A DNA stretch of 64,000 bases from Pirellulales bacterium (GTDB taxonomy: Bacteria > Planctomycetota > Planctomycetia > Pirellulales > JALHPA01), in contig JANRLT010000049.1 of assembly GCA_033762255.1 (NCBI GenBank), positions 43,388 to 107,387 of the forward strand. The letters run 5' to 3'. A program made the position numbers and the translations under genes. Every line of letters starts with the position of its first letter. Positions within the stretch are counted from its first letter, which is position 1. Under the pieces are notes generated by a model that did not search any database, was not told the origin of the DNA, and saw only the letters and a list, made by a program, of their open reading frames with translations. Shown one piece after another: positions 1 to 64,000 of this stretch.

Positions 1-147
1 GGGTGGGATATCGAGGCCGTGCTACACTGCGCCGAACGGTCCCTTGCCGCCACCGAGCATGTCGAACGCTACCTCAACCAAAACATCCTCTGCGAAGCCT
101 GGCTCGAGGAACTGAGTGTTACGCTAAGCCCCGTGGGAAGTGCGTAG
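1..147 (+). CDS. 3' end of an unrecognised gene (partial)
   Basis: An open frame enters from the left edge and ends at TAG (145-147), giving 48 residues beginning GWDIEAVLHCAERS and ending LSPVGSA. The first 40 or so residues look like an amphipathic helical C-terminus rich in Glu, Ala and Leu with two cysteines, so this is probably a true coding tail rather than chance. I do not recognise the family. The start and most of the protein lie outside the window. Confidence 0.55.
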   Translation, partial: GWDIEAVLHCAERSLAATEHVERYLNQNILCEAWLEELSVTLSPVGSA

Positions 148-516
148 TGGGAAGGAAAATGGTTAGTGGGTAGTGGATCTGAAGAATTATACGCTATCTA
201 GCTAAATATAGCGCAGCTAGCATTTTGTAAATGCGTGAAGACTTAATGCATAATAGTGACATGACGCAACCGCGTTGCGGTAGATGGGGTACCGCAACGC
301 GGTTCTGCATCATAGCCCACGGGTTGGAGCGCAGTGAACAACCCTGGGAAAAATGGCAAAAATAAGGGCTCCGTACTCCAACGGAGTTCCGTAAATTCTG
401 GGTATACTGGGTAAAATCCAGGCTACGTTTACTTGCGATTGGTATTTCTTAGCCAGTAGTTTATGCGTGCAGAAGAATATGCCTGAATCAATTCGTAATT
501 CGCAATTAAACTGCCT
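148..516. other. Intergenic region with a 15-bp-stem palindrome
   Basis: No gene is seen. The spacer begins with AGTGG-type low-complexity sequence (about 138-180), carries a perfect 15-bp inverted repeat at 268-304 with a 7-nt loop, then a small CTCCGT/ACGGAG hairpin near 368-385, and ends with an AT-rich AATTCGTAATT-type segment (488-510) of a class seen again at several other places in the window. Confidence 0.6.
268..304. repeat. Perfect 15-bp inverted repeat
   Basis: AACCGCGTTGCGGTA (268-282) is followed by a 7-nt loop and its exact reverse complement (290-304). There is no T-tract on either side, so it is not a classical intrinsic terminator. It is more likely a REP-like intergenic palindrome or an RNA processing or stop structure for the two converging genes. 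Confidence 0.7.
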
Positions 517-1377
517 TCACTTCACATAGGCCTTTGGTTCCAAAATCTTCTCCGGCGATTCCTTGGCCAGTTTGACAAATTCATCGATGCAGGGGGGGCA
601 ACAAAACAGATACTTTTTACCATCGATGATCCAGACGCACTGCGCGTTGGCCTTGGTTTGGGTGATTGGGCATATAGGGTCCCCCGGTTTAGGGCTAAAA
701 TCATGCTGTGACTTAAACCCGCGGTATTTTTCCGACGCGGTGATGCCGCCATTCGCCTGAATATCCGCCGCCGTCAGCTTTCCCCCCGGTGTCAGGTACA
801 AATCCCGCTCCGCCTGTGCGGTAACTTTTTGTGGCATTTCCGCCTCGTGCGGATCCACGGTCTGAAAGCTAAACCGATTCCGCGTGCCGTCAAAAATCAT
901 CTGCGGTACCACGACCAACAGCCGCGCGCCAATGTACTCCGCTGGCAGCGTCCCCTCGAGCAGCGACGTCTGTCCCGTTGGATCGTCCGGTTGTGGTCGT
1001 GATTCCAGCTTGACCGCCACTGCCTGCGGTTTATCCGGAGTGCTGACATACGCGGTCACTGTTTGCTTTGGCACCGGCACGACCTTGCTTTGGTCCTCCC
1101 CCAGTGTAAAGAATTTCATCACGCCCCCTTCGGCAAAGATCACCTCGATATGATGATGATTCTGCCCCACCGCCACGATGATTCCCCCATGCGCGCCGGG
1201 ATCGTGGGCGTGGTCGGAAACCGCCCCTAGCTTTCCCCACCAGCCGCTGGTGGCATAAACGGCTAAAATCAACACGCCCAAGGCTATGCCGGCCAGGACC
1301 GCCAGCCGCGCGTTCCCCCGGCGCGGGTGGCGTAAATTGGGCGAAATATAGCTGGGAGATAGACGCGTTGGGGGCAT
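517..1377 (-). CDS. Membrane-anchored protein with a C-terminal Cys-rich metal-binding segment
   Basis: 286 residues. A single hydrophobic segment (about residues 25-47) follows a basic N-terminus, so the protein is probably anchored with the bulk outside the cytoplasm. A His/Asp-rich patch (DHAHDPGAHGG) follows the anchor. The C-terminal region has CPIT...C...KYLFCCPPCIDEF, a Cys arrangement like the YHS/TRASH-type heavy-metal domains attached to copper and other metal efflux components. The middle (about 70-190) resembles periplasmic parts of efflux-associated proteins only loosely. A role in metal sensing or handling is inference. It lies just downstream of the pseudopilin gene on the same strand. 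Confidence 0.7.
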   Translation of the reverse strand: MPPTRLSPSYISPNLRHPRRGNARLAVLAGIALGVLILAVYATSGWWGKLGAVSDHAHDPGAHGGIIVAVGQNHHHIEVIFAEGGVMKFFTLGEDQSKVVPVPKQTVTAYVSTPDKPQAVAVKLESRPQPDDPTGQTSLLEGTLPAEYIGARLLVVVPQMIFDGTRNRFSFQTVDPHEAEMPQKVTAQAERDLYLTPGGKLTAADIQANGGITASEKYRGFKSQHDFSPKPGDPICPITQTKANAQCVWIIDGKKYLFCCPPCIDEFVKLAKESPEKILEPKAYVK

Positions 1378-1400
1378 ACAAGCATATCAAAGCGTAGGAG

Positions 1401-2468
1401 CTACGGCTGCCAACTAGGAACTTCCTGGCCATCTTTGCGGCGGGCCAAACGCTGGAACACGCCCAGTTTGGCGGGATCGGCGGAGTTGGCGAATTGAATT
1501 TCATCGCTGAGGAAATGGACGCTGCCGTCGGCAAAGACAAACTGCGCCCCGCCGGTGTGCTGGCTGCCATAACCCGCCGCCCCGCGTGGGTCGCAACTGA
1601 GATAATACGGTTCCGGGGGGATATTTAGCGGATAAAAGGCGGTGGCCAGCACATTGGGAATCCCCTCGCGCTCACAGCGGTCCCACCCTTCGGCACCGGC
1701 CCAAACCGCGGCAAAGGAGGCCGAACCGCGCTCGCCGATGGCCAGGGTTTTGCTGGTGCCATCGGTCACTTCCCGGATGCGCACGACGGTATTCCCGCCA
1801 AACAGGCCATTGCCGGCAAAGTCGGCGGGTTGCCAATCGGCAGAGTTTGTCAGCCAAAAATCGCCAAACGAGCCAACATAGTGCGACACCGCCACCCGCA
1901 CGCCAAAGTCATTAGAGTGCGAATGCCCGCCGCTTGAGCCGTCAGGCAAAATATGCCCAAGGAGCGCGGGGCCAAAGCCGCCGCCGTTAGGTCGGCTCGG
2001 TGATTGGCTATTAAACACAAAGCCGCTCAGCGTGCGGCTGTCGCTTTGCAAGACTTCAATCGGGTCGGCGGGGCAGCGATACACGCTGATCCACTTGCGG
2101 AGGTGCTTTTGGGTAAAGGGATTGGCCAGGATCCATTGCAGGCGATTCTGGCGCGGGTTGATTTGCTTAAAGAGAGGTTCTTCCTCGATGAATGGCAACA
2201 ACAGCGTCCCCCAGCCCCACGCCTGCCGCATCACGGGGTCGTCCGTCGGCCCCCAGCACCCTTCGGGGAAGGACTTGTTGGCATTGTGATAGTTCGCGAG
2301 CGCGGTGCCGATCTGCCGTAAATTGTTCTGGCACTGGGTGCGGTGTGCCGCGCTACGAGCCTGTTGGATCGCGGGTAATAAGAGCGCGACCAACAGGCCA
2401 ATGATGCCAATTACCACCAGCAGTTCGACCAGGGTAAAGGCGCGCGACCGCGCCGGGCGGATGCCCAT
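1401..2468 (-). CDS. DUF1559 pseudopilin-like protein (type II secretion/pilin N-terminus)
   Basis: 355 residues from the ATG at 2468. I chose this start because the N-terminus MGIRPARSRAFTLVELLVV is a class III prepilin signal: a basic leader, cleavage expected before Phe11 (Ala instead of Gly at -1), Glu at mature position 5, then a hydrophobic helix. The open frame extends upstream to 2579, but that adds an unrelated Cys-rich stretch before the leader. The C-terminus carries the family H-x9-DG signature (QHTGGAQFVFADG). DUF1559 proteins are strongly expanded in planctomycetes and probably form pseudopilus or surface structures; the exact role is unknown. Confidence 0.93.
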   Translation of the reverse strand: MGIRPARSRAFTLVELLVVIGIIGLLVALLLPAIQQARSAAHRTQCQNNLRQIGTALANYHNANKSFPEGCWGPTDDPVMRQAWGWGTLLLPFIEEEPLFKQINPRQNRLQWILANPFTQKHLRKWISVYRCPADPIEVLQSDSRTLSGFVFNSQSPSRPNGGGFGPALLGHILPDGSSGGHSHSNDFGVRVAVSHYVGSFGDFWLTNSADWQPADFAGNGLFGGNTVVRIREVTDGTSKTLAIGERGSASFAAVWAGAEGWDRCEREGIPNVLATAFYPLNIPPEPYYLSCDPRGAAGYGSQHTGGAQFVFADGSVHFLSDEIQFANSADPAKLGVFQRLARRKDGQEVPSWQP

Positions 2469-2915
2469 TCTAAAGATGACATTTCTTTTAGCGAACACCC
2501 GTGGCGCGCAAACGCAAGTATCCGCTTCTAAGACAGAGCAACCAGCCTGGTGATCGGTAGGATGTTTCACACGCGGCATTAACTACCCCGTTTGTTTACG
2601 CCACAGCGGCGTGATTGCGCACACTGGTCGTAAGGATGATTTCCCTCCATGCTCGAATAACTGTATTTTAGGTTGCAATTACCAATAGGACAAGAATTTG
2701 CGCGGAATTACCGCTTTTTTTGCGGCGGTGTACCCTGATGTTTGGCAATTGTTTATCGCCAACGCCCCCCCTGGTGGTGCCTGGCGGTGGTCGGCGCGTT
2801 ATAATCGCAGGCGGCTAAACACCGGTCTGAGAAGTGTGCGGAACGGGTCATTTCCGCACAGAGTGTCAACTAGTCCGCGAGGACCAGTCACAATCTTTAC
2901 CCTTGGGAGGAACTT
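2469..2915. other. Divergent intergenic region
   Basis: 447 nt between two divergent genes, which must hold promoters for both. I see no convincing sigma-70 box pair, no repeat and no small gene. A strong Shine-Dalgarno (TGGGAGGAACTT) lies at its right edge, directly before the ATG at 2916. Confidence 0.4.
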
Positions 2916-3500
2916 ATGAGCTTACGCACAATTTTGCCTACGACGCTTTTGGCCTGTTGGACGGTCGCGGCCGTGTACGCCATCGAAGTACCTAAACCAG
3001 ATCCGGGGCAAAAGGAACACGCGTGGCTCAAGCAGTTGGTCGGCCCCTGGGAAGTCGAACTAGAGGCCAAGGATACCGAGGGGAAAGTGTTGATGCAGTG
3101 CAAGCAAAACATCAGCTACCGGATGCTGGGCAATCTGTGGGTCGTGGCGGATATTGAAATGCTGGATGGGCAAAATACGATTCTCGGGTTGCAAACGATC
3201 GGCTACGACCCTAAGGCCAAGCAGTACGTCGGCACGTGGGTGGATTCGATGCATAACCATTTGTGGAACTATAGCGGCAGTGTCGATGAGGCCGGCAAGA
3301 AGTTGACGTTGGAAGCGACCGGCCCGAATATGTTACTGCCGCCAGGAGCTGTGCCGCAGATGGTCCAATATCGTGATGCGTACGAACTGGTCTCGCCGGA
3401 CGAGATGAAGGTTGAGTCGTCGATGCAGATGCCGGACGGCAAGTGGATGGTATTTATGTCCGGCAAAGCCGTGCGCAAGCAGCAACCCGCGGCGAGGTAG
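2916..3500 (+). CDS. Secreted DUF1579 family protein
   Basis: 194 residues with an N-terminal signal peptide (cut expected after about residue 22, ...AVYA-IEVP). The body matches the DUF1579 pattern: an opening KQLVGPWEVELEA (a lipocalin-like 'amount of activity' strand), followed by ISYRMLGNLWVV, a YDPKAKQYVGTWVDS segment and a closing strand. DUF1579 proteins are small beta-barrel-like proteins of unknown function, usually exported in planctomycetes. A strong ribosome binding site GGGAGGA sits 5-6 nt before the ATG. It stands alone, with a divergent pseudopilin gene to its left. Confidence 0.88.
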   Translation: MSLRTILPTTLLACWTVAAVYAIEVPKPDPGQKEHAWLKQLVGPWEVELEAKDTEGKVLMQCKQNISYRMLGNLWVVADIEMLDGQNTILGLQTIGYDPKAKQYVGTWVDSMHNHLWNYSGSVDEAGKKLTLEATGPNMLLPPGAVPQMVQYRDAYELVSPDEMKVESSMQMPDGKWMVFMSGKAVRKQQPAAR

Positions 3501-3790
3501 GGAACGCTGCCGGGGAAGCAGGTAGGCAAGAAGCCAGTCAGTTAAGGCCTGTTGTCGAATGCACCAATTTACCCCAAAAGAGATTCATCCTGGGGCAATG
3601 CTGTGTAGGTGCGTGGCTGGGGATGAGCGTAGCGAACACTCCAGCGGGGCACTAAGCCACCTTTGTTTCCTCCATTAGCAGCGTAGGAGAATTCGCAAGA
3701 ATTCTGATCTCTCCGCCTGGCCCGAAACTTTAGCAAGTTCCGCAACGAAAGACCGGAACTTTGGCAAGTTCCGCTACAAAAAAAGCAAAC
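3501..3790. repeat. Intergenic spacer with tandem AACTTTRGCAAGTTCC hairpins
   Basis: After the DUF1579 gene the spacer holds two imperfect tandem copies of a palindromic unit at about 3723-3776: CGAAACTTTAGCAAGTTCCG and CGGAACTTTGGCAAGTTCCG. The second folds as GGAACTT-TGGC-AAGTTCC. They sit just downstream (in the tRNA sense) of tRNA-Arg. No gene is seen. Confidence 0.6.
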
Positions 3791-3864
<74 letters not shown>

Positions 3865-4076
3865 TTGTGTCAGTATTTAATTTATTTATCGACCGCTTAA
3901 ACCATTACTACCACACATTTTGCGGCTATTTACAACCACATTTTAACGGATTTTGGCCGCAGAACAAGCCCCGTCACCCCACCCCACGCTTGCCGCATTT
4001 ACCGTAAAAAATAAGACGGCTGGATCATGGCGAAGGTTCATTTGGGGTAATTATCATAAAAATAATATTTACTCCA

Positions 4077-4928
4077 TTAGACAATCAACTTGCGATAGGC
4101 GTTCATTTCGTGCGCCTGGACGCGGGCTAGGATTTCCGCCCAGAGTTCATTCATAAGGTTTAAATTCAACACCCCCTGGATCGTCTTGGCGGCAAATTGG
4201 CGAAACATTTCGGCGGCGCTGCTGGCGGTCGTGGCGGTAACAGCCAGAGCCATCTCGCGGTCGCAATGGGCAAACTCATTGGCGATCAGGCTCAGCGTGG
4301 GAAGCTTGGGCACGGGATCCGGGTCATTAACATACCGAAAAATCTTTCCTTTCAGCTCCTTATTAAAAGCCCGCATCGCCGCCTCGTTGCCGATCATGGG
4401 TGAGCCAAACGTGTAAACCTGGTGCACGTTGATCATTTTTCGCTGCAGCAACCACGCCGACAGATGCGCGAGCGCGCCCCCCAGGCTGTGCCCCGTGATC
4501 CAAATCGGCCGTTCGGACTTTTTCCATTCGGCCTCGATCCCCGCAAACACTGGATCCCAAATCTCGCCAATCGCATGCACAAACCCCTGATGAAAGCGCG
4601 CTCCCACTCCCGCCGCCATCAGGTCCGTCCCCAAACGCCCCTCCGGCACAATGAGTAAATTCAGCGCATCGGTCAAAAACCAGTCCTTTAGCCCGTCAAT
4701 GCTGGTGGGGGACTCTGTCCCGCGAAACGCCACCACAATGTGGTCCGCGTTGGTTGCCACATACGCCTGGGTGTTGTCCACTTCATAGAGCTGGGCGTCC
4801 AGGCCCAGGTCGTCGGCAAATTTTTTACTGGCGACGGATTGGGGGGAGTAGGAATAATCCGCGGCCAACGCTAAAAATTGCGCATTAGCCACGGAACCCA
4901 GGTCATCTTCGGTCAGGATGTGACTCAT
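4077..4928 (-). CDS. Class 3 lipase / alpha-beta hydrolase
   Basis: 283 residues, no signal peptide. The lipase class 3 pattern is clear: HIVVAFRGTES (oxyanion region, about 63-73), the nucleophile elbow GHSLGG with Ser148, YTFGSPMIGN, and NDPDPVPKLP supplying a likely catalytic Asp. Expected activity is hydrolysis of acylglycerols or other carboxyl esters. Its ATG overlaps the stop of the upstream methyltransferase gene by 4 nt (ATGA), so the two are translationally coupled in one operon. The true substrate is unknown. Confidence 0.88.
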   Translation of the reverse strand: MSHILTEDDLGSVANAQFLALAADYSYSPQSVASKKFADDLGLDAQLYEVDNTQAYVATNADHIVVAFRGTESPTSIDGLKDWFLTDALNLLIVPEGRLGTDLMAAGVGARFHQGFVHAIGEIWDPVFAGIEAEWKKSERPIWITGHSLGGALAHLSAWLLQRKMINVHQVYTFGSPMIGNEAAMRAFNKELKGKIFRYVNDPDPVPKLPTLSLIANEFAHCDREMALAVTATTASSAAEMFRQFAAKTIQGVLNLNLMNELWAEILARVQAHEMNAYRKLIV

Positions 4929-5791
4929 GGTTGAGTGTTGCCAGGGGGGGCGGGGGTGGGTTGAAACTGGGGATCGGCCTCAAAAAACATGACATGCTGC
5001 CAGGGGAGCTTGTCAAATTGTTCGACGAGCTTGAAACCGTTGGGCTCTAGTTCCTTAAGGATTTGCTTTTTGCTCATTTTATGCAGTTCCTTGATTGGCA
5101 CGTTGGGGTCTTCCAGGCGAAATTCCACCAGCACCAGCCGGCCCCCCGGCGCCAGGGACCGCCGCATGGCGGCCAGCATCTGTTCGGGATGCGAAAACTC
5201 ATGATAAACATCCACGCACAAAATCAAATCCACCTTCCCAGCCGGCAACCGCGGATCAATGGGCGAGCCCAAGATCAACTCATAATTGGAAATATTTTCC
5301 TCTTTGGCCCGCTCCGCCAGTAGTTTCAGCATTTCCGACTGGATATCCACACACAGGACTTTTCCCTTTTCGCCTAGTGTCGGAGCGATTTTTAACGCAT
5401 AAAAACCGTTGCCGCAGCCCATGTCGCAGACGACCTGGCCGGGTTGCAGCTTCAGCGTTTTTAACAGCGTGCTGCATTCCTCTTCCCGTTCGCGGTTTTC
5501 CCGCGTCAGCCAGGGAGCCCCCGCGTAATGCATAGTTTGGGCGATGGTGCGCCCTTTGTACGCTTCCAGCGCGGGGGGAAGTTCCTCCGGCGAGGAGAGC
5601 GTATTGTCAGTGGTCGGCTCCGCGGCTGAGGCGGTTTGCGACGGAGAGGTTGTCGCGGCAGGGGGAGCGGCCGCGGCGGGTTCTTCCGCCCCCCAACTGT
5701 AATGCCATCCGCCGCACAATTGCCATGCACCGCACAAAATGAGCGCAATCGCTATCCTGCCACATACAAACATCGTAATAAATCGTTTCAT
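4925..5791 (-). CDS. Exported or membrane-anchored SAM-dependent methyltransferase
   Basis: 288 residues. A hydrophobic signal or anchor segment (about 8-30) and a Pro/Ala-rich linker precede a class I methyltransferase fold: motif I VVCDMGCGNGFYAL, the acidic residue after strand 2 in VLCVDIQSEM, and the strand 4 region DLILCVDVYHEF. This family usually methylates small molecules. A methyltransferase behind an export signal is odd, because SAM is cytoplasmic, so the first segment may be an anchor with the domain facing inward. It is first in a two-gene operon with the downstream lipase. Confidence 0.85.
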   Translation of the reverse strand: MKRFITMFVCGRIAIALILCGAWQLCGGWHYSWGAEEPAAAAPPAATTSPSQTASAAEPTTDNTLSSPEELPPALEAYKGRTIAQTMHYAGAPWLTRENREREEECSTLLKTLKLQPGQVVCDMGCGNGFYALKIAPTLGEKGKVLCVDIQSEMLKLLAERAKEENISNYELILGSPIDPRLPAGKVDLILCVDVYHEFSHPEQMLAAMRRSLAPGGRLVLVEFRLEDPNVPIKELHKMSKKQILKELEPNGFKLVEQFDKLPWQHVMFFEADPQFQPTPAPPGNTQP

Positions 5792-5929
5792 GGCCGGGGT
5801 TTCGATTGCGAGAAGGAAAATTCACCAACTAGAATAACGAGCGAACCTCTTGCCTGGTTCCGCTGACGATCATTATTCCCGATTTCACCGCCGCTTCGCA
5901 ACTCTTTACTCGTATTTCCACCAAGTTTC

Positions 5930-6343
5930 GTGCCCCCCACCCCCCCCACGCCCGAGAGTTTTCCCCCCCGGCTACGCCTGCGCAGCCCACGAGAGTACGC
6001 GCGGGTCTACGCGCGCAAGGTATCGGTCGCCCAGCCATCGCTCTCCGTTTGCGGTTGCGAAAACGACCTGCCGCACCCTCGATTGGGTTTGTCGGTTTCA
6101 CGTAAAGTGGGCAACGCGGTGGCGCGTAATCGCTGGAAGCGGCTCTTGCGCGAGGCGTTTCGGCTGGAGCAGACCGCGTGGCCCGGCGGTGTGGATTACG
6201 TGGTGATCCCGCGTGCTCCCGAACCGCCGGAACTCGCGCTGTTACGGGCGGAGTTGGCCGAAATGGCCCAAAAACTCGCCCGGCGGTTGACCAAGTTCCC
6301 CCCCCGCGCGGATCAGCCGCGGCGCAATCCCCAGCAGCGTTAA
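5930..6343 (+). CDS. rnpA: Ribonuclease P protein component
   Basis: 137 residues from a GTG at 5930. The family signature is the basic helix LSVSRKVGNAVARNRWKRLLRE with the RNR core that contacts RNase P RNA. The protein helps the RNA subunit remove 5' leaders from pre-tRNAs. It is followed by yidD about 100 nt downstream, the usual order in bacteria. The expected upstream rpmH (ribosomal protein L34) is not present in the 138 nt before it. The Pro-rich first 12 residues are unusual; an internal start cannot be excluded, but no in-frame ATG precedes the conserved region. Confidence 0.93.
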   Translation: MPPTPPTPESFPPRLRLRSPREYARVYARKVSVAQPSLSVCGCENDLPHPRLGLSVSRKVGNAVARNRWKRLLREAFRLEQTAWPGGVDYVVIPRAPEPPELALLRAELAEMAQKLARRLTKFPPRADQPRRNPQQR

Positions 6344-6444
6344 TAATGTTAGAAAGTACAGCATCAACCAACAGCCGCCACGCGCTAGCGTCCGGTTGAT
6401 TTCTTAACATGTCAAAGAACTAAACTATTACAATTGTCATCGCT

Positions 6445-6687
6445 ATGTTGATTCATCTCTGGCAATTTTTACTTTCGCTTCCCGCGCTCGTGCTCATTGG
6501 GCTGGTGCGTCTGTACCAGTGGACGCTTAGCCCGTGGATTGGGCGGTACTGCCGGTTCTCCCCCACGTGCAGCAATTACTTTATCCAGGCGGTGCGCAAG
6601 TACGGCGCGGTGCGGGGTGCGTGGCGGGGGACGCTGCGGATCTGCCGCTGCCATCCGTGGCATCCGGGGGGATATGATCCGCCGTAG
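6445..6687 (+). CDS. yidD: Membrane protein insertion efficiency factor YidD
   Basis: 80 residues, the usual length. All family hallmarks are seen: an amphipathic N-terminus, [27 protein letters not shown] with its conserved cysteines, and the C-terminal [16 protein letters not shown]. YidD is an inner-membrane-associated helper of YidC-dependent membrane protein insertion. It follows rnpA on the same strand, which supports both calls. Confidence 0.95.
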
Positions 6688-6866
6688 GGGGCAACATAAA
6701 AATGAATCGCAAAAAAAATTAACCACGGAAAACGAGCCAAAGTATTTCTGGAGTAACAAAGTTTAGCTTTTTTGGGGGAATAGTACGCTATTCACAGACA
6801 AAGCTTGTTTCTGGCCGTGGACAGCGATAACGTACAATCATGTTGTGATGGGCAGATTCGACATTC

Positions 6867-9146
6867 ATGAGGTTCATTATGCGACATCATATTTTGGCCT
6901 GGACTGTGTGCGCATTGCTATTGATGGGTGTGGCGCATCCCGTGTCCGGGGCGGAAACACGCAAATGGCAATCCCACGACGGCAAATATAACGTAACAGG
7001 CGAACTGCAAGAATTTCGCGAGGCCACCGGGGAAGTTCTGATTCACAAGGAGAATGGCAAGACGATTACTGTGCCCTTGTCCGTTCTTAGCGCAGCGGAT
7101 CAAGAATACGTAAAGGCGCAAACAACTCAACCCCACGACGCGGAGCATCCTCCCGCCAAGGCCGCTACGGAGTCCGACGAACAACTTGCCAAAGAATTGG
7201 TAGAGCAGTTTCTGGCGGCGCATCAACCGATCCAACAACCAACTTGGGAAAAAATCTGGGCGGAACCCGTTAGTTCAAAGCCGCGTGAGATCGTTTTTAG
7301 CCAGCAAGGCGATCTCTGTGCCATATTGGACGAAGCCGGGAACTGCGTGGTGCGGGATTTGATTGATGGAACTATCGTGGTCCAGGGGGAACGCGCGCTG
7401 GTGGGAAATGTCCTAGCATGCGCAATTTCACCGGATGGAAAGCTGGTCCTGACAAGTTCTCTCGAGCAACCCGCGATCTTGTGGGACGCCCGTAGCGGAA
7501 AACAGCTTCATCTGTACAAGACGCCCCGGGCACCGATAAAAGTCTCCCTGCCGACGGCGGACCGCGTTGTCATGCTGTTTGAGGATGGCAGTTTCTCGCA
7601 CGGTCCCCTGCGGCAAGCAAAACTCACCAATATCTTACCGCAATTTCCAGATGGAGAACTTCCCGCCGACAGTCTGGCGGTATCACCCAACGGACTGGAT
7701 GTGCTAATTTGGAAAAACAAGGGAAGACTCGCGCAGCATTACCAGTTTCCGACCAAAGCGGCTTCCAAGGCGGGGGTACGCAAGTATCGCACCCCGCAAG
7801 AGTTCGAGCCGCTTACGGGGGGGCTGATCACAAAACATTTTCAGGCGCTATTTGACTTAAGCGGCAGAATGCGGTGGCTGGGTACGATGGAAGCTTCCCG
7901 TCCCGGCAAATCGCGTTTGGCGTGGACACGGTATACGACGCTCCGGACACATCTCGAACGGGGAGTTGTTTCTCCGGATGAGCGTCTGGGGGCCTTTGTA
8001 AGCGAACATGGCGTGCTGGCATTTCCCGCCGAAAATCCCGCTCTGTGGAAAATGTTCGCCCCTCCGGCATTCCAGGAAAAAAGCAACCTGCTCTGGCTAG
8101 CGCCGGATTTTCAGCGATTGGCCATGTATGATAGTGGGCGCTTGACGCTGTACCGCGCGGACTTGACCAACCAAATTCGCGATGTGCCGCTACTCCGGAA
8201 ATGTGTGGAGAATAAAAAATTCCAGGCGCTGAATCAAGCGTATCTGCTGTTGGATCAATCGCCCGCGTATTCAGCGCGGTCGCTCATCCAACCTTATACC
8301 CAGGATTATCTGCAATTGGTGGATGATGCACTGAATTATCAGTCGGAACAGACCAATGGCGAGTTTCTGGCCGAGTGGGATAACTGGGCAGCCGCAGCGG
8401 AGGACGCTACCCTAGGCACGGTCTATTATGCGCAAAAGGCCGCTGCCGCGGCCTGGGCCGCGCGTGGCGGTGACACGGCTGCTAATGTCAAGCCCGGGGA
8501 TATGAAAAAATTTCTGGATAAGATGGCCGAAACCCGCAAGCTGTTGTTGCCGCTAATGCAGCGCAAGCATGTTCCCGCGGAAGCTGTCTATCAGTGGTTA
8601 AGAGCTTGTCAAGCGCTTGGCTGGGAGGAAGAGGATGTCGCGCTGGGGATGGAAAAACTGCTAAAGTCGCATCCCTATCATGCGGACTCGCACCGAATGA
8701 TCATGTTCTCCCTCTTGCCTCGCTGGCATGGCGAGCCGGGAGACGCCCAAGCCTATTCCGAAAAAGTAATCGAAGCCGTGCCGCCCGAATATCAGGATGC
8801 CCTGTACTGCGTCATGCATTTATCCATTTTGCGCCAAAAGCAAATGATGCAACCCGACATCCTATTTGACGAAATTAAAAATCCTCCCCGCGTCTTGGAT
8901 AACCTGGAACTAGAGTGGGAACGGCTGCTTAGCGGCGCCGATCAATTAAGCGAATTGCTGCCGGATGATCCCTATGGCCCCACTTTGGGCCTCTATCTAA
9001 GCATTCAAATCTGCGACGTGCCAAAAACAAAACACTATTTAAAAATCATTGATGAAAAATTTCGCGGCATTATCGCCCAGATCGAATATTTTAGTTATGC
9101 CGATATGTATTTTCTACGTGAAGCTCTCAAGGCAATTCCCGATTAG
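6867..9146 (+). CDS. Exported SHD1-domain protein with WD40-like region
   Basis: 759 residues with a signal peptide (MRHHILAWTVCALLLMGVAHPVSG; a second start at 6879 would give the same mature protein). Residues about 30-85 form an SLA1-homology-1 (SHD1) domain: RKWQSHDGKYNVTGELQEF...GKTITVPLSVLSAADQEYV. Residues about 120-420 hold WD40-like strands (CAISPDGKLVLTSS...ILWDARSGK), and the C-terminal third is helical and TPR-like. SHD1 plus WD40 architectures are common in exported planctomycete proteins of unknown function and probably act in protein-protein contacts. Confidence 0.85.
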   Translation: MRFIMRHHILAWTVCALLLMGVAHPVSGAETRKWQSHDGKYNVTGELQEFREATGEVLIHKENGKTITVPLSVLSAADQEYVKAQTTQPHDAEHPPAKAATESDEQLAKELVEQFLAAHQPIQQPTWEKIWAEPVSSKPREIVFSQQGDLCAILDEAGNCVVRDLIDGTIVVQGERALVGNVLACAISPDGKLVLTSSLEQPAILWDARSGKQLHLYKTPRAPIKVSLPTADRVVMLFEDGSFSHGPLRQAKLTNILPQFPDGELPADSLAVSPNGLDVLIWKNKGRLAQHYQFPTKAASKAGVRKYRTPQEFEPLTGGLITKHFQALFDLSGRMRWLGTMEASRPGKSRLAWTRYTTLRTHLERGVVSPDERLGAFVSEHGVLAFPAENPALWKMFAPPAFQEKSNLLWLAPDFQRLAMYDSGRLTLYRADLTNQIRDVPLLRKCVENKKFQALNQAYLLLDQSPAYSARSLIQPYTQDYLQLVDDALNYQSEQTNGEFLAEWDNWAAAAEDATLGTVYYAQKAAAAAWAARGGDTAANVKPGDMKKFLDKMAETRKLLLPLMQRKHVPAEAVYQWLRACQALGWEEEDVALGMEKLLKSHPYHADSHRMIMFSLLPRWHGEPGDAQAYSEKVIEAVPPEYQDALYCVMHLSILRQKQMMQPDILFDEIKNPPRVLDNLELEWERLLSGADQLSELLPDDPYGPTLGLYLSIQICDVPKTKHYLKIIDEKFRGIIAQIEYFSYADMYFLREALKAIPD

Positions 9147-9204
9147 AAGGACAACTGCGATACAGAGCGCTTGTCATGCCCCCGTACGCCTTCTATTGGA
9201 GATG

Positions 9205-9999
9205 CTACCCCCCGTTCCCCTTGCCCCTTGCTTGCGCGACTTCCCGGCACAGTTTGCCAAAGCGGCCCAGGATTTTACGCCCGATGATCTGCGCGCCCGG
9301 CAGTTCCCGCGGCAATGCCGACAGTATCTGATCGCGCAGTTCCGGGCCTGGCGCGCAGCGGTCGTGCGGGTCGTACGGCGTCTTGGCCCATAGCTCAATC
9401 TGCTCGGCCCCGATTTCGGCGTGAAACTGGATCCCCCAGGCCAACTCGCCAAAGCGAAACGCCTGATGCGTGCACTGCCGGCCGCTGGCCCCGTTCTCCG
9501 TCCCCGCGGCCAAGAACTCCGCCCCGGCGGCCAAAAGCACCGCGCCGGCGGGGAGTTCAAATGTATCCCCATGCCACTGTAAAACCGTGGCCGGGCCCGG
9601 AATATCCGACAACAGCGGGTCCTGCTGGCCGGCGGCGGTGAATTCCACGCGGTGCCAGCCCACCTCTACCGCCGGAGCCGCCCCCACCCGCGCCCCCAGC
9701 GCCTTGGCCAGCAGTTGCGCCCCCAGGCACAGGCCCAGCACCGGCACCTTGGCCCGGACCGCCTCGCGCAGCCAGTGGATCTCTTGGGCGAGAAACGGAT
9801 ATTGCTCCACCTGGTCGACATTCATCGGCCCGCCGATGGCCACCAGCCCCGCCCAGTGCGGGGGGTGGAACGTCCGTTGCTGGCAGGCGGCCATATCCCA
9901 TAGTTCGGTGGTCAGGCCCGCGGCGGCGAGCGCGTCGGCGGTCTGGCCGATCGGTTCGCCGGTGACGTGCCGCAGGATCAGGACCGGGGGAAGTGCCAT
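9205..9999 (-). CDS. Class I glutamine amidotransferase-like protein
   Basis: 264 residues. The GATase1 fold is recognisable: LVAIGGPMN (oxyanion strand), the nucleophile elbow VLGLCLGAQLLAKALG with Cys91, and the His-x-Glu pair in AWGIQFHAEIG. Stand-alone members of this family ('GMP synthase-like') hydrolyse glutamine or gamma-glutamyl compounds, but the partner or substrate cannot be read from sequence, and no synthetase gene is adjacent. The gene converges on the SHD1 gene, with a 58-nt gap. Confidence 0.88.
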   Translation of the reverse strand: MALPPVLILRHVTGEPIGQTADALAAAGLTTELWDMAACQQRTFHPPHWAGLVAIGGPMNVDQVEQYPFLAQEIHWLREAVRAKVPVLGLCLGAQLLAKALGARVGAAPAVEVGWHRVEFTAAGQQDPLLSDIPGPATVLQWHGDTFELPAGAVLLAAGAEFLAAGTENGASGRQCTHQAFRFGELAWGIQFHAEIGAEQIELWAKTPYDPHDRCAPGPELRDQILSALPRELPGAQIIGRKILGRFGKLCREVAQARGKGNGG

Positions 10000-10035
10000 G
10001 CGGAAGTTGGCCGCGTTAGCCGTGGAAATAAATTA

Positions 10036-10056
10036 GCCGTGGGGCGTTAGCCCACG
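10036..10056. repeat. Small palindrome CCGTGGG-CGTTAG-CCCACGG
   Basis: A 7-bp stem hairpin in the spacer between the amidotransferase and the small membrane protein. The text around it ('gccgtggggcgttagcccacgg...') is of the kind repeated between genes in planctomycete chromosomes (from general knowledge). The tail GGGCTAGCGCCTAGCGGTTGAT (about 10109-10130) resembles GCGCTAGCGTCCGGTTGAT at about 6382-6400, downstream of rnpA. Confidence 0.5.
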
Positions 10057-10168
10057 GTTGAAGCGGAAAAACCTATAGCAACTCGAATTGCCTGACAAAA
10101 GAACCTTGGGCTAGCGCCTAGCGGTTGATCCTGCCAGCACTACGTAGCATAGCCACCCTGGCGGGAAT

Positions 10169-10711
10169 TCAGATAGGGGGCGGGGCGGGGTTTTTCGGCT
10201 CCCCGGGGACAGGCACAGGCCCCTCGGCCAGGGAGCGCCCCTGCCACCAAAAACCGGCAATCCCCGTCAAAGCCGCCAAGGCCATCAGCCACTTAAGAAA
10301 GGTGAGCGTTTTGGCGTTTTCCTGGGTGACAAAATTTTCGTACCGGGCAAAATCGGCGGTCTCTGGGGCATTGCCGCTGGCGGGGGACGGGAGGGATTTT
10401 TCTGGCGGCGGCGCGCTTGCGGACGAAGGCGCCGCATCCACGGGAGGATTTACAACCGTGGGTCGACGACCATGCGGGTCGATCGCCTGGCCGCGATTGA
10501 TCTGCTCTTGGGCCAATTCGCGACCGTGGGCCTTTAGCTCGATGCGCTGTTGGCGAATATTGAATTTTCCCTCAATGATGACAATGCCGAGATAGGCCAT
10601 TCCCGCAAGGAGGGCGAGGTAAAACCAGGGGGAATCAAGCCTGTATCCGCGTAAGGGTCCTACCCCCGCCATGCCCGTCAAGATCGCCAGTGCAATGAGC
10701 CAGTCGAGCAT
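10169..10711 (-). CDS. Small membrane protein of unknown function
   Basis: 180 residues with three likely membrane segments: residues about 3-22 and 29-48 at the N-terminus, and about 138-157 near the C-terminus (KWLMALAALTGIAGFWW). Between them lies a charged, Pro/Ala-rich loop (HGRELAQEQINRG...PPVDAAPSSASAPPPE). I recognise no domain. It is downstream of enolase on the same strand, about 100 nt away; a shared transcript is possible but unproved. Confidence 0.6.
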   Translation of the reverse strand: MLDWLIALAILTGMAGVGPLRGYRLDSPWFYLALLAGMAYLGIVIIEGKFNIRQQRIELKAHGRELAQEQINRGQAIDPHGRRPTVVNPPVDAAPSSASAPPPEKSLPSPASGNAPETADFARYENFVTQENAKTLTFLKWLMALAALTGIAGFWWQGRSLAEGPVPVPGEPKNPAPPPI

Positions 10712-10816
10712 GGGGGGAGGTTGGTGGACAGTGGTAAGTGAATAGTGGACAGAGTGAGAATGGAGAGCATGCCAAATGTCTCCATTCCTCCAGACTCTAT
10801 ATCTCCAGACTCTAAA

Positions 10817-12507
<1,691 letters not shown>

Positions 12508-12894
12508 TCAATGATAGGGTGGTGGAGGGTCGGCTTCGGTTGATGGGTTTAGTAAGTATTTATGGGGAAATGTAACGTTGCCTGTCATTTTAAAGATCAC
12601 CCAGTACAAGATGATCGTGATATGACTTACAAAAAGGCCAACGATTTCCGTGGCGATGGACATGCCAAAACCCAAATTCCAAAATTGCTCCCAAATATGC
12701 ACGTAATCTGCGCCGCGGATGAACATCCGCAGGCAGACGATGAGCGTTACCCCCCAAGCAATAAAGGCGGCTAGCCAGATGTTACGCCACAGCGTTTCCC
12801 ATAAGAGCCGTCCCCAGGCAACCTGTGGCCGTTGTGCTTTAACGGCTGGTTCGAGTGTCTGCGGCGCGGCGTAGGGATTGTCGGCGGGAGGCAT
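12508..12894 (-). CDS. DNPYAAPQ-tagged membrane protein (paralogue 1)
   Basis: 128 residues beginning MPPADNPYAAPQTLEP. After the short Pro-rich tag there are two or three membrane segments (about 35-55, 75-95 and 100-118). It is one of three neighbouring genes that share the DNPYAAPQ tag but little else. Such N-terminal tags are widespread on planctomycete membrane proteins (established only as a sequence observation); the function is unknown. Confidence 0.75.
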   Translation of the reverse strand: MPPADNPYAAPQTLEPAVKAQRPQVAWGRLLWETLWRNIWLAAFIAWGVTLIVCLRMFIRGADYVHIWEQFWNLGFGMSIATEIVGLFVSHITIILYWVIFKMTGNVTFPHKYLLNPSTEADPPPPYH

Positions 12895-12896
12895 TT

Positions 12897-12960
12897 AAAT
12901 TAAGAATTAAAAATGAAAAATTAAGAATGGGAGGGACAATTACAAATTTTGAATTGGGGG
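12897..12960. repeat. AT-rich intergenic repeat copy
   Basis: AATTAAGAATTAAAAATGAA-type sequence ending GAATTGGGGG. It shares 32 contiguous identical bases with the copy at 12311-12374 and the same order of sub-motifs. A shorter relative is at 33920-33950. Confidence 0.75.
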
Positions 12961-13018
12961 ATGGTGCCAAGTAGGCGAATTGAGTCATCGCTTTCTTGAC
13001 GGATTCATGGGCGTTTGG

Positions 13019-13411
13019 CTAGTGCGGAGGGGCGGTGGCTGAGTGCGCTTGGCTGGCAACGTACTCGCGATATTGTCGGTGGGCGCGTAGGTAGGCTAAA
13101 ATGCCAAAGGGAAGGCCAAAGAAGAGGATAGCAATAACAAAGATTTGGAAAGGCGCTACAAATAGTAAAAAAGCAGTATAGTGAAACTCTTCGATTTTTC
13201 TCTGCCAAATCTCCGTGGCAGTAAGTATTTTCGACAGAATGTAAATATCTTCAATGATATAAAGTATGCCAATGACCATGCAAAATCCCGCGACCCACTT
13301 AATTGAAATCCCGCTTGTCTTTCGCAGATAGTAAAAGAACGGCCGGGGAGGCTCGACGGGGGGCCTATCGGGGAGCGTCTGCGGCGCGGCGTAGGGATTG
13401 TCAGTTATCAT
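13019..13411 (-). CDS. DNPYAAPQ-tagged membrane protein (paralogue 2)
   Basis: 130 residues from the ATG at 13411, giving MITDNPYAAPQTLPDRPP and putting the tag at the N-terminus as in its two neighbours; the frame runs to 13444 with another ATG. Two strong membrane segments (about residues 41-61 and 85-110). The gene begins inside the last codons of the upstream paralogue (11-nt overlap), so the two are co-translated. Unknown function. Confidence 0.75.
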   Translation of the reverse strand: MITDNPYAAPQTLPDRPPVEPPRPFFYYLRKTSGISIKWVAGFCMVIGILYIIEDIYILSKILTATEIWQRKIEEFHYTAFLLFVAPFQIFVIAILFFGLPFGILAYLRAHRQYREYVASQAHSATAPPH

Positions 13412-13862
13412 GGCCTGATCCTTGCCCGGGACCCGTGTTTTCACCAGGTTGAGATTTCTGTTCCAAGAGCCAACCGTCGGTTAACAATTGAGGATTACCG
13501 TGCAACTTGGCCCGAGAGTAATACATAGCGAAAGTCGCAAAAACCGTTGCCACGGACAATAATGAAAAACACCCCCAACAGACCAGCAGTTTTCCCGCAT
13601 AATGCAAAAATAGAGTGCTCCAACTCGTTGCTTGCCATCTACTTCCTAAATCCGCTACGGTTAAGGTCCAGGCGACGGGTAACGCTATGATCAAGCATAC
13701 CAATTGCAGAAATATCAGATAGTTGTAGCACATTCGTAGATGCTGCCCAACACCCTGGGACCACGCCGCGACCTCCCGTGGATCTGGTTCTAGCTGAGGC
13801 GGGGATAATTCCGTCTGCGGCGCGGCGTAGGGATTGTCGGCGGAATAACGCGGCTCGGTCAT
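13401..13862 (-). CDS. DNPYAAPQ-tagged membrane protein (paralogue 3)
   Basis: 153 residues beginning MTEPRYSADNPYAAPQTELSPP. Two membrane segments (about residues 44-68 and 86-116). First gene of the tagged trio. Its tag codons are identical, base for base, to those of the two downstream paralogues over 26 nt, while the rest of the proteins cannot be aligned by eye. Unknown function. Confidence 0.75.
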   Translation of the reverse strand: MTEPRYSADNPYAAPQTELSPPQLEPDPREVAAWSQGVGQHLRMCYNYLIFLQLVCLIIALPVAWTLTVADLGSRWQATSWSTLFLHYAGKLLVCWGCFSLLSVATVFATFAMYYSRAKLHGNPQLLTDGWLLEQKSQPGENTGPGQGSGHDN

Positions 13863-13956
13863 GGTCGGCGGTCATTTGCAAAAACAGCAAAATCAAATCG
13901 GCAAACCAATCGTCGGCTGTTCCGTCCATCTCCGCGATCGCGACGGCCCGGTAAAC

Positions 13957-14880
13957 TTAATGATGGCGACCCCGCCAATCCACATTGGACAATGTGGCCA
14001 GCCCCAGCATCAACGCCTGGATCCCCTTGCGCCCGTAACCCTGCGACGAGAGCGCGATATACAACTGCTGGGCCAGCGCCAAGCCCGGCATGGATAAACC
14101 CAGCCGCTGTGACTCGGCCAGGGCCAGGCCCAGGTCCTTGATAAAGTGCTCGACATAAAAGCCCGGTTCGTAATTATCTTGCATGATCCGAGGACCATAG
14201 TTGGACAGGGACCAACTGCCCGCCGCACCGGGCGCGACCGACTGCATCACGGTCTCCAAATTGAGGCCGGCTTTGAACGCATATAACAATGCCTCGCAGA
14301 CGCCGATAATATTGGTCGCGATTAAAATCTGGTTGGTCAGTTTCGTATGTTGTCCCGCGCCGGCCCCCCCCTGATGGACAATAGTCTTACCCATGACCTC
14401 AAAGCAGGGTTGCAACGCCCGCACCACGTCGGCGTCGCCGCCGATCATGATCGACAGCCGCGCCTCGCGCGCGCCAATATCTCCGCCGCTGACCGGCGCG
14501 TCGACGCTATGCACCCCGCGCGTCCGGGCCGCCTGGTCGATCTCGACCGCCAGGGCCGGGTCGCTGGTGGTCATATCGACAATGATGGACCCCGCCGCCG
14601 CCCCCCGCAGCGTGCCCGCCGGGCCAAGGATCACCTCCCGCACGTCGGCGGGCCGGCTGACAATCGAAAAAATCACATCCGACCCCCGCGCCACAGCTTC
14701 CGGAGTTTCCCCCCACGCGGCCCCCCGGGCAAGCAACGGTTCGGCCTTGGCCCGAGTGCGGCTATATACGGTCAGGGAGTAGCCCTTGGCCAGTAGGTGC
14801 CCCGCCATGCTCAGGCCCATGACACCAGTGCCAATCCAACCCAGGCGGGTCTGTGCGGGAGAAATTGTGGGAAGCAGCAT
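13957..14880 (-). CDS. NAD(P)-dependent beta-hydroxyacid dehydrogenase (GarR/HIBADH family)
   Basis: 307 residues from the ATG at 14880 ([17 protein letters not shown]), preferred because the Rossmann motif [17 protein letters not shown] then lies near the N-terminus as in the family; the frame is open to 14961. Further signatures: [14 protein letters not shown] for substrate binding, and the catalytic Lys in [14 protein letters not shown]. Members reduce tartronate semialdehyde or oxidise 3-hydroxyisobutyrate or related acids. The substrate cannot be told from sequence alone. Confidence 0.92.
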
Positions 14881-15029
14881 AGGCGAGGGGAGCAAGGCTT
14901 TTGCAAGGAAAAGGGATAGCCGAGGTAGGAATTGGTTAGTTTGGGCGGTATGTCCACCCACAGGCCGGCAGAGACCGTGGCAAAGAAGGTGTTACCGGAG
15001 CGGTGGCCGGATTCTCTATCGCAGCTGGC

Positions 15030-15728
15030 TTACCAGCGATCGGTGGGACGATGGAGAATTTCGTTAAGAATAATCGCCGTGCGAATATTCCGGGGGGCCA
15101 GCAAATCTTTTTTGGTGATGAGCGCTTTTTTATCAAGCGTCGCCTGTTGTTGGGCGGTATTGGCCGCGGCGGTCGCGGCCAGATCCGCCTCCGTTGCCAA
15201 ACTGCCCACGCGATGCTCAAAGACATCGCGCACATGCTGCTTGATATCATCCGCTTCGTGGGGAATCTGGGAAAAGCTATCGCTGGGACGCTCGAACTGC
15301 TCATTACGCAGGTCGCTGGCGATGGTGTCGGCCAGACTGCGGCGCTGCGAGAGGGCCTCGGGGACCATTTCGGCCATGACCACCGGAGCCAGGGGGGGCG
15401 GTTTGTTGCGGTTGCCTTGTTTGCCCCGTTCGGAATTGCGGGGCCGCTCGGCGTTGGGCTTGGCGGTTTTGCCCCCGGCGGGGCGCGGTCCTTTTCCTTT
15501 TTCCCGCTTTTGTTCCTCGGCGGTGCGCAAAAATTGCTCGATCTCGGACTGGAGGGCTTTTTGCTCGGGATTTCCGGGGGGCGCGCCCGCTTTGGGCTTG
15601 GTGGCGGCTTGTTGGATCAACCCGCTTAAAAAGCGAATAATCGAGGCAATGACCACAATGATCACCACCGCGTATTCAAATAGATCGCCGACACCGGCGG
15701 CAAATAATGCGAATGAGTGCGGATTCAT
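15030..15728 (-). CDS. FloA-linked hypothetical membrane-tethered protein
   Basis: 232 residues from ATG 15728 (MNPHSFALFAAGVGDLFEYAVV); longer starts reach 15758. One membrane segment (about 12-36), then a Pro/Lys-rich charged linker (about 45-110) and a helical tail. It lies 79 nt downstream of floA on the same strand, so it probably belongs to the FloA/NfeD membrane-organisation cluster. I do not recognise a domain. A role as a partner of the flotillin scaffold is inference from position only. Confidence 0.7.
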   Translation of the reverse strand: MNPHSFALFAAGVGDLFEYAVVIIVVIASIIRFLSGLIQQAATKPKAGAPPGNPEQKALQSEIEQFLRTAEEQKREKGKGPRPAGGKTAKPNAERPRNSERGKQGNRNKPPPLAPVVMAEMVPEALSQRRSLADTIASDLRNEQFERPSDSFSQIPHEADDIKQHVRDVFEHRVGSLATEADLAATAAANTAQQQATLDKKALITKKDLLAPRNIRTAIILNEILHRPTDRW

Positions 15729-15807
15729 CAATATTCCCCAAAATTTGCCACCCATCAACCGCGCGGGTCAAATAACCCGCCACATTCGTGGGTTGGCGAC
15801 ACGCGTT

Positions 15808-16851
15808 CTAGCTGGTCACGGCGGCCTGGCCATTACCGGCGATGCTGCGCCGCATTTCGGTGTCGGCCTGGACGTTGCGTAGTTTGTAATAATCCACAAT
15901 GCCCAACTTGCCGCTGCGAAACGCCTGGGCGATAGCGCGGGGGACCTCGGCTTCGGCCTCGGTGACTTGGGCGCGGCTCCGTTCAATTTCGGCGATGTTT
16001 TCCTGCTCGGTGGCCTCGGCCTCGGCCCGGCGTTTTTCGGCGTTGGCGCGGGCCATGCGCATGGTGGCCTCGGCCTGATCGGCCTGCAGGCGAGCGCCGA
16101 CATTTTCGCCGACGTCAATATCGGCGATATCGATCGAGACGATCTCGAACGCGGTTTGCGAGTCGAGCTTGCGCGCGAGCACGGTTTTGCTGATCCGGTC
16201 GGGGTTTTCCAACACTTCCCAGTGGGTCTCGGCGGAGCCAATCGCGCTGACGATCCCTTCCCCCACGCGGGCGATGATGGTTTGTTCGGTCGCTCCGCCG
16301 ATGAGCTGTTCAATATTGGTGCGGACGGTCACGCGGGCTTTTACCTTAAGCAGAATCCCATTTTTGGCGACAGCCTCCAGGGTCTCCTTGCCCGAGCTGC
16401 GGGAGGGGCAGTCGATGACCTTGGGATAGACACTGGTGCCGACGGCGTCCTTGACATCGCGTCCCGCCAGATCGATGGCGGTGGCGGTTTTAAAATCGAG
16501 TTCCAATATCTTGGCCTTGCTGGCCATGATCATGGCCTGGACCACCTGGGGCACGCTGCCATTGGCCATGTAATGCGCTTGGAGCGAACGGCTGGTGATG
16601 CCCGATTCATCCCCCAGCCCCGACTGCACGGCCATGATCTTGCTTTTGACAATTACATTGGGATTGACCTTGCGAAAGGTCATGAGAATGATGTCAAAAA
16701 TGCCAATATTTGCCCCGGTGGCGTAGGATTGAATCCATAAGCGAAAGTAATTGGCAAATACGACAAACAAAATCAGCGCGAAAATAAAGATCACGATCAC
16801 CGCGATGATCGTGATCGTGGTCGTGATATCGGCAAACAAGGCGTGCGGCAT
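15808..16851 (-). CDS. floA: Flotillin-like protein FloA
   Basis: 347 residues. An N-terminal hydrophobic hairpin (about 8-32, [25 protein letters not shown]) precedes the FloA/UPF0365 core: [40 protein letters not shown]-like text and [15 protein letters not shown], followed by an Ala/Glu-rich coiled coil (about 260-310, [20 protein letters not shown]). FloA forms membrane scaffolds linked to functional membrane microdomains and fluidity. It sits in a row with short and long NfeD proteins, the usual partners. All on the minus strand. Confidence 0.95.
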
Positions 16852-16946
16852 ATTTAACCCTAGCGTACAAAGTGGCCCTACGGAAAACTCGCCGGATTAT
16901 ACCCCAAACCCCGGCCCGTTTCCCAGTGAATCCCGATAATTTTCGT

Positions 16947-17570
16947 TTACGCCGGTTTGGTGGGGGGGTCATCCTCCAGCTCAATTCCCAGGCTTTCCAG
17001 CGATTGTTCAAATAATTGGGTATCCGGGGGGATATTTTCCCGTTCCACGGGGGCGGAAACGCCGCTGGGAATCGGCCCCTCAAAGGGGCGCACGATAATC
17101 CGCGTCCCCTGAATATCAATAATCTGCACGCCTGCCCCTTTTTCGATGGGCATCCCCTGGCTGATCGCGTCCAACACCAGTCCCGCGACCTCGATGGAGC
17201 CGCTGGGCAAAATGGGCGTGATGGCCCGGCCTACCATGCCAATCAACCCCCGTAGATTACGGCGGGTCGCCACGTCCGACAACACTTCGTCCCCCATGGG
17301 AGCCAGGGAAAGCAATTTTTTGCCTAGGGGGGTGTATGGCAATAACTTGAAACCCACCCCCACGATCACCGGCACACATAACAGGGCGATGGCCAAATAA
17401 AGATAGCCATACCACGAGCCTCCATAATAAAAGGCCATGCCAATGCCACTGCCAAGGCATAAGGCGGCGCTGAGTCCAATAATCCCACTGGAGGGAAGCA
17501 GGAACTCCAACCCCACCAAAAATAGCCCCAGGGCTAGTAAGATCGTCGCCCACAAAAACGGTTCAGACAT
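16947..17570 (-). CDS. Short NfeD family membrane protein
   Basis: 207 residues. Several membrane segments in the first 85 residues (WATILLALGLFLVGLEFLLP, LSAALCLGSGIGMAFYYG, YLYLAIALLCVPVIVGVGF), then a C-terminal OB-fold-like domain with the typical LVGMVGRAITPILPSGSIEVAG...GVQIIDIQGTRIIVRP pattern. Short NfeD proteins pair with flotillins or stomatins and help to arrange membrane complexes. Lies 95 nt upstream of floA; same strand. Confidence 0.9.
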   Translation of the reverse strand: MSEPFLWATILLALGLFLVGLEFLLPSSGIIGLSAALCLGSGIGMAFYYGGSWYGYLYLAIALLCVPVIVGVGFKLLPYTPLGKKLLSLAPMGDEVLSDVATRRNLRGLIGMVGRAITPILPSGSIEVAGLVLDAISQGMPIEKGAGVQIIDIQGTRIIVRPFEGPIPSGVSAPVERENIPPDTQLFEQSLESLGIELEDDPPTKPA

Positions 17571-17821
17571 GGTTGCCGTTCAATCGGAAAGCGCATTCTG
17601 ATATGCAGGACAGGGAGAGCAGAGACCGCGAAGGGAATTCATCAATTATTGTAGCACTTTGTGTGCCTAAACCCACGTGAGTGGACAAATCCGGCAAGAA
17701 TCGGGCCGCTAAGAATTAGTTTAGCAGTAATCCAACGTGAAAACGATATCGGCGGGGAAATAGCCGCGAAATTTCCAACGTGGACAAAAATCCCCGGTAT
17801 TTGCGCGAGTGGATACCTTGC

Positions 17822-20164
17822 CTAGACCGCGCGCACGACGACTCGATGGCCGCGAACTTCGATTACTTCGATGGTTTTGCCCGGGTCAATGTAATCTCCC
17901 GGCGCGACTACATCCACCAATTGATCGGAAATGAGGGCCTTTCCGGCGGGAGTCAGGCGAGTGGTGGTTTTTCCCCGCTGGCCTAGCAAATGGGAAAAAT
18001 CCGCCAGACTTTCGCGACGGGCCTGGTCCAGGCGTTCTTGCTCCGAGGGAGGCTCCAGCAGCATCCGATTGAGGCCGGGCGTGCTGGGGAGAAATTTGTG
18101 CAATAGCACCGCCACGCCTATCGTCCCCGCCCCCGCTCCCAGCAACACTAGCAGCGTATTGCGCAACTGATTCAGTTGGTAGGCGTTGGTGGGGATCACC
18201 GTGGTCTGGCTGGCCAAAATGAGCGAAGCCAAGATCATCAACCCGCCACCAAAGCCCAGGATGCCAAAACCGGGAAAGACAAAAATTTCCATCAATACGA
18301 AAATCAATCCAAAAACAAACAAGAGCACTTCCAGCCAGCCGGCGGTCCCTTCCAGAAATTGGCCCCAAAAATACAGCATAAAGCACAGAAAGGCGATAAA
18401 ACCCCCCAGGCCGACGCCGGGAGTTTGCAGTTCCGCCAAAATCCCCGCGCCGCCAATTAACAACAAAAAGATCATCACATAGTCGTTGCGAATGGCCCGC
18501 AATAAAAAGTCCACCCAGCCCGGTTCTAATAATTCGGGGCTGGCTTCCAAGCCATAGTGCTCTTTGAGTTGGTGCATATTTTCGGCGTTAAACGCCGCCA
18601 GCCCATAACTCAGGGCATTGGTGCCGGTTAATTCCAACGGTTCGTTAGCGCGGGCAATTTCTTGCAATTGCTCCCAAGCGGCGGGATCGGCCTGCTGCCG
18701 CAATTCTTCCGGGGAAAATACCTTGCGGAGGTTGCTGACTTTGTTTCTGTAAAGCGCGGCCGACTCGGTATTGCCTATCAACGCCGCCCCCAGCGACCAG
18801 GAAGGGCGGTTCTTTTGCATGGCAATCCCCCGCCGCACATTCACATCCAGCTCATTTTTGTGATCTTTATACGCCAGTATCAAGTTTGCCCGGTCATCCG
18901 GCGTGGGATTGCCACTGCCGTAACCGCCGATCCGCGCCTGGGGGCTCATCACAATCTCATCACAGCCCAGGGCGATCCAGGCCGCGTCCCCCAACGCTTC
19001 CTGGTCAATCCAGGCCACCGTCCGAAAGGGATGGTCATCATTGCTGCGCAAATTTGCCAGGGTTTGCATTAATCCCGCCGCCGCCGAGGGAGCGCCACCA
19101 GGACTACGAATCACCACGAGCACAAAATTGACCCCGTCTTGATGTGCCTGCGTTAGTTTTTTATCAATTTCCGCCAACAACGCCGGGCTGAGCACCCCTT
19201 CGATGCGCAACTGCGCGGTTTTGGCGCCCGCCCCCAAAAAGAATTCATCATTCAGCAACTTTTCGGGTATTTTGAGGGCCGCGGCCAATTCCTGACGGTT
19301 CGCCGCCAGATAATTCACAATGCCCAGCAGTTGCTTGCATTCCAAGCCGGTAAAGTTAAAGGGGAGCCGATCCAAGGCTTTTTCGGCGGTGACATTTTTT
19401 TGTTCGCGTAGTTTAGGCAGATCGGCTTCCAGCACAAATTCCACCCCTGCATCCGCAATTTCCGCCCGATGAACTTTGTTTTTTGCGCTCCAAAATCCCA
19501 ATGCCAGGGGAACCGGTTTGCCGCCGGTTTGGGCCGCCGCCTTGTAGGCTTCACTACGGTCGATGCCCGATTGATCGTGAATTCCTCCTTCGCCCAATTC
19601 CGCGTCACGGGCCATGATCAGCTCTGGGCAAGCCAACGCCACCAGCACAGCATGCCCCCGCACCTGCACCTTGGGGGGGATATAGCCTACCACCCGCACT
19701 CGCTGTAAATCGGGAGAGCGAAGCAATTCCGCCAATGCCTGAGAACGGGAAAAATCACTTTTATGGGCGTCATCTTGAGGGGGATTGGCTGGTGCGCCGG
19801 CATCCTCGGCGGATGTGGCGGGGGAAAACTCAATCACCAAAATAGGACGCGTCCCTTGTTCTGCGGGAAACCGCGCTAGCAACCGTTGCAAGGCATTACG
19901 AAAGCGCGTATCCACATCTCCCGTGATGGGAAGTTTAAGCTTTACCAACCCGCCACGCGCTCCGGCGGGATCTACCACTGCGGGCTGGTCAGCGGCTGGC
20001 GGAGGAGCTTCCGCGGCTGCCGGGGGGTTCTGGGGCGGCTGGGCAAATGTGGCAATTTGAAAACCGCCCAGCAAACAACAAAATCCCATGAAATGCGCGA
20101 CGAGTGTTGTCCACTTCGAGCCAATTTGGTGTTGAATTTGAATTTGGCGTTTCACGTCTAGCAT
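17822..20164 (-). CDS. Long NfeD-type protein (ClpP-like domains, apparently protease-dead)
   Basis: 780 residues from ATG 20164 (MLDVKRQIQIQHQ), which places the signal peptide (about 15-35) near the start; open to 20263. Two ClpP/SDH-like crotonase-fold domains (about 70-240 and 300-490), then four or five membrane segments and a C-terminal NfeD OB-fold (GKALISDQLVDVVAPGDYI...RVVVRAV). In proteolytic NfeD relatives a Ser follows a small-residue turn before 'AlaADxIvm'. Here the two positions read VRGHAVLVALACPELIM and ALGDAAWIALGCDEIVM, with no Ser, so both domains look inactive. It heads the nfeD-nfeD-floA cluster. Confidence 0.88.
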   Translation of the reverse strand: MLDVKRQIQIQHQIGSKWTTLVAHFMGFCCLLGGFQIATFAQPPQNPPAAAEAPPPAADQPAVVDPAGARGGLVKLKLPITGDVDTRFRNALQRLLARFPAEQGTRPILVIEFSPATSAEDAGAPANPPQDDAHKSDFSRSQALAELLRSPDLQRVRVVGYIPPKVQVRGHAVLVALACPELIMARDAELGEGGIHDQSGIDRSEAYKAAAQTGGKPVPLALGFWSAKNKVHRAEIADAGVEFVLEADLPKLREQKNVTAEKALDRLPFNFTGLECKQLLGIVNYLAANRQELAAALKIPEKLLNDEFFLGAGAKTAQLRIEGVLSPALLAEIDKKLTQAHQDGVNFVLVVIRSPGGAPSAAAGLMQTLANLRSNDDHPFRTVAWIDQEALGDAAWIALGCDEIVMSPQARIGGYGSGNPTPDDRANLILAYKDHKNELDVNVRRGIAMQKNRPSWSLGAALIGNTESAALYRNKVSNLRKVFSPEELRQQADPAAWEQLQEIARANEPLELTGTNALSYGLAAFNAENMHQLKEHYGLEASPELLEPGWVDFLLRAIRNDYVMIFLLLIGGAGILAELQTPGVGLGGFIAFLCFMLYFWGQFLEGTAGWLEVLLFVFGLIFVLMEIFVFPGFGILGFGGGLMILASLILASQTTVIPTNAYQLNQLRNTLLVLLGAGAGTIGVAVLLHKFLPSTPGLNRMLLEPPSEQERLDQARRESLADFSHLLGQRGKTTTRLTPAGKALISDQLVDVVAPGDYIDPGKTIEVIEVRGHRVVVRAV

Positions 20165-20637
20165 GGGCAAGGCCCCAAAATGGTCCGCAGCTAATTTGCA
20201 ATGCCGCACTCGTGCCAGTCCGCTGGGCAAATAGCCGTGGCATATCTGTGCGAACTCTTCCACCTTGATTATAGGGATTGCGCGAAGCTAGTCAATTTTT
20301 TGGCTGTTGAATTGTTTATGTAACTATTGCAGAGTCAAGGCTTTGCGTCGCGCTGGGTAAATTCCTCTGGCGTTGCGGCGGAAAGGGACGCCCGCCATGT
20401 TTGAGAGGATGGCCAAGAGACGCGCGCCTACCGTTGGTGAATGGCGAGGCGATAAACCGTATTGCCCTCCGGGCGCGGCTTTTCGGTATTGACGGTGTTC
20501 CGTGGGATTTCTATCTTTCGCCGAGAATTTGGCGGCTACTTCCCGTGAGCTTGCGGGTACGGACGCCATTGCTTATCCAACTCATTGCGGATCGCCCGGA
20601 TCGCGCATGTTTTTATCAGGTAGGAAGTGAGATTGAC
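20165..20637. other. Divergent spacer between nfeD and the aminotransferase gene
   Basis: 473 nt between divergent genes. A reading frame in phase with the aminotransferase stays open from 20401, but its translation does not resemble the family and has no ribosome binding site, so I treat it as leader. No repeat or terminator is evident. An AGGAAGTGAG Shine-Dalgarno lies at about 20621-20632. Confidence 0.4.
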
Positions 20638-21972
20638 ATGAAAATCTACCGCCCCGACTTTCCCGCTGCCGCGCCCGTGCCCATGGATGCAGGAACAACG
20701 ACTGGACAACAACCCCTGTCGGCGGTCCCATTGCTGGATATTCAGCGGCAACATGCCCCGCTGCGGGGGGAAATGGCGGCCGCGCTGGAACGAGTTTTGG
20801 ACAGCGGCAAATACATTTTGGGGCCGGAATGCGAACATTTGGAACGAAACCTAGAAGCCTATCTGCAAACCAAGCATGCCGTGGGTTGTGCCTCGGGAAG
20901 CGACGCGCTGCTCTTAGCGCTGATGGCATTGGGGATTGGCCCGGGAGACGAGGTCATCGTTCCCAGCTACACGTTTTTTGCCACGGCCAGCGCCGTGTGG
21001 CGCTTGGGGGCGATGCCGGTCTTTGTGGATATTGACCCGGCGACATATTGCCTGAATCCCCGCCATGTCCAGGCCCGCCTGACCCGCGCGACCAAAGCGA
21101 TCATCCCGGTGCATTTGTTTGGTCAGTGCGCGGACTTGCAAACATTGCGGGAAGTGGCCGCGCCCCACCAGATTCCGCTGGTGGAAGACGCCGCCCAGGC
21201 CATCGGGGCCAAATTTCAGGGTCAGTCCGCCGGGACCATAGGAGAAATTGGCTGCTTTAGTTTTTACCCCACCAAAAACCTGGGTGGGATTGGCGATGGC
21301 GGCATGCTGACCACCAATAATGACGAATTGGCCGCGCGGCTCAAGCTTTTGCGGGGGCATGGCATGGAACCCCGTTACTACCACCAGGTGGTCGGCATCA
21401 ACAGCCGCCTGGATTCGTTGCAAGCCGCCGCGCTCAATGTCAAACTTCCCTACCTGCCGCACTGGGTCGCCCACCGCGCCGCCAATGCCGCCCGCTATCA
21501 TGAAATGTTCCACGACCGCGGGCTGGACCGGGTGTTGGGCCTGCCTGTCACGGCGGCGTATGGCGAACATGCCTGGAACCAATATGTGGTGCGCGTGCCG
21601 GACGGCCGTCGCGACGCCCTGCGGCAATATCTGACCCAGTGCAAAGTTGGCACCGAGATTTATTATCCCTTGGCATTGCATGAGCAAGCGTGCTTCCGCT
21701 CTTTGGGCTACAGCGCGGGGAGCCTGCCCGAGTCGGAACGGGCCGCGCGGGAAACGCTGGCCTTGCCGATTTTCCCGGAATTAACAACCACGGAAATGCA
21801 AACCGTGGTTTACCGGATCGCCGAATACTTTGGCGTGCGACGGACAGCCGCGCCGCAACCCGTTGCGGCACCGGTGCCAATTCCACGGCCGGTATTTCTG
21901 GATCGCGAACCACTCCAGAACGCCGCTGCTCCCGCCGCGTATGTGCAATACGTCGTGAATGGCAGCTTATAA
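20638..21972 (+). CDS. DegT/DnrJ/EryC1/StrS PLP-dependent sugar aminotransferase
   Basis: 444 residues from the ATG at 20638 (good ribosome binding site AGGAAGTGAG). Family signatures in order: PLLDIQRQHAPLRGEM, a YILGPECEHLE entry, CASGSDALLLALMALG, the VPSYTFFATASA block, PVHLFGQ, VEDAAQAIGA, and the PLP lysine in GCFSFYPTKNLGGIGDGGM. These enzymes transaminate keto-sugars for surface polysaccharides or modified sugars, often acting on UDP- or dTDP-sugars. About 50 extra C-terminal residues, Pro/Ala-rich (AAPQPVAAPVPIPRP), are unusual. No sugar-nucleotide genes are adjacent. Confidence 0.92.
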   Translation: MKIYRPDFPAAAPVPMDAGTTTGQQPLSAVPLLDIQRQHAPLRGEMAAALERVLDSGKYILGPECEHLERNLEAYLQTKHAVGCASGSDALLLALMALGIGPGDEVIVPSYTFFATASAVWRLGAMPVFVDIDPATYCLNPRHVQARLTRATKAIIPVHLFGQCADLQTLREVAAPHQIPLVEDAAQAIGAKFQGQSAGTIGEIGCFSFYPTKNLGGIGDGGMLTTNNDELAARLKLLRGHGMEPRYYHQVVGINSRLDSLQAAALNVKLPYLPHWVAHRAANAARYHEMFHDRGLDRVLGLPVTAAYGEHAWNQYVVRVPDGRRDALRQYLTQCKVGTEIYYPLALHEQACFRSLGYSAGSLPESERAARETLALPIFPELTTTEMQTVVYRIAEYFGVRRTAAPQPVAAPVPIPRPVFLDREPLQNAAAPAAYVQYVVNGSL

Positions 21973-22189
21973 CGGATTAACAACTGCGTCATGTGTGGGA
22001 GAAAGTGGTTGTTAGAATTGCCACGGTCTCGGACACTGATTGGCACGGATTTTCGCGGATATGATTTTAGCAATCTAGGCCAACTTAGAATCATCTGCTT
22101 AAATTCGTACTACTAACCTACTAAATCTTTGCAACGTGCGAAAGTTATTCATGGCTCAAGGATTTGAGGGCCAATTGCATTTGATTCCC

Positions 22190-22333
22190 GCGGGCCAAAG
22201 GCGTTTAATGCCTGGGGGCCACAGGCATTTAATGCCTGCGGGCCACAGGCCCGACCTATCCCAGCCTAGGGCAAGCGCAGCGTCGCCCTAGGTAAAGGGG
22301 AAGAAATAAATGGAAGGGCCAAAGGCCCGATTC
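22190..22333. repeat. Intergenic palindromic repeat element, copy 1
   Basis: The region holds GCGGGCCACAGGC-type units, then CAGCCTAGGGCAAGCGCAGC... and finally GGAAGGGCCAAAGGCCCGA. A 32-nt stretch (22262-22293) is identical to the reverse complement of 23801-23832, and the flanking CGGGCC/GGCCCG palindromes are also conserved. The core itself folds (CCTAGGGC paired with GCCCTAGG). An extra duplicated GCGGGCC unit lies at its left end. Otherwise the 21973-22460 spacer holds nothing I can name. Confidence 0.85.
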
Positions 22334-22460
22334 ATCCCGTTCGACCAACAAAGTCAGTTTACAGCCTGGGGTTTCGGGCTGAAGCCCGAACTGTGTTTCC
22401 TCGGTGTTGATCCGTGGCTCATGAATTTTTCTCAAATTTCAACTATCCAATCCCTTAGAC

Positions 22461-23612
22461 TCACAAACCATCTTCCACGGCATACGGATCATCGCTGGCG
22501 GTAATCCGCTCGACCAAAGGCTCTAGCAGGCGAAGTAATTCCTCCTCGCCACTTAAAAATTCCAGCCCAATCGCCAACGCCCAAAGCGGTTTCCCCCCCA
22601 GTTCGGTCATTCCCAATTTGACCAAGTCCTTGTGCGTGCAGACCAGCGTGCCACTGCTGGCTGGTCCAGCAATGCCTAGCATTTCATGAGTGCCTTGCCC
22701 AGCGGTGCCTAGGTCCAGTTGGCTCGCCCAATCCCCCAGTGATTCCACGTCCGCACGGGTGTAGCGGTGATGATCGGGAAAGATCCGCATGTCTCGCACG
22801 TGGGCGTGACAATCAATCAATGTTTGGCGAAACGCGGCGGGATTGCCAATAGCGCAAATCGCTCCGACCGATTGATTGTTTAGCAATTTTAAATCCGCCG
22901 TTTGCCCGTCGGCCCGGAGCAGGCGCAGGGGTTGATGACGGGTTTCGCACCAGATGGCGTGAGGTGCCAAGGCTTGGTAGTGGCGAGCAATGTTTTTTCG
23001 TGTCTCCGCCGGGACCTGGTCCGCCTTGGTTAATAGAATGGCCTGGGCACGGCTGGCGCCTGACAGGGGTTCGCGCAACATCCCGCGGGGAAAGACATGC
23101 CTAGAGCCATAGGGGTCGGTCGCATCGACAATCAGCAGATTCAAATCCCGCGCAATTCGTCGATGCTGGTACGCATCGTCCAATATCAACAGTTGCGTGC
23201 CAAATTCCTCAATCGCCAATAGTGCCGCGGCCACGCGGTCGGGATTTTGCAGATGGGGAACATCGGGCAGTTGTTCCTCGAGTTCGCGGGCTTCGTCATT
23301 GCGGCTATCGCCGCCCGCCCCATAACCGCGACTAATAATCGCCACTCGCACATTTCGCTCTCTGAACCAGCGCGCCAGCCAGGCGACACAGGGAGTTTTG
23401 CCGGTCCCCCCCAAGGTCAAATTTCCCACGCTAATCACAGGCACTTCAACCCGGCTGATCCGCGACACGCCCAGGTCATAGGCCAGATTTCGCAGGCGCA
23501 TTGCGATGGCATAGGGCCACTCGGCCAGGGCAAAACCCGTGCGCCATAGCGTGCCTCCCCAACCCCGCCGCCGACCGCTGATAATGTTCTGAAATTCCTG
23601 GGGATCAAGCAT
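22461..23612 (-). CDS. lpxK: Tetraacyldisaccharide 4'-kinase (lipid A synthesis)
   Basis: 383 residues. Transfers phosphate from ATP to the 4' position of the lipid A disaccharide at the inner membrane. Seen: an N-terminal membrane-associated helix, VPVISVGNLTLGGTGKTPCVAWLARWF (Walker A GGTGKTP), VAIISRGYG, LILDDAYQHRRIARDLNLLIVDA with the DD(A)YQHR motif, FPRGMLREPL, and FPDHHRYTRADVE. Length is slightly above average. It supports a Gram-negative-type outer membrane. The gene stands alone, flanked by inverted copies of an intergenic repeat. Confidence 0.95.
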   Translation of the reverse strand: MLDPQEFQNIISGRRRGWGGTLWRTGFALAEWPYAIAMRLRNLAYDLGVSRISRVEVPVISVGNLTLGGTGKTPCVAWLARWFRERNVRVAIISRGYGAGGDSRNDEARELEEQLPDVPHLQNPDRVAAALLAIEEFGTQLLILDDAYQHRRIARDLNLLIVDATDPYGSRHVFPRGMLREPLSGASRAQAILLTKADQVPAETRKNIARHYQALAPHAIWCETRHQPLRLLRADGQTADLKLLNNQSVGAICAIGNPAAFRQTLIDCHAHVRDMRIFPDHHRYTRADVESLGDWASQLDLGTAGQGTHEMLGIAGPASSGTLVCTHKDLVKLGMTELGGKPLWALAIGLEFLSGEEELLRLLEPLVERITASDDPYAVEDGL

Positions 23613-23761
23613 AGCACGGCAATAGATGTGTTACGAACCGCTGGTCGAGAGTCTGGCACGGTGGAGGAGCCTATGGCAATAGCACTTGTTCACGGCAAAC
23701 TCCCTTCTTCCTTTCTGCATATCGGGGGCATGTTTATTGAATGTTTATAGGAAATGACATG

Positions 23762-23881
23762 AATCGGGCCGTTGGCCCTTCCAGATTTTATTCTCCATGA
23801 ACCTAGGGCGACGCTGCGCTTGCCCTAGGCTGAAATAGGTCGGGCCTTTGGCCCGCAATGAATCAATTGCCTTTGGCCCGC
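23762..23881. repeat. Intergenic palindromic repeat element, copy 2 (inverted)
   Basis: Reverse-complement copy of the element at 22190-22333, with the same order: CGGGCCGTTGGCCCTTCC, a variable arm, ACCTAGGGCGACGCTGCGCT..., AGGTCGGGCCTTTGGCCCGC. Conserved over nearly 120 nt with 32 identical bases in the core. The two copies face each other across lpxK. Confidence 0.85.
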
Positions 23882-23984
23882 AAATGCTTGAACAACAAAA
23901 ATCTTTTCGTAACTCAAAAAATATGACGATTGGTAGCGCGAATTAGGAATATGCGCATTCTAAACGCGTTACGCAAGCGATCCC

Positions 23985-25301
23985 CTACCCGCGCGGCAAC
24001 TCCCAGCCTTTCCGATATTGCTTTTTTATAAAACGCTCCGCCTCGGGATGATTGGTCGCGGTCAACTTGGCCGCATCCCATTCCAGCTCCACTCCGCTGC
24101 GGTATGCCACATTTCCCAACAGCACGGCTTCGGTCAAAGCCCCCGAATAATCAAAGTTGCACGTCGTGGGGCTGCCGGTGCGGATCGCGTTGATCCATTC
24201 CTGGTGATGGCCCACGGATACGGGGATGGTCGGGGCGGGGGGCTGAAAATCGCGAAACTTGTCTTCGGGATACAATTTCCAAGACCCATAGTCGGCCCGC
24301 AACATCCCTTTCTCGCCCACAAAAAGATTCCCTCCGCCTCCTGTGGGAATATCCAGGATCTTTTCGGGGATGGATGTTCCGTCATACCAGTGCAATTTGA
24401 GCGCGGGACGGTTTCCCTCGGCGGCGTATTCGTAACTGACCTTGAGGCCGAGGGGACATGTTTCGGGATGGACCTTTGGTCCCTCCGCGCGGACTTTGAT
24501 CGGATAACGCAAACCTAACGCCCAAAAGGGCAAATCCATGTGGTGGCAGGCCATATCCGCCAAATTTCCCCCGCCAAAGTCCCACCACTTGCGCCAATTC
24601 GCTGTGTGGTAAATCCCCTCTACAAATGGCCGTTCCGGCGCTGGACCCAGCCACAAATCCCAATCCAAATGCTTTGGGATGGGGTCCGCTTTATCAGGCC
24701 GTTCTCCTCCGCCCCACGCCCGACCAGCCCAGGTGTGCACCTCGGTGATCGGGCCAATGGCCCCCGCGCGAATCAACTCCACCACGCGGCGATAATTTTC
24801 TTCGGCGTGGATTTGCGTCCCCATTTGCGTGGGGACTTTGTGCTTGGCCGCCAGTTGGGCGATCAACCGCGCTTCTTCCACGGTGTGGGTGAGGGGCTTT
24901 TCGCAGTAGACTGGCTTGCCGCGAATCAGCGCCGCGGCGGTGGCGGGGGCGTGGATATGGTCCGGCGTGCAAATCACCACGCCATCCAATTCGGCATTGT
25001 CCAGCATCTTGCGAAAATCCCCAAAAGTCCGCGCCCGCGAAAATTCCTGGGCGGCCTTATCTAAAAATCGTCCATCCACGTCGCACAAGGCCACGATGTC
25101 CTCATGTTTGACGTTTTCAATGCTAAAACGAGCCTGGCTAGCGGTGCCAATCATTCCTAATCGCAGCTTTTCGTTGGGTGACTGGGACTCCGCAGCCAGT
25201 AGCTGGCTATGCACACCCGCCAAGAGCGCGGCTCCTCCCAGAGTGGTCCCGGCTAAAAACCGACGTCGGGAAAGATTGTTGGATTTTGGTAGGGTGGGCA
25301 T
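23985..25301 (-). CDS. Tat-exported Gfo/Idh/MocA family oxidoreductase
   Basis: 438 residues from ATG 25301, chosen because it puts a twin-arginine signal at the N-terminus (NNLSRRRFLAGTTLGGAALLAG); the frame is open to 25409. The mature part has a Rossmann start (LRLGMIGTASQARFSIENV), the EKPLTHT motif with its catalytic-region Lys (VYCEKPLTHTVEEA), and the C-terminal alpha/beta domain with WDFGGGNLADMACHHMDLPFWALG. Exported members are abundant in planctomycetes and are thought to act on sugars or inositols. Substrate unknown. Confidence 0.93.
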   Translation of the reverse strand: MPTLPKSNNLSRRRFLAGTTLGGAALLAGVHSQLLAAESQSPNEKLRLGMIGTASQARFSIENVKHEDIVALCDVDGRFLDKAAQEFSRARTFGDFRKMLDNAELDGVVICTPDHIHAPATAAALIRGKPVYCEKPLTHTVEEARLIAQLAAKHKVPTQMGTQIHAEENYRRVVELIRAGAIGPITEVHTWAGRAWGGGERPDKADPIPKHLDWDLWLGPAPERPFVEGIYHTANWRKWWDFGGGNLADMACHHMDLPFWALGLRYPIKVRAEGPKVHPETCPLGLKVSYEYAAEGNRPALKLHWYDGTSIPEKILDIPTGGGGNLFVGEKGMLRADYGSWKLYPEDKFRDFQPPAPTIPVSVGHHQEWINAIRTGSPTTCNFDYSGALTEAVLLGNVAYRSGVELEWDAAKLTATNHPEAERFIKKQYRKGWELPRG

Positions 25302-25545
25302 AAAATTCCTCGTGTGGAAAGATCGGGTGGCAGGGAAAAAGGAGGGATAAAATGCCTGGGCGGGAAGTATTTGGTCGCGGGACTCCGCAGTTGGCATTTT
25401 GGATGGCAATGTCTCTGTCAGGGCTGATCATAACATTGCCCGGCGGGAAAGCCAAGTTTTTTGGATTTATGCCATTGATAATGTCGCCGGATCATTGCGC
25501 AAAAAATACCTCCCTGCGAAGCGACGGCAAATTTGATAAACTGCG

Positions 25546-26685
25546 TTGATGCCTCCCGCTACAAAATTTCCGCCAGACGACGCTTTGTGGCAGCCACTGC
25601 TCGACAAGCTGCGGTCCCTGGTTGTAGCAGGGCCTAATCGTGTTGAGACTCCCCCAATTTTTGCTGAAAATATCGAGGAAGTCCCCGAAAATTGGCAACA
25701 GGGGTGGCCCCGCGAACCCTTGGCGGCATTGGCCGCGGCGGGGGTGCACAAGGTGTTTGCTCCAGCCCCTTGCGGCGGGGACGAATGGCCGGAAACCACG
25801 CAAATCGAACTTTACCGCCAACTAGCCAGCGTTTGTCTGACGACGGCTTTTGTATTGACCCAACGGAATGGCGCGTTGCGCCGGATTTGTGATTTTGGCT
25901 CGCCAGAGGTAATTCAACGCTGGGTGCCGGGGCTGTTATCGGGCGAGCTATTCGGCACGGTGGCGATCTCGCATTTGACAACAAGCCGCCAGCATCTGGG
26001 GCAAGCGGCGTTATTGGCCGAGCCCACCAACTCTGGTTGGATTTTGAATGGCACTTCCCCGTGGGTCACTGGAGCGGTCGCGGCGGATGTCATCGTGACG
26101 GGAGCCACCCTGCCCGACGGACAACAGGTGCTCTTGGCGGTTCCCGCAAATTTGCCCGGTATCCGTTGCCGGACACCCTATCTCTTATTAGCCCTGAACG
26201 AGAGTTGCACCGGCGAAGTTGAGTGGCACAACGTATCCGTTCCCCGTGACTGTTTGCTGGCTGGGCCACAAGCGAATGTCTTGGCCAGTCCCGCCGGCGC
26301 CAAAACCGGCGGCTTAAACACATCGGCCTTGGCCCTGGGCCATGCGCATGCCAGTCTGGCGGTCCTAGCACGGGAAGCGGAACGGCGCGGCGAATTAAAC
26401 CCCATCTGGCGGGAACTTACCCAAGAGTGCGCGGCTGCGACTCAACAACTGCGCGAATTGGCGGCGGGTACAGACGTGTGTCCGGCTGGCGAATTACGTG
26501 CCCGGGCCAATAGTCTGGCTTTGCGCTCCGCGCAGGCCAGTTTATCCGCCAGCAAGGGGACGGGGTTTGTGGCGGGGCACCCGGCGGAGCGTTTCTGCCG
26601 CGAGGCGCTGTTCTTTTTGGTCTGGAGCTGCCCGCAAGGGGTGGTAAATGCCAATTTATGCGAGTTTGCCCGTATAGAGACTTAA
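25546..26685 (+). CDS. Acyl-CoA dehydrogenase family protein
   Basis: 379 residues. Order of family features: an N-terminal helical domain, CLTTAFVLTQRNGALRRI, LSGELFGTVAISHLTTSRQHLG (FAD-binding loop region), a beta-domain with GWILNGTSPWVTGAVAADVIVTGA, and a C-terminal four-helix domain. Such flavoproteins oxidise acyl-CoAs or related substrates. Sequence is divergent and shorter than typical members, and I cannot place a catalytic Glu with confidence, so specificity is open. The gene is monocistronic; divergent from the oxidoreductase. Confidence 0.8.
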   Translation: MMPPATKFPPDDALWQPLLDKLRSLVVAGPNRVETPPIFAENIEEVPENWQQGWPREPLAALAAAGVHKVFAPAPCGGDEWPETTQIELYRQLASVCLTTAFVLTQRNGALRRICDFGSPEVIQRWVPGLLSGELFGTVAISHLTTSRQHLGQAALLAEPTNSGWILNGTSPWVTGAVAADVIVTGATLPDGQQVLLAVPANLPGIRCRTPYLLLALNESCTGEVEWHNVSVPRDCLLAGPQANVLASPAGAKTGGLNTSALALGHAHASLAVLAREAERRGELNPIWRELTQECAAATQQLRELAAGTDVCPAGELRARANSLALRSAQASLSASKGTGFVAGHPAERFCREALFFLVWSCPQGVVNANLCEFARIET

Positions 26686-26759
26686 AAACCAATTCATGGC
26701 GGGAGACAATTCAAGATGGTGTCGGCTTTAGCCACCAACTCTAAGCAAAATATGCACCA

Positions 26760-26919
26760 AGGGGTCGGGAGTCTGACGCGGTGAAAACGTATTTGAACTA
26801 CAAGCTTTTGACGTGGAAGACTCCCGTCCCCCTTAGCCTTGTCAAGGGGGACGGGAGTGCCTGGCGAGCGACGGTAAATGACTATTGTTAGCCTACCTCG
26901 CCAGCCACTCCCGACCCCT
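26760..26919. repeat. Nested double palindrome
   Basis: An outer 13-bp inverted repeat (AGGGGTCGGGAGT at 26760-26772 and its exact complement at 26907-26919) encloses an inner 15-bp perfect stem (ACTCCCGTCCCCCTT at 26820-26834; complement at 26844-26858; 9-nt loop). There is no T-tract, so a simple intrinsic terminator is unlikely. The size and terminal inverted repeats resemble a miniature element without coding capacity. Confidence 0.8.
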
Positions 26920-26943
26920 GGGTTAATTGCAATGTTCGTTATG

Positions 26944-27061
26944 TATCGGGTCCTTGACCCTTCCAACAAAAACTCCAGATGAATCCAGGGCAGAGCCGCA
27001 CTTTCCACAATTACAAGCACCACGGCGGGGATAGATCGGGCTTGTGGCCCACATCATTCAA
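26944..27061. repeat. Degenerate third copy of the lpxK-flanking repeat
   Basis: TCGGGTCCTTGACCCTTCC, then ATGAATCCAGGGCAGAGCCGC, then GGGGATAGATCGGGCTTGTG and ATCATTCAATG follow the same order and spacing as copy 2 at 23762-23881, but with many substitutions. It is an older copy of the same family. Confidence 0.6.
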
Positions 27062-27114
27062 TGCTGGAAAAGTAAACCGTACACTCTGGTTCGTATCGAA
27101 TTTTGAGTTATTTT

Positions 27115-27555
27115 ATGCCGGAACAATCCCTCTCTGACGATGTGTCGGCAAATTGCCTGGCCACGCGGATCCGTCTGCTCAATCGGGCTGTAACGCAGAT
27201 CTATGACGACGCGCTGCGACCGCTGGAACTGCGCGTGGGGCAATTTACGCTGTTGGCCTGGGCGGAGCGGGTGGGAACGCTGGTTCCTAGTGAAGTCTGT
27301 GCCGAGCTTTGCATGGATGCCTCGACCATCAGCCGCACGCTCGAGCGGATGTTAACCAACCATTGGATTGAAAAGGCCACCCACCCCAATCCCCGTGTGC
27401 AACCGTATCGCCTGACCCCGACCGGCGCGGAGTTATTGAAACAAGCGTATCCCTGTTGGCAAGCCGCCCAAGCGGAAGCCAGACAACTGCTAGGTGAAAT
27501 GGGGGTGGTCCTCTTAAAAGAAGTGGCGCGCAAGCTAGAGCGGGATTCGGCGTGA
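27115..27555 (+). CDS. MarR family transcriptional regulator
   Basis: 146 residues from ATG 27115; a TTG at 27103 is an alternative. Winged-helix pattern of MarR: RIRLLNRAVTQIYDDALRPLELRVGQFTLLAWAE, recognition helix region MDASTISRTLERMLTNHWIEKAT, and the wing NPRVQPYRLTPTGAELLKQA. MarR dimers bind palindromes and respond to small molecules. The target is unclear; neither neighbour is divergent from it, so it may control a distant gene or itself. Confidence 0.9.
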   Translation: MPEQSLSDDVSANCLATRIRLLNRAVTQIYDDALRPLELRVGQFTLLAWAERVGTLVPSEVCAELCMDASTISRTLERMLTNHWIEKATHPNPRVQPYRLTPTGAELLKQAYPCWQAAQAEARQLLGEMGVVLLKEVARKLERDSA

Positions 27556-27593
27556 ATGCGGGAATAATAAGTGAGCCTATTTGAGCCAAGCAG

Positions 27594-28898
27594 TTACCCG
27601 CCCCGCGTCACCAACACCCGGTCGATTCTTTGGCCGTCCATATCGACCACTTCCAGTGAAAATCCCTGCCACTGAGCCCGTTCCCCCACCTGGGGAATCT
27701 GGCCTAATTCGCTGAGGATCAGTCCCGAAACCGTGTTGTAGTCCCTTTCTTCGCTGGCATCCCATTTGATTCCCAACGCCTCGCACAGATCCTCGATATG
27801 CACCTGTCCGTCAACTAGCCACGAATTTTCATCCCGTTGGACCAGCCGCTGCGCCTGATCGCGTTGCTGTTCGTCCCTGATTTCCCCCACCAGTTCCTGC
27901 ACCACATCCTCCAGCGTGACCATCCCCTCGGTCCCGCCATATTCATCCAGAACAATCGCCAACTGATTGTGCTGCTCTTGAAATAGCTGCAACAGGCGAT
28001 CCAGGGGCATGCTTTCGGGCACAAACAGCGCGGGACGCAGCATCTTGCCCAGATCCAGCGGCCAACCCAAATATTGCTGGCGAAAAATATCCTTAATATG
28101 GACAAACCCCAAAATATGGTCCAAATCGTTTTCGTAGACCGGCAACCGCGAAAAACCGGCCATGATCACAGTCCCTAGGATTTCATCCGGCGGGGTATCC
28201 ACGGCCATCGCGTCCAGGTCGATCCGGGGGCGCATCACGTCCCGCACTTTACGCTCTCCCAGCCGCAGCGCCTCGAGCGCGACGCGCTGTTCGACCGGTT
28301 CGACCACCCCCTCGGCGGTTCCCGTGCCGATCAAATGCTCGATATCGTCTATCGAGACGCTCGGTTCGTTTTGTTCCCGCACCCCCAATAGCCATAAAAT
28401 ACCCTCCGTGACCAGGCCCATGAGCTGGATCAGCGGTCGCGCGGCCACTGAAATGAGCTGCATCAGGGGGGCGACATAACGGGCCAGGGTTTCGGCCTGG
28501 CGCAGGGCCAGGCGTTTGGGGACTAGTTCGCCCAGGATCAGCGACAGGGCGGCAATAAAGAGCGTCACTAGATTTAGGGCGATAGCCGGCGCGTTGCGGG
28601 TGACCCAATCGATCTGATTGCTGCGCAGCCAATCGGCCAATTGATTGGCCAGTGTTACGCCACCATAGGCCGCCGCGAACATATTGAGCAGCGTGATCCC
28701 AACCTGCACCGTCGGCAAAAAGACGTTGGGATTGGCCGCCAAATCCAGCGCGATTCGCGCCCCCCGGTCCCCATTTTCGGCCAATTGTTGCAGCCGCCCT
28801 TTGCGGGCGTTAATAATCGCAATTTCAGCCGCGGCAAACAGACCATTGGCCAAAATCAAGATAATAATGATCGAAAATTCGCCAAACAGGGACGTCAT
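27594..28898 (-). CDS. CNNM/CBS-pair membrane protein (HlyC/CorC family)
   Basis: 434 residues in the classical order: CNNM/DUF21 membrane domain with four hydrophobic segments (about 5-28, 62-85, 100-125, 135-160), a tandem CBS pair (about 200-330, RDVMRPRIDLDAM...ILGTVIMAGFSRLPVYE, LAIVLDEYGGTEGMVTLEDVVQELVGEI), and a C-terminal CorC_HlyC transporter-associated domain. Relatives act in magnesium or other divalent cation efflux. The 'hemolysin' name is historical. It converges on the MarR gene with a 38-nt gap. Confidence 0.93.
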   Translation of the reverse strand: MTSLFGEFSIIIILILANGLFAAAEIAIINARKGRLQQLAENGDRGARIALDLAANPNVFLPTVQVGITLLNMFAAAYGGVTLANQLADWLRSNQIDWVTRNAPAIALNLVTLFIAALSLILGELVPKRLALRQAETLARYVAPLMQLISVAARPLIQLMGLVTEGILWLLGVREQNEPSVSIDDIEHLIGTGTAEGVVEPVEQRVALEALRLGERKVRDVMRPRIDLDAMAVDTPPDEILGTVIMAGFSRLPVYENDLDHILGFVHIKDIFRQQYLGWPLDLGKMLRPALFVPESMPLDRLLQLFQEQHNQLAIVLDEYGGTEGMVTLEDVVQELVGEIRDEQQRDQAQRLVQRDENSWLVDGQVHIEDLCEALGIKWDASEERDYNTVSGLILSELGQIPQVGERAQWQGFSLEVVDMDGQRIDRVLVTRGG

Positions 28899-29054
28899 TT
28901 GGCCGCAAAAACCCCCAGAACCGCGGTTGGCAAGCTATCCAAACTTTTACAAGCCGTTAACATACCAGTTTTAGCAAAGAAATGTATCTAAAATCGGGAA
29001 TTTACCAAACCACCCAGGCCTCCTATGTTTGCACGCTTCCGTTCGATCGTTCGT

Positions 29055-30302
29055 TTATTTGGCGGGTCCTGCGGGTTTCAGTTCAAAAAAGGCTTCTAAT
29101 TGAGCGACTCCCGCCGGGTCTTGCGCGCGTAGCAGGTCCAGTTCTTGCCGGGCGGCAACGCTACCCAACGACCGCAAATAACCCACAACCGAGCGGCGAA
29201 TGGGCGTGTCCGCGCGATCGTCCCGATACCAAGCCACAACCCGTGGCAACGCCGCGTCGTATTTCCAGCGTCCCAGGTCGGTAATGGCCGCGGCGGCGGT
29301 TTCAGGATGATTGAGCAACAGGGCGACGGCGGTTTCCACTCTTGCTTGCTGGCGGGTCGGGCCAAATTCATGATAAAACCGCAGCGCTGACGCGGCGTGC
29401 CGCAGGTCGCCGCTAGGTGCGTCGGTCTGACGCAAAATGCGTTCCCAGATCGCCGCCAATCCGGCTTCGCCTTCGGCTAGTAAATAACCTGCCAACAAGC
29501 CATCGTATCCCGCGCGAAAGTCGTCTCTTTTTTGCCAGACTAACCGGGTCAGCGCCTCGCGATGCAGCGCGGCGTCCCCGGAGGAAATTTGCGGGGTAGC
29601 GGAGTCGACGGGTTGCGTCGCCGACTGGGTCGCACACGCCAGCCCCGCCAGCATGCCATAAAATCCCCGGTGTTCCGGCGGAACCTGCGGATCGGTCAAC
29701 CAATCGCGCAGGCGTGCTTGGTCAAAGTTGGGAACCACCTCTCGCACCGTGGCAAAGTCGGCATGGGCAAACTCTTGTTGCGCATCCAACGCAATCTCGG
29801 GGTCGGCATGTTCCAAATAGGGAATAAACCACCGTAAACGCTGCGCGGCGTCTTGTCGTAAGTCTGGCACGCTAGCCGCATAGGCCGCCGCTAATTCGCT
29901 GAGTGGCCGCGTCCGCCACAGGGCGCTCGCCGGGTCGGCGTCTTCGGTCCAGGCAAAGACGAGCGTCCCCGGCGGAAGCGCGGGGGACATGGTCCGCGTG
30001 AAATGCTGGATGGTATCGCCCGAGAGGGGGAATTTTAATGCGCGAAAGACTTGAAACGGTTGCGATGGGGCTGCGGATTGCTCCGCGGGCTTCCCCGCCG
30101 TCGCCAATACAGCCACCGTCGCCCCGTCACGCAACTGGGCCAGCGTGGGCTGTAACGCGGGACAAAAGGGGCAGGCGACAACAAGATTAATAGTCCATAG
30201 ATAATGGAGCACACTCAATAAAAGCCATAGAACTAGCCGAAGACGCATACGGCGCGATTTAGGGTTGGCATTTCCAAGTGTTTGCTGTATCTCGGTCATT
30301 GC
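29055..30302 (-). CDS. Exported HEAT-like hypothetical protein
   Basis: 415 residues from ATG 30302 (MTEIQQTLGNANPK); alternative starts lie at 30314 and further in at MRLRLVLW. A hydrophobic segment (about 18-42) looks like a signal peptide, directly followed by CPFCPALQPTLAQL, a CxxC motif of thioredoxin-like appearance. The rest is helical, with Ala/Leu repeats like a HEAT solenoid (about 250-400). Unknown function. The CxxC in an exported protein may indicate redox or metal binding; this is a guess. Confidence 0.65.
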   Translation of the reverse strand, partial: AMTEIQQTLGNANPKSRRMRLRLVLWLLLSVLHYLWTINLVVACPFCPALQPTLAQLRDGATVAVLATAGKPAEQSAAPSQPFQVFRALKFPLSGDTIQHFTRTMSPALPPGTLVFAWTEDADPASALWRTRPLSELAAAYAASVPDLRQDAAQRLRWFIPYLEHADPEIALDAQQEFAHADFATVREVVPNFDQARLRDWLTDPQVPPEHRGFYGMLAGLACATQSATQPVDSATPQISSGDAALHREALTRLVWQKRDDFRAGYDGLLAGYLLAEGEAGLAAIWERILRQTDAPSGDLRHAASALRFYHEFGPTRQQARVETAVALLLNHPETAAAAITDLGRWKYDAALPRVVAWYRDDRADTPIRRSVVGYLRSLGSVAARQELDLLRAQDPAGVAQLEAFFELKPAGPAK

Positions 30303-30341
30303 AAGGCTAATCAAAAGAACATTATCCGCCAGACGCCTATT

Positions 30342-32111
30342 TTATGCCGCGGGGGGCAACCAGGGCAAATAGATGCTAAAGCGGCTCCCTTTGCCCGGTT
30401 GGCTTTGCACGTCCACGCGGCCGCGGTGCGCCTGCACGATATGCTTGACAATCGACAGACCCAGGCCCGTCCCCCCTAGTTTGCGGCTGCGGGCCTTGTC
30501 CACCCGATAAAATCGTTCAAACAACCGGGGGAGATGTTCGGGGTCGATTCCCACGCCATGATCCTCGACGGAAATCACAATTTCGCCGTTGTGGCGTTGT
30601 GAATGTAACTGCACAGCGCTGCCGGACTCGCTGTATTTCATGGCGTTGTCCAGCAGATTGATAATAGCCTGCAGTAACAACCGGGGGTTGGCCAGCGTGG
30701 TCAGGTCTTCGGCGCATTCCAGTTCGACGGTGACTTGCCGTTCGGTCGCGCGGGACTGGCAATCCTGGATCGCCTCGATGGAAAGCAAGTGGATATTGGT
30801 TTCTTCCAACACCAAATTTCCCGCCTCTTCGCTTTGCTCAATTTTGCTCAGGCTCAGCAAATCCTCGATAATCGTATTCAGCCGGTCGGCTTGCTTCACC
30901 ACAATCCGCAAAAATCGCTCGGCGTCGGCGGGATTATGCAGCGCGCCATCCAGCAGCGTCTCCACAAAACCTTTGATGCTGGCGATGGGCGTCTTTAATT
31001 CGTGCGAGACATTCGCCACAAAGTCGCGGCGAATATTTTCCAGATGACGCGTGTGCGTCACATCATTGAGCACAATCACCGCTCCGATTGGCCGGGATCG
31101 CGTATCACGCAAGGTCGTCCCGTGGGCCTGCAGGATGCGGTTGCGCTCGCCATGCAAGAGGATGTCATCCTCCACGCTGGCTGGACTATCAAGCGCCCGT
31201 AGGACGAACCGCCGCAAATCGGCGTTGCGAATGACTTCGCTTAACTTGCGGCCCGCTCCTTCGCCCGGACGGGCTCCCACCAAATTCGCCGCCGCTTGGT
31301 TCAGCGTTAATATTCGCTCCTCGGAATCAACCGCCAGCACCCCCTCCACCATGCTGGCCAGCACGGTTTCATGTTCGGTTCCCTTGCGCCCGATCGTAAA
31401 GCTTCGTTCCTCCAATTGTTCCGTCAACCGATTGAACACGCTGGTGAGCGACTGCAGTTCCTCCGTCTCTTGCAACGGCAAAGGCAAGCCGGCTAACTCT
31501 CCCTGGGTCAAAAGTTGGGCCGCGCTGGCCAAACGGGAAAGCGGCTGCATCCAAAACCAAATAGCCCCACTACCCGCCAGGCACGCCAAAAGCCAAATCA
31601 GCAGCACCGGCAGCCAAAATTCCGCGCCCAGATTTCCTCCCAGGCTGGGTTGGCTAACCAACAAAGCTGCGACCACCCGCTGTTCCGCCAGAATGGGAAT
31701 CAACAGCGTCGAAGCCAACTCCCCACTGGCCGATCCTCCCCGCTGCCACTCCGCTAATTTCCCCGCCAGGATTTGCTGTATTTCGGGTTGATTTCCCTCG
31801 ACCCGGGCGCGGGGGTCGGCGTCTTGGCTATCGGCCAGGACCTGCCCGTTGGGGTCAAAAATAACAAAGCGAGCCCCCGCTTGTCCTCCCCGGGTTTGTA
31901 AGATTCGCTTTAAATCCGCGGCAGCCACGGGCCAGCGGGGGGCTAGCTCCGCGGAAAGATTGCTGCCCAGAGAGCGAAGCAACGTTAACTGCCCCGCGTC
32001 GCGCTGGAACACGATTTGCTGATGCGCCACGAGGGTCAAACCCGCCAAGGCAACCGAAACCGCCATCAAATAAATGCAAGTTATCCGCCACCAGAGGCGA
32101 TTTCGCCGCAT
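30342..32111 (-). CDS. PhoR-like sensor histidine kinase
   Basis: 589 residues from ATG 32111. Two membrane segments (about 9-29 and 166-188) flank a sensor domain; then a HAMP-like linker (189-240), a PAS domain (about 245-355, ending GAVIVLNDVTHTRHLENIRR), HisKA with phosphoacceptor His370 in NVSHELKTPIASIKG, and HATPase_c (LLDNAMKYSESG, VEDHGVGIDPEHLPRLFERF, GGTGLGLSIVKHIV). The architecture matches PhoR, the phosphate-starvation sensor. It begins 7 nt after the response regulator gene, so they form one operon. Assignment to phosphate is from architecture only. Confidence 0.92.
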   Translation of the reverse strand: MRRNRLWWRITCIYLMAVSVALAGLTLVAHQQIVFQRDAGQLTLLRSLGSNLSAELAPRWPVAAADLKRILQTRGGQAGARFVIFDPNGQVLADSQDADPRARVEGNQPEIQQILAGKLAEWQRGGSASGELASTLLIPILAEQRVVAALLVSQPSLGGNLGAEFWLPVLLIWLLACLAGSGAIWFWMQPLSRLASAAQLLTQGELAGLPLPLQETEELQSLTSVFNRLTEQLEERSFTIGRKGTEHETVLASMVEGVLAVDSEERILTLNQAAANLVGARPGEGAGRKLSEVIRNADLRRFVLRALDSPASVEDDILLHGERNRILQAHGTTLRDTRSRPIGAVIVLNDVTHTRHLENIRRDFVANVSHELKTPIASIKGFVETLLDGALHNPADAERFLRIVVKQADRLNTIIEDLLSLSKIEQSEEAGNLVLEETNIHLLSIEAIQDCQSRATERQVTVELECAEDLTTLANPRLLLQAIINLLDNAMKYSESGSAVQLHSQRHNGEIVISVEDHGVGIDPEHLPRLFERFYRVDKARSRKLGGTGLGLSIVKHIVQAHRGRVDVQSQPGKGSRFSIYLPWLPPAA

Positions 32112-32118
32112 AACAACG

Positions 32119-32805
32119 TTATTCCTTGAAACGATATCCCACGCCGCGGACTGTTTCAATGTAACTGCCGTAGTCTCCTAGCTTCTTACGCAAACCGGCC
32201 ACTTGCACGTCCACTGAGCGCTCTGTTACAGGATAATCTTCCCCTTTGACGGCGTCCACAATTTGCGCGCGGGTAAAGGCCCAACCCGGTTTTCTGGCTA
32301 GAAAATGAAGCAGGCGAAATTCGGTAAAGGTCAATTCCAGCGGAGTTCCTTCGATCAGCACTTCGTGCCGGCCAGGGTGAATAACCAACTGATGCACATG
32401 AATGGCGTCCCCTTCCTCGGTTGCTTCCTTGGCCTTGCGGCGTAAAATGGCCTTAATTCGGGCCAGTAGCACGCGCGGACTAAACGGTTTGGTCATGTAG
32501 TCATCGGCGCCCAGCTCCAACCCGCTAACCATATCCGCCTCGTCCCCTTTGGCGGTGAGCATAATAATGGGGATATGCTTGGTCTTTTGATCTCCCTTGA
32601 GCAAGCGGCAGATTTCCAGGCCATCCACATTCGGCAGCATCAAATCCAACACGATCAAATCCGGCAGGGTCTTGCGCACCGCGTGCAGCGCCGCTTCGCC
32701 CGTGGCCACACATTCCACGCGAAAACCTTCGCGGCTTAGGTTATAATTAACCAACTCCAACAGATCTTCCTCGTCATCCACCACCAAAATGCGTTCACGG
32801 GCCAT
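32119..32805 (-). CDS. PhoB/OmpR-type response regulator
   Basis: 228 residues from ATG 32805 (MARERILVVDDEEDLLEL); the frame is open to 32916 but the receiver domain begins here. Receiver: acidic pair D10-D11, phosphoacceptor Asp54 in IVLDLMLPNVDG, MLTAKGDEADMVSGLELGADDYMTKPF. Then a winged-helix Trans_reg_C domain: LTFTEFRLLHFLARKPGWAFTRAQIV, TERSVDVQVAGLRKKLG, ETVRGVGYRF. Pairs with the downstream histidine kinase. Resembles PhoB; no pst or pho genes lie nearby to confirm. Confidence 0.94.
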   Translation of the reverse strand: MARERILVVDDEEDLLELVNYNLSREGFRVECVATGEAALHAVRKTLPDLIVLDLMLPNVDGLEICRLLKGDQKTKHIPIIMLTAKGDEADMVSGLELGADDYMTKPFSPRVLLARIKAILRRKAKEATEEGDAIHVHQLVIHPGRHEVLIEGTPLELTFTEFRLLHFLARKPGWAFTRAQIVDAVKGEDYPVTERSVDVQVAGLRKKLGDYGSYIETVRGVGYRFKE

Positions 32806-33092
32806 AAGGGGGCTCTTGATTAAGGTATCGAGCACGGCAGTAGCTCCAAAAAAGAGGGGCAAGGCATCGGCACGCCTCACCTTGAAGCGTGGTTGCCAAG
32901 CCAGGGGCTTTCCCAAAAATTGGCCAGAATATCCAATTTCCAGGAACGTGACTGTCCTAATCCAATTCTTACGCTAACATTGCCATGTTAGAATTCCGTG
33001 AGCGATGGGCAAGGAATTCATTCTTTATCTATTTTCACATCACATATTCCTCATAATGCTCGAACTTTTGCCATTTTGCCAGTACCTTGCCC

Positions 33093-33914
33093 ATGCTACC
33101 CACCTTAAGCCAAGTCTGTAGTTTACCGGCTCCTTTTGATCAGCAACTCGAAGATTACGCCGCCGGTCAATGCCATAGCGTGGAGTTATGGCTGGGCAAA
33201 GTCGAAGGTTATCTCGCCCAACATTCGCTGGATGATCTGCTTAAACTATTGCAGCGATTAGAGATACAAACTCCGGTCGCCAGCTTCCAAGGGGGCCTCC
33301 TGCTGAGCCAGGGGGATGCCCGTCGTGAACATTGGGCCTTATTTGAACGACGTTTAAACTATTGCCAGACCTTGGGTGTGCAAACGATGGTTATTGCGGG
33401 AGATCTGGTGGGACCGTTGACCCAAACAGACTTGGACCGGGTGAGAGTTTCCCTGGTCCAGGCCGCGGATTTGGCCGCTCGGCACGAGCTTCGCCTAGCC
33501 CTTGAATTTCAGCGGGAAGCCGTGCTAGCCAATAATCTGCAAACGGCGGCTTCTTTGGTGGCGGATATCAATCATCCCCAATTGGGAATTTGCCTCGATT
33601 TGTTTCATTATTATTGCGGGCCTAGCAAGTCCGAAGATTTGGGTTATTTGACCCCCCACAATTTATTTCATGTGCAGTTGTGCGATCTGGTGGGAACACC
33701 GCGGGAAATGGCCAGCGACGCGGACCGCATTTTGCCCGGCGATGGCGAAATTCCCCTACAGCCCCTCATAGCGCATTTGCAAAGCCAAGGGTATGTGGGA
33801 CCCGTCTCGATTGAATTAATGAATCACCAAATGTGGCAGGTTCCGGCCCGGAGCTTTGGCGAGATCGCCATGACCGCGCTTAGAAAGCTCTTGGGCCAAG
33901 CGGCGATGGAGTGA
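33093..33914 (+). CDS. Sugar phosphate isomerase/epimerase-like TIM-barrel protein
   Basis: 273 residues from ATG 33093. An AP-endonuclease-2/xylose-isomerase-like fold: SVELWLGKVEGYLAQHSLDDLLKLL, LGVQTMVIAGD, LRLALEFQREA (metal Glu region), QLGICLDLFHYYCGPSKSED with metal-binding Asp and His, LFHVQLCDLVG, ILPGDGEIPLQPLIAHLQSQGYVGPVSIELMN with the final metal Glu. Probably a divalent-metal sugar isomerase or epimerase. Substrate unknown. A short AT-rich repeat follows the stop. Confidence 0.85.
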   Translation: MLPTLSQVCSLPAPFDQQLEDYAAGQCHSVELWLGKVEGYLAQHSLDDLLKLLQRLEIQTPVASFQGGLLLSQGDARREHWALFERRLNYCQTLGVQTMVIAGDLVGPLTQTDLDRVRVSLVQAADLAARHELRLALEFQREAVLANNLQTAASLVADINHPQLGICLDLFHYYCGPSKSEDLGYLTPHNLFHVQLCDLVGTPREMASDADRILPGDGEIPLQPLIAHLQSQGYVGPVSIELMNHQMWQVPARSFGEIAMTALRKLLGQAAME

Positions 33915-33919
33915 GAGTT

Positions 33920-33950
33920 GTAAATTAAAAATTAAGAATTAAGAATGGGG
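33920..33950. repeat. AT-rich intergenic repeat, short copy
   Basis: TAAATTAAAAATTAAGAATT followed by AAGAATGGGG, the same class as the copies at 12311-12374 and 12897-12960. It is followed by C-rich CTCCACTACTCC text and two copies of CGGCGACAGAGTC (about 33977 and 34067) before ribE. Confidence 0.6.
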
Positions 33951-34106
33951 CATATCACTTGCCTCCAAACTCCACTACTCCTTTCGGCGACAGAGTCCCA
34001 TCCAACATTTTTCCCTCGCCTCCCGACCCGCGACACCCGTCCCACGCTCCAATACTCCAAACTCCATTCGGCGACAGAGTCGCCTCCTACATTTTCCTCT
34101 AGCATC

Positions 34107-34700
34107 ATGTTCACCGGCCTTGTCGAATGTGCGGTCCCCGTTCACGCCCTGGACTCCGTGGGACCGGGAAAACGTTTGATCCTGGCCGTGCCGCAGTTCG
34201 CCGCGCACGTAACCATCGGCGAAAGCATCGCTGTCAATGGATGCTGCCTGACCGTTGTGGGAATTGAAGCAGAACTGTTGCACTTTGAGGCGGGACCCGA
34301 AACGCTAAGATTGACCAATCTAGGAGAACTGCTCCCCGGTCAACTGGTCAATGTCGAGCGATCCTTGCGCTTGGGGGATCGGCTGGGGGGCCATTTGGTC
34401 ACGGGACATATCGACGGGACGGGGACGCTGGCCCGGCGGATGGATAACGCTGCCTGGTCCGACCTGTGGTTTACCGCTCCCGGGGAACTGTTGCGACAGA
34501 TGGTGCGGAAAGGCTCGATCACGGTCGATGGCGTTAGCCTGACGCTGGTGGCCGTGAGCGACACGGAATTCTGCGTGCAACTTATTCCCCACACGCTGGC
34601 GGTGACCACGCTGGGAATCCGCCAACCCGGCGAGCGCGTCAATCTCGAGACGGACTTGCTGGCAAAATATGTCGAGCGGCAACTTGCCCCGCGGACATAA
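34107..34700 (+). CDS. ribE: Riboflavin synthase (alpha subunit)
   Basis: 197 residues from the ATG at 34107 (MFTGLVECAVPV is the canonical start; the frame is open upstream to 33945 in repeat-rich sequence). Dismutates two 6,7-dimethyl-8-ribityllumazines into riboflavin and the pyrimidinedione. Two lumazine-binding repeats: the first with ESIAVNGCCLTVVGIE and LGGHLVTGHIDGTG, the second with GSITVDGVSLTLVAV and FCVQLIPHTLAVTTLG. Full length. No other rib gene lies next to it. Confidence 0.95.
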   Translation: MFTGLVECAVPVHALDSVGPGKRLILAVPQFAAHVTIGESIAVNGCCLTVVGIEAELLHFEAGPETLRLTNLGELLPGQLVNVERSLRLGDRLGGHLVTGHIDGTGTLARRMDNAAWSDLWFTAPGELLRQMVRKGSITVDGVSLTLVAVSDTEFCVQLIPHTLAVTTLGIRQPGERVNLETDLLAKYVERQLAPRT

Positions 34701-35022
34701 GATGGCGAGCGGTGGACGTCAGTCCGCCAGTCCCCGCGCTAGGGGGGCGGGGGGCGAGCCTCAGCGGGCACCAAGCCGCCGATGGCATCGGCGGGAAACT
34801 GATTTTTGGTCTGTGGTATGTGGTTTTTGGTATGTGATGTCTAGTGGGTTACACTCCCTTCTGCGAATTCCGTATTTCATTCTGCCTTCGTCATTAACTT
34901 CTAACTTCGCATAACCGTCTCCCGCAAATTGCCCGCACACGCTAAAATTGCGACTTTACGCAACTACCGGGTCGGAATTTTTCCTTTGAATACCCGGGCA
35001 TCGTTCCCCAGGCATTTCTATT
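34701..35022. other. Spacer upstream of alaS
   Basis: 322 nt without a gene. It has GGGGCGGGGGG text and a GTGGTATGTGG/TAGTGGG low-complexity run (about 34810-34850), the same class as those at about 138-180 and 10728-10760. No T-box or other leader structure was recognised before alaS. Confidence 0.4.
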
Positions 35023-37638
35023 ATGCAGACCGACGAAATTCGCGAATCCTATCTCCGCTACTTTGAATCACAAGGCTGCAAACGCTGTGCTAGCGATGTG
35101 TTGGTCCCCCGCTGGGATCCCACGGTGCTCTTTACCCCGGCGGGGATGAACCCGTTTAAAGATCACTTTTTGGGTAAAATCAAGCTCGAATTTACCCGCG
35201 CCACCAGTTGCCAAAAATGCCTCCGCACCGGCGATATCGATAATGTCGGCCGGACCGCCTATCACCATACCTTTTTTGAAATGCTGGGCAACTTTAGCTT
35301 TGGCGATTATTTTAAAACCGAAGCGATTCATTGGGCCTGGGAATGGCTGACCAGCAAAAAATGGATGGCCTTGGATCCCAACCGGCTCAGCGTCACGGTA
35401 TACCTGGATGATGACGAGGCGGCGAATATCTGGCACAACCAGATCGGCCTGCCGTTGGAGCGTATCTCTCGTTGCGGCGAGGACGAAAACTTTTGGCCCG
35501 CCGAAGCCCCCAGCAAAGGCCCCGATGGCGTCTGCGGCCCCTGCAGCGAAATTTATTACGAAGCCTCTCCGGGCAAAAAGGTCGAAATCTGGAATCTGGT
35601 TTTTACCCAATTCAACCGCGTCGGCGATCCGCCGAACAATCTGCGCCCGCTTCCTAGTAAAAACATCGACACCGGCATGGGGCTGGAACGGATGGCCGCC
35701 GTCATGCAGGGCGTTGATACAAATTATCACATTGACACTCTGCGGCCACTAGTCGAGGCCGCCGGCGAAGTCTGCGGCGTAAAATACATTCCCGCCGACG
35801 ATAACGGCCGCCGCCTGCGGCGCATCGCCGACCATGTGCGGGCCTGTACCGTCGCCATTCATGAGGAAGTTGTTCCCGGCCCCAAGAAACAAGGCTACGT
35901 CATCAAACGCCTGCTCCGCCGCGCCGTCCTGGACGGCCATCAAATGGGCGTGCGCAAGCCGTTCCTTTGCGAGCTTGTCGGCAAGGTCGCGGAACTATTG
36001 CGCAAGCCATATCCCGAACTTGCCGAAACCACCAACCGCGTCGGCAAAATGATCCAAAGCGAGGAAGCCAGCTTTCTCAATACGATCGAAGGGGGCTTGG
36101 ACCGGATCAACCGGCTCTTTGCCGCCATGCAAAAGGAAAACCGCGTCCTCATTAACGGTCGCGAAACGGCGGAACTGTACACCACGCATGGATTTCCCCC
36201 GGAACTGCTGGAAACCCTGGCCGGAGAGCATAACCTGCAGGTCGATTGGCCCGCGTTTCAGGCGGAAATGGCCGAGCATGGCAAAATTTCCGGCGGCGGA
36301 AAGGTTGTGGATGTCTTCGCCCACAAACCCATCGATACGCTGAAGAAAACGCTGGATGTCACGAACTTTTTGGGTTACGAAACCACGGAGGCGACCGGCA
36401 CGATCGTGGGCATTATCGCCCAGGACAAATTGTGCGAATCGATGGAAGAAATTGGGCACGCGCAACCGGTGACGGTGGTGCTGGACCAGACACCATTTTA
36501 CGGGGAGAGTGGCGGTCAAGTGGGGGATACGGGTCAATTGACCGCCGCTGGTATGATCTTTGACGTATTGGACACGCACAAGGATGGGGGGTTTATTTTG
36601 CATCTGGGGCATTTGCGCCAAGGGACGCTGAAGCTGCAGCAGGAAGTGAACGCCACGGTCAATTCCGCGCGGCGGGACGGGATTCGCCGGGCGCATTCGG
36701 CGACGCACATATTGCATTATGCCCTGCAACGACATGTCGGTTCGCACGCCAAACAACAAGGCTCCAAGGTGGACGACGACCTGCTGCGGTTTGACTTTGC
36801 CAATCCCGAGGCGGTGTCGCGGGAAACGCTGCAAACGATTGAGAGCGAGGTGAACCAACTGTTGACCACGGCCGCGCCGGTTGATTGGCAATATCTGCCG
36901 ATTGCCGAAGCGCGCAAAACCGGCGCGATGATGCTCTTTGGCGAGAAATATCCCGAAATTGTCCGAATGGTCAGCATTGGGAACTTTAGCAAGGAACTGT
37001 GCGGCGGGACGCATGTGGCCAACACGGGCCAGATCGGCCTGATCCGGGTGATCGGCGAGGAGAGCGTTTCCTCCGGCACGCGGCGGATCATTGCCGCGAC
37101 CGGCCAAGTCGCCCTGGAACGGGCCCGCTCCGCCGAGCAAACCCTTCAAGAGACCGCCAACCTGCTGCGCAGTAGCGTGGCCGATGTGCCGCAGCGCGTC
37201 GCCGCCCTGACCAAGGAAATCAAAGAGCTAAAAAAACAACTGGCCGCCGGCGCCAAAGCGGGAGTCTCCCTGGACAAACTGCTGGCCGAGGCCCTGACCA
37301 TTGCCGGGACGACCGTCGTCATTGCCGAAACCCCCGGCGCCGAAAGTCAGGGAATGCGCGAACTGATAGACACCATTCGTAAAAAGAACAACAGCAGCGC
37401 GGTTCTGTTGGCCAGCGGCGAAGAGGGTAAGGTCACGCTGGTCTGCGGGATCAGCCGTGACCTGCAGGAACGGGGGTTGAGCGCGGGGGACTGGATCAAA
37501 GCCGCGGCCGAGGCCGTCGGTGGACGGGGCGGGGGCCGTCCCGACATGGCGCAAGCGGGGGGGAAGCATCCGGAAAAAATTGGCGAGGCGCTCGCAGCCG
37601 CCCGCGCTAGCCTGGAAAAACTTTTGGCGGCGCCTTAG
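35023..37638 (+). CDS. alaS: Alanyl-tRNA synthetase
   Basis: 871 residues, normal length. Charges tRNA-Ala and edits mischarged Ser or Gly. Seen: the class II catalytic core (ESYLRYFESQGCKRC, LFTPAGMNPFKDHFLG, TSCQKCLRTGDIDNVG), the tRNA-recognition helices, the editing domain with HSATHILHYAL and the zinc ligands in ELCGGTHVANTG, a coiled coil (about 700-745), and the C-Ala domain ending GGGRPDMAQAGGKHPEKI. Ends 9 nt before the convergent PEP-CTERM gene, with no visible terminator between them. Confidence 0.98.
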   Translation: MQTDEIRESYLRYFESQGCKRCASDVLVPRWDPTVLFTPAGMNPFKDHFLGKIKLEFTRATSCQKCLRTGDIDNVGRTAYHHTFFEMLGNFSFGDYFKTEAIHWAWEWLTSKKWMALDPNRLSVTVYLDDDEAANIWHNQIGLPLERISRCGEDENFWPAEAPSKGPDGVCGPCSEIYYEASPGKKVEIWNLVFTQFNRVGDPPNNLRPLPSKNIDTGMGLERMAAVMQGVDTNYHIDTLRPLVEAAGEVCGVKYIPADDNGRRLRRIADHVRACTVAIHEEVVPGPKKQGYVIKRLLRRAVLDGHQMGVRKPFLCELVGKVAELLRKPYPELAETTNRVGKMIQSEEASFLNTIEGGLDRINRLFAAMQKENRVLINGRETAELYTTHGFPPELLETLAGEHNLQVDWPAFQAEMAEHGKISGGGKVVDVFAHKPIDTLKKTLDVTNFLGYETTEATGTIVGIIAQDKLCESMEEIGHAQPVTVVLDQTPFYGESGGQVGDTGQLTAAGMIFDVLDTHKDGGFILHLGHLRQGTLKLQQEVNATVNSARRDGIRRAHSATHILHYALQRHVGSHAKQQGSKVDDDLLRFDFANPEAVSRETLQTIESEVNQLLTTAAPVDWQYLPIAEARKTGAMMLFGEKYPEIVRMVSIGNFSKELCGGTHVANTGQIGLIRVIGEESVSSGTRRIIAATGQVALERARSAEQTLQETANLLRSSVADVPQRVAALTKEIKELKKQLAAGAKAGVSLDKLLAEALTIAGTTVVIAETPGAESQGMRELIDTIRKKNNSSAVLLASGEEGKVTLVCGISRDLQERGLSAGDWIKAAAEAVGGRGGGRPDMAQAGGKHPEKIGEALAAARASLEKLLAAP

Positions 37639-37647
37639 CCCGCCGCG

Positions 37648-38541
37648 TCAGCCAGGGACTCGTTTCCGCCACGCCCAACACACCGCGCCGGCCAATCCTG
37701 CCACTGTCAGCCAGATGCTGCTCGGTTCGGGAATCACGTCCGCAAAGGTCGTCCCCCAGCGAATCTCGTCCACGCTATGGGCACCGGAGGAATAAACCGC
37801 GACGCCCAGCACGTTGCCAATATTCAGGTTCAGGCCGGGTTGCAAGGTTGAAATGGGGGTAGCGGGGTTGACAGCCAGGCGAAAGAGGTCGGCACCGGGG
37901 GTCAAGTCGACCCGCATGACGAGTTGTTTGATTTGGTTGGCTGCCACGGATGCGGAACCGCTCCCCACCAGTTGACTACCGCCGCCCCGTTCTTCCACAA
38001 CATAATTGAACAGGCTGCCGCCGCCGGGTTTGCCAATAAAGACATCCGTCAGGCTTCCCCGCAGGTAAATTCCAAAAAAGCCGTTAAAAGCACCTTGATT
38101 GACGGGATTTTCAGGTCGCAGAAGCACGCTTAGCCACATGGTTTGGGTGGCTGTGGAGGGAATGGGCGAGTCAAAATCGCGGATCAAGCCCGAGATGCCG
38201 GTTTGCGGCTGTGTCGAGGTTGTCCGGTTGCCGGTGGAGTAATTATTACCAGGCAACACTAAGGAACCACTGCCAATGTCGTAATTCGTGGTGATGCTGG
38301 CGTTGAACGCGCCCGCTTTCCAGGGGCTGCCCCAACCGGTGCCACCGTTTTTTCCCAGCAGGTCAACCGATGCCGGGCCAATCGACGAGTAACCGAATGG
38401 TTCGTTCGAAATTAGCACCGCATGGACGGGGGCGGACCATAATAACACCGCCAAGAGAGTCGCCCACCCGGCGGCAAGACTAGCTCGCATGCACGCGAAA
38501 TTGCCGACAATGGCGCAAGCACCAAGATTTTTCCAACTCAT
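37648..38541 (-). CDS. PEP-CTERM sorting domain protein
   Basis: 297 residues from ATG 38541; an ATG at 38490 (MRASLAAGWATLLAVLLW) would place the signal peptide at the very start and is equally likely. The protein ends with VIPEPSSIWLTVAGLAGAVCWAWRKR, a complete PEP-CTERM signal: a PEP motif, a hydrophobic helix and a basic tail. Exosortase processes such proteins and directs them to the envelope or matrix. The middle looks like a concanavalin-type beta-sandwich (FGIYLRGSLTDVFIG). No exosortase gene is in the window. Confidence 0.88.
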   Translation of the reverse strand: MSWKNLGACAIVGNFACMRASLAAGWATLLAVLLWSAPVHAVLISNEPFGYSSIGPASVDLLGKNGGTGWGSPWKAGAFNASITTNYDIGSGSLVLPGNNYSTGNRTTSTQPQTGISGLIRDFDSPIPSTATQTMWLSVLLRPENPVNQGAFNGFFGIYLRGSLTDVFIGKPGGGSLFNYVVEERGGGSQLVGSGSASVAANQIKQLVMRVDLTPGADLFRLAVNPATPISTLQPGLNLNIGNVLGVAVYSSGAHSVDEIRWGTTFADVIPEPSSIWLTVAGLAGAVCWAWRKRVPG

Positions 38542-38891
38542 GAGCGTTCTCCCGATTAACGATGTGCCAAATGAGCAAAGTAACAGACACGCGGCGGCGA
38601 CAACGGGCTTGCCCAGCCCAGCCAATACTGCCGCGATCGCCGATCCCCCAGCCGCCGCGATTTACCCCCCTAACCCGCTTTATTAAAGATAAAAATGGAA
38701 AGCGATGCAAGAATTGGGTGGTAAAAATAGTCACTTATGCAAAATATTTTTTGGACTGACTGATTGTTGACCCCTCTAAAAGCCAGGAAAATTTGACACT
38801 TTTGGGCGAAATTGCCAGAATGGGGCTGGGGATGTAAAGTCATTTTTTGAAATTAGCAAGATCCACTTTCTCAGTATGCCGACGCTCTCGA

Positions 38892-40424
38892 ATGAAACCC
38901 TCCCCCACCGACCAGGATGGCGATCCCGCGACCATCGACCAGACCGAGGCCCCGCCGCAAACCATTATCGGCATCTTGTCCCGGCTGGGACCGGGGTTGA
39001 TTATCGCGGCGGCGATTGTCGGCAGCGGGGAACTTATTGCCACGACCAAGACCGGCGCCGCCGCGGGTTTTACGCTGCTCTGGCTAATTCTCATAGGTTG
39101 CGTGATCAAGGTCTTTGCCCAGGTCGAAATTGGCCGCTTTACCATGACCGAGGGGCGGACCGCGCTGGACGCTTTTGACCAGGTCCCCGGTCCCAGGATG
39201 CGCGTCAATTGGCTCTGCTGGTACTGGCTCTTTATGTTTATCGCTAGCATCGGTCAATTGGGGGGGATTGTCGGCGTCGTCGGCCAATCGCTGGCCATCG
39301 CCGTGCCAATCACCAACGATTACAACGTTTTATTGGCGGAGCAGCAGCAATATGATGCCGCCAAAAAATTGTTATCATCAGTTAATGGGCCACAAAGTGT
39401 TTCCCAGGAGAATATAACCTCGCGCCCCCAGCGCTATACCACGGACGATCTCCTTTGGGCGGTCATCATCACCGCCGCCACCTCACTCATGCTGGTCATC
39501 GGTCGGTACGGCTTTGTCCAGCACGCCTCCACACTGATGGTGGCGATCTTTACCGTGGTCAGCATCATTAACCTTATCGCCCTGCAAAGTACCGCCGAGT
39601 GGCACATCGGTCTGGGGGACATTTGGGGGGGATTGACGTTTCAATTTCCCGATAACAACGGCATTCAGACGGCATTGGCCACGTTTGGCATCATTGGCGT
39701 TGGAGCGAGTGAACTTGTCGCGTACCCGTACTGGTGCCTGGAAAAAGGATACGCCCGCGCGGCGGGGCAACGCGATGACACCGCCGCCTGGGGGGAACGC
39801 GCTCGCGGCTGGCTGCGCGTATTGCGGTGGGACGCTTGGGTCTCGCTGGGCGTGTATACATTCGCCACGGTGGCGTTTTATTTGACCGGGGCCACGGTCT
39901 TGCACCGGCAGGGACTAGAACCCGGTGACGACCAAGTCGTGCCGACACTCATGGAAATGTACCGTCCCGTGTTTGGCGTGGCGGCCACCTACATTTTTTT
40001 GGTGGGGGCGTTCGCGGTCCTGTATTCCACGTTTTTTGTGGCGAGCGCCGGCAACGCCCGCATGGCCGCGGATGCCCTGCGGGTCTTTCGCTGCGGCGTG
40101 CGTACGCCATCACAGGTAAAACTGTGGACGGTAATCCTGAGCGGTGCTATCCCCATAATTTCACTGGCTATTTTTGCCTGGAACAAAAACCCGGTCACGC
40201 TGATCCTTATTAGTGGACTCGCCCAAGCGGTCATGCTGCCGATGCTGGGGGGGGCGGCGTTGTACTATCGCTACTATCGCTGCGACGCCCGGCTGCGTCC
40301 TGGAATCGTCTGGGACGCGGGGTTGTGGATTTCCTTTGCGGGATTGCTGTTGGCCGGTGGGTGGATCACCTGGGACAGAATGGGGAAGCTGGTGGCGAAA
40401 GTTTCTGAGCTACTGACTAGGTGA
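38892..40424 (+). CDS. Nramp family divalent metal transporter
   Basis: 510 residues from ATG 38892; the frame is open to 38847. About 11 membrane segments. The first has the family core LGPGLIIAAAIVGSGELIATTKTGA, but the metal-binding DPGN of true Nramp helix 1 is replaced by VGSGE, and the MPH motif of helix 6 reads GVGASELVAYP. Such divergent members are common in planctomycetes and may carry another substrate. Located in the inner membrane. Confidence 0.85.
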   Translation: MKPSPTDQDGDPATIDQTEAPPQTIIGILSRLGPGLIIAAAIVGSGELIATTKTGAAAGFTLLWLILIGCVIKVFAQVEIGRFTMTEGRTALDAFDQVPGPRMRVNWLCWYWLFMFIASIGQLGGIVGVVGQSLAIAVPITNDYNVLLAEQQQYDAAKKLLSSVNGPQSVSQENITSRPQRYTTDDLLWAVIITAATSLMLVIGRYGFVQHASTLMVAIFTVVSIINLIALQSTAEWHIGLGDIWGGLTFQFPDNNGIQTALATFGIIGVGASELVAYPYWCLEKGYARAAGQRDDTAAWGERARGWLRVLRWDAWVSLGVYTFATVAFYLTGATVLHRQGLEPGDDQVVPTLMEMYRPVFGVAATYIFLVGAFAVLYSTFFVASAGNARMAADALRVFRCGVRTPSQVKLWTVILSGAIPIISLAIFAWNKNPVTLILISGLAQAVMLPMLGGAALYYRYYRCDARLRPGIVWDAGLWISFAGLLLAGGWITWDRMGKLVAKVSELLTR

Positions 40425-40457
40425 TAATGCGCGTGGCTCGATGTTATAGAGATAATG

Positions 40458-41003
40458 CTACGCCTTTAACCACTGCGTAAACTTCTGCCGCAGTTTGGCC
40501 GCCTTGGGCCCGACCACCGCCTGACAATAGGGCTGATCGGGATTTGCCTGATAATATCCCTGGTGATAATCCTCGGCGGGAAAAAACTTAACCAAGGGCG
40601 CGACCTGCGTGACAATTGGACCGGGCCAGATCTGCTCTTTGTTAAGCTCGGCGATCAGTTCGCGGGCGGTGGTCTCCTGCTCCGCTGAATGCGTATAAAT
40701 GACCGACCGATATTGCGTGCCGACATCCGCCCCCTGGCGGTTGGGCGTGGTGGGATCATGAATCCCAAAAAAGATCGTCAGCAAATCGCGGTAGGTGATG
40801 ATCGCGGGATCAAAGGTCAGTTGTACCACTTCGGCATGGCCGGTATAGCCGCCGCAAACTTGCTCGTAACTGGGGTTGGGCACGCCCCCCCCCGCATAGC
40901 CAGACACCACGCGCTCGACGCCTCGCACTTGTTCATAGCAGGCCTCGAGGCACCAAAAGCAGCCGCCACCCAGCGTGGCCAATTCGGTTGTCGGAGGGGA
41001 CAT
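40458..41003 (-). CDS. msrA: Peptide methionine (S)-S-oxide reductase
   Basis: 181 residues. Repairs oxidised methionine in proteins. The catalytic motif GGGCFWCLEAC has Cys15 in place, followed by GVERVVSGYAGG, YEQVCGGYTGHAEVVQLTFDP and a typical C-terminus with KFFPAEDYHQGYYQANPDQPYC. Cytoplasmic. The last conserved cysteine (YCQAV) can serve as a resolving residue. Same strand as the DUF2442 gene, 14 nt downstream of its stop. Confidence 0.96.
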   Translation of the reverse strand: MSPPTTELATLGGGCFWCLEACYEQVRGVERVVSGYAGGGVPNPSYEQVCGGYTGHAEVVQLTFDPAIITYRDLLTIFFGIHDPTTPNRQGADVGTQYRSVIYTHSAEQETTARELIAELNKEQIWPGPIVTQVAPLVKFFPAEDYHQGYYQANPDQPYCQAVVGPKAAKLRQKFTQWLKA

Positions 41004-41017
41004 GATTTATTTGTTGG

Positions 41018-41305
41018 CTAAGGGAGCTTGGTGGGAGTTGGGGCTTGATTGTGATTCGCTAATAATGGGGACTTGCTTTTGCTGTACGCCAGTAAAAAGT
41101 TCTCGATTGATAAATCTTCATCCAAGCTTTCCCAATGCACGCCCAAACCATCACCAATCAATTGCCATTGATTCTGTTCCTCCACTGTCCCGTGGCATAA
41201 TCGAGGAAAATAACCAAGCGGAATCTCAATTGACTGGTTGTTGTCAAAAACAACAGTGATGGCGTGTTCTGTGAAACCCAAGTTTTGGATGCGGACTTCT
41301 GTCAT
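41018..41305 (-). CDS. DUF2442 family protein
   Basis: 95 residues. The DUF2442 pattern is clear: ITVVFDNNQSIEIPLGYFPRL, then WQLIGDGLGVHWESLDEDLSIENFLL. These are small proteins of unknown function; some are linked to toxin-antitoxin loci, but no toxin gene is adjacent here. It lies 14 nt upstream of msrA on the same strand, likely in one transcript. Confidence 0.85.
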   Translation of the reverse strand: MTEVRIQNLGFTEHAITVVFDNNQSIEIPLGYFPRLCHGTVEEQNQWQLIGDGLGVHWESLDEDLSIENFLLAYSKSKSPLLANHNQAPTPTKLP

Positions 41306-41324
41306 TGAGTTACATTTTCGACCA

Positions 41325-41362
41325 CAAAAAAACTCCGCCGTGGATCATTCTACGGCGGAGTT
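41325..41362 (-). terminator. Intrinsic terminator of the DUF1501 gene
   Basis: On the minus strand AACTCCGCCGT pairs perfectly with ACGGCGGAGTT (stem 41331-41362, 10-nt loop) and is followed by a run of T residues (the A run at 41325-41332 on the plus strand). It lies between the DUF1501 gene stop and the DUF2442 gene, so it ends the DUF1501 transcript and separates the two. Confidence 0.9.
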
Positions 41363-41425
41363 CGAATTTTTCCAAACAGTTGCGGAATGGGCTATTTCGC
41401 ACCCATCCGCCACGGGGAGAGCCAT

Positions 41426-42748
41426 TTACACCAGTTCGCCAATCACCTGCGGATGTTCCACCAAATATTGGGGACGGCCGTTATTATCAATCAGGGTCGT
41501 GTTCTTGGCGTCAATTCCCATCAAATGGTACAGCGTGGCGAAGACCTCGTGCAGGTGGACGGGGCGGTCCTGCGGAGCCTCGCCGTAGCGACTGGTCGAA
41601 CCAATGACTTGGCCGGTTTTTAACCCGCCACCCGCCAAAAAGCAACTTGAGGAACGTGACCAATGGTCCCGTCCCGCGCTGCCATTGACACGGGGCGTGC
41701 GGCCAAATTCACCCCACATGACAATCGCCGTATCCGCCAGCATCCCCCGCTGGTCCAAATCGCGAATGAGCGCCCCCAAGCCATGATCCAACCGGGGTAG
41801 CTGATCCCGCAGTTGCACAAAGTTGCGTTCATGGGTGTCCCAGCCCCCCCAGCTAAAGCTGACACAACGCACGCCCGCCTCGATTAGCTTGCGCGAAAGT
41901 AAAAACCGCTGGTTATCGCCGCCGCCGTTGGTATCCAGGCCGTATTCCTCTTTGACCGCTTGGGATTCGTCTTCGATTTTCAGGGCGTCGGCCATTTTAC
42001 TGCCGGTAATCACGTCAATTGCACGCTGATTAAAGGAATCCATGGCTTCCATCATGCGGCTATTATCCACATCGCGGCGAATACGGTCGATCTCGCCCAA
42101 GAGCTTGGCCCGGTCGTTCAACCGATCCATCCCAATTTCCCCCCGCATGCGTAGATTTTCGCGTCCGTTACCATCGGGTCGAAAGCCCGCATAGACCGCC
42201 CCTAAAAATCCATGCTGCGTATGCCCGGTCAAATCCACAAAGCGCGGCACCGGACCATTGGTGGGGCCATGCATTTTAGCCACCACGGCCCCCAAGCTGG
42301 GGTGTCCACCACTGCTTTTGAGATCGTTTTCGCTAAATCCGGTCTCGGTCTGCCAGGAGGAATGTTCGTCCCGAATACCGGTGAGGGAGCGGATCACCGC
42401 GAATTTATCGGCCAGCTTGGCCAGTTGCGGCATGAGGCTGTTGATTTCGATACCCGGAATATTTGTCGCACTGGGGTTAAATTCCCCACGGATTTCGGGA
42501 GGGGCTTCGGGCTTCATATCAAACATATCAATGTGCGACGGCCCACCCGCCAGAAAGATATTAATAATAGATTTATTGCCCAACCCACCCAATTTATCAG
42601 CGACCGGAGTGGCTTCGGCGCGATAAACATCGGCCAAACTCGCCCCCATGACCGCCAGACTGCCGGTGGCCATAGATCCAATTTTTAGAAAATCCCGACG
42701 ACTCACGCCATCACAAAACTTTTGTCGGCGGCCAAGAAATGTCAGCAT
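41426..42748 (-). CDS. Tat-exported DUF1501 protein
   Basis: 440 residues from ATG 42748. N-terminal twin-arginine signal (FCDGVSRRDFLKIGSMATGSLAVMG). The body shows the sulfatase-like DUF1501 core: SIINIFLAGGPSHIDMFDMKPEAP, LPQLAKLADKFAVIRSL, FSWGGWDTHERNFVQLRDQLPRLDHGLGALIRDL, TAIVMWGEFGRTPRVNGSAGRDHW. In planctomycetes these often follow a DUF1549/1553 cytochrome-type gene; here it is alone. Function unknown; alkaline phosphatase-superfamily relation is established for the domain. Confidence 0.94.
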   Translation of the reverse strand: MLTFLGRRQKFCDGVSRRDFLKIGSMATGSLAVMGASLADVYRAEATPVADKLGGLGNKSIINIFLAGGPSHIDMFDMKPEAPPEIRGEFNPSATNIPGIEINSLMPQLAKLADKFAVIRSLTGIRDEHSSWQTETGFSENDLKSSGGHPSLGAVVAKMHGPTNGPVPRFVDLTGHTQHGFLGAVYAGFRPDGNGRENLRMRGEIGMDRLNDRAKLLGEIDRIRRDVDNSRMMEAMDSFNQRAIDVITGSKMADALKIEDESQAVKEEYGLDTNGGGDNQRFLLSRKLIEAGVRCVSFSWGGWDTHERNFVQLRDQLPRLDHGLGALIRDLDQRGMLADTAIVMWGEFGRTPRVNGSAGRDHWSRSSSCFLAGGGLKTGQVIGSTSRYGEAPQDRPVHLHEVFATLYHLMGIDAKNTTLIDNNGRPQYLVEHPQVIGELV

Positions 42749-43534
42749 AAGAAGGTCTCCCAAAACTTATAGGCGGGATACCGCAATTGGTAGGCAGGCA
42801 TCCCCCCCTCAAACTGAAACTTTGGTGATAAATTCAAATAGCAGTACGTAGCAGAATGCAGAACCATTGCAGAAAATGAAACCGCAATAAGCAATTCCAC
42901 TACTAGCTATTAAAATTCTTGTCCCTGTTCACCTGAGTTTCATTTTAAGGGAGGAATAGCCCAGGCAGCAACTTTTTCTGCCAAGTAATTATGCGGTTTT
43001 CCACTCTAACGTTACTAGGAATGTGACAGCGGTCTAAAAAATATTAGAAAGCAGGAACTCTTGGTCACGAATGGCGCGAGTTTGAAATCCAATTTTACGG
43101 CGTCCTAGGGAGAAGATTTTAGACGGCCTGCCCTTTTTTGATTGCCAAATTAGTTTTTTTACTTCCAAATATGCCGGGTATTCAAAAAGCCTAATAATAC
43201 TTTGTTTCTTTTTCCAAGTAAGTCCAATAAAAGCAATGCCTTAGGACAATCCGCATTCTTTAGCCAAATCCTCCAAAATACGCAAAACCCTTATATTTTC
43301 AGCCGTTGCCTTGACACTGGCCAGCGAGGAGGTAAATTCTTCCTAGACTGTGCAGTTCCATTGGTCTTTGCAATCGTTAAAGTTTCAGGGCACTCCATGA
43401 TTGCATAGAACATTTTTCAATGGGCTGGATGTTCTGCTTGCCGGGCCGGAACTGTGCCTGAGCAAGGCACACTGGAATGGCCGCTGGCAAATGTTGTCTG
43501 GCCTGTGTTTTACTCAAGATTTTGGAGGTTTTCC
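42749..43534. other. Long non-coding spacer
   Basis: 786 nt with no gene I can support. An AT-rich stretch runs from about 42880 to 43340. A 68-residue frame at 43202 has no ribosome binding site and unremarkable composition. The last part (about 43440-43530) is the leader of the Cys/Pro-rich gene, with TTGGAGGTTTTCC as a ribosome binding site. Confidence 0.45.
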
Positions 43535-43999
43535 ATGAATCGTTTTTTTGCTTTGGGCTTGGCCGTGATCGTGGCGATCACCGGTTTTGCTATGTTCGGT
43601 GAAGATACCGTAGCCATCGCCGGTCACGGCTGCCATGGCTGCAATGGTTGTGCTGGTGATTGTGGTGGCAGCGCATGTGATTGTGGTGGCCGTCACCGCA
43701 AGCATCGCCGTCATCGTCGCTGCCATTGCGATTGCGCTGGCGCTCCTTCCTGCTGCGAACCAGCCCCTGCTTGCGAACCGGCTCCCGCTCCTTGCTGCGA
43801 ACCGGCTCCCGCTGATTGCTGTGGTGCCCCGGTTGCCGCTGATTGCCCGACCTGTGTTGCTCCCGCTGTCGTGACCCCCGCCCCGGAAGGCCATGCCGCT
43901 CCTCCCGCTCCGGAAGGTGCCGCTCCCGCCGCTCCTGTGGAATCGGCCGCTCCCAAGACCGGCTTCCGCCGCGCTCCTGTTGTGATCTTCCGTGGCTAA
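43535..43999 (+). CDS. Secreted Cys/Pro/Ala-rich low-complexity protein
   Basis: 154 residues from ATG 43535 (ribosome binding site TGGAGG). A signal peptide (MNRFFALGLAVIVAITGFA) is followed by a Cys/Gly/His-rich block (GHGCHGCNGCAGDCGGSACDC), a basic block (RHRKHRRHRRCHCDC), CCEPAPA-type repeats, and a Pro/Ala tail. About 20 cysteines, mostly in CxxC or CC form, suggest metal binding or heavy disulfide bonding in the envelope. I do not recognise a named family. It is followed by a strong terminator, so it is an independent and probably well-expressed unit. Confidence 0.75.
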   Translation: MNRFFALGLAVIVAITGFAMFGEDTVAIAGHGCHGCNGCAGDCGGSACDCGGRHRKHRRHRRCHCDCAGAPSCCEPAPACEPAPAPCCEPAPADCCGAPVAADCPTCVAPAVVTPAPEGHAAPPAPEGAAPAAPVESAAPKTGFRRAPVVIFRG

Positions 44000-44083
44000 T
44001 TTGCCACAAAAACTGTAATTCCACTCAAATTGCGTGCGACCCAGCAGCCCTGAACGCAGTTTTAATATTGGACATTACCACCC

Positions 44084-44119
44084 AGCCGGCAACAAATTTT
44101 GTTGCCGGCTGTTTTTTTT
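44084..44119 (+). terminator. Intrinsic terminator after the Cys-rich gene
   Basis: AGCCGGCAACAA pairs with TTGTTGCCGGCT around a very short loop and is followed by eight T residues (44112-44119). A textbook rho-independent terminator, 85 nt after the stop codon. Confidence 0.95.
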
Positions 44120-44232
44120 GCTAGCACGGCGGGACTTTTATATTGGCGATTCTTTTACCCCCCCTGATTGGCTGACCTTCTGGGATTTCGTCTCGCCAGA
44201 TCGGCTCCGCTGGCGTAAAATTCGGTTGCCCC

Positions 44233-47200
44233 ATGAGCACCGACCTGGCTCCACCCGCTACGGCCCCTTTGGCCCCGCTGGTGGATTATCTCGATGCGCA
44301 GCCGGAATATTCCGCCAATTTAGCCAGTCTGCACGCTGGACATAGCCTAACCCTGGGCGGTGTATGGGGATCGAGCTGCGCGCTGGTCGTGGCTAACTTG
44401 CTTCGACACACCACTGGCCCTTTGCTGGTGGTGTTGCCAAATATAAGTGATGTAGAATCTTTAGCCGCTGATCTGGCGTTATTTACCACGGTTAGTCCAG
44501 CAATCTTACCCGCCTGGGAATCCGCCAGCGAAGATCTGACCCTGGCTGACGAAATTCACGGTGAACGGCTGCGATTGCTAAAGCAATTGCAGCAAGCGTC
44601 CCCGCCCCGGCTGCTGCTTACCGGCATTCAGGCCCTGCTGCAGCCCCTGCCCAGTCCCGCGCAACTTGCCCAATCGACCAATACACTCAACGTAGGCGAT
44701 CAGGTTGATCTGCCGGAATTGACCCGTTGGCTGGTGGAAAATGGTTTTGAAAGCACCACCGCCGTGCAACTACCGGGGGAATTTGCCCTGCGCGGCGGCA
44801 TTTTGGATCTGTTTGCGGCTGACTGGGAATATCCCCTGCGGATCGAATTTTTTGACGATCAAGTCGAATCCATCCGCGCCTTTGAAATCTCCACCCAACG
44901 CAGCCAGGGAGCGCTTTCGCGCTGCGACCTGACACTGATCCACCCCGCCCGTTCCGATCGCGCCCAACTGACGGATTATCTTCCTCCAGGAACTTGGGTG
45001 TTAGTAGTGGAACCGCCTGAACTGCAGGAAGAAGCCCGGTATTTTTTGCAGCGGGTGGAAAAACCGCAGGATTACCACGAGTTGGACGACGTCACCCGCG
45101 CGCTGTTTCAGTTTCCTTCGATCACGGCGGCGGCAATTGCCGGCAGTTCACTGGAGGCGCATTGCGATCTGCGATTTGAGTCGGTCGAGCGATTCAGCGG
45201 CGATTTTGAAAAAGTCCGCAGCGAGCTGGACGCGGCGGGGCAGGGTCAGACCGTGTACCTGATATGTCCCACCCCCGCCGAGGTCGAACGCTATCAAGAA
45301 CTCTTTGGCCAAACGGCCCTGGCCCTGGCGGGCACGTTGCATTTTATCGTGGGACATTTGCGCTCGGGCTTTCGATTGGTGAGCGAGCGGATCGCTCTGG
45401 TCAGTGCCAACGAGCTGTTCCAGCGGGCCGATGTTTCTTCCGCCGGGCGCAAACGCCTGAGCCGCGTGATCGATAGCTTTTTGGATTTGCGCGAGGGTGA
45501 CTACGTGGTCCATTTGGGCCATGGAATCGGCAAATATCGCGGGCTTAAGCTGCTGGAAAAAGGGAACCAGACCGAGGAACACCTGGAAGTCGAATTTCGC
45601 GGCGGGACAAAGGTGTTTGTCCCCGCGACCAATATCGAACTAGTCCAAAAGTACGTCGGCGGAACCAAGTCCCGTCCCACGTTGGCCACTATCGGCGGCA
45701 AAACCTGGCTCAAACAAAAAGCGGCCGCCGAGCGCGCGGTTCAGGACCTGGCGCTGGATATGTTGCGGCTGCAAGCCACCCGCGCCTCGCGCCCCGGGAT
45801 CAGCTTTCCCGCCAATAGCCCCTGGCAAGCTGAATTTGACGCGGCTTTTCCCTTTAGCGAAACTCCTGACCAGCTCAGCGCCATTGCCGCCATCAAAAAG
45901 GACATGGCCCGACCACAGCCCATGGACCGCCTCCTCTGCGGAGATGTCGGCTTTGGCAAGACCGAAGTCGCCATGCGCGGGGCGTTTCAGGCGGTGGAGG
46001 CTGGCTACCAAGTCGCGGTGCTGGTCCCCACGACCATCCTGGCCGAGCAACATGGCCGCAGCTTTAAAGCGCGGCTGGCGGGCTTTCCCTTTCATATTTC
46101 CACGCTCAGCCGATTCTGCACCCAAAAGGAACAAGAACGCATCTTACGCGCGGCCGCGGCCGGCGGAGTGGATATTGTCATCGGCACCCATCGCCTGGCC
46201 CAGCATGATGTAAAATTTGCCAATCTGGGCCTGTTGATCATCGACGAGGAGCAGCGCTTTGGCGTGGATATCAAGGAACGGCTGAAGGCCCTGCGGGCGA
46301 CCGTGGATGTGCTAACCATGACCGCCACGCCCATCCCGAGGACGCTGCATATGTCGCTGTTGGGCCTGCGGGACATTAGCAATCTCGAGACGGCGCCGGA
46401 AAACCGCCAGGCGGTGGAAACGCGGATCGCCCGCTTTGACGAAGAACTGATCCGACACGCCATCCTACGTGAATTGAACCGCGGCGGGCAGATTTACTTT
46501 GTGCATAATCGGATTAATGACATTCACGAGTTGGCGGCCAAGCTACAGCGCATCGTCCCCGAAGCGAGTATTTGCATCGGTCACGGTCAAATGCACGAGG
46601 ACGACCTGGAAAGCGTGATGCTGGGCTTTATTGACAAAAAATATGACATCCTGATCGCCACCACCATCATCGAAAGCGGCCTGGATATTCCCAACGCCAA
46701 TACCATTTTTATTGATGAGGCCGACAAGTACGGCCTGGCCGACCTGCACCAGTTACGCGGTCGCGTGGGCCGGCATAAGCACCGCGCCTATTGTTATTTA
46801 TTGGTTGATCCGCACAAGTTTCTCAGTTCTAACTCTGTCAAGCGGCTGCGGGCAATCGAGGAATTTAGTTCGCTGGGAGCGGGCTTTGCCATTGCCATGC
46901 GGGATCTGGAAATTCGCGGCGCGGGAAATATCCTCGGCACGCAGCAAAGCGGCCATATCGCCAGCGTGGGTTATGAATTGTATTGCGAATTGCTGGAGGC
47001 GGCAGTGCGGGGGTTGCAGCGATTACCCGCCAAGGAACAAATTCAGGTTCATCTGGATTTGCCCGTCGAGGCGTACCTGCCCCGCACCTACGTGCCGGAT
47101 ATGCGCTTAAAAATCGATCTTTATCGCCGCCTCTCGCGCGTGACCAGGATGGATCAACTGGCCGACCTGCGCGCCGAGCTGTTGGACCGCTTTGGCGATT

Positions 47201-47475
47201 TGCCCCCGCCTGTCGAAAAGATGCTGGAACTGGGGGAATTGCGAATATTGGCGGCGCAATGGAAAATCGACACCATCCAGCGCGAAGACATCTATGCCGT
47301 CCTGTGCTATCAAGAACGGAGCTTGATCGAACGCCTGGCCAAGCTGAGCCGGGGTAAACTGCGCATCGTCGATCACCGCAGCGCCTACCTGCCGCTCGAT
47401 GCCGCCACTGTCGCTAGCGAGGCGATCCTCCCCCCCCTCAAATCGCTCTTGCGGCTAGGCGCGGACGCTGGCTAA
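44233..47475 (+). CDS. mfd: Transcription-repair coupling factor
   Basis: 1080 residues. Removes RNA polymerase stalled at DNA damage and recruits UvrA. Domains in order: UvrB-like N-terminal part (about 20-330), CarD-like RNA polymerase-interaction domain (LREGDYVVHLGHGIGKYRGLKLLEKG, about 415-490), SF2 helicase with Walker A LLCGDVGFGKTEVAMRGAF, DEEQRFGV (Walker B) and TATPIPRTLHMSLLGLRDIS, second RecA domain with QLRGRVGRHKHRAYCYLL, and the TRCF C-terminal domain. Full length. The short form of the N-terminus is within the normal range. Confidence 0.97.
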   Translation: MSTDLAPPATAPLAPLVDYLDAQPEYSANLASLHAGHSLTLGGVWGSSCALVVANLLRHTTGPLLVVLPNISDVESLAADLALFTTVSPAILPAWESASEDLTLADEIHGERLRLLKQLQQASPPRLLLTGIQALLQPLPSPAQLAQSTNTLNVGDQVDLPELTRWLVENGFESTTAVQLPGEFALRGGILDLFAADWEYPLRIEFFDDQVESIRAFEISTQRSQGALSRCDLTLIHPARSDRAQLTDYLPPGTWVLVVEPPELQEEARYFLQRVEKPQDYHELDDVTRALFQFPSITAAAIAGSSLEAHCDLRFESVERFSGDFEKVRSELDAAGQGQTVYLICPTPAEVERYQELFGQTALALAGTLHFIVGHLRSGFRLVSERIALVSANELFQRADVSSAGRKRLSRVIDSFLDLREGDYVVHLGHGIGKYRGLKLLEKGNQTEEHLEVEFRGGTKVFVPATNIELVQKYVGGTKSRPTLATIGGKTWLKQKAAAERAVQDLALDMLRLQATRASRPGISFPANSPWQAEFDAAFPFSETPDQLSAIAAIKKDMARPQPMDRLLCGDVGFGKTEVAMRGAFQAVEAGYQVAVLVPTTILAEQHGRSFKARLAGFPFHISTLSRFCTQKEQERILRAAAAGGVDIVIGTHRLAQHDVKFANLGLLIIDEEQRFGVDIKERLKALRATVDVLTMTATPIPRTLHMSLLGLRDISNLETAPENRQAVETRIARFDEELIRHAILRELNRGGQIYFVHNRINDIHELAAKLQRIVPEASICIGHGQMHEDDLESVMLGFIDKKYDILIATTIIESGLDIPNANTIFIDEADKYGLADLHQLRGRVGRHKHRAYCYLLVDPHKFLSSNSVKRLRAIEEFSSLGAGFAIAMRDLEIRGAGNILGTQQSGHIASVGYELYCELLEAAVRGLQRLPAKEQIQVHLDLPVEAYLPRTYVPDMRLKIDLYRRLSRVTRMDQLADLRAELLDRFGDLPPPVEKMLELGELRILAAQWKIDTIQREDIYAVLCYQERSLIERLAKLSRGKLRIVDHRSAYLPLDAATVASEAILPPLKSLLRLGADAG

Positions 47476-47557
47476 AATTCGCCCCTATTTCGGCGGCATT
47501 TTGCCATTCCTTGTGCCGGTCTGGCGTGAACTTTTGACCTTTGACAGGCGGCGGGTT

Positions 47558-49066
47558 ATGAAATTTTGTCGACCTTTTTTGCGACCCGACCTTTGGAATG
47601 CCGTGTTCCTCCTGGGCGTATTCCTCACGCAGGGGACACTTCTTCCCGCCCAGCCGTATGTCGGATTGGATGGGCAGCCGCTACCCAGTACCCTCAATCC
47701 CGCCACAAATTTGGCACCGTCATCGCCTCCTCCTGGCGCACCTTCGGGAATTCCCTCTGGAAATCCGCAACCCTATTTGCCAGCGGCCCTTGCGCCCGCC
47801 ACGGCTGGTTCCCCGGCCCTCCCTGGCGCTCCCGCATCAACGCCGATAACCCCCTTAGCCGATTCCAGCGAGGCACTGTGGCCCAGGCAGGCCCCTCAAA
47901 ATCTGCTTTCCCCTAACACACAATCCCCCCCGACTACCGCTCCTGCCCCCTTTAGCAGCGATAGTGCCCAAGCCCCGCCCCCGGCCAGAGCCGACCAGAA
48001 TTCGGCTGGCGTTATACCCGCCGCGCCTGACACCAGTTTGCAAAGCTCCCCCACGATCGCCACCTGGGGGGAATTTGTGAATGCGCAGATCATCGCGCGG
48101 GTGGGTAATGAAACGATCTTGGCGGCGGATGTGCTGGGACCGGTAAATAAGACACTGGAACAGTACAAAAATCAGATGTCGGCGAGCGAATACGCGGATC
48201 AGCAACAGCGGCTGATGCGCGAATTTGTAAAGCAGTTGATCGAGGTAAAGATTATCTTTGCCGACGCGATGACGCATATCCCCAGGGAGAACATTGAAAA
48301 AATGCGGGGAGCGGTCAACGAGCAATTTGAAACCAGCCATGTTAAACGGTTGCAAGAAGTCCACAAGGCGGCCAATCGGACCGAGCTAGAGCAAAAATTG
48401 CTGGCCAGCGGCAGTTCCCTGGATAAACAGCAGCGGATGTTTTTTGAACGGAGCGTGGCCGTGCAATGGGAACGCCAAAACATCAAGGAAGTGTCGGAAA
48501 TACCGTTGTCCGAGGTCCTGGCCGATTACCGCAACCATTTGGCCGATTATGAAATCAAGGCGACCGTCCGCTGGGAACACCTGATGATCAGCTTTGCCAA
48601 AGTCAGCGACAAGAACGCCGCTTATGGCCAACTGGCCAACCTGGGTAATAGCGTCCTGCAAGGCGCCAGCTTTGCCGCGGTGGCGGAAAAATCCTCGCAC
48701 GGCCCGACCGCGTACAAACAAGGCCAGTGGGACTGGACCACGCGCGGCTCGCTAAAGTCCAAGGTACTAAACGAGGCGCTCTTTGCCATTCCCGTGGGCC
48801 AGCTTAGCGCGATCCTGGAGGATGAGGATGGATTTCACATTATTCGCGTGCTCGAACGCAAGGATGACGGCCGCGTGCCGTTTGAGACTGCCCAGGTCGA
48901 GATTCGCGAGAAGCTGTTGCGCGAGGCGGAGGAAAAATCGCGGCTGGCGTATTTAGACAAGGTGCGTGAGCGGGTACCGGTCTGGACAATATTTGACGGT
49001 CAGATTGATCCCGCGGAAATTAAATTCAGCAGCAACGCCCCTCCCGAGCGAAAGAAAAAGAAGTAA
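47558..49066 (+). CDS. Exported parvulin-type peptidyl-prolyl isomerase
   Basis: 502 residues from ATG 47558, which starts the signal peptide (NAVFLLGVFLTQGTLLPAQP). Residues about 35-165 are Pro/Ala/Ser-rich and disordered. Then a SurA-N-like helical part (VGNETILAADVLGPVNKTLEQYKNQ), and a rotamase domain (about 340-450: KATVRWEHLMISFAKVSD, GASFAAVAEKSSHGPTAYKQGQWDW, AIPVGQLSAILEDEDGFHIIRVLER). Folds exported proteins outside the cytoplasm. 82 nt after mfd, same strand. Confidence 0.9.
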   Translation: MKFCRPFLRPDLWNAVFLLGVFLTQGTLLPAQPYVGLDGQPLPSTLNPATNLAPSSPPPGAPSGIPSGNPQPYLPAALAPATAGSPALPGAPASTPITPLADSSEALWPRQAPQNLLSPNTQSPPTTAPAPFSSDSAQAPPPARADQNSAGVIPAAPDTSLQSSPTIATWGEFVNAQIIARVGNETILAADVLGPVNKTLEQYKNQMSASEYADQQQRLMREFVKQLIEVKIIFADAMTHIPRENIEKMRGAVNEQFETSHVKRLQEVHKAANRTELEQKLLASGSSLDKQQRMFFERSVAVQWERQNIKEVSEIPLSEVLADYRNHLADYEIKATVRWEHLMISFAKVSDKNAAYGQLANLGNSVLQGASFAAVAEKSSHGPTAYKQGQWDWTTRGSLKSKVLNEALFAIPVGQLSAILEDEDGFHIIRVLERKDDGRVPFETAQVEIREKLLREAEEKSRLAYLDKVRERVPVWTIFDGQIDPAEIKFSSNAPPERKKKK

Positions 49067-49430
49067 GCCCGCCGCGTCTCAGCATTTTTGTAGGAGGCAA
49101 CTCTGTTGCCGAACAGTAGGTTAGGACCAGACCTGATGGCTGGGACCACCCACCCACATCCTTTCCGTTCCAACAAACGACATCGGCACATTCCCAACAT
49201 GGATGAGCTGAATTCTGATATCATTACTTTGAAATTCGAAATCACCTATCGTTGCTGATCCGACTACTGTTGAGACCTCGGCACTTAGCTGCTTACCCAA
49301 AAAACCTTGGTCCTGCTTATGCCTCCTTGGCTTGGTAAAATAATTGTCGCGTAACTGTCTCGGAATTGTCTTCTTTGTGCCTAATTCTGTGCCCGCAGAG
49401 ACTTTGTGCTTAATCTTTTAGGAACACCCC
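49067..49430. other. Spacer before the bL12-like gene
   Basis: 364 nt. A small GGCAAC-TCT-GTTGCC hairpin lies just after the PPIase gene (about 49096-49110). Nothing else is seen; no gene and no repeat. Confidence 0.4.
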
Positions 49431-49718
49431 ATGCCAGCACCCCCGCTAACCGACCAGCAGCGTCAAGCGATCAATCAGGCGCTCTTTACCGGTCAACGGA
49501 TCCAGGCCATCAAGGAATACCGCGAAGCAACCGGCCTGGGCCTAGCCGACAGTAAAAAATTTATTGACGAATTGGAAACGCAGTTGCGGCTCCAAACACC
49601 CGAAAACTTTACCTCCCCTCCGGCACAAGGCTGCCTGGGCGTCCTTTCCATCTTCGCGGGGCTTTTGACCATCGGCGGGGCCGTAAGTTTAGCTTTATTT
49701 ATATTGTTGACCGGATGA
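49431..49718 (+). CDS. Small bL12 C-terminal-domain-like membrane protein
   Basis: 95 residues. Residues about 12-45 (INQALFTGQRIQAIKEYREATGLGLADSKKFIDELE) follow the helix-turn pattern of the ribosomal protein L7/L12 C-terminal domain, KxxREATGLGLxxAKxxVE. A C-terminal membrane segment (about 66-92, GVLSIFAGLLTIGGAVSLALFILL) follows. Such stand-alone L7/L12-fold membrane proteins are frequent in planctomycetes and cyanobacteria; function unknown. Last host gene before the tRNA. Confidence 0.8.
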   Translation: MPAPPLTDQQRQAINQALFTGQRIQAIKEYREATGLGLADSKKFIDELETQLRLQTPENFTSPPAQGCLGVLSIFAGLLTIGGAVSLALFILLTG

Positions 49719-49907
49719 GCCCTGATTAGCAGACTGTGGTTGGCTGGGCTCTTTGACCCGCCTGCCGGGCTAGCGTATGATAATGGAAAAGCAGTTCATC
49801 ATAATGTGATGTTTTATAGCGCAACCTTTGCTAACGCCCCCTCGAACAGGGCTTGCGATCAAGGGTAGTGTTAATATTGACCAAGGATATGTCAATTCCG
49901 CAAATTT

Positions 49908-49980
49908 GCCCCCGTAGCTCAGGGGATAGAGCGAGCGTTTCCTAAACGCTAGGCCGCTGGTTCGATTCCAGTCGGGGGTA
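49908..49980 (+). tRNA. tRNA-Arg (anticodon CCT), element insertion site
   Basis: Complete cloverleaf: acceptor GCCCCCG/CGGGGGT, D stem GCTC/GAGC, anticodon stem AGCGT/ACGCT with loop TTCCTAA (anticodon CCT, reads AGG), T stem GCTGG/CCAGT with TTCGATT loop, discriminator A; no encoded CCA. The 3' half is also the end of the integrase gene on the other strand (overlap 49949-49980). This marks it as the attachment site used by the mobile element; the tRNA stays intact after insertion. Confidence 0.97.
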
Positions 49981-51262
49981 CAGATACGTTTGTCCACTGG
50001 TTACCATGCATAGCCACTGGCATTATTTCGCGGGAATTCTGCATATCGCCTTGAGCCAGTGACTGTACATGCGCGCTGTTGGGCGTAACTGAGTACGTCG
50101 GATTATACGTCACATTTTGCGGCGTGCTTTGGCGGGTGGTTATGGCCGACTGCAATCCTGTCTCGCCAGAGACGGCACGATCAAAATGGGTGGTCACGGC
50201 ACGCTGGTAATGTAGCTGCGATATGGCTTCGCTGTTCCCGCACCATTCGGCCACCACGGCCTGGGGAAAATGATCGGATAGTTCCATGATCCGGCTCGCC
50301 CGCAGGTTATGGGTAATGCGGGGCCAGGGTTGAATGCCAATGCGGCGCAACAGCTTCAAAATCCGCATCCGCACCACGGCGTCACTCCCTAAACGCAACT
50401 CATCCCCAAACACAAACAACGCACCTTCGCTGGCCTGTTCGTAAGCTTCATCGAGGTAGGGCCGCAATTCTGGAAACAAGGGGATCGTGCGGTAGGGCTT
50501 CCCGCACTTGGCCGTCTTTTGGCTATCAAAGGTTAACGTGTTAGCTTCCCAGTTAACATCCGTCCACTTTAGGTTCCGCAGTTCCGACGGCACCCGCAGC
50601 GCGCCATACCGCGATAATGCCAGCATTAGCCGCCATTCCGTGTTAGGGCAGGCGTCGATCACCTTTTGGATTGTGGCACGATCCACAAATACCAGACGCT
50701 GGCTATTCGACTGACTGCCAGCTTTGGCATCGGCAAAGGGGTTTTCATCAACTAGCTTTTTGCGTAACGCCACCTTAAACCACTGTCGCGCCAGGACGAT
50801 CCATTTAGAGATAGTGGCCGGGGAATACTCATTATTCACCATCGACTGTTTCCAGTCGGCCGCGCTGGATTCGGTAATCTCCCGCAGGTCGCAATTACCA
50901 AAATAGCCGACAATCGCGGCCTGAAACATCTTGGCGTTGCGCGTCGTATTGGCGGAATAATCCCGCCGCGCGGCAATTTCGGCGGTCAGGTAATCGTCCA
51001 ACTTGGCGGACTTTAGGCCCGGCACCAGATCATGCGCCGCCAGTTTGCCGCGAAGTTGGCTCCCCACGTCCTTAAGCCATGCGGCGGTAACGGCGGGGAT
51101 TGTGGTGCCACTCTGTTTGGCACCGATCAAGCTTTCGATATGGGTGAGGGCCTGTTTGGCGTTGGCCTTGGGCATCTTGCCTAGCCGCAAGGTTGAACGG
51201 CGTCCGCCCTGGTTTTTATATTCGATCCGCGCCGTGCCTTTGGTGTAAATGAGACTTGCCAT
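49949..51262 (-). CDS. int: Tyrosine recombinase (integrase) ending inside tRNA-Arg
   Basis: 437 residues. N-terminal arm-type region, SAM-like core-binding domain (about 95-175), catalytic domain with Arg223 (RYGALRVPSEL), a probable catalytic Lys near 249-255, HNLR (His318, Arg321), Asn343 where many relatives have His (CGNSEA), and nucleophile Tyr352 (LHYQ). The last residues VPPTGIEPAA are the reverse reading of the tRNA 3' half, so recombination at the att site sets the C-terminus. Its start overlaps the stop of the HTH regulator by 1 nt (TAATG), so both are co-translated. Confidence 0.95.
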   Translation of the reverse strand: MASLIYTKGTARIEYKNQGGRRSTLRLGKMPKANAKQALTHIESLIGAKQSGTTIPAVTAAWLKDVGSQLRGKLAAHDLVPGLKSAKLDDYLTAEIAARRDYSANTTRNAKMFQAAIVGYFGNCDLREITESSAADWKQSMVNNEYSPATISKWIVLARQWFKVALRKKLVDENPFADAKAGSQSNSQRLVFVDRATIQKVIDACPNTEWRLMLALSRYGALRVPSELRNLKWTDVNWEANTLTFDSQKTAKCGKPYRTIPLFPELRPYLDEAYEQASEGALFVFGDELRLGSDAVVRMRILKLLRRIGIQPWPRITHNLRASRIMELSDHFPQAVVAEWCGNSEAISQLHYQRAVTTHFDRAVSGETGLQSAITTRQSTPQNVTYNPTYSVTPNSAHVQSLAQGDMQNSREIMPVAMHGNQWTNVSVPPTGIEPAA

Positions 51263-51468
51263 TATTCCGGTTCCTTACTGGAAAGTTCGATCCTGAAAAG
51301 TTCTGTCAATTTATTGATTGCCACCAAACTTAACCCAGCTTGGCCATTAACAAAGCGCGACAACTGCGCTTGGTCAATTCCCGTTCGTTTGTAAATTGCA
51401 TACCGCGATAACTTTGATCGTTTGATGATCCGTTTTAGCTGCGCGGTAAACGATTTATGCTTAGCCAT
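51262..51468 (-). CDS. Small Cro/CI-type HTH regulator
   Basis: 68 residues. The helix-turn-helix is clear: LKRIIKRSKLSRYAIYKRTGIDQAQLSRFVNGQAGLSLVAINKLTELF. It lies directly upstream of the integrase gene with a TAATG junction. A perfect inverted repeat sits between its promoter and start codon, so self-regulation of this gene and the integrase is likely. It would keep integrase expression in check, as in temperate elements. Confidence 0.9.
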   Translation of the reverse strand: MAKHKSFTAQLKRIIKRSKLSRYAIYKRTGIDQAQLSRFVNGQAGLSLVAINKLTELFRIELSSKEPE

Positions 51469-51487
51469 GCTGTAACTATATGGGATA

Positions 51488-51504
51488 CTTGTTCTTGTAA
51501 CAAG
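51488..51504. promoter_or_regulatory. Probable operator for the HTH-integrase operon
   Basis: CTTGTT-CTTGT-AACAAG, a 6-bp inverted repeat with a 5-nt spacer, lies 20 nt upstream of the HTH start and just downstream of the -10 box (minus strand). The position suits a repressor site bound by the small HTH protein itself. A second perfect palindrome GCGTTATAACGC is at 51558-51569, upstream of the -35. Confidence 0.55.
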
Positions 51505-51512
51505 CAGATAAC

Positions 51513-51542
51513 ATTATAACATTCCTTGATAGTCCCTGACAG
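51513..51542 (-). promoter_or_regulatory. Sigma-70-like promoter of the HTH-integrase operon
   Basis: On the minus strand a perfect -10 TATAAT (51518-51513) is preceded by CTGTCA (51542-51537) as a -35, with an 18-nt spacer. Transcription would start near 51506, inside or next to the inverted repeat at 51488-51504. Confidence 0.6.
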
Positions 51543-51647
51543 TTGACACTCATATTTGCGTTATAACGCGTTCCGGCGTCCAGCGTGTCTAATGTCGAGT
51601 TTCCCCGCGAGACGCGTTCCTGGGGCGTCCTAGGCGTCCGATTTTCG

Positions 51648-51833
51648 CTAAAAAGGGAGTTCGTTCGGATCAGGCGGGCGTTTGGCATATTCGAGGGCTT
51701 CCGCCTTAAACTTGGCTATTACCAGCCGGTCGGTGTCGGTCGGTTCGCCGTTTAGCGGTGGATACGATTTCATATCCGCCGTTTTCTGGTTAGTAGATGA
51801 AAACGTTTTCGTATCCGCCTGATCCGGCCACAA
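51648..51833 (-). CDS. Small hypothetical protein (non-ATG start)
   Basis: 61 residues from a TTG at 51833. The reading frame stays open further upstream, into the 3' end of the primase-helicase gene, and the added residues (ADIKTKIKPKRPRERQIEL) look as protein-like as the rest, so the true start may be upstream at a rare codon, or the protein may be made by re-initiation or frameshift from the primase. The C-terminus YAKRPPDPNELPF is Pro-rich. No family recognised. Confidence 0.4.
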   Translation of the reverse strand: MWPDQADTKTFSSTNQKTADMKSYPPLNGEPTDTDRLVIAKFKAEALEYAKRPPDPNELPF

Positions 51834-51892
51834 CTCTATCTGCCGTTCCCTTGGGCGTTTTGGCTTGATCTTGGTTTTAATATCGGCACCCC

Positions 51893-54367
51893 CTAAAATC
51901 CCAACACCGGATCGACGGGAACAAAATCATCATCATGGATGCCACCAGAGAGGGTATGTTTTTTATCGTCCAGATCGTCCAATAACCTGTTATTTGCGGG
52001 TTCAAAGCTTTGGACGATGTTTTCCCCGGATCGTCCAAGATCGTCCAACTTATCGTCCAAGAATTCGGCACAACCCACACGCACATTGGACGATTGGACG
52101 CATTGGACGATGTTTTGCCCTACATCTCTGGTCAGGGTCAACAGCCGCCGCCGCTGAACTGTGTTTTCCCGTGCCACTGTCACCCTCAATCCTTGAGTAG
52201 CTAGCGAGGGGAACAGTCGCCGCAGACGGCCTGTGACACCACGGGGAGACGGCCACCCCTCTGGCGGCTTGGACGTATTAGGCCATAGCGCGGAGAGTAG
52301 CTCACTGGCGGTTCCCGTCCAGCTTGTGCCAGGTCTTATTCCATCCAGGATCGCCGTAGCGAATGGATCGCCGTCCAGTACTTCGTTGGCAATGCGGTCT
52401 TGCAGTCCCATGAAACGATCAAACGCGCCGAGGGTAACTCCCGCTTTGTCCGCCGCCGCCAAAACTTTGGCAAAATCGGCCATGCGGGGGAGTCTCGCTA
52501 GGTTGACGCCAGGGAGCGCGGCCAGGACTTGGCTTAAGGCGTCCAGGACCGCGCCAAATAGCCGTGGTTGCATTTCCTCCACCAAACTGTCTAGTTCCTG
52601 TTCCGTCCGCCTTGCATGATCGGGGATCACGTCCAGTTCGACCAGCAAGAGGCGTTCCCCTAAATCACCCCGTAGCGCACCCGCGTCGATACTGGTTAGG
52701 CAGATTACCCGCCTGAATGAACTAACGGCCAAGTCCCCGTCTGTATAAAGTATTCTACGGATTAAACCGTCGCCTGTGACTGCTTTGCACAAGCTATCCG
52801 ATAACCACGGGTGAATTTTGCTGAGGTTATCAATGACCACTCCCCACGATCCCCCGGCCTGAATCTGCCACGCTTCCATATCCCGTGGCTCGGATCGCAA
52901 GGGCGCATAACTGGGATCGAACAAAGACAACAGCACCCGCGCCGCGCTGGACTTGCCAGTCCCTTGGATACCCGTCAATAACAGGATCGGGTGCGGGATA
53001 TTTGGCACCAATGCGGCCACCAGCCACCCAATCACTATTGGCCAATCCACCGCCGTTACATTCAGCACTTCGCGCAGATCGTCCAGACTGCCACCACGTT
53101 CTGGTGGGGGTAACGCCTTGGTGAGCGCGCTTCGGCGAAACAATACTGGCGATTTAGTCAGCACCTGCCACCCCGCCGCCGTTACTTCCACGGCGCGGCC
53201 GGACTTATCACCTAAATCAATCACGATCCCGTCGCCATGCTTGGCCAGGCGCAGGTGCAATTGTTCCGGTTCGGCGTCGCTGGCTTCACCCCCTAGCACA
53301 CATAACGCATCGGCCAATGCGCTGGCGTTGGGCGTCCGTTCATGCGTCGCGCGGAATAGCTTTGCCAGTCTCTGGCGGAGGGACTCACTGTTGCCGCGCA
53401 AGAGTAGCGCGGGGCCACCCGCATGATCCACGGCAAAGAGTTCATCGGCGGTCGAGACGCCAAACCGATAATGCGCCAGTGCCAATTGCACTAATTGTTC
53501 CGCAGTCGAGGGACCAGACTTCTTGCCGGATTTATCGTCCGAATTGTCCGGCGCGTCCAATTCCACCGGCGCTTTGGCATCGTCCAGCTTCGCTGTCTGT
53601 TCTGTCGGCACCCATACGGGCGCGGCGTCGGCCAGACGTTCTAAGTCGGCCTTGGTTCCGCCTGAGTTTAGCCAGTCCGTAACATCGCCTTTGGGGGGGA
53701 GTCCGGGTAATTCCACGATCCGCACAGTGTCGGCCAAACCGTGGAGCGAATGACAGACTAACTTGGCGTGCTTACGGCCAGCATCGTCATTATCGGGTAA
53801 GACAATCACCCGCCGTCCGCGCAGGTATTCGGCGTGCTGTGGTGTCCATTTCCCGGCACCGCCAGCATTGCACGTGGCCACGATCCCGATTTTGGCAAGG
53901 TTGTCAGCATCTTTCTCGCCTTCGCAGATATAAACTGTTTGCGTCGGATCGGCTGGCAGTTCCGTTAAGCGATACGGCACTACGCGCACACCCTTGACGC
54001 TCCAGTCCCAGCCGCCGCCTGTCTTGGGTTTTCTCTGATTAAAACCCTTGGGATCATAGCGGACCACTTGGAATAGCAGTTTGCCTGATTCATCGCGATA
54101 ATCGTAGGTCGCGACACTCCTCCTTGTTTTGGTCTGTATCTTGCATGGCATCAAATCCGCCAGACACAAATTTACCGCGGCGCAAACCGCCTTTGTATCG
54201 CACCCAGCGTGACACTTGATTAACGCGCGGCCTTCATCACCAACACTAACGGATAGGCTAGCGTTCCGATCCTCATGCGCTGGACAACGTGCCTGCCAAC
54301 CGCTACTTGTTGGTTTTGCGTCGGGTAGTTTGGCCAGTAGGTTTTCAACTGGCGTTCCTTGATTCAT
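51893..54367 (-). CDS. Primase-helicase (CHC2 zinc finger, Toprim, RecA-like ATPase)
   Basis: 824 residues. N-terminal CHC2-type zinc finger (Cys28, His31, Cys52, Cys56: CPAHEDRN...KCHAGC), then a Toprim domain (about 143-200: VYICEGEKDADNLAKIG with the catalytic Glu, and VLPDNDDAG), a linker, and an ATPase domain with Walker A GIQGTGKS (466-473) and VVIDNLS/CLTSIDAG strands. The last 60 residues are Asp-rich and probably disordered. This arrangement is that of phage and plasmid replicative primases, which make primers and load or act as helicase. It is the main replication protein of the element. Confidence 0.92.
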   Translation of the reverse strand: MNQGTPVENLLAKLPDAKPTSSGWQARCPAHEDRNASLSVSVGDEGRALIKCHAGCDTKAVCAAVNLCLADLMPCKIQTKTRRSVATYDYRDESGKLLFQVVRYDPKGFNQRKPKTGGGWDWSVKGVRVVPYRLTELPADPTQTVYICEGEKDADNLAKIGIVATCNAGGAGKWTPQHAEYLRGRRVIVLPDNDDAGRKHAKLVCHSLHGLADTVRIVELPGLPPKGDVTDWLNSGGTKADLERLADAAPVWVPTEQTAKLDDAKAPVELDAPDNSDDKSGKKSGPSTAEQLVQLALAHYRFGVSTADELFAVDHAGGPALLLRGNSESLRQRLAKLFRATHERTPNASALADALCVLGGEASDAEPEQLHLRLAKHGDGIVIDLGDKSGRAVEVTAAGWQVLTKSPVLFRRSALTKALPPPERGGSLDDLREVLNVTAVDWPIVIGWLVAALVPNIPHPILLLTGIQGTGKSSAARVLLSLFDPSYAPLRSEPRDMEAWQIQAGGSWGVVIDNLSKIHPWLSDSLCKAVTGDGLIRRILYTDGDLAVSSFRRVICLTSIDAGALRGDLGERLLLVELDVIPDHARRTEQELDSLVEEMQPRLFGAVLDALSQVLAALPGVNLARLPRMADFAKVLAAADKAGVTLGAFDRFMGLQDRIANEVLDGDPFATAILDGIRPGTSWTGTASELLSALWPNTSKPPEGWPSPRGVTGRLRRLFPSLATQGLRVTVARENTVQRRRLLTLTRDVGQNIVQCVQSSNVRVGCAEFLDDKLDDLGRSGENIVQSFEPANNRLLDDLDDKKHTLSGGIHDDDFVPVDPVLGF

Positions 54368-54443
54368 TATGCTAAAATCCTTTCAGACAAAGGTAAATGC
54401 GACGTCGGGAGGTGAGATTCCCGCCGCCGCGCGAGGGGTAAAG

Positions 54444-54752
54444 TTACAGCGTCGCGGCCACGGGGTTATTCCCGTGGCCGTTGGCGTTTACGGGGGTAGC
54501 CGTGCATTGCTGCGAGACCAGCTTTGACAACCAAGTGCGAATCTCCGCCAAGGGATATATCCGCACCCCGCCGATTAGCACGCTGGGCATCGTACCGCTG
54601 GCGGTCCAACGCCGGATTGTGCTTTCACTGACGGCCAACAACTTTGCAAGATCGACGGCATCCACTGCCAGGGTGTCCACTGGCACGGCGTCGATCCGCT
54701 GCCGCAGTTGCTCATGCTCGCGAATTGTAGGAGTATTCGTGGATGTGCTCAT
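54444..54752 (-). CDS. Excisionase-like / MerR-type HTH protein
   Basis: 102 residues. Residues about 31-80 match the helix_turn_helix_17 excisionase pattern: DLAKLLAVSESTIRRWTASGTMPSVLIGGVRIYPLAEIRTWL. Such proteins bend DNA for excision or act as small regulators. It starts 4 nt inside the upstream 55-residue gene (ATGA overlap). The end of its gene contains a 10-bp perfect hairpin (54455-54480), which may attenuate transcription towards the primase gene. Confidence 0.88.
   Translation of the reverse strand: MSTSTNTPTIREHEQLRQRIDAVPVDTLAVDAVDLAKLLAVSESTIRRWTASGTMPSVLIGGVRIYPLAEIRTWLSKLVSQQCTATPVNANGHGNNPVAATL
54455..54480. repeat. 10-bp hairpin at the end of the excisionase-like gene
   Basis: CGGCCACGGG-GTTATT-CCCGTGGCCG is a perfect stem placed within the last codons. 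No T-tract follows in the direction of transcription, so it is not a simple terminator; it may slow polymerase or protect the message. Confidence 0.55.
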
Positions 54753-54916
54753 CGCGCACCCCCTTTGTGTGCCCGGGTGGGGCGGGTGTAGCTAATCCGC
54801 ATCCCGTAACGATTACGCAGTATCTGTAGGGCCGTGCGCTCAACTTGGCGGTCGCCGCTCTGCCGACCCGCCCACGCTATAGCCACCAGTGTGGCCGGAC
54901 TCTCTCGCTGTGCCAT
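54749..54916 (-). CDS. Small basic protein upstream of the excisionase-like gene
   Basis: 55 residues, MAQRESPATLVAIAWAGRQS...PTRAHKGGAR. Supported by a strong ribosome binding site (AAAGGAG, 9 nt before the ATG) and a 4-nt ATGA overlap with the next gene, which indicates translational coupling. Basic, with a short hydrophobic N-terminal part. I do not recognise a family. It opens the HTH-primase gene block. Confidence 0.7.
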   Translation of the reverse strand: MAQRESPATLVAIAWAGRQSGDRQVERTALQILRNRYGMRISYTRPTRAHKGGAR

Positions 54917-55024
54917 CGGTATCGCTCCTTTATTTGGTCGGCCACTAGCGGGCCGTATACATAGGGAGCGACGGGCGCGAAAAAACTTGCCGCAATAAGT
55001 TTTCGCGGTTGCAAAAACGAAAAA

Positions 55025-55043
55025 ACCCCGCGAAATGCGGGGT
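55025..55043 (-). terminator. Intrinsic terminator after the 387-residue gene
   Basis: ACCCCGC-GAAAT-GCGGGGT hairpin. In the minus direction it is followed by a T run (the A run at 55020-55025 of the plus strand), 60 nt beyond the stop of the gene at 55104. It separates this gene from the excisionase-primase block. Confidence 0.85.
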
Positions 55044-55103
55044 AAAATATTTTTAGATTTTTTGAGGGCGATAAGTTTTCTTGGAAAATCGCGGTAAGTA
55101 TTT

Positions 55104-56267
55104 TCAGTGTCTTGGGGCGTTCATTTCCCGCTGAACCTTCAGCATGGCGTTATAAGCTTCTCTTGTACTTTTAAGATTTTTCCAGGTATCCGTTCCCTTT
55201 ATAGTAGTTTCTGAGCAATTCAAGCTTGCCGCCCATTGGCTTGCATTCCAGGTCTGAGCTTCGGGTGTGCTTTCCAGCTTGGCTTCCATGCGTTCATTCA
55301 CCGTTGGCTGATCCTTTCTTGGCCTACCACCAAGGTTTTTGGATGTTTGCGGAGTACGTACTGCCCCGCCGTTGGCTTGCTGTTCACCCTGTTCCCCCAC
55401 CAGGCTTTGTTTCACCAAGTAAATACACTTTTTGAGTAGTGTCTTACCCTGCGGCGTCAGGGTTTCACAATTTCGAATCTCTCTTATTATCCATAACCAC
55501 ACAAACGGGCGATTCACTAATTCCCGATACTCTATTTCTCCCGGTACTAGCCCCTTAGCGGAAACTCGTTCTAGGACATTGTTTAATTTGTAAGCGGACA
55601 TTGGAACGAACGGGTCGTCAAATTCCGCCGCGTCATAAACCGCCGCTAGCACAACCATAGCATCGCGCTGGCTGATTTTTTGCTCTTTGCAAGTTTCCTC
55701 ACCGGCAATCATCCGCACAAAGTAGGGCCATTCCTGAGGCAGCTCCGGTTTTTTTATCTGAACTGTAAGCGAAAAACAGGGCAATTCAGGTTCTGCGTGG
55801 GTTGCCCCACTAATAGGGGGCAGGTTTTTTGGAGCCAGATTCAATTCATTTGGTGTGTCATTAAGGGGACCGTCGCTTCTTAAGAATGATCTCAATGATA
55901 GCGTCTTTGTGAAAATAACGTGGTTTTCTGCCTTAGTTGGAGTCAGCCATCGGTCGAGCTCCAAGACTTTGGCAACCGATGGGTGCCGGATCCTTAAGCG
56001 GATACTTTCTTTGTTGGCGAGGTCAAAAGGCAGCGACAGGCTATCGTTTAGAGTACCGATCCAAGGGGAATCCGTCTGAACCTCAAGATAGGTCCTTTCC
56101 TGATGTAGTTCCTGGAAAATTACATTTTTCGATATGGCCAGCCCGCTGTCACACTGCTCAACAAACCAACTTGAAATGGCAGCGGAAATTTCCTGACGCA
56201 AGTACGGGTGTTCGCACAATAAATCTTGTGTTTTCGCGCCATATGTTACCCGCCAGTCGGCATTCAT
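55104..56267 (-). CDS. Unknown element protein with C-terminal HTH-like region
   Basis: 387 residues from ATG 56267, preferred over the TTG at 56429 because it has a good ribosome binding site (TTAAGGTGAAACC). No recognised domain in the first 300 residues. The C-terminus has GRPRKDQPTVNERMEAKLE...WNASQWAASLNCSETTIKGTDTWKNL, which looks like a basic linker plus a helix-turn-helix of a type often found at the end of planctomycete and phage proteins. It is the first gene of the leftward block, next to the divergent control region, so a regulator or replication initiator role is possible (inference). Confidence 0.65.
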   Translation of the reverse strand: MNADWRVTYGAKTQDLLCEHPYLRQEISAAISSWFVEQCDSGLAISKNVIFQELHQERTYLEVQTDSPWIGTLNDSLSLPFDLANKESIRLRIRHPSVAKVLELDRWLTPTKAENHVIFTKTLSLRSFLRSDGPLNDTPNELNLAPKNLPPISGATHAEPELPCFSLTVQIKKPELPQEWPYFVRMIAGEETCKEQKISQRDAMVVLAAVYDAAEFDDPFVPMSAYKLNNVLERVSAKGLVPGEIEYRELVNRPFVWLWIIREIRNCETLTPQGKTLLKKCIYLVKQSLVGEQGEQQANGGAVRTPQTSKNLGGRPRKDQPTVNERMEAKLESTPEAQTWNASQWAASLNCSETTIKGTDTWKNLKSTREAYNAMLKVQREMNAPRH

Positions 56268-57076
56268 TGGTTTCACCTTAAGAATAGAAAACGGGCCGAT
56301 CGGAGAGAACCGCGTAAGCGGGATGCGCTCTCTCGCGGATCGTAAAACAAGATCGTTGTAACACACTGGCCACCTGTTCCGGAATATAGCAAATTTTCGG
56401 CCTGTAGGCGACTTAACAACTTGTTCCAAGCTGCTAGCAGTGTATTGCCGTTACCATCAAATTTGCCACTGTGTTTCATGTAGCAACAAATAGAAAACTT
56501 GGAGACTGTGTCTAAGTCGTTTGTGTAGCGCTGTGGCAATGTGGAAGCCCTTTAAAGCAAAGTCTGAACCTGCGGCAAACTTGGTTCCAACAAGAAAATA
56601 TCCTCACGCGTGAGAAACTCGAAAATCTACATCGTGGAGAGCGAGTCTTTCTCTATTCCCCAAGATTTAAACCCCAGGAAACGGGACTCCCACCAACTCT
56701 CCAACCCCCCCACCCCGGGGCAAAATTCTACAGACAGCAACTTCTCTACAAGTTGCTAAATTGCCCAAATTAACGCGGGGTTACACAAGTTGTGGGAGGG
56801 GGACTAGTAAGTATCCCGCGCGCGTGTGACGGGTGGGGTGCTGGGTCAAAATCGAGCCACGGTAACACTATCACACTGCAACGCTAAGCCGTTGTCCTCT
56901 ATACCTTTACGCTTTGCCGAGGGAATCGCTCGGCAAAATCCTGGCCGCTTTGCCGAGGCCGTAGTGTTGCTTGTCGATGCCACAACGGCAACGACGAACA
57001 ACGAGTTTCGCCGCTATCACCTTGACTGCAACGTAGCAGTGCACTGTGCTAGCACAACACTAAGGGAGTGTGAGTT
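56268..57076. promoter_or_regulatory. Divergent control region of the element
   Basis: About 810 nt between the leftward and rightward gene blocks, with no convincing gene. It holds a perfect 8-bp inverted repeat AGCAACTT-CTCTAC-AAGTTGCT (56736-56757), a related CACAAGTTGTG (56785-56795), a TTTGCCGAG/CTCGGCAAA inverted repeat (56913-56937) with a third GCTTTGCCGAGG copy (56947-56958), and a TGTGCTAGCACA palindrome just before the first rightward gene (about 57046-57057). Repeated short sites between divergent operons suit a replication origin or a set of operators. Confidence 0.6.
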
Positions 57077-57244
57077 ATGCCTGATCGAGCAACGGTTATT
57101 GAGTTTCTGTGCCAAGAGTTTGAGGAATACCTTTTGGATGACACAGAGGCGTTTACGCTGTCTCCGGACATGGACTATGAGTGGCCGGTGTTTGAGGCCT
57201 GGGGGCTCGGAGAGGGCCGCATGGATCACGTTTACCCAGGCTAG
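57077..57244 (+). CDS. Small acidic hypothetical protein
   Basis: 55 residues, MPDRATVIEFLCQEFEEYLLDD...GRMDHVYPG. Supported by an AAGGGAG ribosome binding site and by its place at the head of the rightward block, after the TGTGCTAGCACA palindrome. Strongly acidic; small acidic proteins in phages often mimic DNA, but there is no direct evidence here. Family not recognised. Confidence 0.6.
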   Translation: MPDRATVIEFLCQEFEEYLLDDTEAFTLSPDMDYEWPVFEAWGLGEGRMDHVYPG

Positions 57245-57360
57245 TTAGCACGGTGCCGTAGACTTCCCGACTAAGCACACTGCTAGCGTAGTGTGCTACA
57301 TCAGCGAGCCTACTGTTGGCGAGCGATTGTGTTTACTTAATCAAGGGAGAGTGTGCAGTT

Positions 57361-57777
57361 ATGACTAATTTAGAAGTGCTAGGCGAACTGGCCAAAGGTG
57401 GATTGTCCGTGGACGAGACTTGCTCGCTCATCGGGCAGGACAGTGCCACACTGCGTTACGTGCTAATGGGCGTCAAGAGCGGGGCAATCAAGCCCGCTGA
57501 TGCAGTTGATGTGCTGCCTAAGCAATCCACCGGTGCGGAGTTCACGGTGACAGAGAGTGGGGCGATTAACTTTGGTAGGCTGGCTGGCGGTAATTCGCAG
57601 TTTGGGACAATCCTGCGAGTTGAGACTGTTGCTGCTATTCGTGCCAAGTTGGACCGTTACGATGCGTTTGTTAAGGCGAATATTTCGCTCATCGACCAAC
57701 GTAGCGCGGCCAGCAAAGCCAAGCATGCCGCGGAAAAGGCGGCTAAGGCTAAGCCAAAGGTTAGGGTTGCGGCCTAG
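57361..57777 (+). CDS. Hypothetical protein with Lys/Ala-rich tail
   Basis: 138 residues from ATG 57361 (ribosome binding site CAAGGGAGAG); the frame is open to 57316. The N-terminus (NLEVLGELAKGGLSVDETCSLIGQDSATLRYVLMGVKSG) may be a helical bundle with an HTH-like turn. The C-terminus (SKAKHAAEKAAKAKPKVRV) is a basic, histone H1-like tail. A DNA-binding role is plausible. An AGCACAC/GTGTGCT inverted repeat (about 57265-57290) lies in its leader. Confidence 0.7.
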   Translation: MTNLEVLGELAKGGLSVDETCSLIGQDSATLRYVLMGVKSGAIKPADAVDVLPKQSTGAEFTVTESGAINFGRLAGGNSQFGTILRVETVAAIRAKLDRYDAFVKANISLIDQRSAASKAKHAAEKAAKAKPKVRVAA

Positions 57778-57792
57778 TGTGGGAATTCCCTG

Positions 57793-57813
57793 GCTCCCCC
57801 GTAGTGGGGGAGC
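57793..57813 (+). repeat. Hairpin with CCGTAGTGGG core (copy 1)
   Basis: GCTCCCCC-GTAGT-GGGGGAGC, 8-bp perfect stem, 16 nt after the stop of the 138-residue gene. No T-tract. Shares the CCGTAGTGGG core with the hairpin at 59115-59140, while the outer stems differ. Confidence 0.75.
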
Positions 57814-57871
57814 ACTTATCCCTACACTCTTACTGTGAGAGTGTGCGGTCAAGTAGCAAGGGAGAATGTTT

Positions 57872-58036
57872 ATGTATCGCTTTGGCGTGACACGCTATTT
57901 CGTTGTGCGGCTTAGTCCCCGTAGGTGGGCCGTTTATGCCGTCTTGCTTTCTGGTGAGGAGATTTGTTTTGGTGAGTTTCTCACAAAACGCAGCGCGTAC
58001 GAATACGTTAAAGAATCTACGCAAGGGGGTGAGTGA
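57872..58036 (+). CDS. Small hypothetical protein upstream of the clamp-loader gene
   Basis: 54 residues, MYRFGVTRYFVVRLSPRRWAVY...KESTQGGE, from the ATG at 57872 (an ATG at 57866 lies too close to the GGGAG ribosome binding site). Its TGA overlaps the next ATG by 1 nt (TGATG), which ties it to the ATPase gene. It is preceded by an ACACTCT/AGAGTGT inverted repeat (about 57821-57841). Family not recognised; the fold may be a small beta-sheet. Confidence 0.65.
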   Translation: MYRFGVTRYFVVRLSPRRWAVYAVLLSGEEICFGEFLTKRSAYEYVKESTQGGE

Positions 58037-58683
58037 TGCCTGCATTATTTGAGCGTGAACGGCCTAAAACGCTTGACGGCGTTGTAGGCCAGCCACCTGC
58101 GGTCAAGAGATTGACCGCGCTGAAAGAGCGTGGCCTAGGTGGCCGCGGCTACTGGATAAGCGGATTGTCGGGCACGGGTAAGACTACCCTAGCCAAGATT
58201 ATTGCCAGTGATGTGGCAAGCGAGTTTGCCACCACGGAAACTAGCGTTTCACAACTCACGCCGAAGAGTTTGGACGACTGGGAGCGTGGCCTACGGTGTA
58301 GGTGCATCGACGGCAAGGGACATGCGCTGATTGTGAATGAGGCGCACGGGTTGCGTAAAGACACAATCCGCCAGTTTCTGGACGTACTGGAACGTTTACC
58401 CGACTATGCCGTGGTGATATTTACGACCACGAATGAGGGGCAGGAGGCACTGTTTGAGGATTGCCTGGACACTGCGCCACTGTTGTCACGTTGTATCCGG
58501 TTAGAGTTACTCTCCAACGGTAAAGAGTTGGAGTTGGCGTTTGCTTTGGAAGCCAGGCGGATAGCGCAGAAACACTCCCTGGACGGCAAGCCGATAGGGG
58601 CCTACGTGGACCTGGTGCGCCAGTGCAAGCATAACATGCGGGCAGTGTTGCAGGCGATAGATAGCGGGTGTATGGCGGACTAG
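58036..58683 (+). CDS. Clamp-loader-like AAA+ ATPase with altered Walker B
   Basis: 215 residues from ATG 58036 (the GTG just before it is possible). RFC/DnaX-type layout: RPKTLDGVVGQPPAVKRL, Walker A GLSGTGKT (43-50), Walker B ALIVNEAH where the usual first Asp is Asn, sensor 1 FTTTNEG, the SRC motif (LSRCIRLEL), and a short lid domain. Much shorter than a full clamp loader subunit; it lacks the C-terminal collar domain. It could be a single-gene phage-type loader, or a regulator. Translation is coupled to the 54-residue gene upstream. Confidence 0.85.
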   Translation: MPALFERERPKTLDGVVGQPPAVKRLTALKERGLGGRGYWISGLSGTGKTTLAKIIASDVASEFATTETSVSQLTPKSLDDWERGLRCRCIDGKGHALIVNEAHGLRKDTIRQFLDVLERLPDYAVVIFTTTNEGQEALFEDCLDTAPLLSRCIRLELLSNGKELELAFALEARRIAQKHSLDGKPIGAYVDLVRQCKHNMRAVLQAIDSGCMAD

Positions 58684-58702
58684 CGTTATTTGTCAAGAAT
58701 TG

Positions 58703-58800
58703 TTTTCTCGGCTTAATTCGCTGGGTAATTATTCCGAGAAAATAACGGCGCGAAGAGCCTGTTTTTACGGGGTTTTAGCGTTGCGTAAGTGTTTTCTCGG
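58703..58800. repeat. TTTTCTCGG repeats (two direct, one inverted)
   Basis: GTTTTCTCGG at 58702-58711 and 58791-58800, and the inverted CCGAGAAAA at 58734-58742, all in the spacer between the ATPase gene and the next small gene. The spacing suits operator half-sites around a promoter. Confidence 0.6.
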
Positions 58801-58819
58801 AAAATTGGATGAATTGATT

Positions 58820-58832
58820 TTTACTCTAACCG
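58820..58832 (+). promoter_or_regulatory. TTTACTCTAACCG leader motif, copy 1
   Basis: A 13-nt motif 13 nt before the ATG at 58846, directly followed by a purine-rich GAGGGGG ribosome binding site. Identical copies precede two more small genes at nearly the same distance (59160 and 59405). Confidence 0.75.
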
Positions 58833-58845
58833 AGGGGGTTGTGTG

Positions 58846-59088
58846 ATGAAAATTAAGCTTGTGGAAAGTCAGTGGGAGGATTTTGCGAAGAGGTTATGTC
58901 GGTTTATGAACGAAGAGTGTCCAACGTGGGAGTGCGCTGTTCGCAAGGAAACAACGGTTGAGTGCGACCGTTACATTGTGGAAATAGCCGGTCCCACACG
59001 CGGCCAAACGGAATACATTAAGGGCTACGCTGCTGGGTATTACAAGGGGATTGTGGAAGCCGCCTTTGAGCGTGGCGTTCGGTACTAG
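58846..59088 (+). CDS. Small hypothetical protein (80 aa)
   Basis: 80 residues, MKIKLVESQWEDFAKRLCRF...RGVRY. The GTG just before would add one residue. Contains ECPTWECAVRKETTVEC with three cysteines, and GYAAGYYKGIVEAAFERG. No family recognised. It has the shared TTTACTCTAACCG leader and is followed by a CTAGCGTTA stop-codon context also seen after the ATPase gene. Confidence 0.65.
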   Translation: MKIKLVESQWEDFAKRLCRFMNEECPTWECAVRKETTVECDRYIVEIAGPTRGQTEYIKGYAAGYYKGIVEAAFERGVRY

Positions 59089-59114
59089 CGTTAGGTAAGA
59101 AATTCCGACTTTCA

Positions 59115-59140
59115 CCGCCGTTCCGTAGTGGGAACGGCGG
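59115..59140 (+). repeat. Hairpin with CCGTAGTGGG core (copy 2)
   Basis: CCGCCGTTCC-GTAGTG-GGAACGGCGG, a 10-bp perfect stem. Followed by TTTGAATTTTTGG, a weak T-rich tract, so it could terminate or attenuate the transcript. Shares the CCGTAGTGGG core with the hairpin at 57793-57813. Confidence 0.75.
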
Positions 59141-59159
59141 AACAAGTTTGAATTTTTGG

Positions 59160-59172
59160 TTTACTCTAACCG
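59160..59172 (+). promoter_or_regulatory. TTTACTCTAACCG leader motif, copy 2
   Basis: Identical 13-nt motif, 14 nt before the ATG at 59187 and followed by a CGGGAGA ribosome binding site. Confidence 0.75.
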
Positions 59173-59186
59173 CGGGAGATTGTGAC

Positions 59187-59396
59187 ATGATGCGAGTGCT
59201 TTGGGGCTGCAAGATTGGTAAGCCGGACTGGCACGAACGGATTATCACAAGTTATTCCGACCGTATTGAAGCCGCCCGGGCCTGGGCGTTAGCTAACGGC
59301 TATGACCGGCTGCGGGTAGCGGAATATCCTGGTGATCCTGATCCTGGTGAGAGTTTCCGGGCGCAAATCGCGGAGATGATGCGCAAGAAAACGTAG
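59187..59396 (+). CDS. Small hypothetical protein (69 aa)
   Basis: 69 residues from ATG 59187; a second in-frame ATG follows directly. MMRVLWGCKIGKPDWHERIITSY...AQIAEMMRKKT. The start upstream at 59148 (TTG) is rejected because the shared leader motif and ribosome binding site would then lie inside the gene. Unknown function; looks like a compact alpha/beta protein (RIEAARAWALANGYDRLRVAEY). Confidence 0.65.
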   Translation: MMRVLWGCKIGKPDWHERIITSYSDRIEAARAWALANGYDRLRVAEYPGDPDPGESFRAQIAEMMRKKT

Positions 59397-59404
59397 TCTG
59401 ATTC

Positions 59405-59417
59405 TTTACTCTAACCG
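59405..59417 (+). promoter_or_regulatory. TTTACTCTAACCG leader motif, copy 3
   Basis: Identical 13-nt motif, 12 nt before the ATG at 59430, followed by TGAGAGG as ribosome binding site. It starts 8 nt after the previous stop codon. Confidence 0.75.
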
Positions 59418-59429
59418 TGAGAGGCTACC

Positions 59430-59774
59430 ATGACTAAGCAAGAAACGTTTGACATCGTGTACCGGCATTTACTGACGCAAGGGCAGAAGTCGATATCGCG
59501 GGTGGTTGGCAGTGAAAACTTTGGCAAGTGCGCCTACCGTGGCGCAGACGGAGCGAAGTGCGCTGCGGGCGTGCTGATTCCTGACGAGGCTTACAAGCCA
59601 AGCTATGAGGGACACTCGGTAGCTGTGCTTAGTGATGTTTTTGAACAACTGGGGCACGACCTAAAGTTGTGTTAAATGCTACAGCATGTTCACGATGTAT
59701 TCGAGCCTGACGATTGGGGGCCGGCACTCCACACCGTGGCACTCAAGTATGGCCTCACCGTTCCGCAACTGTGA
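59430..59774 (+). pseudogene. Small KCA-x-G-LIPDE protein split by an in-frame stop
   Basis: The first part (59430-59675, 81 residues) contains CAYRGADGAKCAAGVLIPDEAYKPSYEG, a motif of small phage and planctomycete proteins of unknown function. It ends at TAA (59673-59675), but the same frame goes on at once with ATG (59676) for 32 more residues (MLQHVHDVFEPDDWGPALHTVALKYGL) that look like the usual C-terminal helix of this family. So one TAA splits what seems to be a single 114-codon gene. Options: a recent nonsense mutation, re-initiation at the adjacent ATG, or stop readthrough. Call as split gene is inference from recalled relatives. Confidence 0.6.
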
Positions 59775-59874
59775 CGGCTAGCGTTTCAGCCGAAACACAA
59801 AGAAACACAAAGAAAGCAAAAGGTGACAAAAGGTCACTAAAGGCTGTGTTGCCCCCCCTATAAACCCGCATTTC

Positions 59875-59904
59875 CGCGGCAAATACGTAGTTGTTTTTGC
59901 CGCG
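59875..59904. repeat. Hairpin CGCGGCAAA / TTTGCCGCG
   Basis: A 9-bp inverted repeat with a 12-nt loop in the leader of the MoxR-type gene (36 nt before its ATG region). Other small structures in the same spacer are GGTGAC/GTCAC near 59823 and tandem AAACACAAAG repeats near 59797. Confidence 0.55.
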
Positions 59905-59944
59905 CTGATCTTGGTTTTTGGTGGTGCTTTAAGGGAGATTTACC

Positions 59945-60964
59945 ATGTTCACATTAGACCGTGGGCGTGTGGACACCCAGCTTTCGCTGGACCTGCACGC
60001 CGACGCGCCGGGCTGGGTTTATAACCAGCATGAGCGCGACTGTAGCAGGTGCGGGCAGGCTATGCCCCTGAATGAGAAAGTAAAACCGGCTGGCCGTTCG
60101 CCTAGTGGCGACATGACCTGGCAACATTTTCACCCGTGTGAAGCCCCGAAACGTAAGCCCAGGGCCGCTAAGGTGGAAGTGGTGGTGCCGCCAGTGAAGA
60201 GTACCGAACGGCGTCACAAGCTGTTACCCAAACTGCTGCGTAAGCTGGCGGCGGGGTTGCATGTGATGCTCGTCGGTCCCGCTGGGAGTGGAAAAACCAC
60301 ACTGGCTTCCCAAGCCGCCCAAGAGTTGGGGCTAGAGTTTAGCTTCATCTCTTGCAGTGCGGGCATGAGTGAGGGGCAGCTGTTGGGTAGACTGTTGCCC
60401 GTGGAAGCGGGGGGCACATTCAATTATGTGCCCAGTGCGTTGGTGGAAGCGTACGAGAGCGGTAAGAGTTTGTTCCTGCTCGACGAGTTTGATGCGGCGG
60501 ACGGCAATACGGCTACCGTGCTCAATGCCGCCCTGGCGGGTAAGACTATGGCGTTGCCTAACCGTGCCGCGAATCCCCTAGCTCAGCGGCACAAGGATTT
60601 CAAACTCATCGCGGCGGCGAACACGTTTGGCCTCGGGGCGGATCGGATGTACGCTGGCCGCAACCAGCTTGACGGGGCCACACTAAACCGTTTCACGTGT
60701 GCCACGATTGAAGTGGACTATGACCGCGAACTGGAAGCGGATTTAGTGCCGGATAGCGTAGTGCGGGATACGGTTTGGAAACTGCGGGATTTGGTGCGGG
60801 AACGCAAGTTTCGGCAGATTGTCGGCACCCGCGATATGCTGGCCGCCCAAGCGTGCCGCAACGTGGGTGAAGCGTACCGCGAGATTTTCGCTGACCTGCT
60901 GGTGGCTTGGTCGGCCGACGAGCGCAAGGCTGCACAACAAATTCTGGAGAAACTGCCATGCTAG
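59945..60964 (+). CDS. MoxR/dynein-type AAA+ ATPase with N-terminal zinc ribbon
   Basis: 339 residues (ribosome binding site AAGGGAG). Residues about 33-65 contain CSRCGQAMP...HFHPC, a small zinc-binding knuckle. The AAA_5 domain follows: Walker A GPAGSGKT (111-118), Walker B LFLLDEFDA (176-184), sensor 1 AAANT (about 223-227), and Arg-rich GRNQLDGATLNRF near 238-250. MoxR-type ATPases remodel protein partners, usually with a VWA-domain protein. The partner is probably the next gene, which starts 7 nt before this one ends. Confidence 0.9.
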   Translation: MFTLDRGRVDTQLSLDLHADAPGWVYNQHERDCSRCGQAMPLNEKVKPAGRSPSGDMTWQHFHPCEAPKRKPRAAKVEVVVPPVKSTERRHKLLPKLLRKLAAGLHVMLVGPAGSGKTTLASQAAQELGLEFSFISCSAGMSEGQLLGRLLPVEAGGTFNYVPSALVEAYESGKSLFLLDEFDAADGNTATVLNAALAGKTMALPNRAANPLAQRHKDFKLIAAANTFGLGADRMYAGRNQLDGATLNRFTCATIEVDYDRELEADLVPDSVVRDTVWKLRDLVRERKFRQIVGTRDMLAAQACRNVGEAYREIFADLLVAWSADERKAAQQILEKLPC

Positions 60965-61815
60965 AGAGTTACCACACAAAGGGGATCGGGGGCCTGGTCC
61001 AGCGAGAATTCGACTCGCTGGACGACCTGGCCAACAGTGAGGCCACGGAGAAAGACAGGTACAATCCCTACGGCCTGGGCAGTTTGTTTGACCGGCACAA
61101 CATAGATTTTGTGGGGCGAAAGTTTACCGGCATCGACCATGCCAAACAAGAGTTGCACGGCCACTATCAGCCCACCGCTGATGATTATTTTGCGGTCAAG
61201 AGTTACCTGGACGATATGGATTTGCCCGTGCCGGTGAACGTCAAGCGTAGGCTGCGCTGGAACGAGGATAACGGGGATGCGCTGTGCGTCGACCGGCTGC
61301 GTGCCGGTCAACCGTACTGGCAAGAGTGCCAGCGCATGCCCAGCACTGGCCGCAGCAATATAACCATTGTGTGCAATGTGGCAACGTCGTGCGATGTGAA
61401 GTCCCGCGACATTCTGTGGCGCGGGGCTGCGGCTATCACGCTGGCCGATTGGCTGGAGCAAGCCGGTTACAGTGTGCGGTTGATTGCCGCCAAGTACAAT
61501 CTCAATTCGTACACCAACGGGGATCAGCTACTCCTGTCCTGCGTGGTCAAGGACTACGGTCAATCTGTGAGCGAGTCACTGCTGGCTAACGCCTTGAGCG
61601 GCTGGGCGTATCGGACGCTGTGGTTTTACGCGATGTCCAGCGAGGGGCGCGTGCTGACCAATAGCCTGGGCAGTCCCCGCCCGATGAATACCGAGATTGT
61701 GGACCTGCTCGACCCGGGCGCGATCTTGTGCCAAGAGTTGTGGGCGAAGGAAGCGGCCGCGATTTGGCTGCTCGAACAAGCCGCCAAATTCACGGATTTA
61801 AACATAGCGGCGTAG
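60958..61815 (+). CDS. Probable partner of the MoxR-type ATPase
   Basis: 285 residues from ATG 60958, overlapping the ATPase gene by 7 nt. No classical VWA MIDAS motif (DxSxS) is seen, but SNITIVCNVATSCDVKSRDILWRGAAAITLADWLEQAGYSVRLIAA has the strand-helix-strand rhythm of a VWA-like Rossmann fold, with the metal site altered. The pairing with an AAA_5 ATPase is well known for VWA proteins. Function of the module in this element is unknown. Confidence 0.75.
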   Translation: MLESYHTKGIGGLVQREFDSLDDLANSEATEKDRYNPYGLGSLFDRHNIDFVGRKFTGIDHAKQELHGHYQPTADDYFAVKSYLDDMDLPVPVNVKRRLRWNEDNGDALCVDRLRAGQPYWQECQRMPSTGRSNITIVCNVATSCDVKSRDILWRGAAAITLADWLEQAGYSVRLIAAKYNLNSYTNGDQLLLSCVVKDYGQSVSESLLANALSGWAYRTLWFYAMSSEGRVLTNSLGSPRPMNTEIVDLLDPGAILCQELWAKEAAAIWLLEQAAKFTDLNIAA

Positions 61816-61868
61816 TGAGAATCACACAGCTTTATTTCAAATAGGTTCATTTTTCCATGAGGTCAATC

Positions 61869-62174
61869 ATGCCCACGACGTTTATTGTGACGAACCACTT
61901 TTCTTGGAATAAAACCTTCATCACTCCCGGGGCGCTGGCTGCCTTTGGGGATGCGGAGTTACCCGCCCCCTACTTGGATCGCCATGCGAGGTGTGACTGG
62001 GGGACTGTCGGTGTTCAGGACGCCCAGGCGAATGATGATGCGCTCCAACATGGAGACCGGCTCCTAAGTGCCTATGTCCTGCAAAATGGCGTGAAAATCT
62101 GGATCATCACCGAGGGTGTGGATGCTAGCGGCCAGCGTCAAAGTACCACGATCCTGCTACCCCGTGAGTATTAG
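61869..62174 (+). CDS. Small plasmid-type protein
   Basis: 101 residues from ATG 61869 (MPTTFIVTNHFSWNKTFITPGALAAF), with AGGTC upstream as a ribosome binding site; 61857 is a possible start. The pattern TPGAL...CDWGTVGVQDAQANDDALQHGDRLLSAYVLQNGVKIWIITE...TTILLPREY is that of a small protein family found on plasmids and islands (from memory), of unknown function. It is the last gene of the rightward block. Confidence 0.8.
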   Translation: MPTTFIVTNHFSWNKTFITPGALAAFGDAELPAPYLDRHARCDWGTVGVQDAQANDDALQHGDRLLSAYVLQNGVKIWIITEGVDASGQRQSTTILLPREY

Positions 62175-62281
62175 GTTGTGCCCTTATGCACTACCACTGA
62201 CAAAAGAGGCCGCGGCAAGCACATGCAGCCAACTAAACTCCCCTCTCCATTCCTCCACTACTCCAATTCTCCATCCCCCCC

Positions 62282-62953
62282 ATGCCCATCATCGCCTACG
62301 CCCGCTTCTCACCCCGGCCCATGCCACAAGATTGCCACAGTGTTGAGCGGCAATGGGCGGATATCGACGCTTGGGCGGCTCGGCAGGGCTGGTCCGTCAA
62401 GGCCCACTATGCCGACCGCGACATATCGGGTGCCGACCGTGAGCGGGCTGGACTATTTACCGCGCTGGCCGAGCTTAAACGTGGGGATCGCCTGGTCGTG
62501 CGGGACTGGAGTCGTCTGGCCCGCGACACGGAATGGTCGATTGTGCTGGCCCGTGAGATTGAACGCAAAGGGGCTAAGCTCGTGTCAATTAGCGAAGGGG
62601 ACTGGAGCATGACGGACAATCCCACGGCCCGGTTTGTGAGCACGGTCTTTGCCGCACTGGCCGAAATGCAGCGTGAGTTAAGCCGCTCGCGCACGTCGGC
62701 CATGATGCTGCGCCATCAAAGCGCCGGTCGGGCCATGGGCAGCGTGCCGCCGTATGGCTACCGTAAAGTTGGCAAGAAACTGCTGCCCGTGCCGGACGAG
62801 CAATCGACCCTGCGGCTCATCCGTGATTTGCACGCCCAAGGGCTGGGGGCCTCCCCCATCGCCACGCGACTGAATGATTCAAAAATCCGTTGCCGCGGCA
62901 AAGGCCGCCTATGGCACGCCTCTACCGTGTGGAGGATTCTGAGGCGGGGGTGA
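62282..62953 (+). CDS. Small serine recombinase (resolvase/invertase family)
   Basis: 223 residues. Catalytic domain: IAYARFSPRPMPQDCHSVERQ with nucleophile Ser10, DRDISGADRERAGL, and VVRDWSRLARD. The second domain (about 150-223, MGSVPPYGYRKVGKKL...IATRLNDSKIRCRGKGRLWHASTVWRILRRG) is the 'Recombinase' DNA-binding domain in short form, with no zinc ribbon or coiled coil. No good ribosome binding site; the leader is C-rich (CTCCACTACTCC), like host spacers at about 33963 and 10785. It ends 6 nt before the first decayed CRISPR-type segment. It may resolve or invert a nearby segment, or be host-owned rather than part of the element. Confidence 0.9.
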   Translation: MPIIAYARFSPRPMPQDCHSVERQWADIDAWAARQGWSVKAHYADRDISGADRERAGLFTALAELKRGDRLVVRDWSRLARDTEWSIVLAREIERKGAKLVSISEGDWSMTDNPTARFVSTVFAALAEMQRELSRSRTSAMMLRHQSAGRAMGSVPPYGYRKVGKKLLPVPDEQSTLRLIRDLHAQGLGASPIATRLNDSKIRCRGKGRLWHASTVWRILRRG

Positions 62954-62958
62954 GGAGG

Positions 62959-63059
62959 GCGCGGTATTAACAGTACAATCTCTACCGCTTCAATACCGAT
63001 TGCTACCGCTATTACCTCCAAAGTCAAAATGGCGCGGTATTAACAGTACAATCTCTACC
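62959..63059 (-). repeat. Decayed repeat-spacer unit at the end of the CRISPR array
   Basis: A 36-nt segment (62959-62994, GCGCGGTATTAACAGTACAA...) is repeated exactly at 63032-63067, 73 nt further, which is one repeat-plus-spacer period. Both copies end in GCTTCAAT, the first 8 nt of the CRISPR repeat. Between them, 62987-63023 begins GCTTCAAT and ends AAAG like a repeat, but its middle has no likeness to the consensus. So this looks like a duplicated terminal repeat-spacer unit whose inner repeat has decayed. Confidence 0.7.
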
Positions 63060-64000
63060 GCTTCAATGGGGCCGTGCGTTTTCATGCACGGAAAGGCGGG
63101 CGGTTGTTTGTCACGCACGTGCGCTACCTAGCGCTTCAATGGGGCCGTGCGTTCTCATGCACGGAAAGCCCGTGGGTAAAACCAGACCGGGAAAATCCAG
63201 CGTGGCGCTTCAATGGGGCCGTGCGTTCTCATGCACGGAAAGTCGGCATGGGACGCTGACCAATATGGCGGGGGCGGCGCTTCAATGGGGCCGTGCGTTC
63301 TCATGCACGGAAAGGATCTTGCGTTTCGTAAGGCTGCGCTGGCGCAACAGTGGCTTCAATGGGGCCGTGCGTTCTCATGCACGGAAAGCCCTTTGCCAAC
63401 CTGCATGGCCGTAATCGTGCCGTGCTTCAATGGGGCCGTGCGTTCTCATGCACGGAAAGAAGCAACCGACCGCCCAGCCCCCCAAGAAGTCCGCTGCTTC
63501 AATGGGGCCGTGCGTTCTCATGCACGGAAAGGGCAATTCCATTTGATGAAGTACATTCCAATAAATTAGCTTCAATGGGGCCGTGCGTTCTCATGCACGG
63601 AAAGACGGTTGCCCCCTCTTTCTTTAACAGTATTAACTCGGCTTCAATGGGGCCGTGCGTTCTCATGCACGGAAAGGCGCCCGCGTCAGGTCGATTCCCA
63701 CACCCCCCGCTTGCTTCAATGGGGCCGTGCGTTCTCATGCACGGAAAGCGTTATCAGTCCGTGATTTCGGCGTATTGCCAGCTTGGCTTCAATGGGGCCG
63801 TGCGTTCTCATGCACGGAAAGAACAATACCCGGCAATCAAGGCGCAATGGGACAGCCTGCTTCAATGGGGCCGTGCGTTCTCATGCACGGAAAGGGTAAG
63901 AGACCACATTGTCACTCCGTAACAGGGTAAGCTTCAATGGGGCCGTGCGTTCTCATGCACGGAAAGGTCTTGATAGCCCGAGAAATGTTCCGTTTTCCAT
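63060..64000 (-). CRISPR. CRISPR array, 13 repeats visible, running off the right edge
   Basis: Repeats of 36 nt (plus strand GCTTCAATGGGGCC + GTGCGTTCTCATGCACGGAAAG) begin at 63060, 63133, 63207, 63279, 63353, 63424, 63496, 63569, 63641, 63713, 63786, 63859 and 63931. All are identical except the first (C to T in the loop). The 12 complete spacers are 35-38 nt and unique; a 13th is cut by the window edge. The repeat folds as CCGTGCGT-TCTC-ATGCACGG (8-bp stem with one wobble). On the minus strand it ends ATTGAAGC, like the 5' handle of many type I/III crRNAs, and the variant repeat is at the left end, so transcription is probably right to left, with leader and cas genes beyond 64000. No cas gene is in the window, so the type cannot be assigned. 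Confidence 0.97.

Follow-up and report, generated by a model that had tools for sequence, protein, structure and literature searches.

A type I-G-like CRISPR array as probable cargo of a tRNA-Arg-integrated element in a Pirellulales bacterium

The window, by which we mean the whole stretch of 64,000 nucleotides analysed here, comes from a Pirellulales bacterium and takes up the final 64 kb of contig C49, which has 107,387 bases and stops exactly at window position 64000. The assembly holds 5.47 Mb in 72 contigs and is 96.6% complete. Towards the right of the window lies a tRNA-Arg(CCT) gene on the plus strand (49908..49981, ARAGORN), the apparent integration target. A tyrosine integrase is encoded next to it on the minus strand (49949..51262), an open reading frame with the Pfam Phage_integrase domain. 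Its 3' end reads through the tRNA and the protein has the C-terminus PPTGIEPAA. Relatives of this integrase are present in 194 of the 397 genomes of the order (E<=1e-40).

Further to the right, also on the minus strand, Pfam domains identify a primase/helicase-like protein (Toprim_2 and AAA, 51893..54367), which probably serves the replication of the element, and an excisionase-like HTH_17 protein (54444..54752) in a region common to the element on contig C71 described below. Next come two AAA ATPase genes, a DUF7192 gene and a small ORF on the plus strand (58033..62174, Pfam), an element core common to the siblings on contigs C43 and C8. A serine recombinase with Resolvase and Recombinase domains follows on the plus strand (62282..62953; Pfam Resolvase, E 5e-30) and forms the left border of the cargo position. 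Among the 397 genomes of the order and the viral contigs, no close relative of this recombinase was found outside its own genome. In terms of transfer functions, none of the ten element proteins scanned (49949-62953, with the stretch beyond 64000 unseen) matched a relaxase or conjugation family.

The last part of the window is a genuine CRISPR array (63060..63966, minus strand). It is composed of 13 repeats of 36 nt (GCTTCAATGGGGCCGTGCGTTCTCATGCACGGAAAG) and 12 complete spacers, all different and 35-38 nt long, which gives repeat plus spacer units of 71-74 bp. Twelve of the 13 repeats are identical and the first, at 63060, has one mismatch. Near-identical repeats with unique spacers of constant size are what characterises such arrays. 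RNA folding yields a 6-bp hairpin, as expected. The first 34 nt of a thirteenth spacer follow on the same strand (63967..64000), and the contig end falls inside this spacer. A sequence-only reading of this DNA had reported the array, about 100 nt after a serine recombinase gene and 11-14 kb to the right of an integrase that uses tRNA-Arg(CCT). All of this was confirmed, the first repeat beginning 106 nt past the stop codon of the recombinase and 11.8 kb from the start of the integrase. An extra repeat-like unit left of the array (62958-63067) had been missed in that description.

As for the type of the system, a scan for the repeat pattern across 84,980 species genomes returned 71 stretches with the same pattern, and the named loci are mostly from Planctomycetota. 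The proteins conserved beside these arrays are Cas4g/Cas1g, Csb2, Csb1/Cas7g and Csx17, which is the type I-G set, with NF049935, TIGR02165, TIGR02570 and TIGR04113 matched above cut-off. The window array is thus assigned to type I-G by repeat family, repeats of the same pattern adjoining type I-G cas genes elsewhere. The pairing of this repeat with the integrase or the recombinase is not general, since neither gene was present in the stretches retrieved around the 71 loci.

Single type I-G-like repeats, with no array, were seen in viral-classed contigs (L180, L181, L182, L183 and L175), which are candidates for solitary repeat units; L180 and L181 have the same flanks around the repeat. A viral mini-array or solitary repeat unit that uses host cas genes was rejected. 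The array in the window has at least 13 repeats, and although C43 has just one (see below), the assembly has no Cas1, Cas7g or Csb2.

The orientation of the array is given by these relatives. Array and Cas4/1 were both scorable in 22 loci; in every one of them cas4/1 is found at the CGGAAAG side, pointing at the array, and in the window this side would be right of 64000. On its spacer side the repeat also has the end ATTGAAGC, which it shares with the Methanosarcina barkeri type I-G repeat used in biochemistry (PMC10504553). The leader and the cas genes would therefore be expected right of 64000. By the cas4/1 side in the 22 loci, the trailer (old) end is at position 63060, the place of the only deviating repeat. 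This corrects the earlier description, in which the array starts at this end: 63060 is not the leader end. Accordingly oriented, crRNA is expected to come from the minus strand, with leftward transcription.

The same genome carries siblings of this element. Paralogues of the serine recombinase are encoded on C43 and C8, with 98% and 97% identical proteins respectively, and a remnant is found on C71. The element core DNA has 82-90% identity between C49 and C43 or C8. After the recombinase, C49 has the CRISPR array, C43 one lone repeat ahead of a type I restriction-modification system, and C8 metal-export genes (RND, CusB-like, P-type ATPase) with no CRISPR repeat. The C71 element encodes DISARM, with DrmA, DrmB and a cytosine methylase. 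The integration sites also differ, being tRNA-Arg(CCT) for C49, tRNA-Glu(CTC) for C8 and the 3' end of tRNA-Lys(TTT) for C43. For the C8 sibling, a search over 30 kb did not reveal a right att.

Some further observations were made on the siblings. The one on C43 (L013, C43:1-20000; L021, C43:20001-26374) has its own integrase at the tRNA-Lys 3' end, and its type I system is HsdM, HsdS and HsdR, together with DUF1828/1829 and Schlafen-AlbA genes. Copies of the tRNA-Lys(TTT) 3' end are located at C5:36204, C43:1174 and C58:6215, which suggests tandem elements there. The C8 sibling lies in L019 (C8:82000-101999). The C71 element (L020, 3277-16464), where the recombinase is only a remnant, has a PEP-CTERM lectin-like gene before its right end.

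A search of the whole genome for the repeat found nothing besides the C49 array and the single C43 repeat. C43 and C49 have in common the end of the recombinase gene, a 28-bp flank (GCGCGGTATTAACAGTACAATCTCTACC) and one full repeat, and they diverge directly after it. Because the two elements that share this junction occupy different tRNAs, the array's trailer end must have moved along with the element backbone. The single C43 repeat is best seen as a remnant, or stub, of an array that was lost or replaced. The terminal repeat might even be a cargo-exchange point, with CRISPR, restriction, DISARM and metal-export modules swapped at one fixed place to the right of the serine recombinase, and the C43 array replaced by the restriction system through recombination at the repeat; we think this improbable.

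In terms of cas genes, Cas1, Cas7g and Csb2 were not found in the 96.6%-complete assembly, and the contig breaks where they are expected, so that nothing is readable right of 64000. Applied to 5 genomes with a known Csb2, the Csb2 search recovered it in all 5, and the Cas7g search was run without a positive control. Since the break falls inside the array and before the expected leader, this absence is not separable from assembly or binning loss.

A possible, if doubtful, reading of this result is that of an orphan array, element cargo whose cas genes have been lost and which works only if another element supplies type I-G proteins. All three genes are absent from the assembly, as such a loss would have it, and a sibling that retains just one repeat indicates that loss does happen among these elements. 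Decay is not advanced in the window, however, with 12 of 13 repeats identical, and the assembly stops within the array, right before the position that the cas genes occupy in 22 of 22 scored relatives.

The extra unit left of the array is a duplication. A 37-bp segment, made of 28-29 bp of trailer flank and the first 8 bp of the repeat, is found in two exact copies on the plus strand, an outer one (62958..62994) and an inner one (63031..63067) that overlaps the trailer-end repeat by its first 8 bp. Between them is a spacer-sized insert of 36 nt (62995..63030), with no match elsewhere in the genome. Segment and insert add up to a 73-bp unit, compared with 71-74 bp for the units of the array. 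The C43 sibling (stretch L013:12474-12537) has the segment once, so the duplicated state is derived. From these sequence features, the insert and the duplication are probably the product of an off-target full-site Cas1-Cas2 integration, with the target shifted by 28 bp.

An ordinary tandem duplication or slippage could also produce such a unit, and an 8-bp match (CTACCGCT, seen by eye) does tie the insert to the flank. We consider this unlikely. No source for the insert exists in the genome, and both the duplication of 37 bp and the unit of 73 bp equal the values of the array (36 and 71-74). Furthermore, the unduplicated state is kept in the sibling, and just one other close exact direct repeat pair of at least 20 bp is present in the first 62.9 kb of the window.

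Non-canonical or ectopic spacer integration is known from Streptococcus thermophilus (PMC7999890), and non-canonical integration from Nivala et al. 2018, as cited in PMC11788318. The trailer unit is like these integrations in having a repeat-sized duplication around a spacer-sized insert, away from the leader-repeat junction. Unlike the cases cited, it is natural, belongs to a type I-G-like array, straddles the last repeat and has its ancestral state in a sibling.

We now turn to the ends of the element. Exact copies of the 22-bp core GGTTCGATTCCAGTCGGGGGTA are limited to two in the genome, the attL core inside tRNA-Arg(CCT) (49959-49980) and a copy on another contig (C53:75961-75982). The latter is 1.4 kb from the end of C53, and the orientation is direct when C53 is placed after C49 in reverse. 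The sequence-only reading had found no second att site before the array, and this holds: at up to 6 mismatches there is no second att-like copy in the window, except for a 6-mismatch match inside another tRNA at 3791, and none between integrase and array. It had pointed to the region right of 64000 for a copy of the tRNA 3' end. The contig ends there, and the sole exact copy is the one on C53, in the required orientation.

The 162 bp just inside the C53 att have a full-length match only at the right end of the C71 DISARM element, past its last cargo genes. Read from this att into the element, the minus strand has an open frame (PPTGIEP...LIGIIRQLVAVWPSLSPADKAVVTSLV) that extends the integrase frame through the att. 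The tail of this inward frame (PPTGIEP...VWPSLSPADKAVVTSLV) resembles tails at the right att in four other genomes whose elements have an integrase of this family (G105, G261, G037 and G107), and the tRNA-Lys att on C58 has the same sort of inward tail. The 162-bp match, the tail and the lack of an att-like copy between integrase and array mark the C53 copy as a right end of this family of elements. Because the right-end frames carry integrase-like C-terminal tails, the integrase gene probably contains the attP, and the C-terminus of the integrase would be swapped on integration. A C-terminal tail exchanged for a tRNA-derived end would be a handy marker for right ends. The tail reads roughly AWPxLxPxxxAxxxALV (L014:9962-10203 on C53; L020:16207-16464 on C71). 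In the other genomes where the integrase family could be traced to a repeat of a tRNA 3' end, the att pairs are repeats of 20-26 bp, 9.5-17 kb apart.

C49 and C53 are not physically joined, and C53 ends in an IS transposase fragment, which explains the break of that contig. An integrase beside a tRNA and a duplicated tRNA 3' end are thus both present, the duplicate being on the other contig, and we infer the linkage. The earlier reading had also proposed a comparison with relatives lacking the insertion. This gave no empty site: the host PpiC-like gene left of the tRNA was found in the order, with neither a tRNA-Arg nor a C53 gene adjacent, and the relatives are too distant to share synteny at tRNA-Arg(CCT).

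Two tandem elements at tRNA-Arg(CCT), with C53 as the outer right end and the array in the inner element or in between, are an alternative arrangement. The three tRNA-Lys att cores on three contigs do suggest tandem insertion at another tRNA, but the assembly has just two exact tRNA-Arg att copies, and the alternative seems to us quite improbable. A host-chromosomal array, with the true right end of the element between 62174 and 63060 and the neighbourhood due to chance, is very improbable: the contig does end before a right att could be visible on it, but there is no att-like copy right of the integrase, the junction of recombinase, 28-bp flank and repeat recurs in an element at another site, and a right end with matching att is on another contig.

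The type I-G-like array is therefore very likely cargo of an integrative element that entered tRNA-Arg(CCT) by means of the tyrosine integrase. The sequence-only reading had considered the array and any cas genes as cargo if the right att lay beyond 64000, and the array as host-owned if a second att copy lay before 62.3 kb. For the array, this is supported by the right att candidate at C53:75961-75982, the right end shared with another element and the recurring junction; the support does not extend to the cas genes.

As for the targets, searches of phages and plasmids, of the genome itself with its sibling elements and of the loci retrieved gave no credible match for the 12 spacers, and the suggestion that the array is aimed at competing elements found no support. 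The best match, 25 of 26 nt in a Gordonia phage (E 0.1), was read as chance. In a seed search, 17 nt of spacer 11 (63822-63858; GCGCAATGGGACAGCCT) were exact in 52 viral contigs, a number above the rough expectation. It was rejected as a target, as the match does not extend and there are at least 13 mismatches over the full spacer.

The element would then be ordered as attL in the tRNA, integrase, replication and ATPase core, serine recombinase, cargo position, right end and attR (C53:75961-75982). The leader and a type I-G cas operon would be in the unassembled gap just right of 64000. A pre-crRNA transcribed leftward would be cut by Csb2 (Cas5/6) before AUUGAAGC to give crRNAs, and these would guide Cas7g, Csx17 and Cas3 to invading DNA; immunity would thus arrive together with the element. 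The trailer-end unit would record an off-target integration by Cas4/1-Cas2, shifted by 28 bp.

This organisation can be compared with known systems. It is like type I-G (formerly I-U) of Geobacter sulfurreducens and M. barkeri (PMC10504553) in the repeat end ATTGAAGC, and repeats of the same pattern adjoin Cas4g/Cas1g, Csb1, Csb2 and Csx17. Unlike those systems, the window array probably resides on an integrative element, and no cas gene is readable. CRISPR on integrated mobile elements is already known (PMC7913775; review PMC11656645). A type I-C CRISPR-Cas system is found on the conjugative pKLC102/PAPI-1 island of Pseudomonas aeruginosa, and the spacers of pKLC102 mostly match phages (PMC7913775). 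The present case is similar to pKLC102/PAPI-1 in having CRISPR on an integrated mobile element, at a cargo hotspot common to other defence systems (for the hotspot view, PMC12629846). It differs in that the element would carry type I-G, measures about 15.5 kb plus the gap, has no conjugation genes seen and belongs to another lineage.

If this reading is right, the locus clearly exemplifies adaptive immunity transported by a small tRNA-integrated element, and its siblings in the one genome have type I restriction, DISARM and metal export in the corresponding position. Since siblings with different cargo share one genome, the turnover of defence cargo is directly comparable between near-identical backbones. 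The trailer unit would be a rare instance, found in nature, of a spacer that was probably integrated at the wrong place, the pre-insertion sequence being preserved in a sibling. Added interest thus lies in this probable misplaced spacer and in defence modules that have been swapped within one genome among backbones that are nearly identical.
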